Assembly: GCA_018814765.1 (NCBI GenBank)
Contig: JAHIZJ010000050.1
Span: 1 to 37,024 of the forward strand
Origin: Patescibacteria group bacterium
GTDB lineage: Bacteria; Patescibacteriota; Patescibacteriia; JAHIZJ01
DNA: 37,024 bases
Direction: 5' to 3'
The notes below the pieces were generated by a model, which saw nothing but the letters and a program-made list of their open reading frames with translations, was not told where the DNA came from and did no database searches. This document shows positions 1-37,024 of the stretch, one piece after another. Position 1 is the first letter of the stretch; the number at the start of each line of letters is the position of its first letter. The translations under genes and the position numbers were made by a program.

Positions 1-121
1 ATTCCCGGACTTGCCTGCCCTGAATTTGATTCAGGGATCCGGGAATCCAGAAAACCAATCTTACTCATCGGAGTGGTGTGTGTTAGTATTTCTGGATTAT
101 CCGGTTAAACCGGATAATGAC
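1..121. repeat. Pair of REP-like palindromes
   Basis: Two palindromes share the same outer context. Positions 1-49 fold as an outer 9-bp stem (ATTCCCGGA with TCCGGGAAT) around an inner 7-bp stem (CCCTGAA with TTCAGGG). Positions about 93-115 form a 10-bp stem (ATTATCCGGT with ACCGGATAAT) with a 3-base loop. Read in opposite orientations, both start with CTGGATT and end near GGGAAT or ATAATGAC, so they look like inverted members of one family. The first may continue to the left of the window. A REP-associated transposase relative is present at 15331-15918, but nothing here ties it to these copies. Confidence 0.6.
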
Positions 122-124
122 TGT

Positions 125-206
125 CTAATGAACCTTCTTCTGAACCTGCGAATCTTTTCAGACTCTCAAGTTCGGAAGAGTGGAGGATGTGGCAGGAACA
201 TCCTCC
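125..206 (-). repeat. Array 3' element, copy 1
   Basis: This is the 3' region of the LOG-family gene, read on the minus strand. A perfect 9-bp hairpin (182-206, GGAGGATGT with ACATCCTCC) is followed by a second imperfect hairpin whose arms are CTTC-c-GAAC and GTTC-a-GAAG. It ends in AGAAGAAGGTTCATTA, the same end as the copies near 925, 1633 and 2522. The inner sequence has diverged while pairing is kept. No proper U-tract follows, so a simple intrinsic terminator is not clear. Confidence 0.6.
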
Positions 207-237
207 AAAAGTGAATGTGCTGTTGAATTCAGCCTGC

Positions 238-819
238 CTAATCCATAAGAGGAAGTACATGGTTGGCTGCCTGTTCGGGCGTGTCCGCCACGCAGAGCCA
301 GGAGAGAGACTTATAGCCACCGGGGCCGAGGAGGCCTTGGTCGCTGAAGAATTGGAGTCGCTCGTACCAAGCTTCACCGAGAAGCGCCACTGGCCGGGGT
401 TGAGATTTCCATAGTTTCAGGTTGTGGTTGAAGATGGTCATCAGCTCCACGAAAGTTCCTATGCCCGCGCCTGCGCCGAACACAAACCCTTGTGAAGCAG
501 TGAGTCCTGCGAGTCTGAGACAAAAGGCCGTCTCGACTGGCAGAGGTGATCCTTCCGGACCAACGCTGTGATCCACGACTTCTGTGAGATACTGGTTTGC
601 CTTCAGACCAGTATCTCTTAGAACATGACCGATGATTGTCTGGCCACCATTCTCATGAGCACCTCGCGCAGGCGCTTCCATCCCGCTTCCGCCGAAGCCA
701 CCAGTGACCGGAATGCCTCCACGAGCATTAACGATGCTCCCCAGTTTTTTCATCTGATCATATGCAGGGTCCCCGGGGGTTCCCTTACCGCTCCCAAAGA
801 AAGTAATCAACCGTTCCAT
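238..819 (-). CDS. LOG/TIGR00725-like nucleotide-binding protein
   Basis: This 193-aa protein has the Rossmann-like fold of the LOG (possible lysine decarboxylase/DprA-related) family. The N-terminus has FFGSGKGTPGD; a glycine-rich VTGGFGGSGMEAPARGA follows at about residues 38-54. The family signature PGGxGTxxE appears as GAGAGIGTFVE at 115-125, so the Pro-Gly-Gly is changed while Gly-Thr and the catalytic Glu remain. LOG proteins hydrolyse nucleoside 5'-monophosphates to base and ribose 5-phosphate; the substrate here is unknown. The start is supported by AGGAGG 6 bases upstream. It is the last gene of a minus-strand array and its GC content is higher than the core genes. The family is fairly sure, the exact reaction is not. 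Confidence 0.75.
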   Translation of the reverse strand: MERLITFFGSGKGTPGDPAYDQMKKLGSIVNARGGIPVTGGFGGSGMEAPARGAHENGGQTIIGHVLRDTGLKANQYLTEVVDHSVGPEGSPLPVETAFCLRLAGLTASQGFVFGAGAGIGTFVELMTIFNHNLKLWKSQPRPVALLGEAWYERLQFFSDQGLLGPGGYKSLSWLCVADTPEQAANHVLPLMD

Positions 820-924
820 GTGTTCCTCCTTTACTGACCACCCATCACACCGATCTATCTGTCTTCATATAGGACTATAGAAGCTTCGTTACGAAGCATC
901 CATGTTATTGCTCGTTTTAATAAA
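820..924 (-). promoter_or_regulatory. Leader of the LOG-family gene
   Basis: This short upstream region carries a near-perfect palindrome (GCTTCGT-T-ACGAAGC, near 881-897) and the AGGAGG ribosome site just before the ATG at 819. No convincing -35/-10 pair is seen, so the gene may be read from further upstream. Confidence 0.35.
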
Positions 925-1010
925 CCTTCTTCTCAGCTAACCATTATTAAATGATTTGCTAGGGAAAAGGGAGGAGCATCAGAACTATAGGGACAATTTG
1001 ATGCTCCTCG
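925..1010 (-). repeat. Array 3' element, copy 2
   Basis: This lies directly downstream of the 1036-1455 gene. An 11-bp hairpin (GAGGAGCATCA with TGATGCTCCTC, about 970-1010) is followed on the minus strand by CCCTTTTCCC and then by the conserved imperfect hairpin. The conserved outer arms are CCTTCTTCTCAGC and GCTAGGGAAAAGG (plus strand); an inner CATT/AATG stem has a 4-base loop. Array copies at 1633 and 2522 keep the same stems with different loops. Confidence 0.65.
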
Positions 1011-1035
1011 GTTGGTGTCTTGTAAGATCAGATAC

Positions 1036-1455
1036 CTAGCGCTGTGTTGCAGGAAGGTTCGACCCTTCCTGAATCGTGCCGAGAAAACTCTCGACACGCT
1101 GCTTGGCGAGCTCCTCCACTTCGTTGGAGGACGTCCACTCGGCGTAGGTGTATTTCTGACCACTTTCTGGCCAGGCCTTTAGGAACGTGTGACCGTTAAG
1201 ACGTAGAAACAGATAGGGAAGGGCATTTTTGTAATTCACACCTTGCTTCCACTGAAGCAGGCCCAGAGTGGGATGGTCTATCGTCCACCACTTTTTGCGG
1301 GATTCTCGCGCAAACCCCGTGCTCGACAGGGTAGCACACACACAGCCGAGCTCTCTGAGATCCATAGGGTTGTACGGGTCGACGAACGACCCATCTCCGG
1401 CCACCAGACCTGAGACTGTAGCCACAAACCATCCCTTACCACTTATACTTTTCAT
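1036..1455 (-). CDS. Hypothetical array protein, 139 aa
   Basis: I do not recognise this protein. It is soluble-looking and rich in Trp and aromatic residues (SRKKWWTIDHP, LLQWKQG, LKAWPESGQKYTYAEW), with no signal peptide or membrane segment. The middle stretch NALPYLFLRLNGHTFLKAWP suggests a small alpha/beta domain. The start is supported by GGAGG 5 bases before the ATG. It is the middle gene of a three-ORF minus-strand array, with a structured leader upstream and the repeated 3' hairpin downstream, which argues for a real gene despite the lack of a known family. Confidence 0.6.
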   Translation of the reverse strand: MKSISGKGWFVATVSGLVAGDGSFVDPYNPMDLRELGCVCATLSSTGFARESRKKWWTIDHPTLGLLQWKQGVNYKNALPYLFLRLNGHTFLKAWPESGQKYTYAEWTSSNEVEELAKQRVESFLGTIQEGSNLPATQR

Positions 1456-1632
1456 GACATCCTCCTGTCCAGCGCTTTCATGTGCTGGCTCTGCTATGAG
1501 CGGCTATTAGAGCCGCGAGGAATGAGGTCTCTGGAACAGCACCGCGCTGAACCTTCTCCCCATTCAATCAGCAATAATGAATAGTTGACTGAACGGGAAG
1601 AACGTTTCCTTGCTTTAAGCTTATCTTTTATT
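1456..1632 (-). promoter_or_regulatory. Structured leader of 139-aa gene
   Basis: Just upstream of the Shine-Dalgarno site are two stems: CCAGC with GCTGG (near 1469-1489) and a perfect GCGGCT with AGCCGC (near 1500-1516). They would form in the mRNA leader. No good promoter was found within it. Confidence 0.35.
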
Positions 1633-1722
1633 AATGAACCTTCTTCTCAGCTAACCATTTTTGGAATGATTTGCTGGGGAAAAGGGGAGAGAGACACGTT
1701 TGATACTAGTGCCTCTCTCCGT
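1633..1722 (-). repeat. Array 3' element, copy 3
   Basis: This sits downstream of the 179-aa gene. An 8-bp hairpin (GGAGAGAG with CTCTCTCC, about 1686-1722) is followed on the minus strand by CCCCTTTTCCCC and the conserved imperfect hairpin. That hairpin has 13-base outer arms with one mismatch (counting G-U pairs) and a CATT/AATG inner stem with a 5-base loop. It ends in AGAAGAAGGTTCATTAA. It nearly matches copy 4 near 2522. Confidence 0.65.
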
Positions 1723-1735
1723 GGAAAGAGCGTGC

Positions 1736-2275
1736 TTACTTCCGATGAGAGCGAGAACGGCGAGAACTAAGAAATCGACCGGCTTCTCCAGCTGCCTCAC
1801 GGCTATCTGCCCCTGGATGATCTTTCACCCAGTCGTAGACGCTCTGCCAAAATTTCCTCTGCAGTTCGGTCCCGTAAGACCGTCTTGAGTATGCGGTACT
1901 TTTTAGGATCCAGGTCTCTACCTCGAGAGATGGAAACCTGGTTTCCATGCGCGCGATCTCGAGCCGTCTGGCATATATCGCCTTTTCGGCGGCTGCCCTT
2001 GCGGCGTTTGAACCCCAAGAGGTATAGGGGCCCAGGAATGGATTTAGTTGAGTTTCCTCCTCAATGTAGAGGGCGATCCTCCACGCTGCGATACGAGCAT
2101 CTTTCCTTGCCTGTTCTCGGGCCATTCTGAGCATAGTCTTTGCTGTTTCCCTTGTCCCATTCCAAGCATTGAACATGAGATCCAAGGCTGAATATGCCCC
2201 GGGACCACCTGCCAACAGGATAGCCCGGAGACAGATGGACCTTGCACCAACTTCGAAACCCTTAGTTTTTTCCAT
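1736..2275 (-). CDS. Hypothetical helical array protein, 179 aa
   Basis: I do not recognise this protein. It starts MEKTKGFEVGARS, chosen because GGAGG lies 5-6 bases before this ATG; a longer reading frame exists upstream but has no ribosome site. Residues about 50-125 are rich in Ala, Arg and Glu (REQARKDARIAAWRIA, AARAAAEKAIYARRLE) and look like long amphipathic helices. The C-terminus is basic (RSRSHRK). There is no signal peptide. It is the first intact ORF of the minus-strand array that starts at the promoter near 3318-3346. A DNA- or RNA-binding role is possible from the basic tail but is speculation. Confidence 0.6.
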   Translation of the reverse strand: MEKTKGFEVGARSICLRAILLAGGPGAYSALDLMFNAWNGTRETAKTMLRMAREQARKDARIAAWRIALYIEEETQLNPFLGPYTSWGSNAARAAAEKAIYARRLEIARMETRFPSLEVETWILKSTAYSRRSYGTELQRKFWQSVYDWVKDHPGADSREAAGEAGRFLSSRRSRSHRK

Positions 2276-2415
2276 TTTTCCCTCCTTGATGTGGGATTCA
2301 CTAGCCGAGCCAATGGTGGAGCTCGGTAGGACCTGCAACATGCAGGAATTTTTTACGTCTAGTGCCACGACTGACACATCTGACGCTTATAATGTCACCA
2401 TCATTTAATGATGAC
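2276..2415 (-). promoter_or_regulatory. Structured leader of 179-aa gene
   Basis: The leader holds a perfect CCGAGC/GCTCGG stem (2305-2326), a perfect CCTGCA-aca-TGCAGG hairpin (2332-2346) and a CATCATT/AATGATG palindrome near 2395-2412. The Shine-Dalgarno sequence lies at 2281-2287, immediately after the first stem. This matches the pattern of structured leaders in front of the other array genes. Positions 2416-2521 show nothing I can name. Confidence 0.4.
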
Positions 2416-2521
2416 ACTCCTTCAATCGTCCTCTGGCTCTTTTTGATTCGACAAGAATGAAGAGAGTTTAAATTAATGACTTAATGAGAACGACTTAAGG
2501 AGATTAGGTTGTCAAAGTTCA

Positions 2522-2585
2522 TGCCTTCTTCTCAACTAACCATTTGTAGAATGATTTGCTGGGGAAAAGGGGAGAGAGACAAAGT
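2522..2585 (-). repeat. Array 3' element, copy 4, without an ORF
   Basis: This copy closely matches copy 3 (CCTTCTTCTCAACTAACCAT and GATTTGCTGGGGAAAAGGGG on the plus strand, CATT/AATG inner stem), but no minus-strand ORF precedes it. The module it closes therefore either lost its gene or makes only RNA. Confidence 0.6.
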
Positions 2586-3104
2586 TGATACAAAAGGCCC
2601 CGATCGGTAGTGGCATCGTAATCCCCCTTTATCCAAACAACATTGAGACTTGTTTCCCCACAAGCTCGCCTTCGACCAGCCCTCTCAATTACATTCGAGG
2701 GCTGTGCTCAGGCCATGGAGACTGGAAGGTATCGGCCCAAACATGGAATTGTGACCGCCATTCCTAGTCTTTAGTCTCGAGCGTAGCCGAGAGGCGACTT
2801 TGCGAGGAAACAAATTTATCACTTGTAAAGAGCACCGAGCTGGAGGTGAGCACCCTGTCACTAGTTAGTGACGGGGAAATGTCTACCTTTGAGCCGAAGC
2901 TCGATAGACCAGTATCTTTCACTGAATCCCTTGAGTCGAAACCCGAGGAAATCAGATCCGGAAACTGTACTCACACGCCCTGTACCGGAGTCCCGTATAA
3001 ACGGGACGACTGGTACAGGGCCCCTCCATATCGGTACTTTTTAATCCCTGACTATCTTGACTTGTCATTCGTAGCCTCGAACAAAGCCGAGAGGCGAAGA
3101 ATGA
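2586..3104 (-). other. ORF-less, hairpin-dense module
   Basis: No credible ORF is seen on either strand over about 500 bases, yet there are at least five stable hairpins: 2772-2798 (AGTC/GACT with TC/GA), 2854-2877 (GTCACT with AGTGAC, flanked by CCC/GGG), 2881-2909 (GTCTA/TAGAC around GAGC-cgaa-GCTC), 2977-3021 (10-bp plus 7-bp stems) and 3065-3104 (TCATTC/GAATGA plus GCCTC/GAGGC). The sequence AGCCGAGAGGCGA occurs twice (near 2786 and 3087). Either a large structured RNA or a decayed module would fit. Confidence 0.4.
2977..3021 (-). repeat. GTACCAGTC-type hairpin, copy 1
   Basis: A basal 10-bp stem GCCCTGTACC with GGTACAGGGC, an internal loop (AGTC against TCC), and an apical 7-bp stem GTCCCGT with ACGGGAC closing on a 4-base loop. 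On the minus strand its flanks GTACCAGTC and TCCGGTACAGGG are identical to a hairpin at 13913-13972, while the apical stem differs. Confidence 0.65.
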
Positions 3105-3311
3105 AAAAATGGATGACTGTTTGCTTATGTCGAACCTGAGAAGAGAGATCTCGACAGAAACAAACCATCATCCATTTGTATGTGGTTTATAAAGACAGCT
3201 GTATAATCACAACTGCTCACCCACCTATGCTAAAGCAAGGGTGGAACTCTCTCCTCATATATTCTTATGTAACGTGCTCGCGAACTTCTCCCACTTAATC
3301 CTTGAGCATAA
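3104..3311 (-). ncRNA. Candidate structured sRNA or attenuated leader
   Basis: The transcript predicted from the promoter at 3318-3346 runs about 207 nt to a run of six U. The 5' domain closes with TATGCT/AGCATA and CAAGG/CCTTG stems around an inner GTGGGA/TTCCAC stem. The 3' part is a long hairpin with the pairs AAATGGATGA/TCATCCATTT, GTTTG/CAAAC and TGTCGA/TCGACA, followed by TTTTTT, which is an intrinsic-terminator layout. It matches no riboswitch class I can recognise. A 6S-like RNA or an attenuator for the array are both possible. Confidence 0.5.
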
Positions 3312-3317
3312 CGGGAC

Positions 3318-3346
3318 AGTATAGCGCACCTTTGATATCTTGTCAA
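3318..3346 (-). promoter_or_regulatory. Sigma70-type promoter for the array
   Basis: TTGACA (3341-3346) and TATACT (3318-3323) are separated by 17 bases on the minus strand, close to consensus. It points into the candidate RNA and the ORF array. No other promoter of this quality is seen between it and position 125. Confidence 0.75.
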
Positions 3347-3585
3347 TATCTACTGGATGTATCTTGGCTAATACTAGCCTATATTAATTATTTTAATAAC
3401 TCTTTTTAATGACAAGATACTCTCTAAAACAATCAGAGAGCTTCTTAACGCCTCCACTCCTTACAAAGGAGGGGTCGGGGGGTGGTTGGTTTGTGGAACA
3501 CAATATTTCACAGATGTTCCACGTTTACTAACCTATATTTCTGTGATAAGGTGGTTTTATTAAGCCTTGAGTAACCACCATTTCA
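3347..3585. other. Intergenic hairpins before Nudix-like gene
   Basis: No gene is seen. There is a CTCTCT/AGAGAG stem near 3420, a CTCC/GGAG stem in a repeat-like C/G-rich stretch (3452-3485), a perfect GTGGAACA/TGTTCCAC stem near 3493-3523, and a perfect GGTGGTT/AACCACC stem (about 3551-3581) that ends only a few bases before the Nudix ATG and could limit its translation. Confidence 0.4.
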
Positions 3586-4020
3586 ATGATTCGAAAGAGT
3601 AAAAACTTTCATATAAAACTAGAATCATTTCTAAAAAAAGATTGTACTTTTTTAGCTCTTAAAGACGCCCAGAGTCAATACTGGGATATTCCCGGAGGAC
3701 AGATCGCATCAGAAGACATAGATCTTCCTGTCAAAGAGTGTCTTAGGCGCGAAGTTTTAGAAAAACTTGGTCTAAATTTTCGTTTCAACATTCATAAACC
3801 ATTTGAAGTCTTTAAGTTTCAGGTGGATTTAAATAACAAAAAGGCTTCCGGCGTTAATCTTTTCCTGGTTTTCTATTTATGTGACTACTTAGAGGGAGAA
3901 ATTATTCTCAATGAAGAATCGTTGAAATATGAATGGCTTGATTGTGAGAGCTATCAAGCTTATAACTTTGGCGCCTACCAGAAGGTGGTTGACCAATACG
4001 TAAAAAAGTATTTAACTTAA
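3586..4020 (+). CDS. Nudix-like hydrolase
   Basis: This 144-aa protein has the length and layout of small Nudix hydrolases, which cleave nucleoside diphosphates linked to other groups. WDIPGGQI at about residue 33 is the entry to the Nudix box, and RREVLEKLGL the end. The box is not canonical: the stretch between GG and RE is about three residues longer than usual, and the usual EE is EK. Metal binding may thus be altered. No Shine-Dalgarno site is evident, and a GGTGGTT/AACCACC hairpin precedes the ATG. It ends 18 bases before tRNA-Leu and they may share a transcript. Confidence 0.65.
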   Translation: MIRKSKNFHIKLESFLKKDCTFLALKDAQSQYWDIPGGQIASEDIDLPVKECLRREVLEKLGLNFRFNIHKPFEVFKFQVDLNNKKASGVNLFLVFYLCDYLEGEIILNEESLKYEWLDCESYQAYNFGAYQKVVDQYVKKYLT

Positions 4021-4038
4021 ATAAGCGATTTATAATGT

Positions 4039-4125
4039 GCCCGGGTGGTGGAATTGGTATACACGCGACACTTAAAATGTCGTGGCCGTAAGGCCTTGTG
4101 GGTTCGAGTCCCACCCCGGGTACCA
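4039..4125 (+). tRNA. tRNA-Leu (anticodon TAA)
   Basis: The acceptor stem is GCCCGGG with CCCGGGT (one G-U pair). The anticodon arm is CGACA-CTTAAAA-TGTCG, giving anticodon UAA. A long variable arm (GGCCGTAAGGCC) fits a class II leucine tRNA. The T arm is GTGGG-TTCGAGT-CCCAC, and the terminal CCA is encoded. All arms pair. Confidence 0.95.
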
Positions 4126-4130
4126 CAATA

Positions 4131-4160
4131 AAAACAGAAACACCAAGGCTTCTGTTTTTT
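4131..4160 (+). terminator. Terminator after tRNA-Leu
   Basis: AAAACAGAA pairs with TTCTGTTTT across a 10-base loop and the 3' arm runs into a T-tract. The A-tract on the other side may let it also serve the converging minus-strand gene ending at 4171. Confidence 0.75.
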
Positions 4161-4170
4161 GATATGTTTA

Positions 4171-5094
4171 TTAAGTTTGGTTCTCGTCTGCGTCTCCTGC
4201 CATAGCAATCGGTAAGACAGTCTGACGTGCAATTACATTGAGTAGTATTTGATTATTATAACTAAAATCTCTCTTCTGATCTTTCTCTCCCAGAAGTATT
4301 GCTCCCACAACGCGCTCCCCGACTAACAATGGTACCCCCAACATTCCGGAACATGAATAGGCTGTACGTAGTTTCTTCTGTTTTTTGTACCTTTCTCTTG
4401 TAACAACAAATTCTCGTTTTGTTCTGTAGATCTGTCCCAAGATCGGATCTTTAAACAAATCTATTTTCAAATTCTTTATTTTCTGATTATTGCCATAGCC
4501 ACGTGCTTCTAGAATAGATATAGTGCCTTCTTTTGGCTGAAAAAGCACAAAGAGAGCTTTCTTTGCTTTAATTATTTCTAAGATTGTGGACAATATCATT
4601 CCGGTCAAATTATCAAGGTCAGAATAGGTTGATGCAATCTTACCGGTTGAATAAATTGTGATTATCTTATTGTTAGCGTGATGTAAACGATTTGTCAGAT
4701 TGCTTAAAATGTTACTGTATATCTTGTTCGCAATTTGAGGATAATCATCCGCCATTTTTAAAAAGTCCTGTCCGTTGATTTCGATCAAGTCTCCGGTCTC
4801 TATCACTTCACAATCATGTGAGTGTTTTAACTGAGGAAAGGTCAGCGAGTTCTCAACAATAAAATTATCCTTATTTAAAATAGCTAAGGTCTGCACCTCT
4901 TCTTTAAAAACCCGGTAAATGTGCATTTGCCCACTCAGTACAATATAGAAAGACTTTCTAGCTTCTCCGCTTTCAAATAGCACTTCACCTTTTTTGTACT
5001 TCTTGACCGTTATAATCTTAGACAAAACCTGTAGCTCCGGCGAGCTCAGGCTTTTAAAAACCGGTATTCTCTGTAGTATTTTTGTATCAATCAT
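4171..5094 (-). CDS. cNMP-binding/GAF sensor protein
   Basis: The 307-aa protein has two sensor domains and no output domain. Residues about 8-125 are a Crp-type cyclic-nucleotide-binding beta-roll (FKSLSSPELQVLSKI, KKGEVLFESGE, FYIVLSGQMHIYRV). Residues about 160-300 form a GAF domain (NLTGMILSTILEII, ALFVLFQPKEG, GVPLLVGERVVGAILLGE). No helix-turn-helix, kinase, GGDEF or HD motif is seen, so it would have to act through a partner. It lies last in the minus-strand run that begins with folC, 37 bases after the glycosylase gene. The start ATG is weakly supported, as no clear ribosome site is seen. Confidence 0.75.
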   Translation of the reverse strand: MIDTKILQRIPVFKSLSSPELQVLSKIITVKKYKKGEVLFESGEARKSFYIVLSGQMHIYRVFKEEVQTLAILNKDNFIVENSLTFPQLKHSHDCEVIETGDLIEINGQDFLKMADDYPQIANKIYSNILSNLTNRLHHANNKIITIYSTGKIASTYSDLDNLTGMILSTILEIIKAKKALFVLFQPKEGTISILEARGYGNNQKIKNLKIDLFKDPILGQIYRTKREFVVTRERYKKQKKLRTAYSCSGMLGVPLLVGERVVGAILLGEKDQKRDFSYNNQILLNVIARQTVLPIAMAGDADENQT

Positions 5095-5131
5095 ATTGTT
5101 ATTATATCAAATAGTTACTTTTTTGACTATT

Positions 5132-5698
5132 CTAGTCGGACATTTCTTTTACTTTTTCAATTATCTTGGGAAGTCGTTTAAAATCATCAATCAGGGTTTG
5201 TCGTAAGCTGGCATGATAGAGCGCAGCAGCCGGATGATAGAGCGGTACTAAAAACTTATTCTGTCGATGGAATACCTTGCCATGCTCTTTTGATATTTTG
5301 AAATCTGAAGGTAAAAAACGATACATGGCGTGGCGTCCTAGCAGCACAATTATCTTGGGTTTTATGATTTCCAATTGTGCCTCCAGATATGAACAGCAGG
5401 TGTCTATTTCTTCTGGCAAAGGATCTCGATTATCAGGCGGTCGGCATTTAACTATATTACCGATAAAAACATCGTCACGCTTCCAGCCAATTTCGGTCAG
5501 CATCACATCCAAAAACTTTCCAGCCGCACCAACAAAAGGCTTACCCTGTTTATCCTCTTCTGCTCCCGGGCCTTCACCAATAAAAAATACATCTGCTTTT
5601 GGATTGCCATCACCGGGGACAGCCTGAATACGTCCCTTGTGCAATGGGCACTTACTGCATTTTTTAATTTCGTCATGTAGTTTTTCTAGCTCTTCCAT
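5132..5698 (-). CDS. Family 4 uracil-DNA glycosylase
   Basis: This 188-aa enzyme removes uracil from DNA as the first step of base excision repair. Four cysteines suited to a 4Fe-4S cluster are present: CSKC near residue 14, then Cys near 86 and the CC pair near 102. Motif A is GEGPGAEEDKQGKPFVG, with the Glu typical of family 4 rather than the Asp of family 1, and motif B is HPAAAL near residue 155. The length fits the family. Its start overlaps the end of ribH by 13 bases, so translation is probably coupled. The endonuclease IV gene nfo at 11388-12218 could act later in the same repair route. Confidence 0.92.
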   Translation of the reverse strand: MEELEKLHDEIKKCSKCPLHKGRIQAVPGDGNPKADVFFIGEGPGAEEDKQGKPFVGAAGKFLDVMLTEIGWKRDDVFIGNIVKCRPPDNRDPLPEEIDTCCSYLEAQLEIIKPKIIVLLGRHAMYRFLPSDFKISKEHGKVFHRQNKFLVPLYHPAAALYHASLRQTLIDDFKRLPKIIEKVKEMSD

Positions 5699-6153
5699 TG
5701 TTTTGCTAAATTAGCCATTTCAACAGCCGCCCATCCGACTTCATAGCCTTTATTGTTCTTACCCAGACTACGCGCCAAGGCTTGAGAAATATTTTTACAT
5801 GTCAGAACCCCAAACATTATCGGCTTATTCATGGTCAGACTTAGGCTGCTTATACCGCGAGCTACCTCGGCACCAATATATTGATGATGGTCCGTTTCGC
5901 CTTGTATGACTGCTCCTAAGCAAATTACCACATCAATGTCTTTTTTTCTGGCAAATTGCTGAGCCGCCCAAGGTAACTCGAAAGATCCCGGTACTTCAAC
6001 TTCTACTATCATTGATTTTTTAACTTTTGCTTCCAATAACGCCTTAAGGCAGCCCTGTTTTAGCTTTTTTGTCACTTGCGGATTGAAGCGTGAGGAAATT
6101 ACAGCAAATTTACTCTGTATGCTTTTTTTCTTTTTAAGACTGGCCTGTTTCAT
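5686..6153 (-). CDS. ribH: 6,7-dimethyl-8-ribityllumazine synthase
   Basis: RibH condenses 5-amino-6-ribitylaminouracil with 3,4-dihydroxy-2-butanone 4-phosphate to lumazine, the second-last step to riboflavin. The 155-aa length fits. Visible family motifs are SRFNPQVTKKL near the N-terminus, VPGSFELPWAAQ, CLGAVIQGETDHHQYI (with the catalytic His in the HH pair) and PIMFGVLT. The start overlaps the ribE stop in an ATGA arrangement, so the two synthases are translationally coupled. RibA/B and RibD are not in this window. Confidence 0.95.
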   Translation of the reverse strand: MKQASLKKKKSIQSKFAVISSRFNPQVTKKLKQGCLKALLEAKVKKSMIVEVEVPGSFELPWAAQQFARKKDIDVVICLGAVIQGETDHHQYIGAEVARGISSLSLTMNKPIMFGVLTCKNISQALARSLGKNNKGYEVGWAAVEMANLAKQWKS

Positions 6154-6740
6154 TTCTTTGGTAATAAACGTTCCAAATATTTTGCCATCATATCTACTTC
6201 AATATTGACCGGATCACCCTTCTTTTTGTACTGAAATGTCGTGTGCTTATTAGTATGTGGAATGATGGCCACCTGAAACATGATCGTATCAGGATTCAGC
6301 CCTGTTAAGCTGACTCCATCAACAGCAATAAAGCCCTTGTTAGCCACATAGCGCATTAGTTTTTTTGGCAATTCAATCGTATAAATCAGATCATGTTTGG
6401 TATCAAAAATGTCAGTAATCTTTCCCACACCATCAATGTGTCCCTGAACCAAGTGTCCACCCAGTTCATCAAAGGGACGCAAAGACGGCTCCAGATTAAC
6501 TCTAGCGCCAACCTTACATTTATTGAAATAAGTCTTACGCATTGTCTCAGCCACCATATCGATCCAGAAACCTTTTGGTGTTTTTTTTGTAACAGTCAGA
6601 CAAGCACCATTTACTGCTATACTACTACCAACTTTCATACGGCTGAGTGACTTTTTAGCTTGAATATAATACGACCAAGCCTTTTTTCTTTTTTTTATCT
6701 CTTTAATAGTGCCTATTTCATAAATGATGCCACTAAACAT
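6150..6740 (-). CDS. ribE: Riboflavin synthase, alpha subunit
   Basis: Riboflavin synthase dismutates two lumazine molecules into riboflavin and the ribityl-pyrimidine. The 196-aa protein shows the two tandem beta-barrel domains: MFSGIIYEIGTI and GSSIAVNGACLTV in the first, GHLVQGHIDGVG and FIAVDGVSLTG in the second. The length fits. It ends in TGA used as a stop, which is evidence for the standard code. It lies 11 bases after the flavokinase gene and overlaps ribH by 4 bases. Confidence 0.95.
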   Translation of the reverse strand: MFSGIIYEIGTIKEIKKRKKAWSYYIQAKKSLSRMKVGSSIAVNGACLTVTKKTPKGFWIDMVAETMRKTYFNKCKVGARVNLEPSLRPFDELGGHLVQGHIDGVGKITDIFDTKHDLIYTIELPKKLMRYVANKGFIAVDGVSLTGLNPDTIMFQVAIIPHTNKHTTFQYKKKGDPVNIEVDMMAKYLERLLPKK

Positions 6741-6751
6741 GCTTATTTATT

Positions 6752-7126
6752 TTAGTTATTTAATATCTTTTTGGTAGAGTAGATGTCGTCCTGTATCTGA
6801 CTGATCAAGTCTTCTTCGTTTGTGAATTTCTGTAAATCACGTAGTTTTTTTACCAATTGAGCCTCTAGTGTTATCCCTACCAAGTCACCTCCAAATTTTA
6901 GCAGATAGACTTCAATTTTGAAATCTTTTCTTGGCTTTCTATACTGTGCGCCAATAATTACTATACAGGAATATATTTGCTTTTTTACTGTAGTCCGGGC
7001 TGCATAAACCCCTGGTGCAATAGGATGCTTTTTATAATAGTGATGATCAAGATTGGCCGTAGGAAATCCTAGCTTTTGCCCCAAGCCCTCACCCTTGATT
7101 ACTTTACCCTTAACAACGTTAGACAT
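6752..7126 (-). CDS. Stand-alone riboflavin kinase
   Basis: This 124-aa protein matches only the C-terminal flavokinase domain of RibF. KGEGLGQKLGFPTANL is the flavin- and ATP-binding start of that domain, APGVYAARTTV follows, and KIEVYLLKFGGDLVG carries the conserved Glu region. Flavokinase makes FMN from riboflavin and ATP. The FAD synthetase (nucleotidyltransferase) half of bacterial RibF is absent, so FAD would need a separate enzyme or uptake. The start overlaps the end of the inositol-phosphatase gene by 8 bases, and ribE follows 11 bases later, so it belongs to a flavin operon. Confidence 0.85.
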   Translation of the reverse strand: MSNVVKGKVIKGEGLGQKLGFPTANLDHHYYKKHPIAPGVYAARTTVKKQIYSCIVIIGAQYRKPRKDFKIEVYLLKFGGDLVGITLEAQLVKKLRDLQKFTNEEDLISQIQDDIYSTKKILNN

Positions 7127-7883
7127 CTATATGCTTTAAAAGCTGTTGATGTATATATCCGTTGGTCGCTAGAATGTCTTTTGAACGAATATTCCATTCT
7201 CGACCTTTAAAATCTGTCACTCTCCCACCTGCTTCACGAACTATGACAACTCCCGCTGCTACATCCCAAGGATGAACCCCGGGAATCATTATCGCATCAG
7301 TTCGGCCACAAGCTACAAAAGAACATTCCAAAGCAGCTGATCCAAGCTGGCGAAAGTCTTTGCCTTTTAGCTTCATTGTTCCATATAACTGTATAGCTCT
7401 TATTATTGCCTTTGCATTACTACCATGACAAAACGTAAGAAAGGCCTTGGACATTTGTTTATTTTTGTTTACGCGGACTTTACGATTGTTTAGGGTGGCG
7501 CCTTTATCTTTTTCTGCTACAAACATTTCATCCGTTATCGGAGCATAAACAACCCCGAAGATGGGCTCACCCCGATAAACCAAACCAATAGAAATGGAAA
7601 ATAATGGATTCTTCATGGCAAAATTAGTGGTTCCATCTATTGGGTCAACCACCCAAACATAGTCCGACTTTATCTTTCCTCTGCCACTTTCCTCGCTTAA
7701 TATGGCATACTTGGGATATTTCCTTTTCAACTCTTTCAGAATAATCCGTTCTGACAACAAGTCAAATCTAGTTATAATCTCATGACGATACTTATCGCGA
7801 TAAGTGACCCGACCAGCTTGTTGAAACTCTTTTAGTAATAGTAGCCCAACTTTCTTAGCTAGCTGTGATATTGTTTTTTTCAT
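7119..7883 (-). CDS. Inositol monophosphatase family protein
   Basis: A 254-aa metal-dependent phosphatase of the SuhB/IMPase family. Metal-ligand motifs are complete: EESG near residue 63, DPIDGTTNF near 82 and HPWDVAAG near 208. Substrates in the family include inositol phosphate, fructose 1,6-bisphosphate, PAP and histidinol phosphate. Because it sits inside a flavin operon, it could also supply the unassigned phosphatase that removes phosphate from the ribityl-pyrimidine before RibH; that is an inference from position only. The next gene starts inside its last codons. Confidence 0.88.
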   Translation of the reverse strand: MKKTISQLAKKVGLLLLKEFQQAGRVTYRDKYRHEIITRFDLLSERIILKELKRKYPKYAILSEESGRGKIKSDYVWVVDPIDGTTNFAMKNPLFSISIGLVYRGEPIFGVVYAPITDEMFVAEKDKGATLNNRKVRVNKNKQMSKAFLTFCHGSNAKAIIRAIQLYGTMKLKGKDFRQLGSAALECSFVACGRTDAIMIPGVHPWDVAAGVVIVREAGGRVTDFKGREWNIRSKDILATNGYIHQQLLKHIDV

Positions 7884-7889
7884 TGATTA

Positions 7890-8522
7890 TTATTTATTCT
7901 TCCTGCGCCATACTAATATATAACATAGTGGCGTATCAATCAGCGCAAAAACAATCTTAACAAGATATTGAGAGCTGATTATTGAAAAGGCAGCAGCAGC
8001 TGGAACTATGCCAAAGAAATAAAGAATTCCGATTAACACCACCGTATCAATTAGCTGACTAATAATGGTAGAGGCATTGTTTCTAAGCCAGAGCCAGCGT
8101 CCTTTGGTTATTCTCCGCCAAAAATGGAAAGCCCAGACATCATGAGATTGTGAAATGATATATGCAACTAGACTGGCAACAATTATCTTGGGCGCGGAAT
8201 TAATAATTAAGTTATAGGCTTCGGAGTGTTCCCAAAAATTAGCCGGGGTCAGCCAGATACTGAGTTTTATTATCAGTATAACCAGCAAGTTGGCATAAAA
8301 ACCCAGCCAAACAAGTCTCTGTGCTTCTTTGCGTCCATACAACTCACTAAATGCATCAGTAAATAAAAAAGTTAGTGGAAATAAAAATGTGCCGGCGGGA
8401 AGGTTGAGCCAGAACAACTTTACGAATTTCACAGAGATAATGTTAGCCATTACATAGGTAGTGACAAAGCCTACAACTAACAGATCTCTACGCGAGGGTA
8501 AATTCTTTCGATCAAAAAGCAT
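7890..8522 (-). CDS. Queuosine precursor transporter (YhhQ/VUT family)
   Basis: A 210-aa membrane protein with about six hydrophobic segments. Family signatures visible are TTYVMANIISVKFVKLF near the N-terminus, FTDAFSELYGRKEAQRLVW in the middle and ISQLIDTVVLIGILYFFG near residue 155. YhhQ-type proteins import queuosine precursors such as preQ0/preQ1 for tRNA modification, so the cell may salvage rather than make the base. No tgt gene is in the window. It sits 6 bases upstream of the phosphatase gene and 54 bases after folC. Confidence 0.88.
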   Translation of the reverse strand: MLFDRKNLPSRRDLLVVGFVTTYVMANIISVKFVKLFWLNLPAGTFLFPLTFLFTDAFSELYGRKEAQRLVWLGFYANLLVILIIKLSIWLTPANFWEHSEAYNLIINSAPKIIVASLVAYIISQSHDVWAFHFWRRITKGRWLWLRNNASTIISQLIDTVVLIGILYFFGIVPAAAAFSIISSQYLVKIVFALIDTPLCYILVWRRKNK

Positions 8523-8576
8523 TAAATATGTCCTTTCTTGATTAAGGGTTTAGGTCAGACAGTTCAGTTTTTGATC

Positions 8577-9905
8577 TTAGTGTGTCATTGGTTGTTCCGC
8601 TTGGTTATCGTCGATTTTATCCACCCGACTGGTAGGTTTGTGGTTCATTAGCTTTATCATTTCACCAACAAGATAAAATGAACCGGTTACTAAAATCATA
8701 TCATCTTTAACAGCTTTTGTCTTGGCTTTATTCACTGCTTGTGTAAGCGTTTTGGCAGTCTGACCCCGAAGTAGTATTTTTTTCAAAGCTGAAACGCTGG
8801 CCATATTTGGTATTTTTGTTCTAGGAAAAATAATTAGTTTGGCGTTTTTATCTATCAGCTTAACAATCATTTCATACTTCTTTCTGGCTTTGGTGCCATA
8901 GATTACTATTGTTCTTTTTTTGCTGTAACCAAGCTGGTCCAGCGTCTGGAATAATTGACTGACAGCAGAATAGTTATGTGCGCCATCAACCACTATAAGC
9001 GGTTTGCTATCAATTATTTGCCAGCGTCCCTTCAGCTTTGCCTGTTTTAATCCCTTCAAAATTATATCGGAATTTATTTTGATTGCTTGACTTAAAAATT
9101 GCCACACCATACCGGCGTTTTTTGCCTGATGCTCACCGACTAAGCCTGTCTCACCAAAAACTATTTTCTTACCGGTATTAATTGAGAAGCTGGTCTTAGT
9201 TAGTTCTAGTTTATGCGTTACTATCTTTGGGGCTGACAGGAGTTTGGAGTTCGTTGAATTGCACTTGGCCTTGATCTGATCCAAGGTCTTATTACGATTA
9301 CTGGTGATGACTGTATTGCCCGTCTGAATTATGCCGGCTTTTTCCCGAGTAATCTTTTTTAAAGTCTTTCCTAGTATATGCACATGGTCGTGGCTTATTG
9401 CTGTAATGATTTTGTACTTAAATCCCAGGACTGTAGTGGCATCCAAACGTCCTCCCAGTCCTACTTCAAAAACAACCCAATCAACCTTAGCTTGGGTGAA
9501 ATACACCACCGCAGCAACAGTTAGAACTTCAAACCAGGTCGGTCGGTCTTTTAGCCTGGCCTCCACTTTATCAACTAGTGGTTTAAGTGAATTTATGATT
9601 TCAGCAAACTTTCTTTGGCTGATCTGCTTTTTATTTATCCTGAATCTTTCAGTATAGCTAACTAAATGTGGTGAATAAAAAGCTCCCACATTATAACCAG
9701 CTTCCGTCAATACTGATTCGAGCATCGCCACGACCGAACCCTTACCATTAGTACCAGCCACCTGAAAACCTTTTAGCTTCTTTTCCGGATTGCCCAGTAG
9801 TTTTAGTAGCGCCTCAATCCTCTCCAATTTCAAATGATCCCGCGGACTAAAACGCGGAAAAGATCGGAGATATTCAACGTAGCTATCTAGGTCTTGGTAT
9901 TTCAT
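8577..9905 (-). CDS. folC: Folylpolyglutamate/dihydrofolate synthase
   Basis: A 442-aa Mur-ligase family enzyme that adds glutamate to folates (and, in bifunctional versions, to dihydropteroate). The P-loop is GTNGKGSVVAML near residue 52. Other family motifs are YSPHLVSYTERFRIN, VFEVGLGGRLDATT, AISHDHVHILG and VVDGAHNYSA. The length is typical. It appears to be the first gene of the run extending to 4171. A conserved TATACT element lies just upstream of its ATG. Its first 25 or so codons and upstream region are duplicated at 11131-11363, flanking an ORFan cassette. Confidence 0.93.
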   Translation of the reverse strand: MKYQDLDSYVEYLRSFPRFSPRDHLKLERIEALLKLLGNPEKKLKGFQVAGTNGKGSVVAMLESVLTEAGYNVGAFYSPHLVSYTERFRINKKQISQRKFAEIINSLKPLVDKVEARLKDRPTWFEVLTVAAVVYFTQAKVDWVVFEVGLGGRLDATTVLGFKYKIITAISHDHVHILGKTLKKITREKAGIIQTGNTVITSNRNKTLDQIKAKCNSTNSKLLSAPKIVTHKLELTKTSFSINTGKKIVFGETGLVGEHQAKNAGMVWQFLSQAIKINSDIILKGLKQAKLKGRWQIIDSKPLIVVDGAHNYSAVSQLFQTLDQLGYSKKRTIVIYGTKARKKYEMIVKLIDKNAKLIIFPRTKIPNMASVSALKKILLRGQTAKTLTQAVNKAKTKAVKDDMILVTGSFYLVGEMIKLMNHKPTSRVDKIDDNQAEQPMTH

Positions 9906-10079
9906 TAGTGGCTATAGTATATCAAAACTGAGTATGTTTTCCAGTTTACCCAATATGCCTGCTCAGTGAGTCTCTACCTCCCAGCTCACCGAGTCTCTGC
10001 GCTCGGTGAGGTAAGTACAGGACTGGCATGCTCTAGCAGTTAAATTTCTTCGCCGAGCAGAGACACTCGGCTAGCTGTA
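9837..10079 (-). repeat. Direct repeat A: functional folC 5' end and leader
   Basis: This unit covers the first codons of intact folC and about 175 bases upstream. It matches repeat B (11131-11363) over about 240 bases, about 70% in the coding part and visibly higher in the leader. The leader includes a 9-bp stem CTCACCGAG with CTCGGTGAG (9985-10010) and GCCGAG/CTCGGC (10052-10071). The two repeats lie in the same orientation and flank one ORFan gene. Confidence 0.85.
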
Positions 10080-10116
10080 AATAAAAAATATTTTACTCAT
10101 TAACAATTGGTTTGAT

Positions 10117-10173
10117 AAAGAAAAAGACCCCATCTCGCATCCTCTGCCGAAGCAAAGAAGTTGAGATAGGGTC
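10117..10173 (-). terminator. Terminator of 207-aa ORFan
   Basis: GACCCTATCTC pairs with GAGATGGGGTC (one mismatch) and is followed on the minus strand by TTTTTCTTT. It ends the cassette gene before folC repeat A. Confidence 0.8.
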
Positions 10174-10241
10174 GTTGATGCGATTAAAAAGCGGTGAGCG
10201 TGGGTACTCAGAACCCCAAAACCTCAGCGGTCATCAAGGGT

Positions 10242-10865
10242 CTAAGGCTCACAAACGGCAATGAACAGGCAATTGCTTCGCCAGGTATCACCTGCAAAGT
10301 TCCAACAGAGGTCCAGACCGTCTTCATTGCCACGGATACATAGCCGATACTCGCGGTCTTCATGTCCTGCAGCTCTTTCAACGGGCGGGCCGATAATACC
10401 GACGATCGGGTGCTTCTTAAGCTCTTCTGGGGTGAAACTCTCGATAATCGTTTCAGCCTCGGCCCGGCTTGGCTGGCGACACCCCATCCCCTTCATTTTG
10501 GACAGCACATACCTATCCGATGAGCTATAACTAATGAGGATGAGATGATAGCTGATCTCACGATTGCCCACTTCATCACCGATTGGGAAATCCGTCCGGA
10601 CAACGCCTTCAACGCTGTGATAGCGACTAGGATCAATATTATCCCAACGGGGATCGTCGTAGTTGACAGTAACGGTGCGGGGTTCGACGTACGGGTGATT
10701 CGGAACGAGTAGCGCGGCGATCTGGAAGCGCAGTCTTGGGTCAGACTGGATCCGTAAAAATGCCTTGTCGGAACCTCCAAGATCCGCGATTTCATCAGCC
10801 AGAGCAGTGTACGACTTAAATAGCCTATATACGTCACCCCTCAGATCACTTTCATCAACTGTCAT
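10242..10865 (-). CDS. Hypothetical cassette protein, 207 aa
   Basis: I do not recognise this protein. It is acidic and soluble, with no signal peptide or membrane helix. The N-terminal part (FLRIQSDPRLRFQIAALLVP) looks helical, the middle (EISYHLILISYSSSDRYVL) beta-rich, and the C-terminus has several Cys (RLCIRG, GLDLCWNF, RSNCLFIAVCEP). The start ATG has GGAGG 6 bases upstream. It has its own near-consensus promoter (11071-11099), a roughly 200-nt leader with a 13-bp hairpin and an intrinsic terminator, and its GC content is above the core genes. It lies between two copies of the folC 5' region, so it was probably inserted there. Confidence 0.6.
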   Translation of the reverse strand: MTVDESDLRGDVYRLFKSYTALADEIADLGGSDKAFLRIQSDPRLRFQIAALLVPNHPYVEPRTVTVNYDDPRWDNIDPSRYHSVEGVVRTDFPIGDEVGNREISYHLILISYSSSDRYVLSKMKGMGCRQPSRAEAETIIESFTPEELKKHPIVGIIGPPVERAAGHEDREYRLCIRGNEDGLDLCWNFAGDTWRSNCLFIAVCEP

Positions 10866-10942
10866 GACAAACCTCCAGGGTATTTGATCTATCTCTTATT
10901 CCAACGGCGTGTCAGAATAAAAGACCTATCAGCTTTTGGCAC

Positions 10943-10996
10943 GTTAGCCGTAGCTTTAAAAGCGCTTTTTACTACACTCTTGAAGCTATGGCTAAC
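10943..10996 (-). promoter_or_regulatory. Leader hairpin of the 207-aa ORFan
   Basis: GTTAGCC-g-TAGCTT pairs with AAGCTA-t-GGCTAAC, 13 pairs with one mismatch, and the loop itself contains an AAAAGCGCTTTT palindrome. It lies in the middle of the leader between the promoter and ribosome site. It matches no riboswitch class I know. Confidence 0.5.
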
Positions 10997-11070
10997 TCAT
11001 ATAAGTCGTTCCGATCCTATTCCCTAGCTTGAGCCTAATCAGTCGTAAATTCAAAGATCAAAGATTTATC

Positions 11071-11099
11071 ATAATAAACCTATACGACCAACTTGTCAA
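11071..11099 (-). promoter_or_regulatory. Sigma70 promoter of the folC-linked cassette
   Basis: TTGACA (11094-11099), a 17-base spacer and TATTAT (11071-11076) on the minus strand. The predicted start near 11064 leaves about 200 nt of leader before the ATG at 10865. Confidence 0.75.
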
Positions 11100-11130
11100 T
11101 ACTGGATTGTCTAAATTATTTTATATAAAA

Positions 11131-11199
11131 ATCCCGTAGGCTAAGGCTCGGGAAGGATCTTAATTATTCAACATAGTTATCTAGGTCTTGATATTTCAT
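11131..11199 (-). pseudogene. folC: Decayed 5' relic of folC
   Basis: From an ATG at 11199 the frame reads MKYQDLDNYVE, then a stop, then LRSFPSLSLRD. Intact folC reads MKYQDLDSYVEYLRSFPRFSPRD, so the relic has a TAT to TAA nonsense change and then several substitutions. Homology fades at about codon 25. The last part folds as CCCG...CGGG followed by ATTTTTAT and may now act as a terminator for transcripts coming from nfo. Confidence 0.85.
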
Positions 11200-11363
11200 T
11201 AGTGGCTATAGTATATCAAAACTGGACATGTTTTCCAGTTTAGACAGCATACCTGCTCGGTGAGTCTCTACCTCCCAGCTCACCGAGTCTCTGTGCTCGG
11301 TGAGGTAAGTACAGGATAGGCGTGATAAATTTGTTCGCCGAGCAGAGACACTCGGCTAGCTGT
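11131..11363 (-). repeat. Direct repeat B: second copy of the folC 5' region
   Basis: This copy matches 9837-10079, with the folC relic at one end and the hairpin-rich leader at the other (CTCACCGAG/CTCGGTGAG at 11279-11304; GCCGAG/CTCGGC near 11337-11356). The main gap is about 10 bases near 11320. It sits just downstream of nfo. Confidence 0.85.
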
Positions 11364-11387
11364 ATTAAGTAAAGCTTTATTTAGCAA

Positions 11388-12218
11388 CTAGCCACGCAAC
11401 TTCTTTAACACCTTAACATCACCAGCCCTATTACCATCCTTCGGTGTTTCCAGAATTAAATTTATATCCTTCAGTCTTGGTTCGTTCAATAGAGCCTCAA
11501 ACCCCTTGAGACCAATCTCACCCTGCCCAATATGCTCGTGGCGATCTATGTGTGAACCAAGCCCTGCTTTAGCGTCATTTACGTGTATAAGCTTGAGATT
11601 TTTCAGTCCAATGATTTTATCAAATTCATCAAACGTCTTTTTGACCGCTGTTTTGGTTCGCAAGTCATAGCCGGAAGCAAAACAGTGGACTGTGTCAAAA
11701 CAAACGCCTATCTTTTTACTTTTACTTAATTTAATAATGTCTCTTACTTCTTCAAACGTATCACCGATTATCATACCGGCTCCTGCAGCCAGCTCAATTA
11801 AAAACTGAGCGCTGCCTGTATAGCCTTCCATTATCTTTTTAATACCTTGAGCCACCTGCTTAATGGCCTTGGCCTTACCTAAGTCTTTAGCTGAACCCAG
11901 ATGTGTCATGACATAGCTTGCCCCGAGTAAACTACCTCGCTCTAGCTCTTCGCGAATAATATCAACAGAGCCATGTCGAATACGATCAATTGATGAGGCT
12001 AGATTAATATAATAAGGCGTGTGAACATAACACGCATTCTGATGAAAATGTTTTAAATTTTCCTTAAATTTTCCGACAATCCGGGGGGTTAGCTCCGGTG
12101 CCGGACCTCCTTGGGGAGACCGGCTGAACATTTGGAAACATTCACAACCAATTTTCGTAGCATTTTCGGGAGCATTCTGAACCCCGCCGGCAATTGAGAC
12201 GTGAGCTCCGATATACAT
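11388..12218 (-). CDS. nfo: Deoxyribonuclease IV (AP endonuclease)
   Basis: Nfo cuts DNA at abasic sites in base excision repair and uses a trinuclear zinc site in a TIM barrel. The 276-aa length fits. Family features are MYIGAHVSIAGG at the N-terminus, YVHTPYYINLAS, LIELAAGAGMIIGDTFEEV with a metal-ligand Glu, GVCFDTVHCFASGYD and HVNDAKAGLGSHIDRHEHIGQGEIG. All expected His, Asp and Glu positions are present. It starts 5 bases after tig ends, so the two are co-transcribed. Confidence 0.96.
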   Translation of the reverse strand: MYIGAHVSIAGGVQNAPENATKIGCECFQMFSRSPQGGPAPELTPRIVGKFKENLKHFHQNACYVHTPYYINLASSIDRIRHGSVDIIREELERGSLLGASYVMTHLGSAKDLGKAKAIKQVAQGIKKIMEGYTGSAQFLIELAAGAGMIIGDTFEEVRDIIKLSKSKKIGVCFDTVHCFASGYDLRTKTAVKKTFDEFDKIIGLKNLKLIHVNDAKAGLGSHIDRHEHIGQGEIGLKGFEALLNEPRLKDINLILETPKDGNRAGDVKVLKKLRG

Positions 12219-12223
12219 TGGTA

Positions 12224-13513
12224 TTATTTCTTTTGATCAATAAGATCGTTTAAATATTCAAACACTTTGCGGTTTATCAGCATATCCTCATACTGTTCCC
12301 GATATCCGGGAGAGTCAATCTTGTTATAAGTCTCTAGCTCATCTTTATATTGTTCTTTTTGTTTGGCAATGTCTTCATCTACCTTCTTGGCATCAACTGT
12401 AATATTTTCTTTCAGCCGAATGGCTCTTAAAATTAAAGCCCCCTTGATACGCTTAATGCCTTGCTCGTGAAACTCTTTTCTGATCTCTTCCTCTGTTTTT
12501 TTTAGTTGCAGCAAATAGTCTTCAAACTTGAGACCCTGTCGTTCAACCCCGACTTTGAGCTCCTGAACCATGCGCTGAAGTTCCGCTTCAAGTAACACGT
12601 CGGGTATTTCATCAAACTCAGACTTTTCAGTCAGTTCATTTAACATAGCTATTTCAAAACGCTGTTGTTCCTTGCTTTCTGCTTCCTTTTGAACATTTTC
12701 AGCTATTTGTTTTTCCAGCTCTGCTATGTTGTTAAATTTACCCAAGCTTTTTGCAAATTCATCACTCAACTCAGGAATATCAATCTGGTATACACTGTTA
12801 ACCTTCACTTTGATATCCACGTTTCTACCGGCTAGATTCTTTTGAAAGTAGTCTTTGGGATAAGGCAACTGAAATTCTTTTTCCTGACCCTTACTTAAAC
12901 CGACTATTTTTTCTTCGAAACCTGGGACATACTGATTTTCACCAATTATTATCGGATGATTTTTACTCATACCTTCATCAACCGGCACATTGTCAATAAA
13001 TAATCGTACATCCAACTCCACCTTGTCGCCATTTTGCGCCACACGGTTAACCAGTTTTTCCTGAGCACGCATTTTACGCAGATGGGTTAAGGTTTTTTTC
13101 ACTTCTTTGGAATCAGCTTTAACATCCTTTCTTTTAGCTTTGAGATTCTTATAGTCACCCAGCACTACGTTGGGCAGTAGGCTTACTGTTGCTGAATAGA
13201 TAAAAGGGTTGCCCGGGGCTACCTTTTCCAGATTTATTTGAGGTCGACCGATTGCTTCCAGCCTGTGTTTAATCACTATATCGGGGTAGGTTTTTTTAAC
13301 AATATCATCAGCCGCCTCCTGATAAATAACCGCCTCGCCCACTTCTCGCTTAATCATATCGTATGGCGCTTTACCGGGACGAAATCCGGGTGTCTTAATT
13401 TGTTTGCCTAAACGACTGGCTGCAGTCTGGATGTAGGGCCTTAGTTCATCAATTTCAAGCTCCACTCTAATTTTAACCGTACCTTTGTCTTGCTTATCAA
13501 TATCAACTTTCAT
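12224..13513 (-). CDS. tig: Trigger factor chaperone
   Basis: Trigger factor binds the ribosome exit tunnel and shields new chains. The 429-aa protein has the three expected parts. The N-terminal ribosome-binding domain carries PGFRPGKAPYDMI near residue 44, the counterpart of the GFRxGxxP signature. An FKBP-like domain spans about residues 150-240 (GDKVELDVRLFIDNV, YVPGFEEKIVGL). A long charged helical C-terminal domain follows. A -35/-10 pair lies at 13551-13579. Confidence 0.95.
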   Translation of the reverse strand: MKVDIDKQDKGTVKIRVELEIDELRPYIQTAASRLGKQIKTPGFRPGKAPYDMIKREVGEAVIYQEAADDIVKKTYPDIVIKHRLEAIGRPQINLEKVAPGNPFIYSATVSLLPNVVLGDYKNLKAKRKDVKADSKEVKKTLTHLRKMRAQEKLVNRVAQNGDKVELDVRLFIDNVPVDEGMSKNHPIIIGENQYVPGFEEKIVGLSKGQEKEFQLPYPKDYFQKNLAGRNVDIKVKVNSVYQIDIPELSDEFAKSLGKFNNIAELEKQIAENVQKEAESKEQQRFEIAMLNELTEKSEFDEIPDVLLEAELQRMVQELKVGVERQGLKFEDYLLQLKKTEEEIRKEFHEQGIKRIKGALILRAIRLKENITVDAKKVDEDIAKQKEQYKDELETYNKIDSPGYREQYEDMLINRKVFEYLNDLIDQKK

Positions 13514-13550
13514 ATTACTTATCCATAAAATTAATAGTAAATTCTTTGGA

Positions 13551-13579
13551 AGTTTAACCTATTATTTAATATATGTAAA
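13551..13579 (-). promoter_or_regulatory. Promoter for tig-nfo
   Basis: TTTACA (13574-13579), 17 bases, TAAACT (13551-13556) on the minus strand. It is a moderate match, placed about 40 bases before the tig ATG. Confidence 0.5.
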
Positions 13580-13596
13580 CCCCAATAGAGTATGAA

Positions 13597-13625
13597 TTGA
13601 CAAAATTATTAATGTATATTAACAT
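13597..13625 (+). promoter_or_regulatory. Promoter for the SAM-riboswitch cassette
   Basis: TTGACA (13597-13602), 17 bases, TAACAT (13620-13625). The predicted start near 13632 lies just before the first aptamer at 13654. A second TTGACA at about 13638 has a poorer spacing to TATAAA. Confidence 0.55.
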
Positions 13626-13653
13626 GATATCATCTTTGACAAACTATCAATAT

Positions 13654-13760
13654 GTTATAAAGAGAAGTGTGAGGGAACTGGCCCTTTGACCACTCAGCAA
13701 CCATCCTGGCTTACATGCTTGGAACGGTGCTACATCCATCCTAAACCTAGGAAAGATAAT
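13654..13760 (+). ncRNA. SAM-I (S-box) riboswitch aptamer 1
   Basis: The order of conserved blocks matches the S-box: AAAGAG, GAGGGAACTGGCCC, TTTGA, CAGCAACC, then GGTGCTACATCC and GAAAGATAAT. P1 pairs GTTAT with ATAAT, P2 pairs AGTG with CACT, and a P3 hairpin lies between CAACC and GGTGC. CCTA-aacc-TAGG forms P4. S-box RNAs bind S-adenosylmethionine and usually turn genes off. An intrinsic terminator follows at 13781-13804, which fits that mechanism. Confidence 0.85.
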
Positions 13761-13780
13761 ACTATTTCAAGTGTTAAATG

Positions 13781-13804
13781 ACTTTCCTGATGGGAAAGTT
13801 TTTT
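13781..13804 (+). terminator. Riboswitch-linked terminator
   Basis: ACTTTCC pairs with GGAAAGT over a 5-base loop and is followed by TTTTT. It lies 21 bases after aptamer 1, in the expression-platform position. Confidence 0.8.
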
Positions 13805-13825
13805 GATAGAGTCCTATCACTGAGA

Positions 13826-13912
13826 AGTTGTTAAGAGTGGTGTGAGGGAACTGGCCCGCTATCAACGCCACAGCAACCTGTCTCAACTATACGAAGAGAC
13901 AAGGTGCTCCCA
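13826..13912 (+). ncRNA. SAM-I-like aptamer 2 (variant)
   Basis: The core is repeated: GTGTGAGGGAACTGGCCC is shared with aptamer 1, then CAGCAACC, a P3 stem TGTCTC/GAGACA, and AAGGTGCTCCC. The P2 arms differ from aptamer 1 but still pair (TGGTG with CGCCA). The 3' block is GGTGCTCCCAGCC rather than GGTGCTA..TCC, so the J4/1 side is altered, and no clear P1 partner is seen. It may be a weaker or different-specificity aptamer. Confidence 0.65.
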
Positions 13913-13972
13913 GCCCCGTACCAGTCCCCTGCACCGGAGCGAAAGTAACTGGTGCAAGGTCCGGTACAGGGG
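13913..13972 (+). repeat. GTACCAGTC-type hairpin, copy 2
   Basis: CCCCGTACC pairs with GGTAC-a-GGGG, and an inner CTGCACC pairs with GGTGCA. The alternative GTCCCCTG/CAGGGGAC pairing is mutually exclusive with these, so the segment could switch. The outer sequence is identical to the hairpin at 2977-3021 (minus strand). No T-tract follows. Confidence 0.65.
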
Positions 13973-14027
13973 ACCACAACTTTCTCTTTATCGCCCGGCC
14001 AAATAGTGGTCACGAAAAGGAGGAAAT

Positions 14028-14438
14028 ATGGCTTTAAATAGCCCGCAGCGCAACGCTATCGAGACACTTCTTCGCAGTAGACGGTTTGATAAGGAGCAAC
14101 AACCTACCGTCCCTCTTCTGTCATCTGTTCAGACCGTTGGTGGAGCAACATTATATCTTCTAGGGGTGAGCGAGGGGAGAAGCGGGCGTTCACTCAATAT
14201 GACAGGAGTAAACATCGCTGTCTTTGGCACCCAACCCCCCAGTGATGATCCACCACAACTACCCCGGGGACTACTAGTTGATAACGGCCAGCTGGTACAC
14301 GCCGCCGTCCTTCTGGGTAAGCCCAATAGGCCCAGAGTTGCCAACGAACTCCAAGTAACTCTTCTTTCGTCTACGGGTGAAGATCATCTAGTGAGACCGT
14401 CTGGTAACCCTGTTCGTTTTTGTAGAGCCATATGCTAG
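14028..14438 (+). CDS. Hypothetical SAM-riboswitch-controlled protein, 136 aa
   Basis: I do not recognise this protein. It starts MALNSPQRNAIETLLRS with AGGAGG 5 bases before the ATG. The middle part is beta-rich with Gly (VGGATLYLLGVSEGRSGRSLN, VNIAVFGTQPP), followed by LPRGLLVDNGQLVHAAVLLG; the C-terminus has two Cys (RFCRAIC). There is no signal peptide or helix-bundle membrane pattern. Its leader holds two S-box type aptamers, so its expression should follow S-adenosylmethionine levels, which suggests a link to methionine or SAM supply; nothing in the protein itself shows this. Confidence 0.65.
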   Translation: MALNSPQRNAIETLLRSRRFDKEQQPTVPLLSSVQTVGGATLYLLGVSEGRSGRSLNMTGVNIAVFGTQPPSDDPPQLPRGLLVDNGQLVHAAVLLGKPNRPRVANELQVTLLSSTGEDHLVRPSGNPVRFCRAIC

Positions 14439-14449
14439 CTCTTTCTTTG

Positions 14450-14475
14450 GGGAAGCAACCGCGCTTCCCTTTTTT
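14450..14475 (+). terminator. Terminator of 136-aa gene
   Basis: GGGAAGC pairs with GCTTCCC and is followed by TTTTTT, 12 bases after the stop codon. Confidence 0.85.
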
Positions 14476-14798
14476 CTTTGCAAAGAGCCAACTATATGGG
14501 AATGTAAATCTTTAGATTTACCAAAAAACCGAAAACACATCAGTAAAGCTGAAGCTTTACAATCCATAATCCACTACTGCCTATCAACCAGGCCTCGGAT
14601 TAAACCTGCCTACCGCCGTAGCTATATTCTTATCCTTTGGTCTTACTCTTGAGAGCGAATAGCGGGGTATACATTGTCCGCTTTAGTGGCACTTGGTTGA
14701 CAAATATCCAGAATAAGGTTAAATGAAAGCGTTCTTTCATAATGGCGTTCAATAGTCTAGCATAAGCTGGGCTTCCAACCCGTAAGGAGGGTAGTCCG
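14476..14798 (+). promoter_or_regulatory. Intergenic region with possible promoter
   Basis: No gene is supported here. Two perfect small hairpins occur (GTAAATC-ttta-GATTTAC near 14502-14519; GTAAAGC-tgaa-GCTTTAC near 14543-14560). TTGACA at 14697-14702 with 17 bases to TAAATG (14720-14725) could drive the secreted-protein gene that starts at 14799. Confidence 0.35.
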
Positions 14799-15288
14799 AT
14801 GTTGAGAATTTTCCTAGTTCTGTCTATTTTGTTGGCCGTGCTAGCACTGCCTGTCATGGCGGAAACTGATGGATTAAGTCCTTTTGAAGAAAGGGCCGCC
14901 TTCACCAGATGATACATCCGATGTTATCATCCCTTTGGACGTCGCCGAGCTGCTTCGGAGCAAGCTGGATGATCTACCAATCACTCTGGTGTATATCAGA
15001 GACGTATTGTTCCCACCACTTGTTCAGGACTACTTGAAATACCACGAAGATATCAATTTGCAATTCGACAACAAGATTGAAATCTATCTTCGTAAAAAGC
15101 TACCCTGCATTAAAGACGTTTACTACAGTGAGTTCATTTATCTGGACTCAGCCACACCAAGTGGTTACAGAGAAGACGAGCATAGGTCTAACGCTATCAA
15201 GGACGCTGAAGAAGCTTTTCTGGATATTCCACGTTCTAGGTTCTGGAAAGCGTTCAAAAAAGCGGTTGAGCGAGGACCCAACGCTTAG
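14799..15288 (+). pseudogene. Secreted protein gene with internal frameshift
   Basis: An ATG at 14799 follows GGAGG by 8 bases and encodes a clear signal peptide (MLRIFLVLSILLAVLALPVMA, cleavage likely after VMA), then runs to TGA at 14910. The adjacent frame continues without a break as PDDTSDVIIPLDVAELL... to 15288, about 125 more residues. Both frames read sensibly, so one gene carries a single extra base near the AAAGGG run at about 14889-14895. Without the shift it would be a roughly 160-aa exported protein with an acidic, charged C-terminal region (residues FRKAFKKA-type helix at the end). A sequencing error, a real mutation or a programmed +1 shift are all possible. The function is unknown. 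Confidence 0.6.
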
Positions 15289-15295
15289 ATGTTCC

Positions 15296-15329
15296 AAGCC
15301 AGCTTGTCACTAGACAACCGGCTTTTTTT
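15296..15329 (+). terminator. Terminator of the secreted-protein gene
   Basis: AAGCC pairs with GGCTT and TTGTC with GACAA, followed by seven T. It faces the end of the minus-strand REP-transposase relative. Confidence 0.8.
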
Positions 15330-15330
15330 A

Positions 15331-15918
15331 TTAAGATAATTCTCTCAATATGTCTTTGTCAAGATATACATACGGATATTTTGAATATTTCTTTGACAAA
15401 TCATGTTTCTGATAATTGTTTTTGATATATTTTTGCGTATTGTATAATCTCTGGTCTGTATTGACTATCTGATAATAAAAACGTGGCTGCCAAAAACGGC
15501 CACAGCCAATGCTGCGGGAGAATGTACCCTTGATGGATTGCATAAGGTCCGACAGCGTTGGAGCATGTCCATCCTTTCCACATCGCGGACTGGAAAGTCC
15601 GCTCTGTGGTGTTACTGACAATACACCATTCCCACCACCACAATGCGCCCTTTCTAGGGCGCATTCACCTATTGTATGATACTCATGTTTTTTTACTAAT
15701 AAATGGACATACTCTGGTAGAATACAAAAGGATATCAAATCAAATCTTTTCAATTTACAAGCACGAAAAACCACACTAGCCAATTTCCCTGCTTTTCCAA
15801 TATCATCAAACGCCCATCTATGATATGAAACATTCGTGGTTACAAAGTACGGGTATTCATTTTGATAAAACGCTCTTTGGGTCAGATAAAAAAAGACGGG
15901 GTGTATTATTCCCGTCAA
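15331..15918 (-). CDS. REP-associated tyrosine transposase relative (Y1_Tnp)
   Basis: A 195-aa member of the IS200/RAYT family. YPYFVTTNVSYHRWAF is the N-terminal strand and LISFCILPEYVHLLVKK the region of the HUH motif (residues 69-74), where the usual His-x-His is YVH. The helix that should hold the nucleophilic Tyr reads LMQSIKGTFSRSIG, with Phe in that place. RFWQPRFYYQIV and KYIKNNYQKH match the C-terminal part. Residues about 86-121 are an insertion encoded by two palindromes. Both active-site changes suggest it no longer cuts DNA. The start is a TTG overlapping the previous stop (TTGA), so it may be translationally coupled. Confidence 0.75.
   Translation of the reverse strand: MTGIIHPVFFYLTQRAFYQNEYPYFVTTNVSYHRWAFDDIGKAGKLASVVFRACKLKRFDLISFCILPEYVHLLVKKHEYHTIGECALERAHCGGGNGVLSVTPQSGLSSPRCGKDGHAPTLSDLMQSIKGTFSRSIGCGRFWQPRFYYQIVNTDQRLYNTQKYIKNNYQKHDLSKKYSKYPYVYLDKDILRELS
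15585..15665. repeat. Two REP-like palindromes inside transposase relative
   Basis: GCGGACT-ggaa-AGTCCGC (15585-15602) and AATGCGCCC-tttcta-GGGCGCATT (15642-15665) are perfect hairpins 39 bases apart, arranged like a paired REP. They keep the frame open and encode the Gly/Ser/Cys-rich insertion. Confidence 0.65.
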
Positions 15919-16172
15919 CTTTTGGGTATGCTTATCAACTTACTCCTTCCTATCTGCGCAACTCTACTAAAGGATTTGGCTCGTACCAAAAACTTGTCCC
16001 GCGGATCGTCAGGAACAAGCACGGTACTGGTAAAAACGTGCTCAACCATCTGAACAAAGTCCGCTATCGGCATACGCTGTCCGCCAATCACCACAACCCG
16101 GCCTTTTCCTCCATCCGTTCCCTCTACTTCAATCATTAATCCGCCGGGTAGTATCAGCGAGCTCAACCGCAT
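15915..16172 (-). CDS. Hypothetical small protein, 85 aa
   Basis: I do not recognise this protein. It starts MRLSSLILPGGLMIEVEG, with GGAGG 7 bases before the ATG. The sequence RVVVIGGQRMPIADFVQMVEHVF suggests a small alpha/beta domain; RDKFLVRAKSFSRVAQIG is basic. It lies 16 bases after the CorC-like gene, and its TGA overlaps the start of the transposase relative, so it is likely part of the same transcript. Confidence 0.6.
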   Translation of the reverse strand: MRLSSLILPGGLMIEVEGTDGGKGRVVVIGGQRMPIADFVQMVEHVFTSTVLVPDDPRDKFLVRAKSFSRVAQIGRSKLISIPKS

Positions 16173-16188
16173 GTTTATATCCTCCCTG

Positions 16189-17172
16189 TTAAAGAACTAG
16201 AATTACATTTTTTTTTCGTAGTGGTGTATCATACTCATCGACAATCTCACGCTTCAGAATTTCCTCAATAATGTCCTCCAGCGTGGCGATACCTACCAGC
16301 TCATCCTTCTGATTATAAACAAAGGCCAGATGGGTTCTTCTTTTTACCAATTTATTGAGTAGGGCGTCAAGCTTGATGTCTTCTGAAACCTTGACCGTTT
16401 CCCTTTTTCGAAAGACTTCTTTAAGTGGCGTACCCTGATCAACGCCGATCAACTGCTTGGTGTAAAGAATGCCGATAATGTTGCCAATGTCATTTTTATA
16501 AACAGGAATACGGGTAAACCCTTTGACCATGATTTTTCTAAGCAAGCGGTCATTTAAAATAACGGATTTCTCTAGAGCAAAAACGTTTTCTTTTTGGGTC
16601 ATGACTTGCTTAGCGGTTGTGTCTGAATATTGGAGCGCTCCTTTTATAATTCTTTCCTCGTCTTCATCTATGGCGCTCTGAGGATGGTCTTCATGAAATT
16701 CCACTAGCTGTTCTATCTCTTTCTTCGACCAAATGGTTGGAAGCTCTTTTCCTAAAATCCAATCAAGTCCTCGGGCCAAAGGCCAAGCAACAGGCCACAA
16801 TATTATTTGAAATATTCTTACTAACCAGACCGTTCTAGCACCAACGTTAAGTGCATGTCTGTAGACAGTGGCTTGCGGAATTATTTCACCAAAAACAACG
16901 ATTAGCCCGGTGGCAACAAACATTGCAACAACCCCTGAAGCAATCGAGGTCAGAAAAATAGATATAGCGGCGTTGACCGCTACATTACCCAGCAGTAAAG
17001 TGCAAAGTAAATAATTACCGTTTCTGCGTACTTGATAAATTTTCTTGGCCCGTTCATCACCCAAAGAAATCTTTCGTTGCAGATGTGAAGTGCTTAAACT
17101 TAACAATCCTAAGGTCAGGCCAGAAAATAGTGCTGACATTAGCACAAGTCCTATAATGATTAGTACGGTCAT
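16189..17172 (-). CDS. CNNM/CorC-like membrane protein with CBS pair
   Basis: The 327-aa protein has an N-terminal DUF21/CNNM transmembrane domain (about residues 1-140; LIIIGLVLMSALFSGLTLGL, ATGLIVVFGEIIPQATVYRHAL) followed by two CBS motifs (about 190-310; QVMTQKENVFAL, IPVYKNDIGNIIGILYTKQL, HLAFVYNQKDELVGIATLEDIIEEIL). The family takes part in magnesium or other cation balance. The C-terminal CorC/HlyC domain found in longer members is absent. It starts 36 bases after the preceding gene. Confidence 0.88.
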   Translation of the reverse strand: MTVLIIIGLVLMSALFSGLTLGLLSLSTSHLQRKISLGDERAKKIYQVRRNGNYLLCTLLLGNVAVNAAISIFLTSIASGVVAMFVATGLIVVFGEIIPQATVYRHALNVGARTVWLVRIFQIILWPVAWPLARGLDWILGKELPTIWSKKEIEQLVEFHEDHPQSAIDEDEERIIKGALQYSDTTAKQVMTQKENVFALEKSVILNDRLLRKIMVKGFTRIPVYKNDIGNIIGILYTKQLIGVDQGTPLKEVFRKRETVKVSEDIKLDALLNKLVKRRTHLAFVYNQKDELVGIATLEDIIEEILKREIVDEYDTPLRKKNVILVL

Positions 17173-17208
17173 AATGTGTGGTTAAATGATTCTCTCGAGT
17201 CTCCTATC

Positions 17209-17817
17209 TCAGCTTATTGGTTCATACAGCGAAGGGAGCCTTCCTTCAATTAGCTTAGCATACTCTCCATCGGTTGCTTGCACAATATATATTGACCCCT
17301 TGTCTTCAACTAAGATATGTTTGCTGTCCGGCATCCAGTAAAAAGCTTCCGGATTATATGACCAAGTGTAGGGCCAAACCAGCTTACTGGTAAGTGCTTC
17401 GTACTTTTCACCTTCGTGTATATTATATTGACGAAACCACAAAAACACCAAATTAGCCGTTACCATCAAGCGTCCATTCGACGAAATATTACTCCCAACG
17501 TAGTCGCCATTTTCATAGCGATAGCCCAGCATGTATTTTTCCTGCTGTTCTCGCCAATTGGCCTTACTCATCGTGGTTATTTCTTCCCGGTCCGTTCCAT
17601 CAGAATAGAGAGCTACAATCTTGTACTGATCACCCGCCTCCGGCTGAGCTACATAAACTTTAAACGGACTAGCTTGCCAATCCAGTTCTGATACGTCGGT
17701 AGTGGTTAACGATCTGTTGCCGACAAACAAAAAAGCTCCCACTAGCATTACAATAATTGCTCCAATGATTAATATGGCTATTTTTATCAGCTTCTTCATT
17801 CTATTTTGGTCGAGCAT
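17209..17817 (-). CDS. Membrane-anchored hypothetical protein
   Basis: A 202-aa protein, or 196 aa from the second Met (MKKLIK, ATG at 17799), with one N-terminal membrane helix (IKIAILIIGAIIVMLVGAFLFV) and an extracellular domain. Repeated strands such as QYKIVALYSDGTDREEI, NGRLMVTANLVFLWF and HILVEDKGSIYIVQATDGEYAKL resemble blades of a TolB-like beta-propeller, but too few are present for a whole propeller. No Shine-Dalgarno site is seen. It overlaps or abuts the end of the PaaK-like gene, so it is in the same operon. Confidence 0.6.
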   Translation of the reverse strand: MLDQNRMKKLIKIAILIIGAIIVMLVGAFLFVGNRSLTTTDVSELDWQASPFKVYVAQPEAGDQYKIVALYSDGTDREEITTMSKANWREQQEKYMLGYRYENGDYVGSNISSNGRLMVTANLVFLWFRQYNIHEGEKYEALTSKLVWPYTWSYNPEAFYWMPDSKHILVEDKGSIYIVQATDGEYAKLIEGRLPSLYEPIS

Positions 17818-19255
17818 CTATTATTCTTTTGTCTTTTAATTCAGTCTCCATGCCCACCTTACTAAGCAATGTATCCAGATCACACTGCCTAACAGCAACA
17901 GCTACTCCTACATCACCATAAATCATTCTTTCTAAGCGTGTTTTGAACTGCTCAAAATCCACATACGGCTTGACTGCTACTTCGCAAATTAGCTCGTCAA
18001 CTTCATAAGGATCGTTGTCTTTCTTTTGAATTGTCACTTGCCACTCTTCCAGCTCCTTTATACCCGATAGTAGCGGAAAGAAGTTGTTGAGATTAACCAA
18101 CTCGCCTTTCACCTTGGTTAGGTTAAACTCCTTGATTTCTGATGTTCTCTGTATATCCGGCCGTATCCTCGGAACTGTTCGACCGCAGTAAGGACATGGT
18201 TGATACTCAATGCCCTGTGTCATGTCACCTGTACGATAGCGCAGAACAATCGAGCCGCGCCAATCCAGGGCTGAATAAACCAGCTCACCCGGCTCACCTT
18301 CAGGAACCCTCTTGCCCTCTTTGTTCACTACTTCAAAATATTCAAGATCAGGATACAGATGATAACCCGATTCTTCACAGCATTGAATCCAGGCAGTTTT
18401 CCCTTCGGTCATAGCATAGGTAGTATATATGCTTGAATCTTGTGCACCCAGTTTTTTCAACAACTCTTTGACTTTTTCTCTATGTCCCGGGCTAACACGC
18501 TCGCCACCAAAAATAACATGTTTAACATTTGAAAAATCACGCTGTTCTTTGACTGCTTCACGCAGAACATGGTAACAGTACCCCGGTATAAAAATTATTA
18601 TGCCTGCCTTAAGTCCTTCGATCGCATCCATAATCTTTTGCGTACCCATCACCTTACCACCACCGGTTTGCAGACTGGTAATACCAAGCTTTACCAGAGC
18701 ATAGTGAGCCAGCCAAAAAGCCAAATGTGGTGAGTAGGGAAATCCATTAATGGCTACTAAGCTGCGATCTACATTGATCACACCAAACATACGATCACCA
18801 CTCTCTTTCATTATTTCCAAATCATAAGCCGAATATGTAAAGGCTGTCGGCAGAGCAGAACGACCGGTAGTAAAATGAGTATGAACCGGTTTAAATTCCC
18901 ATTCTAGCTTTCTTTGCACGTCTTGACCCGTTATTTTACTCCAAGCGATTTTAAGCAGTTGACCCTTGGTGGCATATTTTTTTATCAGTTTTTCGTCAGG
19001 CTGTAGGATAAACTGCCGTGGCCTGGCTCGGTCTTCTTCAGTCGGGGCTAAATCAGCCTTACTGGTAAAAGGCAATTTGACCAAGTCATCAGTTGTTATT
19101 ATATCCGCAGGACTTAAATCGGACTTTTTAAAAAGTTCCCTATAATACGGACTGTAGGGAACAAAGTGACGAATAAATGATTTCAGTTTTTTATTCTGAA
19201 GGGCTTGTATTTTTTCTTTTGGATATTTTGTTAGCTTGTTCCAATGTTCGTACAT
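17801..19255 (-). CDS. PaaK/CapK-like AMP-forming ligase family protein
   Basis: A 484-aa member of the adenylate-forming superfamily close to phenylacetate-CoA ligase and CapK. Family motifs include FTTGRSALPTAFTYSAYD near residue 125-145 (a changed P-loop), SLQTGGGKVMGTQKIMDAI, VIFGGERVSPGHREK and YTTYAMTEG. A possible zinc site is CPYCGRTV. The C-terminal region (VDFEQFKTRLERMIYGDVGVAVAV) is the small mobile domain. CapK relatives act in surface polysaccharide work. Three acyltransferase genes directly upstream suggest a lipid or envelope role. The substrate is unknown. Confidence 0.75.
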   Translation of the reverse strand: MYEHWNKLTKYPKEKIQALQNKKLKSFIRHFVPYSPYYRELFKKSDLSPADIITTDDLVKLPFTSKADLAPTEEDRARPRQFILQPDEKLIKKYATKGQLLKIAWSKITGQDVQRKLEWEFKPVHTHFTTGRSALPTAFTYSAYDLEIMKESGDRMFGVINVDRSLVAINGFPYSPHLAFWLAHYALVKLGITSLQTGGGKVMGTQKIMDAIEGLKAGIIIFIPGYCYHVLREAVKEQRDFSNVKHVIFGGERVSPGHREKVKELLKKLGAQDSSIYTTYAMTEGKTAWIQCCEESGYHLYPDLEYFEVVNKEGKRVPEGEPGELVYSALDWRGSIVLRYRTGDMTQGIEYQPCPYCGRTVPRIRPDIQRTSEIKEFNLTKVKGELVNLNNFFPLLSGIKELEEWQVTIQKKDNDPYEVDELICEVAVKPYVDFEQFKTRLERMIYGDVGVAVAVRQCDLDTLLSKVGMETELKDKRIIDARPK

Positions 19256-19262
19256 ATGATTG

Positions 19263-19883
19263 CTAATAAATATATTTTTTATTCGCCAGTTTGGCTATTT
19301 TTAACATGACTTTTTTGCTAGCTCGCCTAATTAGCTCTTCTGAGTCATCCTGGTGAAGCTCTTGTGAGAAGTTCATTGGCTGTCCAATATGCATTTCCAG
19401 TCGCTTACTTCTAAACAATAGCAATATTAATGATATTAGAAAAGCCCAATGGCCGGGACAACGTAAGCCAACAGGCAAAATAGGTACCTGAGCTCTTAGA
19501 GCAGCACGAACTAAACCGGTTTTGCCCTGTCCCAGTTCTTCTTTTGTCTGCCTTCTACCCTCAGGGAAAAAAGTAACAATTCCACCTTTTTTCAATTTTT
19601 CAACTGCACAATCAATCGCTCTAGATCTGTTTTTTTTATCAACATAAATAGATAAGCCCGGAAACCAAATATAATAATTTTTTGATTTTGTCACTATATT
19701 GATTTTTTGATTTGTCTTCTCAGATATTAAGAGCATTAAGTATAAGCCGTCCAGCCAATCTGTATGATTTACCGCTATCAAAAAAGGCCCCTGCGCTGGA
19801 ATATTTTCCATACCGGTAATACATTTGGTATATCTTTTAACTGCTCTACCAATTATTAAACGTAAAAACCAATATGGCTTCAT
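19263..19883 (-). CDS. plsC: 1-acyl-glycerol-3-phosphate acyltransferase-like, copy 1
   Basis: A 206-aa PlsC-family protein. VNHTDWLDG is the catalytic HX4D motif and FFPEGRRQ the substrate-binding FPEGR motif. A hydrophobic stretch (WAFLISLILLLF) near residue 145 may be membrane-associated. PlsC moves an acyl chain to lysophosphatidate. It is third in transcription order of three tandem paralogs, two bases after the second. Confidence 0.85.
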   Translation of the reverse strand: MKPYWFLRLIIGRAVKRYTKCITGMENIPAQGPFLIAVNHTDWLDGLYLMLLISEKTNQKINIVTKSKNYYIWFPGLSIYVDKKNRSRAIDCAVEKLKKGGIVTFFPEGRRQTKEELGQGKTGLVRAALRAQVPILPVGLRCPGHWAFLISLILLLFRSKRLEMHIGQPMNFSQELHQDDSEELIRRASKKVMLKIAKLANKKYIY

Positions 19884-19885
19884 TC

Positions 19886-20521
19886 TTAGTAGGGGTAATT
19901 TTTATTACACAGGGCGCCTATAGACTTCATGATCTGGCGGGTGGTAGTGTCTAATATTTCTTTAGTAATTTCATGATCATCAATTTGATTTACCTGTATA
20001 GGTGATCCAATAACAACTTCAAGGTTCTGGCCTGTCAAGAAGAACGCTTTAAGGCTTTGGCTAGTTGTTTTACATGGAGGCGCAATTATGCCCACTGGAA
20101 CAATCTGAATTCCTGTTTTGTGTGCTAATCGTGCAGTACCGGTCTTGCCTTTTAATAGATTGCCTTGATTGTAGTTACGAGTTCCCTCGGGAAAAATACC
20201 CACCACCCCTTCATCTTTTAGTACTTGTTCAGCTATTAATAATGATTCAGCTTTTCTGTCTTTATAAACCGGGATCATACCCAGCCAGTTATAGCTGATA
20301 GATTTTCCAAAACTATCGGCAATGTGCCCGTGTGTTAAAAAATATGGACGCACATTTATATGAGTAATTAAAACTGTACTCAACATAGGAGCGTCCAAAT
20401 AGCTAGTATGATTAGACACAATCAGAAAAGGCGGCTTAGCGGGTAAATTTTCCAAGCCAGTTGTACGAAAGCGCCATCTAAAAAGCGGGAATAATGTGTG
20501 TCTAAGTATTGGGAAAGCCAT
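19886..20521 (-). CDS. plsC: 1-acyl-glycerol-3-phosphate acyltransferase-like, copy 2
   Basis: A PlsC-family protein of 211 aa from the ATG at 20521 (a GTG at 20539 would give 217 aa). HX4D is SNHTSYLDAP and the second motif FPEGTRNYNQG is the closest of the three to the family consensus. LKGKTGTARLAHKTGIQIVPVG follows. It overlaps the end of copy 3 by about 20 bases, so translation is coupled. Confidence 0.88.
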   Translation of the reverse strand: MAFPILRHTLFPLFRWRFRTTGLENLPAKPPFLIVSNHTSYLDAPMLSTVLITHINVRPYFLTHGHIADSFGKSISYNWLGMIPVYKDRKAESLLIAEQVLKDEGVVGIFPEGTRNYNQGNLLKGKTGTARLAHKTGIQIVPVGIIAPPCKTTSQSLKAFFLTGQNLEVVIGSPIQVNQIDDHEITKEILDTTTRQIMKSIGALCNKNYPY

Positions 20522-21131
20522 GGTTATAATTTTTACCACTTAATTCGGCAATCTTCTCCATTATCTGCTCAGTTGTATTATGTAAAATTTTACTAGTAGT
20601 TTCTGAGCGATTTATCTTTTCATAATGCAATGGTCGTCCGATCTTTAGAGTTACATAACGAGCAGGAGTAAATATTTTTAGTGATGATGTAATAGGTCCT
20701 CGACCTGAAGTACCGATAACACCTATTGGAATAACCGGGCAACCGGACCATAGAACCAAACGTGCCAGGCCGGTCTTTCCAGGTAAGAGAGAGTTGGATT
20801 CGTTAGCCCCTCCTTCAGGAAATATTCCGACTATTTCACCCTTTTCCAGTAAAGATAGGGTAGTCTCAATTACTTGGCCTTTATTTTTCCAATCAATGGG
20901 CAAGCCACCTAAACATTTGTACTTTCTACTAGCAGCAATAAAGAATAATTTTCTTTTTATTATCTCTTTATATAGTGCGCTGATTATTATCGGTGAATCA
21001 GCCCAACAATTGTGGTTTGGAGCAATTATATAGGCTCCGCTCTTCGGGATGTTTTCACTCCCTTCGATTCTCATTATAGGACGGCTAAAGAACTGTATTA
21101 AAGTACGTTTAACAATCCAACTATAATCCAT
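20502..21131 (-). CDS. plsC: 1-acyl-glycerol-3-phosphate acyltransferase-like, copy 3
   Basis: A 209-aa PlsC-family protein. HX4D is PNHNCWADSP and the second motif is FPEGGANESNS, where the usual Arg or Thr after the Gly is missing. LPGKTGLARLVLWSGCPVIPIG follows. It is the first of the three in transcription order and begins 9 bases after hppA. The sequence changes suggest a different acyl donor or acceptor from copy 2. Confidence 0.83.
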   Translation of the reverse strand: MDYSWIVKRTLIQFFSRPIMRIEGSENIPKSGAYIIAPNHNCWADSPIIISALYKEIIKRKLFFIAASRKYKCLGGLPIDWKNKGQVIETTLSLLEKGEIVGIFPEGGANESNSLLPGKTGLARLVLWSGCPVIPIGVIGTSGRGPITSSLKIFTPARYVTLKIGRPLHYEKINRSETTSKILHNTTEQIMEKIAELSGKNYNHGFPNT

Positions 21132-21140
21132 GTAATCGAC

Positions 21141-23135
21141 TTAAATAATCAAGGCAACTATGAGCAAAGCAACTATATTTAATATTTTTATCATAGGGTT
21201 AATGGCCGGTCCGGCAGTGTCCTTATAGGGATCGCCTACCGTGTCCCCTGTAACTGCCGCTTCGTGGGCCAAGGAACCTTTGCCACCATGATGTCCGTCC
21301 TCGATATACTTCTTGGCATTGTCCCAAGCAGCTCCGCCTGTTGTCATTGAAATAGCTACAAATATTCCGGTCACAATACTACCGACTAATAGTCCTCCCA
21401 GCACCACCGGTCCCAATAAAAATCCCACGGCAATTGGTACGACAACCGGTATTAGGGCCGGTACTATCATTTGCTTAATGGCCGACTTGGTTACAATATC
21501 AACCGCACGCCCATAATCAGCTTCTGCTTTGCCTTCCATTAGTCCCGTAATTTCTTTAAACTGTCTTCGTACTTCCTTCACAACCGCTCCGGCTGTTCGG
21601 CCAACCGCTTCCATTGAAAGTGCGCCAAAGAGAAAAGGCAACAATCCACCAATAAATAGTCCAACTAGAACTCTGGGCTCGGCCAGTCCGAAATTAAAAA
21701 CTTTGTCACTAACTTCAAGCTCCTGTATATATGAAGCGAACAAAACCAAAGCAGCTAAACCGGCTGAACCGATGGCGTAACCCTTGGTCACGGCTTTTGT
21801 GGTATTACCGACCGCATCCAGCTCATCGGTAACTTTTCTGACTGAATCTGACAGACCTGACATCTCAGCGATTCCTCCGGCATTATCAGTAATGGGACCA
21901 TAAGCATCAACCGCCACAATAATTCCCGTTAATGACAGCATAGCCACAACAGCCAAGGCTATGCCATATAACCCGGCTAAACCATGGGCTACCAGAATTC
22001 CAGCAACTATAACCAAAACTGGCCAGGTAGTTGATTTCATCGAAAGAGCTAAACCGCTAATTATATTAGTACCATGTCCAGTCTCTGAAGCTTTCGCCAA
22101 ACTACGAACAGGCGGATATTTATGTGATGTGTAGTATTCGGTGATCAGAACAATGGCTGTAGTTACTACCAGACCAACAAGGGCAGCACCATATAACTGC
22201 ATAACTGAATATTCAGCTAAGTCATTCATCAGCCATTTTGTTACCGGATAAAAGGCAATGGCAGACAAAATACCACTAACCGCCAACCCTTTGTATAAAG
22301 CTCCCATAATGTTCGTGCCCCTACCTAAACGTACAAACCAAGTACCAATGATCGATGTAATTATAGAGACGCCACCAATAACCAACGGTAAGAGAACACC
22401 ATTTTCGAAACCAACAAATAAAAGTGAGCTGAGTAACATTGTGGCCACAACGGTCACAGCATACGTTTCGAATAAATCAGCTGCCATACCGGCACAGTCT
22501 CCTACATTGTCTCCTACATTGTCCGCTATTACCGCGGGATTTCTGGGATCGTCTTCGGGGATACCGGCTTCAACCTTGCCTACAAGATCAGCGCCCACAT
22601 CAGCTGCTTTTGTATATATACCTCCGCCTAAGCGGGCAAAAACCGAGATCAAACTTCCGCCAAAACCTAAACCCACTAATGCTTTAAGATCACCGGTAAT
22701 AGCATAAAAACCGGCTACGCCGAGTAAGGCCAGACCAACAACTAAGAGGCCAGTTACCGCACCGCCACGAAAGGCCACTCTTAAAGCTTGGCTGATGCCT
22801 TTTTGAGCCTGATCAGCGGTTCGGACATTAGCACGAACAGACACGTTCATGCCTATATAACCGGCAGCAGCTGAAAAAACCGCCCCCACCAAGAAACCGA
22901 TGGCAGTTACGAAGTTTAAAAATACCCAGAGCAAAACAAACAATATCACAGCTATAATAGCTATAGTGCGGTACTGACGGTTCAAAAAAGCTTGGGCACC
23001 CTTTTGTATAGCTCGGGCAATCTTTTTCATTTGATCATTACCGCTTGATACTCTTAAGACTAAACGTATCAGAATTAGTCCATAGACAATTGCTACTATA
23101 CTGGCAATAAGTGAGAAAATAAGTGCATTCGACAT
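21141..23135 (-). CDS. hppA: Membrane-bound proton-translocating pyrophosphatase
   Basis: HppA splits pyrophosphate and pumps ions across the membrane. The 664-aa protein has about 16 hydrophobic helices. The substrate motif [22 protein letters not shown] is followed by [20 protein letters not shown]. At the position that separates subtypes the sequence is [10 protein letters not shown], with Lys rather than Ala, which is typical of the potassium-independent proton pumps. The C-terminal [12 protein letters not shown] and [14 protein letters not shown] motifs are intact. It starts 19 bases after nusA and heads the acyltransferase block. Confidence 0.95.
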
Positions 23136-23154
23136 AAAAATTATTATCTATTAA

Positions 23155-24741
23155 TTATTTTTTATCTGAATCTTCTTTTGCCTTTGGCGTGTCAGCTGAT
23201 TTATCCTTTTTCGGCACTTCTGGCTTGGCAGGCTTACTGTCTGGCATATCTTCTTTTTCTTTTTCCTTTCTTTCATCTACCTCCTCAGGCTCTTTTTTCT
23301 TTTTAGCTGGTTTGTCCTTTTTCTCCATAGCTTTGTCTTTGTCTTCCTTGTCTGTATCTTCTTCCTTTTTATCGTCTTTTCCGCCAGAGGCGGATCCGCC
23401 TTGGGCGGACTTTTCTTCAGCTGGTTTGTCTAACTTATTATCGTCCTTATTCTCGTCCTCTTTATCGTCTGATGACTCCTCCTCTGGTTTGGATTCTTTT
23501 TTAGATGGAGTAGCCGACACTGTTTCGCCTTCTTTGATAATGTCTATTTTCCACCCGGTCAGCTTGGCAGCCAAACGAACGTTTTGTCCGCCACGCCCGA
23601 TAGCTAAAGACAGTTGGTCTTCCTTTACCTCCGCTAGAGCGGTTTTTTCTTTATCATTAATTTGTACGCTTAAAATTTTTGCAGGGGCTAGGGCATTGAT
23701 AATGAATTTTACAGGGTCTTCTTCATACTCGACAATGTCAATCTTTTCTCCGCCTAGCTCTGAAATGACTGTCTGAACCCGTGTCCCTCTCTGGCCCACG
23801 CACGATCCTACCGGATCAATATTTGGCTCAGTTGATACAACCGCAATTTTTGTTCTGGAGCCAGCTTCACGAGAAACTGATTTTATTTTAACAGCACCTG
23901 TAGCAATCTCAGGAACTTCGAACTCAAATAACCTTTTTACCATTTCCGGGTGTGAACGAGATACTGCAATTTCCGGACCCTTGGGTGCTTGACTGACACT
24001 AACAACATAGAACTTCAGCCGTAGACCAGCTTGATAGTTTTCCGTATCCACCCGTTCTGATGGAAGCATAATCGCTGCTGCATCACCCAGGTCAACAAAA
24101 ACCAGCCGACCCTCAACACGCTGAATAGAACCATTGATAATGTCTCCTTCCCTGCCCTTGTATCTTTTGAAGACTGTTTCTCTCTCTGCCTCTCTCAGTC
24201 GCTGGATAATAACCTGTTTAGCGGTCTGTGCGGCCATACGTCCATAGGCTTCCGGTGGAAATAGCTCTGTCTTTATCTCATCGCCTACTTTTATTTTCTT
24301 ATTGTCTTTCTTTGCCTCTATTAATGGAATCATGGTTTTCGGATCATAGACTAGTTTATCCTCGTCTACTCCCTCTTCTTCTGATTCCTTCTTATCAGGT
24401 TTTTCCTCGTCCTTGGGTTTCTTTGTTTCTTCTGTGTCATTTGTCGGGACTTTTTTCTTGCCGGTTGAAGCTTCCTCTTCTCTGGCCTCTTTTCTAGCTT
24501 GCCTCTTTTGCTCTTCTTCCTCTATCTCTTCCAAGCTTATATCTACCACAGTTTTAACATCAAATACTTTACTCTGGGCAGATTCTGAATTAAATTCTAC
24601 TTTAATATTTTGATCTGGCTTGCCAAAATCTTTACGATAAGCCACTGCCAAAGCAGCTTCTATCGTTTCGATAACTGATTCTGTCGAAATATTCTTTTCC
24701 TCGCAAATTTGCTTAATCGCTTGGGCGATAGATGAGTCCAT
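23155..24741 (-). CDS. nusA: Transcription factor NusA with long charged tail
   Basis: NusA binds RNA polymerase and RNA and influences pausing, termination and antitermination. The protein is 528 aa. The N-terminal domain has an extra charged insert (about residues 78-130, rich in Lys and Glu). An S1 domain follows (GDIINGSIQRVEGRLVFVDL, about 205), then two KH domains with DPVGSCVGQRGTRVQ and LSLAIGRGGQNVRLAAKLTGW (about 310-400). From about residue 405 on, roughly 120 residues of Lys, Glu, Asp and Ser form a low-complexity tail. A palindromic element at 23380-23409 encodes about ten of these residues. Confidence 0.93.
   Translation of the reverse strand: MDSSIAQAIKQICEEKNISTESVIETIEAALAVAYRKDFGKPDQNIKVEFNSESAQSKVFDVKTVVDISLEEIEEEEQKRQARKEAREEEASTGKKKVPTNDTEETKKPKDEEKPDKKESEEEGVDEDKLVYDPKTMIPLIEAKKDNKKIKVGDEIKTELFPPEAYGRMAAQTAKQVIIQRLREAERETVFKRYKGREGDIINGSIQRVEGRLVFVDLGDAAAIMLPSERVDTENYQAGLRLKFYVVSVSQAPKGPEIAVSRSHPEMVKRLFEFEVPEIATGAVKIKSVSREAGSRTKIAVVSTEPNIDPVGSCVGQRGTRVQTVISELGGEKIDIVEYEEDPVKFIINALAPAKILSVQINDKEKTALAEVKEDQLSLAIGRGGQNVRLAAKLTGWKIDIIKEGETVSATPSKKESKPEEESSDDKEDENKDDNKLDKPAEEKSAQGGSASGGKDDKKEEDTDKEDKDKAMEKKDKPAKKKKEPEEVDERKEKEKEDMPDSKPAKPEVPKKDKSADTPKAKEDSDKK
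23380..23409. repeat. Palindromic element within nusA
   Basis: Two 15-base palindromes lie back to back (TCCGCC-aga-GGCGGA and TCCGCC-ttg-GGCGGA). They keep the frame and encode the Gly/Ser/Ala patch near residues 444-454 in an otherwise charged tail. Confidence 0.75.
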
Positions 24742-24817
24742 GGCTTCAGTCCTTTTTATCTAATTAAATAATCTTGTTATGAAAACAGACCAGTTAACAA
24801 TGAACTAGTCTATTGGC

Positions 24818-24846
24818 AGTATATACTATCATATTAAACTTGGCAA
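24818..24846 (-). promoter_or_regulatory. Promoter for nusA operon
   Basis: TTGCCA (24841-24846), 17 bases, TATACT (24818-24823), about 75 bases before the nusA ATG. The leader between them shows no strong hairpin. Positions 24847-25026 hold no gene; a CCTAGCTAGG palindrome lies near 25005, and no confident promoter for the next plus-strand gene was found. Confidence 0.65.
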
Positions 24847-25026
24847 GTTAGTATTACATAATCTTTATCTATATTTTGTATTAATAACTTCAAATTTATT
24901 AAATTACAACATTAAATGGTGCTGAGATTTCTCGTTTCTTTGACTATTTTTTAATTGTTTGATAAGTTAATCAACTGTTCTTTTATAGTTATAAAATGCG
25001 AAGCCTAGCTAGGTAAAGGAGGTCAT

Positions 25027-25740
25027 ATGTCACGGGGGGGACACGATTGGATGAGAAAATACTGCAAATACCTGGACCGTCTACGGCAAGTTCTTGACGA
25101 GTGTTGGTCGTTATTTGGTGGTGGAGAATTCAATACCGCGACACTGAGCCCATGCGGTCAAATGACTTGTCAGAGAATGAAACTGGGTTACCGTAGCCTG
25201 TTCGGAATGCTTGAAGGACGATTTGGTGGCGAGGTTACCCCATACTCCTCGTCTTTCCCCGGCGCAATGTTAACGTGTTGGGAGACAACTCGTAAACAAG
25301 CAATCAACCCAGACAAGCGACTGGATCGAGAATTGAGCTTGTGGGCGATCGATGGCGGCAAGTGGCTTAACAACAAGCCACGTGGAAGCTTTTGCGATGA
25401 ATTGTACACTGCTCATACAGAACGGGGTATCCTCCTGGCCGACCAGCCTTATGAGAAACGGATGAGGCTTATGAGAGAATTCGTATGTAGTGACTTTGCG
25501 ACAGAGCGCCTCAAGATAGGCTTTGGCCATGAGCCTGAACTATCGCTTCTCATGCTAAGTAAAGGCTGGGTGTCACCAAATGAGGTGGGGCTATACGCTT
25601 GTGAATGTTTCATCATCTTCTTCGATGCTCGTGGCAAGGTGATCCAAACAGATAGGATCTGCCCAACCAGGCAGGAGTTTACAGAAGATAGTTCACTGGA
25701 TTGTCTAACATTCCCCAGGATCAAGCTCTTAACAAACTAG
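25027..25740 (+). CDS. Hypothetical cassette protein, 237 aa
   Basis: I do not recognise this protein. It begins MSRGGHDWMRKYCKYLDRLRQ, with AGGAGG 5 bases before the ATG. It is rich in Cys (7 or more) and Trp (DECWSLFGGG, LSPCGQMTCQRMKLGYRS, ALTCWETT-like segment, YACECFIIFFDARGKV). The C-terminal half looks like a helical part plus beta strands (FIIFFDARGKVIQTDR). No signal peptide or membrane segment is seen. Its GC content is higher than nusA next to it, and it has its own terminator. It sits between nusA and another ORFan on opposite strands. Confidence 0.6.
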   Translation: MSRGGHDWMRKYCKYLDRLRQVLDECWSLFGGGEFNTATLSPCGQMTCQRMKLGYRSLFGMLEGRFGGEVTPYSSSFPGAMLTCWETTRKQAINPDKRLDRELSLWAIDGGKWLNNKPRGSFCDELYTAHTERGILLADQPYEKRMRLMREFVCSDFATERLKIGFGHEPELSLLMLSKGWVSPNEVGLYACECFIIFFDARGKVIQTDRICPTRQEFTEDSSLDCLTFPRIKLLTN

Positions 25741-25770
25741 AAGTTCGACCAACGTTTTCTACTCTTAATT

Positions 25771-25803
25771 AATCCGTAGCACTCACCACACTCCGGATTT
25801 TTT
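25771..25803 (+). terminator. Terminator of 237-aa ORFan
   Basis: AATCCG pairs with CGGATT over a 17-base loop, followed by T-rich sequence (TTTTTTAT). Confidence 0.65.
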
Positions 25804-25868
25804 ATACTTTCATAATAGATTGTAATAAATAAATACTGTACTTTGCCGACAGGCTAAATAATATAAAG

Positions 25869-25895
25869 AAAAAAGGAGCCTTTGAATAGCTCCTT
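25869..25895 (-). terminator. Terminator of the 181-aa membrane ORFan
   Basis: AAGGAGC pairs with GCTCCTT and is followed on the minus strand by six T. The 5' arm overlaps the stop codon of the gene it ends. Confidence 0.8.
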
Positions 25896-26439
25896 ATATC
25901 GGACTTGCATTTTTCAGTTTAGCTGCCCATACAACCATCGTAGTCACGAGGCACACCACGAAGAGTATGAAACTGCAAATCGAAACGACCAAGCCTACGG
26001 CCAACCCTGACACAAGACCAACGCCTAACCCGGGCCCAACAAAAACAGCAAGAAAAAGCTCTTCGTAACTTCGTAGATTGTTTTTTTGCCATAACCTGAT
26101 CGCTAAAGCAACGATCATAACCCAGACGACAAACGGCATGAAAGTCAGTCTGTTAGCCAAGACAGCCGTTGCACCAACAGCTACTGCAACCACTGTGGTG
26201 TAAACAATGAAACGCGTTCTATCAAAAGTCCCGACTGACATTGTGCTTGCAATGATCATTCCAAGCAGTCCTGCCACAACTACATCAGATAACAAGACGA
26301 TCAGAGGTGAGACTGACGAGAACGCACCCAACGGCCAAACCAGAAAAGTTGGTCTGTTTGTAAATGTGGATCCAACCCAATACACCCAACCTGCCACCGC
26401 TACTAACATGCCAATGAAGGCCCCCCAGAAATATCTCAT
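25894..26439 (-). CDS. Hypothetical membrane protein, 181 aa
   Basis: I do not recognise the family. The start MRYFWGAFIGM was chosen because GGAG lies 6 bases before this ATG; upstream in-frame codons lack one. About five hydrophobic segments are seen (GMLVAVAGWVYWVG, LIVLLSDVVVAGLLGMIIAS, VVAVAVGATAVLA, FVVWVMIVALAI, VGLVVSICSFILFVVCLVTTMVVW) with short loops. The segment VGPGLGVGLVSGLAVG is Gly-rich and hydrophobic, as in packed helices. A possible promoter lies about 26488-26518. It has its own terminator and belongs with the other isolated ORFans. Confidence 0.6.
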   Translation of the reverse strand: MRYFWGAFIGMLVAVAGWVYWVGSTFTNRPTFLVWPLGAFSSVSPLIVLLSDVVVAGLLGMIIASTMSVGTFDRTRFIVYTTVVAVAVGATAVLANRLTFMPFVVWVMIVALAIRLWQKNNLRSYEELFLAVFVGPGLGVGLVSGLAVGLVVSICSFILFVVCLVTTMVVWAAKLKNASPI

Positions 26440-26487
26440 CTTCACTCCTTTATGTTTGTGTGAGTTTGATTGCCAGACAAGACCATT

Positions 26488-26518
26488 TATATAAAGAGCA
26501 TGCACCATTGATTAGCAA
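26488..26518 (-). promoter_or_regulatory. Possible promoter of membrane ORFan
   Basis: TTGCTA (26513-26518) and TATATA (26488-26493) are 19 bases apart; one base shift gives TTATAT at 18. The spacing is loose. Confidence 0.35.
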
Positions 26519-26532
26519 ATCTATTTTTAATC

Positions 26533-26562
26533 AAAATGGACTGCTTGTCAACAGTCCATTTT
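26533..26562 (-). terminator. Terminator after the surface-protein gene
   Basis: AAAATGGACTG pairs perfectly with CAGTCCATTTT over an 8-base loop, just past the 26571 stop. The T-tract on the minus strand is weak (ATTTTGATT). The plus strand has a better one (ATTTTTATC). Confidence 0.65.
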
Positions 26563-26570
26563 TATCTAAG

Positions 26571-27725
26571 CTATTTCAGATCAGGTGGTGGTGGTGGAAA
26601 GAGCTCATCCGGTGTAGGCTTCTTGGCTTCTGGCTTGCCACCGCTATCAGAAGAGTGATTATCTGACTTCATTGAAGAGTCTTTTCCGGAATCATCTCGG
26701 CGTGATTTACGTACCATGTTGTCAATCAGGATTATTAAAACGATTGCCAATATCATCAGACCGATTACTAGAGGCCAGTTGCTCTCTTCGTCATCAGTTG
26801 TTTCTTCGTCCCCCTCTTCCTCATCGACATCATCTGCTAGACTCATGGTCTCTTCGGTCTCAGTGCTTGTTGTTTCAGTTTCTTCAGACGTGTCTTCCGA
26901 TTCTTCAATTACAGTTTCTGCTTCTTCACTAATTACCTCATCAGGTTCCTCGACATCACCGATTGTCTCTTCTCCTAAAACTTCTGCCGTAGACTCGTCA
27001 ACCAAAACTTGGTCGGGAATAACAAACGAGATTATTTCAGAATATTTACTTTCCTTTCCATTTGGATCAACCGCCACCGCAAACATGGTATGCTTTCCAG
27101 GTGTAATATCATAATATGTTCGGTAAGCAAAATCAGCCACCCCGGAAGCTTGGTTTTCAATTGCTAACTGACCGTTTAACATTCCATCAATATAGACCTT
27201 CACCAGTGAATCGTTTACAGCCAAGCCTCTAAACCAAGGACGGCCAGCTGTAGTATCTTTGTTTACTACTGGCTGATATACCGTTGGAGCAGGCATGGGA
27301 TACTCCACTAAAACTTTGATCACATTTGACTGGGGACTAGTTTTACCAACCGTGTCTACAGCCGTTGCATAAATATCATGCCAACCTGGTTTAAGATCTA
27401 GGAATGGCTCATACACAAAATTTGCAGTACCAGATGAATGATTAGTTACTTGGAATTGGCCATTGAGCTGATCATCAATGAAAATCTTCACTCTGGAATC
27501 ATTCTTACTCAAGCCCGTAATTACTGGCTTAGTAATCTCGGTCGTAGATCCATTTTCCGGTGTTAGAAGTGTTGGGGCAGGATAAGGCAATTCATTGTCA
27601 GCTTGCGCTAATCCGGGAGCTAACGGTAGGAGTACTAAACTAAACATTAATAAAAGAACGAATACTGCTCTCGTTCTTGTCTTTGTGTCTTTCTTTTCAA
27701 TGTCTAAAAAATTCATTCGGACCAT
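26571..27725 (-). CDS. Ig-like-repeat surface protein with membrane anchor
   Basis: This 384-aa protein has an N-terminal signal or anchor helix (AVFVLLLMFSLVLLPLAPGLAQA) after a short charged stretch. Two similar repeats follow (about residues 48-140 and 145-235), each with KP or RP-(V/W), then VKI/VKV-(F/Y)-IDDQLNGQ or IDGMLNGQ, and D-L/I-KPGWH or TPGKH; they look like bacterial Ig-like domains. Next is a Glu/Thr-rich acidic linker, one membrane helix (WPLVIGLMILAIVLIILI) near residue 325 and a charged, Pro-rich tail (FPPPPPDLK). The last gene of the rnhB run, it is probably a cell-surface protein. No known ligand is implied. Confidence 0.8.
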   Translation of the reverse strand: MVRMNFLDIEKKDTKTRTRAVFVLLLMFSLVLLPLAPGLAQADNELPYPAPTLLTPENGSTTEITKPVITGLSKNDSRVKIFIDDQLNGQFQVTNHSSGTANFVYEPFLDLKPGWHDIYATAVDTVGKTSPQSNVIKVLVEYPMPAPTVYQPVVNKDTTAGRPWFRGLAVNDSLVKVYIDGMLNGQLAIENQASGVADFAYRTYYDITPGKHTMFAVAVDPNGKESKYSEIISFVIPDQVLVDESTAEVLGEETIGDVEEPDEVISEEAETVIEESEDTSEETETTSTETEETMSLADDVDEEEGDEETTDDEESNWPLVIGLMILAIVLIILIDNMVRKSRRDDSGKDSSMKSDNHSSDSGGKPEAKKPTPDELFPPPPPDLK

Positions 27726-27780
27726 TGTTAATCTATGTTAATTATTGGGTTTTTTACAGTTCTCTATCTTACAGGTTCAT

Positions 27781-28176
27781 TTAGACGTCGTCAAGCAAAT
27801 CTTCGTCAATCTCATCTACTACATTTTTCAGGTGTCTTATTCTCACTTCACCACTTCGTTTTATTGCTTCTACTACTACTAAATCAACCTGAAAATCATC
27901 GTATAAATATTCCTTTTCTTCTAAATATTCATGCGATAAAGTAGCTAATTTTAGCGCTTTTTTTGGTGTTATTGACTCCTCTCCCGTACCAAACAAATAA
28001 CCTGTTTTTGTCCTAACTTCAACGAAAATAATTTTATCATTCTTCTTGCAAACTAGGTCCAGCTCACCTCCCTTAAGATTTTCGTTAGTTGCAACAATGA
28101 TATAACCATGTTTCTCAAGATATTTTGCCGCGGTTTTCTCTCCCCATCGGCCGATCTTTTGTCTGGTTTTACCCAT
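27781..28176 (-). CDS. yraN: YraN family (UPF0102) endonuclease-fold protein
   Basis: This 131-aa protein matches the YraN family, which has a RecB-like nuclease fold. G-R-WGEKTAAKYL near the N-terminus, GGELDLVCKKNDKIIFVEVRTK (active-site D, E, V, K positions) and TPKKALKLATLSHEYL are visible. The length fits. The function of the family is not settled. It is placed between a methyltransferase and a surface-protein gene in a run with rnhB, an arrangement with rnhB common in bacteria. Confidence 0.9.
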   Translation of the reverse strand: MGKTRQKIGRWGEKTAAKYLEKHGYIIVATNENLKGGELDLVCKKNDKIIFVEVRTKTGYLFGTGEESITPKKALKLATLSHEYLEEKEYLYDDFQVDLVVVEAIKRSGEVRIRHLKNVVDEIDEDLLDDV

Positions 28177-28189
28177 AATAAAAAAGGCT

Positions 28190-28247
28190 TAATCTCCCTG
28201 TTACCAATGAGTGGAAAAGCCGTCTTTTTACTTAACCTTAGCCTAAA
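28190..28247 (-). terminator. Hairpins between methyltransferase and yraN
   Basis: A perfect CCTTAGC/GCTAAGG stem overlaps the methyltransferase stop, and a further GGC...GCC stem near 28190-28222 is followed by a T-rich stretch (GCCTTTTTTATT). This may partly end transcription before yraN. Confidence 0.45.
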
Positions 28248-28249
28248 TG

Positions 28250-28813
28250 CTAAGGCGTTGGGTTTGTGAATAAGAGCCCATAATGATATGGCCCTGCTTC
28301 AAATGACTCGAGTAGTTGAAAGCCCAAATCTCTGGCTATTGCTTCTATTTTCTCTGCTGATACACGATCTGTTTCCAGCGGTCCGAATGGTGCTCCTTGG
28401 GGCTTCCAGTCAACTATCAGCATCATGCCCTCTCGCTTAATCATGCGTTTCACTTCCTGAAGCATTTCTTTTTGTCTCTTTGACTGAAATAGAGTATTGA
28501 TTAAAAGGCCACAATCTAAGTTATTATCTGGAATTTTTGTTGCTTTAAATATCTCCAAATTTGACCAGACTGTCTTTACATTGTTAATACCCTGCATTCT
28601 GGCTTTGCTTAAAACGCTTGCTAGAACTGATTTTAAAATATCAACAGCGTAAACAATTCCCTTGTCACCCACAGCTTTGGCAGCTTGGAGAGAAAATATG
28701 CCGCTTCCGCCACAACCAAAATCAGCCACTTTCATACTGTAACTAACGCCGGCCTTTTGAATGATTTTTTGTGGGTCGAGCAGCTCATTGCCACTCGCAA
28801 CTCGTTCAACCAT
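28250..28813 (-). CDS. Class I SAM-dependent methyltransferase
   Basis: A 187-aa Rossmann methyltransferase. Motif I is ADFGCGGSGIFSLQAA near residue 31, the acid loop is VYAVDILKSVL, and the motif IV region is LDCGLLINTLFQ. EMLQEVKRMIKREGMMLIVDWKPQG is the motif VI strand. The substrate is not shown by the sequence; UbiE-like small-molecule methyltransferases look closest in layout. It is placed between rnhB and yraN. Confidence 0.85.
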   Translation of the reverse strand: MVERVASGNELLDPQKIIQKAGVSYSMKVADFGCGGSGIFSLQAAKAVGDKGIVYAVDILKSVLASVLSKARMQGINNVKTVWSNLEIFKATKIPDNNLDCGLLINTLFQSKRQKEMLQEVKRMIKREGMMLIVDWKPQGAPFGPLETDRVSAEKIEAIARDLGFQLLESFEAGPYHYGLLFTNPTP

Positions 28814-28854
28814 ATATTTTATTTTACATTTTTACTATACCAAAAAAGACTAAA

Positions 28855-29466
28855 TCAAGCAATCAATTTCTTGACCGGTGAGAAGCTCTTACGATGATAA
28901 TCACTCACGCCATACTTTGCCAACATGCTTTGATGTATCTTGGTTCCGTAACCTTTATGTTTATGAAAATGATATTCAGGATGACAGACATGCTCCTGAC
29001 ATAATAAATTGTCTCTAGTGACCTTGGCTACAATCGAAGCAGCAGCAATTGAAACGCTTTTCTGATCTCCGCGGACAATAAATTTTCTTGGGGTGGTATG
29101 ATTAAACTTAATAGCATCGACTAAAAGATAATCAGGTGACACAGGCAATTGTTTTATCGCCTGAAGAAACGCTTCTATATTTGACTTACTAATACCAACC
29201 TTATCTATGACTTGCTGACTGATAACTCCCACGCTCCAGCCAACAGCTTGTTTAACAATTTGGGTGAACAGCTTGGCCCTCTGACCAGACGATAGTAACT
29301 TCGAATCGCGTAAACCAGGTAGAGAAAATTCATGTGGTAAAATAACTGCTGCGGCTACAATCGGTCCGGCCCATGCCCCTCGACCGGCTTCGTCAAGTCC
29401 GGCTATATTTTTATAGCCTTGTCGTAACAATATATTTTCCTCTCGTCTGGTTGGTTGAATCATCAC
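28855..29466 (-). CDS. rnhB: Ribonuclease HII
   Basis: RnhB removes single ribonucleotides and RNA primers from DNA duplexes. The 203-aa length fits. The active site starts with AGLDEAGRGAWAGP near residue 22 (Asp-Glu pair). LRDSKLLSSGQRAKL and AIKFNHTTPRKFIVRGDQKSVSIAAASIVAKVTRD are the other conserved segments, and the last catalytic Asp lies in VTRD. It is the first gene of a run through the surface-protein gene; TATACT lies near 29469-29474. Confidence 0.96.
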   Translation of the reverse strand: MMIQPTRREENILLRQGYKNIAGLDEAGRGAWAGPIVAAAVILPHEFSLPGLRDSKLLSSGQRAKLFTQIVKQAVGWSVGVISQQVIDKVGISKSNIEAFLQAIKQLPVSPDYLLVDAIKFNHTTPRKFIVRGDQKSVSIAAASIVAKVTRDNLLCQEHVCHPEYHFHKHKGYGTKIHQSMLAKYGVSDYHRKSFSPVKKLIA

Positions 29467-29878
29467 TTGTAGTATAGCTCAACCTAAAGAAAAAAGCAGG
29501 TCTTATTTTGTTTCTCGACTGAACCCCCACACTTTCGTTAAAATGTTACCTCTTCAAACAGCCACCAGAGTCTCTCCTTCGACCTGGCTCAGGACAGGTG
29601 CGCTCTGGTAGTATAAACTTCACCGAGCACGGAGACTCGGTGAGCTATAGGAGGAGCATGGAGTCTCGGTGATAATCCAACGCCACTAAAGTGGCTAGGA
29701 AGACAGGCTGGTACTTTTCTTCCCTGTCTTCTAACCGACTTTCCCGCCAAATTTAAAAGAAGGCGGAATCCCGTCGAATAACGGGATAGTCGGGCTCTCT
29801 CGCCGAGTGAGGACATCCGATGGTTTTACTGAAGAACCGTTCACGCCTATACTCTCTATATTACCCGACTGATCTAAT
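29467..29878. repeat. Intergenic repeats and palindromes
   Basis: No gene is supported. There is a CTTCGACCTGGCTCAGGACA-type repeat (about 29578-29600), a hairpin TCACCGAG/CTCGGTGA (29620-29643) like the two in the folC leaders, a 9-bp GAAGACAGG/CCTGTCTTC stem, GCCACT-aa-AGTGGC near 29682, and ATCCCGT/ACGGGAT (about 29768-29786). They read as a cluster of interspersed palindromes between rnhB and gdhA. Confidence 0.6.
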
Positions 29879-29908
29879 AAAAAACACAGGTGGGTCTTTC
29901 GACCCACC
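29879..29908 (-). terminator. Terminator of gdhA operon
   Basis: GGTGGGTC pairs with GACCCACC around a GAAA-like loop and is followed on the minus strand by TGTGTTTTTT. It sits 28 bases past the gdhA stop. Confidence 0.85.
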
Positions 29909-29935
29909 CACGTCTTTTCGTTTATATTAAAAGAG

Positions 29936-31180
29936 CTAATAGCCTCTAAGTTTGACCGCTTCAGCCACACGGCTGACTGCAAGTATATATGAGCCGATTC
30001 TTAGATCTACTTTATGGAGCTCGGCGGTTTCTTGCGTCTTTTTGAATGACAGCCTCATTACCTTTTGCAACCGAGACAACACTTCTTCCTCTTCCCAATA
30101 AAGCTGCTGCATATTTTGAACCCACTCGAAGTAGGAAACAGTCACACCACCAGCGTTAGAAAGGATATCCGGAATAACCAGAACTTTCTTTTTATTCAGT
30201 CTATCATCTGCCTCCGGAGTAATAGCTCCGTTGGCCAGTTCCAGAATGATTTTCGCTTTTATACGATTGGCATTTCGGCTGGTTATCTGATTGTCCAATG
30301 CGGCCGGTACTAGAATGTCACAAGGCTGTTCCAATAGTTTGGCATTAGACAAAACCTTGGATCCTTTATACCCAACCACTGAACCGGTCTCTTTTTTATA
30401 GAGCTCAACCTTATTTGGGTCAAAACCTTTTGCATCATATATTGCTCCCTGAGAATCTGACAACCCGACTATCTTGAATTTCATTTTGTGCAATATTTTG
30501 GCGGTGAAGCTACCAGCGTTTCCAAAGCCCTGAATAATAACTCGGCTGGAGCGATCACACTTTACATTTTTCATACCACAAGCTTCACCAAGTACATAAA
30601 TTCCTCCCTGGGCTGTGGCATACTGACGACCTAAGCTACCGCCAATTTCAATCGGTTTTCCTGTGACAATCCCCGGAACATTGTAGCCTATCATCCGACT
30701 AGCTTCATCCATTATCCAAGCCATAATTTGTGGATTTGTATAAACATCCGGAGCGGGTATGTCCAAGTTGGGTCCGATAAACCCATTCAAACTACGGACA
30801 TAGCCACGAGTCAAACGTTCAAGCTCTCCATGACTAAGCTTCTTTGGGTCCACTACAATTCCACCCTTAGCGCCACCATAGGGAATGTCCATCAAAGAAC
30901 ACTTCCAGGTCATCAACATGGCTAAGGCCTTCACTTCACTTATGTCAGCTTCTGGATGATAACGAATCCCGCCCTTAGTCGGACCGCGTGAATCATTATG
31001 CTGTACACGATAGCCATGAAAGACCTTGACCCGATCATTGTCCATAACAACAGGGATCGAAACCTGTAATATGCGTTTTGGAGTTTTTAAAATAGCCAAA
31101 ACATCAGGATTTAAATTTATTTCTTTGGCTGCTCTGTCCAGCTGCTTTATAGCGTTTTGGAATGGATTCGCTTTTGTCAT
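29936..31180 (-). CDS. gdhA: Glutamate (Glu/Leu/Phe/Val family) dehydrogenase
   Basis: This enzyme of 414 aa (422 from an upstream ATG at 31204 that would overlap the previous gene) interconverts glutamate and 2-oxoglutarate with NAD(P). [17 protein letters not shown] near residue 70 and the catalytic [15 protein letters not shown] near 100 are intact. The Rossmann region is [14 protein letters not shown]; the end motif [18 protein letters not shown] is typical. It starts 10 bases after the aminotransferase ends, and the two could work together in amino-acid nitrogen exchange. Confidence 0.95.
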
Positions 31181-31190
31181 ATTATTATAC

Positions 31191-32381
31191 TTATTTATTA
31201 ACAAATTCCTGAATAGCTTTTCGTAAAATACCTAGAGCTATTTGAAGCTCGTCGCTTTTTAAAACCAATGCAATTCTAAACTCTTCCTGTCCGTCTTGAG
31301 GGTTCAAATAAAATCCGCCTCCTGGCGCTACAGCCACTGTTTGATTATCATGAGAATAGTCTGTCAGCAACCAGCGAGCAAACTCATCGCTGCTTTTTCC
31401 GGGCAGACGTATAAAACTATAAAACGTACCGGCAGGAATAGAAATTTCTATTTCCTTAAGCCCGCCCAGATTGTCTATTAATACTTGACGCCTCTTTTGG
31501 TATATCTGAACTAAGTTCTGCGTATGCTCAAGACTGTTATTAAGAGTTTCCACGGCTACTTTTTGATCAACGACTGAAATAGCCATCCTACCTTGGGCAA
31601 ACCTCCTGACAGCGGCAATGAGCTTTTGGTCTCGACAGACTAAACAACCGATTCTTAGACCGCAGAGATTAAAGCGCTTGGAAACACTATCAACTATTAC
31701 TACGTTGTCCTTATATCCAGGCAAGGTTAATAAACTTTTCGAAGAACCCTCAAAAGCAATTCCACGATAGACCTCATCTCCTATTAATGTAATACCATGT
31801 TTGATGGCCAGCTCTCCCAAGGTTTTTAAGTCTTCTGTGGAATAATGATAACCGCTGGGGTTAGACGGGTTGTCAAACAATATTGCTTTCGTGCGATCAG
31901 TAATTTTATCTTCAATATCGTTCCGGCTGGGCAACTTATAACCCTGTCCATCTTTTTTAAATTTTAATGGTACCAGTTTAACACCCAATAGTGTAGCCAA
32001 GGATGTATAATTAGCATAATACGGTTCGAAAACAATCACTTCATCGTTAGCATCAGCTAAGGCAGCCAGAGCAAAAATCAAAGCCTCACTCGCTCCACTT
32101 GTCACAACCAGTTCATTGCTGTTTACATTTATACCAACGTCTTTATAAAATGACTGCCACGCTTCTATAAGTTCCGGGAGGCCGACAGCTGGAGCATATT
32201 TTATCTTTTGCTTTTTGAATAATGTCAACGCATCAAAAACTCTACCAGGCGGGTAATCATCTGGTTCGCCCACATTAAGTCTATATACTTTTTTACCCTT
32301 GTCCTCTACTTGACTGGCTAGTACTGCTAGCACTCTTAGGGGTGATTCTTTTACATGGCTACCGCGTTGTGATATTTTCAT
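31191..32381 (-). CDS. Class I/II PLP-dependent aminotransferase
   Basis: A 396-aa protein of fold-type I. GEPDDYPP near the N-terminus, [36 protein letters not shown] and [12 protein letters not shown] are conserved segments; the PLP lysine lies in [14 protein letters not shown]. The C-terminal [11 protein letters not shown] matches the family. It most resembles aspartate or aromatic aminotransferases, but the substrate is uncertain. It is placed between trxA and gdhA, with 71 bases to trxA. Confidence 0.92.
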
Positions 32382-32452
32382 ATTTTTTATTGCTGGATAC
32401 TTTCTACAGCCAAAAAAACCATTAGTTCAATCACGGACTATTGTCTTTGCAT

Positions 32453-32779
32453 CTATTTTACAAACTCTTTCAGCTCGCTGGTAATTTTATCCTTTGACTG
32501 TAAGCCTACCATTTGTTTTTTCATCTCACCCTTTACGAATATTCCAATTGTGGGAATACTCATAACACTGAACTGACCCGCTGTGATAGGATTTTGGTCA
32601 ACTTCCAGCTTACCCACTTTTACCTTACCGTTGTTTTCGTTAGCTAGCTCTTCAATGATTGGAGCTAGAGCCTTACAGGGTCCGCACCAAGTAGCCCAGA
32701 AGTCTACTAAAACTGGCAGGCTCTCCTCTTTTAGGACTTCCTGCTCAAAGTTCTGGTCTGTTAATATTACCTCTGCCAT
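32453..32779 (-). CDS. trxA: Thioredoxin
   Basis: A 108-aa protein with the active site FWATWCGPCKALAP, the standard WCGPC. VKVGKLEVDQNP and SIPTIGIFVKGE with the cis-Pro after Ile are present. It has the normal length of a cytoplasmic thioredoxin and reduces disulfides in target proteins. It has its own promoter (32817-32845). Confidence 0.97.
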   Translation of the reverse strand: MAEVILTDQNFEQEVLKEESLPVLVDFWATWCGPCKALAPIIEELANENNGKVKVGKLEVDQNPITAGQFSVMSIPTIGIFVKGEMKKQMVGLQSKDKITSELKEFVK

Positions 32780-32816
32780 AGTTATTTCCCCTTGTATTAT
32801 TTATTTAGGTCTCTTT

Positions 32817-32845
32817 ATTGTAGAACAGGTGTATAAAAATGTCTA
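32817..32845 (-). promoter_or_regulatory. Promoter for trxA-aminotransferase-gdhA
   Basis: TAGACA (32840-32845), 17 bases, TACAAT (32817-32822). It lies about 38 bases before the trxA ATG. Confidence 0.55.
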
Positions 32846-32919
32846 TAATAAAAAACACCTTCCCGGGAAGACCAAGGAAAGTGCTAAAGTGCTGACGTTG
32901 TGCTGAAGTCCATGCCTCC

Positions 32920-33178
<259 letters not shown>

Positions 33179-33228
33179 TGCATCCCCCTATTCAGAAAGA
33201 ACCTGAAAAAAAATACCTTTCGGACATT

Positions 33229-33256
33229 ATCATATCAAAGCCCTGCGCTTAGTCAA
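33229..33256 (-). promoter_or_regulatory. Promoter for acpP
   Basis: TTGACT (33251-33256), 16 bases, TATGAT (33229-33234), about 50 bases before the ACP start. Confidence 0.55.
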
Positions 33257-33265
33257 GCCTGACTG

Positions 33266-34696
33266 CTAATTGTACAAACACTTCAAACTATCTATACCAA
33301 ATATTTTCGATATCTCCTCCAGGGAAATATCATCCGGGTATGTTAGAGGGTACATTTCTTTTACTAATGGTTGGTTCCGTACACGTTCTTTTATTTCATC
33401 GTTAGGTCGCCAATCTTCACCCACTAATTTAAAAAGGTTAAATAGCTGATAGTGCTCTTGTTCCAAAGCTTTTTGCTTTAACTCTTCAAAGTTTAATTGC
33501 CTGGTAACCTTATATTGTTTTTCGGCAGTTTTTAAATACATTTCAATTATTCCGTCCAGTTCGTTTGAATCCGTTATTGGTTTGCCATCAGCAATAACTG
33601 CATATTTAATCAAACCTTTTTTTAAATCACCTTTGAAAATAGTATGACAGCCAATATATTGAATATTTAAATCCACGTCTTTGTATATCGTATAGATTAG
33701 GATTCTACGATATGTATAATTTTTGGTGTGTAGCCAAAGCGACTCTGGTTTTAGGTTTGGGAATTCACGAACAACCAGTATACTGCCAGCCCCATATTTC
33801 TTTGATACATCATATGGCCCCCAAACTTCTATACCGTTATCGGTACACCAGTCATTCATCAAGCCATTGACTAAACCAGAGCAAGCTAAATATAATTGTC
33901 CCAGCTGATACGAAATTTCTGGACTGCCGGCTTGCCAGGGTATTTGCTCCGACAATTCTTGTACTTGTTCAGCGCTGTGTCCGATACTTTTCTTGAGAGC
34001 AAACTTGTCCTCATTCGTCTGTATGTTCAACGCTTCTACTAAGAAATCCATAACTTCTTTGTAGCCCGCTTGATTAAATTTTAGACTTTGGCGTCTACAA
34101 TTTTCCATGTGGTGTACCATAAAACACAATATAGCCCTAATCGAAGAAGGGATTGGAAAATGATTAATTGCATCTTTCATAGGGTGACCCTGTATACGGA
34201 ATTTTTTTACCAATTTGGCTAGTCTTTCTATCCACAATTCACTATATAAAGGATGGAAGTGAACAACATCAAATGGTTCGAATGTTCGAAAATCTATTCC
34301 TTGATAATATCGGTGAACTGAGCGAGCATAATCGTCAATCCACTTAGGATACTGTTTTGTTTTATCAGTCTGATCAATAATTGTTACAGTACCTCTGGCA
34401 CCATTAATCTCAACCTCCATACCATCTTTTAACACCTTGGTAGCATCTGCCACACTAACAACACATGGAATACCCATTTCGCGACTGACAATCGATGGGT
34501 GAGACGTGATCCCGCCTATCTCGCAAACAATCGCTCCGGCTTTAGACATCATCATTATCATTGTTGGGTCAGTAATGCGGGTTACTAAAATATCGCCCTC
34601 ATTAAAGTCCACCTCACCCTGAGCATCAGAAATAATTTTAACTTTACCTTTAGCTTTACCTGGGCTAGTGCCCATGCCTTTTAATAACTTGTTCAT
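33266..34696 (-). CDS. PEP-mobile-domain protein of unknown function
   Basis: The 476-aa protein starts with a swivelling phosphohistidine domain as in PEP synthase and pyruvate phosphate dikinase (about residues 8-112), with GGITSHPSIVSREMGIPCVV bearing the phospho-His at SHP. The rest, about 360 residues, matches no family I know: RSVHRYYQGIDFRTFEPFDVVHFHP, HHMENCRRQSLKF and EHYQLFNLFKLVGEDWRPNDE. No ATP-grasp or PEP-binding domain is visible. The mobile domain must thus receive phosphate from another protein or have a new role. Confidence 0.75.
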   Translation of the reverse strand: MNKLLKGMGTSPGKAKGKVKIISDAQGEVDFNEGDILVTRITDPTMIMMMSKAGAIVCEIGGITSHPSIVSREMGIPCVVSVADATKVLKDGMEVEINGARGTVTIIDQTDKTKQYPKWIDDYARSVHRYYQGIDFRTFEPFDVVHFHPLYSELWIERLAKLVKKFRIQGHPMKDAINHFPIPSSIRAILCFMVHHMENCRRQSLKFNQAGYKEVMDFLVEALNIQTNEDKFALKKSIGHSAEQVQELSEQIPWQAGSPEISYQLGQLYLACSGLVNGLMNDWCTDNGIEVWGPYDVSKKYGAGSILVVREFPNLKPESLWLHTKNYTYRRILIYTIYKDVDLNIQYIGCHTIFKGDLKKGLIKYAVIADGKPITDSNELDGIIEMYLKTAEKQYKVTRQLNFEELKQKALEQEHYQLFNLFKLVGEDWRPNDEIKERVRNQPLVKEMYPLTYPDDISLEEISKIFGIDSLKCLYN

Positions 34697-34754
34697 ATGA
34701 TTGATATTTAACCTCTTTTCTGTTTACAACGTTTGTTATAAGCAAAAGAAAGGT

Positions 34755-34790
34755 GGGGTGCTCATCAGGCTAAAGCCCAATCAGCACCCC
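34755..34790 (-). terminator. Terminator of histidine-phosphatase ORFan
   Basis: GGGGTGCT pairs with AGCACCCC around an inner GGCT-aa-AGCC stem; the minus strand then reads ACCTTTCTTTTG, a broken U-tract. Confidence 0.75.
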
Positions 34791-34797
34791 GGAAAGA

Positions 34798-35595
34798 TCA
34801 TTCGCTGAAGATGACGTCGAGGTCCACTTCACCCATCAGTGTTAGGTCGGGATTGACATCGAACCCAAACCAATCACGAGATCCTTCAACGATCAGGACG
34901 CCCTGGTTGTAGGTCGGCGACCAATCTTCACTGACGCTACCGAGATCCTGCCGTACAACGAATAAGGCGTGAAGCAGACAGACCTGCTCGTAGTGTGAGG
35001 TCACCACTGTGAACTTACGGGTGATGAGATCTCCAACCAGTCCTTCGCTTCTGGTTTTGAAGTTGAGTGCATCCTCCGTACAGAGATTCCGATGCTGGCC
35101 ATTGAGCCATTGCGGGGTTACCCGGGTGTCCAGTTCACGAAGTAGTTCAGTCAGACCTTCATAACGGTACTCGGGATAGTCGACGCGGATATCATGCTTA
35201 ACCGGAATGAATGTGCAGTCTCCACCAGTCACCGCTTTGATCTCTACCTGACAATCAAAGCCCGGTGTTTCGGCAAAGACCGGTTGCTCGGCAATCCCCT
35301 GAGCGATACAGATACCGGTGTGCGGTCCGCGTCCATTCTTCGAAGCCACAATCTCCCGCGGAATTATTCCCAGTTCCCTCATCCGGCATCCCTGATGCTT
35401 ACTTGCTCTGATTCCATCGTCACTCAAGGGAAAGAACGAATCCGGAATACGTCGGCTGTAGTTTCGAGCTAGCATCTCATAGACATCACCGTCGCAAAGT
35501 GCAACAGCGTGCCTCGACTCATACTTACCGTGACGCAGGAAGAGAACGCCCTTGCCGCCAGTCCGATCCAATACATCAGCCACATTGATTAACAT
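34798..35595 (-). CDS. Histidine-phosphatase-superfamily-like protein
   Basis: A 265-aa protein. The start MLINVADVL has GGGGG 8 bases upstream; a longer frame exists but has no ribosome site. VLFLRHGKYES near residue 20 is the RHG core, PLSDDGIRASKHQG near residue 57 the following conserved strand-helix and VVTSHYEQV near 205 the second catalytic His. These fit phosphoglycerate-mutase-like phosphatases. The middle and C-terminal regions are unusual for the family. It has a perfect consensus promoter and its own terminator, plus higher GC than the neighbours. The substrate is unknown. Confidence 0.65.
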   Translation of the reverse strand: MLINVADVLDRTGGKGVLFLRHGKYESRHAVALCDGDVYEMLARNYSRRIPDSFFPLSDDGIRASKHQGCRMRELGIIPREIVASKNGRGPHTGICIAQGIAEQPVFAETPGFDCQVEIKAVTGGDCTFIPVKHDIRVDYPEYRYEGLTELLRELDTRVTPQWLNGQHRNLCTEDALNFKTRSEGLVGDLITRKFTVVTSHYEQVCLLHALFVVRQDLGSVSEDWSPTYNQGVLIVEGSRDWFGFDVNPDLTLMGEVDLDVIFSE

Positions 35596-35673
35596 GACAA
35601 AACCCCCTCTTTTGTAGGGAACCTCGGCTAAATTGCCAATGAACATTTGCCAGACTTTCTAGTCTAACGGAGC

Positions 35674-35702
35674 ATTATATACCCCATAGGCTTTTGTGTC
35701 AA
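35674..35702 (-). promoter_or_regulatory. Consensus sigma70 promoter
   Basis: TTGACA (35697-35702), exactly 17 bases, TATAAT (35674-35679), a perfect match on the minus strand, about 80 bases before the phosphatase-like ATG. Confidence 0.85.
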
Positions 35703-35770
35703 TCGTTCTGACTAAATATATGTTATTTTGCGCTTATTTACAGGCTTTATTCGTGTTTTAGTGCTTTTGT

Positions 35771-35787
35771 TGTCAATATTATTGACA
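35771..35787. promoter_or_regulatory. Candidate operator palindrome
   Basis: TGTCAATA-T-TATTGACA is a perfect inverted repeat with a one-base centre. It covers the -35 box of the regulator promoter, so binding would block polymerase. Autoregulation by the TrmB-type protein is plausible but not shown. Confidence 0.5.
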
Positions 35788-35810
35788 CTTTATTCATTAA
35801 CTGATATACT
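35782..35810 (+). promoter_or_regulatory. Promoter for TrmB-type regulator
   Basis: TTGACA (35782-35787), 17 bases, TATACT (35805-35810), about 50 bases before the GTG start. Confidence 0.7.
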
Positions 35811-35861
35811 TAATGTGTTAAATAGTTTTTAATTCTAAATTATTAATTTTGAATTAATATC

Positions 35862-36614
35862 GTGAACCCTGCCCAAGCCTTAAAATCTATCGGCCTTAAT
35901 GAAAAAGAATCAGCTGTTTATCTGGCTTGTTTAGAGTTGGGTCAAGATACAGTATCTAGCATCGCAAAAAAGGCCACCCTAAAAAGGCCCACCGTCTATT
36001 TGATTCTTGATTCTTTAATTGTTAAGGGGTTGATAAATAGTGTAACGCGTGGAAAGCGCACCCTCTATGGAGCCGAGGGTCCGAAAAAGCTCTTTGGGCT
36101 GATTGCTAAACAAGAACGCGCCTTAAAAACCGTACTCCCTCTTTTAGAGGCTATTGATAATAGCCGTCATGAAAAACCCAAGATTAGATTTTATGAAGGC
36201 GAAGAAGGACTTTATACTATTTACAATGAGGTTTATGCAAGTAAAGAAATTCGATACTGGGGTTCGATCGCTGCAATAGACGCGAAGCATAAAGATTTAT
36301 ATGAATTATTTATGAAGGTTTCCAGTACAAAAAAACCGCGTGTTTATGATTTACTTTCTGATACTCCTCTTGATAGGGCATATTCAAAAAAGGTTATTCG
36401 TCCTGGATATCAAATTCGTTTCTTTCCTAAAGAAGATGTAATTTCTGTTGATTCTGCTTTATTTGATAATAAACTATCGATGTCTGCGTTTGGTGACGAT
36501 CCTCATGGATTAATAATCGAAAGCCAACCTATAGTAAATTCTTTTCGCTGTCTTTGGGATCTTGCCTGGAAATCAGCTACTCCGTTCAAACCGTCTAAAA
36601 AGGTTTTAAAATAG
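35862..36614 (+). CDS. TrmB-family transcriptional regulator
   Basis: The 250-aa protein starts at a GTG (there is no good ribosome site). Residues about 5-70 form a winged helix (LNEKESAVYLACLELGQDTVSSIAKKATLKRPTVYLILDSLIVKGLI), typical of TrmB/ArsR-like regulators. Residues about 85-240 are a C-terminal domain with PKIRFYEGEEGLYTIYNEV and FPKEDVISVDSALFDNKLSMSAF, as in TrmB proteins thought to sense a ligand. The regulated genes are unknown. A palindrome at its promoter may be its own operator. tRNA-Ala follows 37 bases later. Confidence 0.88.
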   Translation: MNPAQALKSIGLNEKESAVYLACLELGQDTVSSIAKKATLKRPTVYLILDSLIVKGLINSVTRGKRTLYGAEGPKKLFGLIAKQERALKTVLPLLEAIDNSRHEKPKIRFYEGEEGLYTIYNEVYASKEIRYWGSIAAIDAKHKDLYELFMKVSSTKKPRVYDLLSDTPLDRAYSKKVIRPGYQIRFFPKEDVISVDSALFDNKLSMSAFGDDPHGLIIESQPIVNSFRCLWDLAWKSATPFKPSKKVLK

Positions 36615-36642
36615 TTGCATATTCATATTATTTAGGTATAAT
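36615..36642 (+). promoter_or_regulatory. Promoter for tRNA-Ala
   Basis: TTGCAT (36615-36620), 16 bases, TATAAT (36637-36642), ending 9 bases before the mature tRNA. Confidence 0.65.
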
Positions 36643-36651
36643 CAAAACCAC

Positions 36652-36727
36652 GGGGACGTGGCGCAATTGGTAGCGCGCCTCCATGGCATGGAGGAGGTTG
36701 TGGGTTCGATTCCCATCGTCTCCACCA
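36652..36727 (+). tRNA. tRNA-Ala (anticodon GGC)
   Basis: A 76-nt cloverleaf: acceptor GGGGACG with CGTCTCC (one G-U), D arm GCGC/GCGC, anticodon arm CCTCC-ATGGCAT-GGAGG with anticodon GGC, T arm GTGGG-TTCGATT-CCCAT (one G-U), and an encoded CCA. Confidence 0.95.
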
Positions 36728-36803
36728 CCCTGCACCATTCCTCGCTATTACTCGTCAGGTGCAGGGTGCAGTGAATCTGAATTAATTGAATGGTTCACTG
36801 CAC
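36727..36803. repeat. Two overlapping hairpins after tRNA-Ala
   Basis: ACCCTGCACC pairs with GGTGCAGGGT (36727-36767), and GTGCAGTGAA with TTCACTGCAC (36766-36803). Both are perfect 10-bp stems, and they overlap by two bases. No T-tract follows. Confidence 0.6.
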
Positions 36804-36886
36804 GGCACATTGATACTTTATAAAACTTATAAATATTAACTAACCTGCTTCTAGCACATTACATCTTTCTTAAGCGACCACTCTGT

Positions 36887-37024
36887 TTAGTTAACCTTCA
36901 AGGGTAACACTTTTACCGGTTCCAGGGAGTGTTGATAGATATATTGTAGATACTTCCGGTAGGGAGTTATTCCATTCATATCTTTACCCAAATGATATCT
37001 CTCATGATTGTACCAGTGAACGTA
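36887..37024 (-). CDS. Integrase-core transposase, C-terminal end
   Basis: The window cuts this gene. The visible 45 residues start YVHWYNHERYHLGKDMNGITPYRKYLQ and end at TAA (36887-36889). WYNxERxHxxxxxxTPxxKY is the typical C-terminal end of IS3/IS481-type DDE integrases (rve_3). Whether the element is intact cannot be judged from here. Confidence 0.75.
   Translation of the reverse strand, partial: YVHWYNHERYHLGKDMNGITPYRKYLQYIYQHSLEPVKVLPLKVN

Follow-up and report, generated by a model that had tools for sequence, protein, structure and literature searches.

A canonical and a variant SAM-I-type aptamer in tandem upstream of a gene from an uncharacterised Patescibacteria protein family

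SAM-I (S-box) riboswitches are OFF switches as a rule. They usually control methionine and SAM genes, and the transcription-attenuating form of the class (RF00162) combines a four-way junction, a pseudoknot and a conserved pocket with an antiterminator and a terminator. Tandem SAM-I aptamers have been described before, with 164 doubles and one triple reported (PMC9481103). Tandems of SAM-II and SAM-V are known as bi-mechanism leaders, in which the first aptamer is associated with a terminator and the second lies at the ribosome-binding site (PMC9481103). The translational SAM-I switch of the Xanthomonas campestris met operon has a canonical aptamer beside a hairpin of the Shine-Dalgarno (SD) and anti-SD sequences, masks the SD in either of the folds that the bare RNA adopts and has initiator tRNA as an input (PMC7270179). 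Finally, the spermidine riboswitch is a SAM-I variant that keeps the scaffold and is altered at otherwise conserved positions (PMC10853860).

The locus analysed here lies in a window of 37,024 nucleotides, which is contig C8 of a 1.38-Mb Patescibacteria genome in 139 contigs (G000). The family and order of this genome hold two further genomes, G001 and G002. The named relatives of its trigger factor are Magasanik-, Falkow-, Uhr-, Komeili- and Kuenenbacteria and Parcubacteria, which points to a CPR bacterium and probably to the ABY1 group. The locus is a monocistronic unit 3' of a divergent trigger-factor gene and consists of a promoter-like site, a first aptamer (copy 1), a terminator, a second aptamer (copy 2), an SD, an ORF of 136 aa (P0001) and a terminator (Table 1). 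A sequence-only reading had proposed two S-box-type aptamers in tandem before a gene of unknown function, and both are recovered with RF00162, at 61.1 and 32.4 bits. It had also called such tandems unusual; they are rare, but the published doubles show that they are not new. Like these doubles, the leader carries two SAM-I-type aptamers, whereas copy 2 scores below the Rfam cut-off as a variant and is predicted to act on translation. The leader resembles the SAM-II/SAM-V tandems in the position of terminator and ribosome-binding site, except that both aptamers are of SAM-I type. It resembles the Xanthomonas switch in the SD/anti-SD hairpin beside a SAM-I aptamer, and differs from it in the aptamer and in the target, here an uncharacterised small protein. 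The novelty lies in the variant aptamer and in the protein family, each with a putative function. For CPR bacteria that are uncultivated, the targets of riboswitches give one of the few strong indications of what a gene does. We read the leader as a two-level ('bi-mechanism') SAM-I tandem that would act on transcription and then on translation, the small protein being made at low SAM for SAM or methyl-donor homeostasis; we give this reading an even chance. The transcription unit probably starts just 3' of the promoter-like site, i.e., 5' of where the sequence-only reading had begun. An IS200-like transposase ORF (window positions 15331-15918, PF01797, E 4.2e-6) lies between the 136-aa gene and a CNNM/CBS gene.

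Table 1. Features of the tandem S-box locus (positions in the window).
Feature	Position	Strand	Evidence
Sigma-70-like promoter TTGACA-17-TAACAT, likely leader start	13597-13625	+	Consensus scan, 10/12 matches; weak evidence
Copy 1, canonical SAM-I aptamer (P1 5' arm 13652-13659, 3' arm 13755-13762)	13652-13762	+	RF00162, 61.1 bits, above cut-off
Antiterminator, GGAAAG 13750-13755 with CUUUCC 13782-13787; inner hairpin AAUAC/GUGUU	13750-13787	+	MFE of nascent leader
Intrinsic terminator of copy 1, GACUUUCC-UGAU-GGGAAAGUUUUUUG (hairpin 13780-13800, then T run)	13780-13805	+	Terminator scan, fold
Copy 2, variant SAM-I-type aptamer	13822-13986	+	RF00162, 32.4 bits; MFE four-way junction; same variant in G001
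Copy 2 P1, GAGAAGUUGU with ACAACUUUCUC, one bulged U	13822-13831 with 13976-13986
Copy 2 P2a, GUGGUGU with ACGCCAC, 7 bp	13837-13843 with 13865-13871
Copy 2 P3	begins 13872
Copy 2 pseudoknot, CUGG with CCAG	13851-13854 with 13910-13913 or 13921-13924
Copy 2 P4	13914-13922 with 13963-13972
Anti-SD UUUCUCUUU (13981-13989, overlaps P1 3' arm) and SD-masking sequestor hairpin	13981-14025	+	Folds with and without P1; same layout in G001
SD of the 136-aa ORF, AAGGAGG	14017-14023	+
P0001, 136-aa protein, uncharacterised Patescibacteria family	14028-14438	+	SD, terminator, in-frame homologs in 6 other genomes
Intrinsic terminator of the 136-aa gene, just past the stop	14449-14476	+	Terminator scan

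Copy 1 matches the RF00162 model over its full length (1-108), with an E-value of 6e-12 in a cmscan of the whole window and well above the cut-off of 44.4 bits. It had been described as near-complete and followed by an intrinsic terminator, and both descriptions hold. In a nascent leader lacking the 3' arm of the terminator, the MFE structure is an antiterminator (-35.8 kcal/mol, vs -30.6 kcal/mol with P1 forced) that recruits GGAAAG and the 3' strand of copy 1 P1. In the fold of the complete leader, the terminator coexists with copy 1 P1. The folds and the terminator scan thus predict a competition between P1 and the antiterminator 5' of the intrinsic terminator. On this model, copy 1 is a bona fide SAM-I aptamer in the textbook OFF arrangement, with all the elements of the transcription-attenuating form, and it is predicted to bind SAM. 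At low SAM, GGAAAG and the P1 3' strand would enter the antiterminator and transcription would proceed; with SAM bound, P1 would keep its 3' strand and the terminator would form.

Copy 2 scores below the same gathering score (match at 13825-13951), and we therefore name it a SAM-I-type variant and do not file it as a standard member of the class. The match is not a chance one, given its E-values of 4.2e-5 in a 1.2-kb region and 1.1e-5 genome-wide. It breaks off within P4; the actual 3' arm of P1 lies further 3' (Table 1), in agreement with the variant 3' block noticed in the sequence-only reading; the changed P2 arms noticed there still pair, over 7 bp. Folded alone, copy 2 has as its MFE structure a four-way junction of P1 to P4 together with the SD sequestor (z-score -4.45). 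The pseudoknot between L2 and J3/4 can form with 4/4 CUGG-CCAG pairs in copy 2 and in the related aptamer of G001 (type 2 hereafter, copy-1-like aptamers being type 1).

Copy 2 departs from SAM-I at several places. Besides the 7-bp P2a, its k-turn has a longer bulge and has lost one of the two G.A pairs. The bulge, GUUAU, is also found in the metK S-boxes of two other genomes (G018 and G156) and is therefore tolerated. P4 is far longer than in SAM-I. J3/4 lacks its AAUU and J4/1 its AAAG, both junctions being rebuilt, in G001 too. The near-invariant A6-U88 pair is G6-C88, likewise in G001. In a simple motif count over 115 S-box matches from the class and from the family, UAU is present in P1 in 105 and GAU in the P1 3' strand in 111; copy 2 and the G001 aptamer are among the few with neither. 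The conserved bases of SAM-I include U4, A6, U7, A87 and U88, G11 and A12, G19, A20, G35 and A36, G21, A24 and C31, the P3 core and A61 (PMC3764141). Most of these are present in copy 2, as are the ligand-facing bases G11, A45, C47, U57, G58 and U7 (hand-mapped numbering). Those missing are, beside the A6-U88 pair, G35, A61 and the adenines of J4/1. Spermidine riboswitches are altered in J1/2 and in the P3 internal loop; in contrast, copy 2 has AAGAG in J1/2 and GCAACC/GGUGC in P3 intact, keeps G11, and precedes no polyamine gene.

The comparison with related genomes suggests that both types of aptamer are old. Beside the trigger-factor gene, the one aptamer of G001 is of type 2 (22.6 bits), and the one aptamer of G002 is copy-1-like (41.8 bits) and has a terminator. 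Copy 2 is closer to the G001 aptamer (78% identity) than to copy 1 (67%), which implies that types 1 and 2 predate the split of these genera. For comparison, the trigger-factor proteins of the G000 and G001 loci are 56% identical. The P3 core of copy 2 is that of G001 letter for letter. Copy 2 and G001 keep 98.7% of the 75 proposed pair cells paired, compared with 37-51% when the partners are slid. The two sequences are so alike that no pair is altered on both sides (two type-2 rows being too shallow for covariation), and these figures are therefore to be read as conserved pairing and not as strong covariation. A type-2 covariance model scored above 170 bits only in G000 and G001, the next best of the 381 genomes reaching 47-58 bits. 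Judged from these alignments, copy 2 is not a decayed S-box but a conserved variant, which in G001, a related genus, is the sole S-box of the locus. Such a variant is a natural experiment on the changeable parts of the SAM-I fold. The S-box of G002 has an apparent extra hairpin (CCGGAUUCUCAAUGAGUCCGG) at J1/2, which the Rfam alignment reads as P1 (L004 1480-1530).

The gene controlled at this locus has changed. In place of P0001, G001 and G002 encode a Cys-rich protein of 64 aa, and the switch has thus outlived an exchange of the gene that it controls. A relative of this protein lies 3' of the S-box of G307, and a weaker one about 640 nt beyond that of G025. These proteins (KPC...CPW..C.L..KNPP, 64-76 aa) have no Pfam match and are found 3' of S-boxes in L004 1679-1873 (G002), L005 1689-1883 (G001), L101 (G307) and L122 (G025). 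Since a type-1 aptamer in G002 and a type-2 aptamer in G001 each precede related proteins, the two types may well have the same output and signal.

The terminator scan found no terminator 3' of copy 2. Its P1 3' strand continues into UUU; across the SD, UUUCUCUUU and AAGGAGGAA can form pairs, with the same layout in G001. With a terminator 3' of copy 1, none 3' of copy 2 and an SD hairpin abutting copy 2 P1, the leader is a candidate bi-mechanism one. The SD is unpaired at 9-13% with the P1 core formed (-86.2 kcal/mol), at 2% with P1 blocked (-82.8 kcal/mol) and at 73% with P1 lengthened to ten pairs (-81.6 kcal/mol). The sequestor tolerates a P1 of 7 bp and competes with a longer one, so that thermodynamics alone gives no direction for copy 2. 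OFF is favoured as the usual direction of SAM-I switches, and because the copy-1-type switch of G002 precedes a relative of the G001 protein. It is also favoured by the precedent of Xanthomonas, where a proven SAM-I OFF switch masks the SD in both states (PMC7270179). On the same folds the direction may be ON, with an extended P1 freeing the SD. A candidate antisequestor for copy 2 (GACCAC/GUGGUC) was rejected, since imposing it raises the folding energy by 12 kcal/mol and G001 does not conserve it.

The features of copy 2 allow for other explanations. It may have changed its ligand, e.g., to SAH, MTA or another compound of the SAM cycle, or its direction may be ON, the tandem then being a two-input or opposing gate. 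We consider this rather improbable. The pair adjacent to the sulfonium, near-universal in the class as A6-U88, is the one replaced in copy 2 and G001, and the rebuilt J3/4 and J4/1 are common to both. In SAM-I, the oxygens of U7 and U88 face the sulfonium (PMC6914780), but a cytosine at position 88 still provides its O2. SAM-I scaffolds can switch ligand, as the spermidine riboswitch illustrates (PMC10853860), yet G11 and the P3 loop altered in that variant are those left intact here. A reversal of direction would fit the overlap of the P1 3' arm with the anti-SD and the release of the SD by a lengthened P1. Against both changes, the related proteins behind type 2 in G001 and type 1 in G002 argue for the same signal.

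Alternatively, copy 2 may sense no ligand and be a degenerate S-box, left as a static structured leader or an SD-masking hairpin while copy 1 alone regulates. Its score below the cut-off, its altered k-turn, J3/4 and J4/1, and the masking of the SD in either fold would be explained in this way. Decay is however at odds with an identity of 78% to G001, where even the coding gene differs, and with an identical P3 core; moreover, type 2 is the only S-box of the G001 gene. We regard this explanation as unlikely. A recent duplication of a single S-box, or an artefact of its assembly, is a highly improbable origin of the tandem. The core GUGUGAGGGAACUGGCCC is common to both copies, which are separated by about 60 nt, but they are only 67% identical, copy 2 is nearer to G001 than to copy 1, and their platforms differ. 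In the two-level reading that we prefer, copy 2 would be a remodelled SAM-I aptamer, most likely still sensing SAM or a close relative. It would act on translation, since its P1 abuts and overlaps the SD-masking hairpin, probably as an OFF switch. The outcome would be tight repression, with the small protein made as SAM falls.

The sequence-only reading had noted that CPR bacteria often lack methionine or SAM metabolism. This does not apply to G000, which encodes an intact metK, nor to the 56 genomes of the class in which metK lies behind an S-box. No S-box was detected at the metK of G000, and the search for S-boxes elsewhere in the genome returned only a third match of 18 bits (E 0.18), which we rejected as chance. 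An S-box match was found in 110 of the 381 genomes of the class, metK being the commonest target. In this survey, about half of the genomes with S-boxes have no metK behind one, and the other targets that were examined are for the most part uncharacterised. Among the targets besides metK are a cytosine-C5 methyltransferase, a further methyltransferase and an MTHFR-like protein, along with many small proteins that have no family. S-boxes before cytosine-C5 DNA methyltransferase, MTHFR-like and methyltransferase-like proteins are found in L080 (G075), L066 (G198), L070 (G076) and L111 (G038). Recurrent families of small proteins without Pfam match (L007-L116) include one of about 140 aa, seen in about 8 genomes, whose motifs are FPFNVLF/YEPDL. 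A zinc-ribbon-like CPxC family of 39-65 aa occurs 3' of S-boxes in 4 genomes. A second, independent tandem S-box is present in one other genus (L060, G203:C28 32890-33195; L074, G010:C10 330-634), with targets of unknown function.

P0001, described earlier as of unknown function, is without a match in Pfam, NCBIfam and PHROGs, but it is not the ORFan it had been taken for. Searched alone against the named genomes, P0001 found no relative; its relatives surfaced only through the neighbourhoods of S-boxes and through profiles. The S-box of G244 precedes a relative of 128 aa (BLASTP 2e-7, a single comparison), and profile searches added members in G332, G315 and G182 and, from beyond the class, in G386 and G396. 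The family thus numbers at least 8 proteins, spread over 7 genomes and with two in G315. Leave-one-out profiles regain every member, and the one built without P0001 finds it with an E-value of 2.7e-9, with 0 of 3164 decoys below E 10. Five relatives have in common a GTCSxxHG motif that is absent from P0001 and from the G244 and G182 members. A profile of six members matched no PDB chain below E 0.5. An isolated Pfam match of one relative (VinK_C, E 0.0026) was set aside, and a single-sequence AlphaFold model of the 136-aa protein (pLDDT 36, pTM 0.26) was meaningless and was not used.

The genomic context links part of this family to SAM. Members lie 3' of S-boxes in G000 and G244. In G332 and in G315, which is of the same genus, a member precedes metK by 75 nt on the same strand; the G386 member is separated from metK, on the opposite strand, by one FKBP-like gene. 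No link to a SAM gene was seen for G182, G396 and the second copy of G315 (three of the seven lineages of the family). The analysis began with G000, and it was the S-box of G244 that led to the member there; independent tests are thus confined to the metK cases, in two lineages. By these associations, we infer a SAM-linked role for the family. Nothing here indicates the salvage, transport or stress gene suggested earlier. The small protein might contribute to SAM or methyl-donor homeostasis, perhaps in concert with MetK. This function is testable, because the S-box ties the family to SAM and the independent metK neighbourhoods agree. A bolder reading seems to us doubtful: a new Patescibacteria family acting with MetK in SAM homeostasis, a copy 2 altered in ligand or reversed in output within a two-input leader, and a new SAM-dependent branch formed by the S-boxes of the class that precede small proteins.

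Two further observations concern the surroundings of P0001 relatives. The G386 gene (L222 1270-1500) has a terminator-like hairpin with a T run immediately 5' of its SD, in a leader of >200 nt that has no Rfam match and is possibly an undescribed regulatory RNA. The gene 3' of the G244 relative (L020/L117) resembles the S-box target of G283 (L079), with a common C-terminal WYPL, a likeness that may point to a network among the small proteins behind S-boxes.
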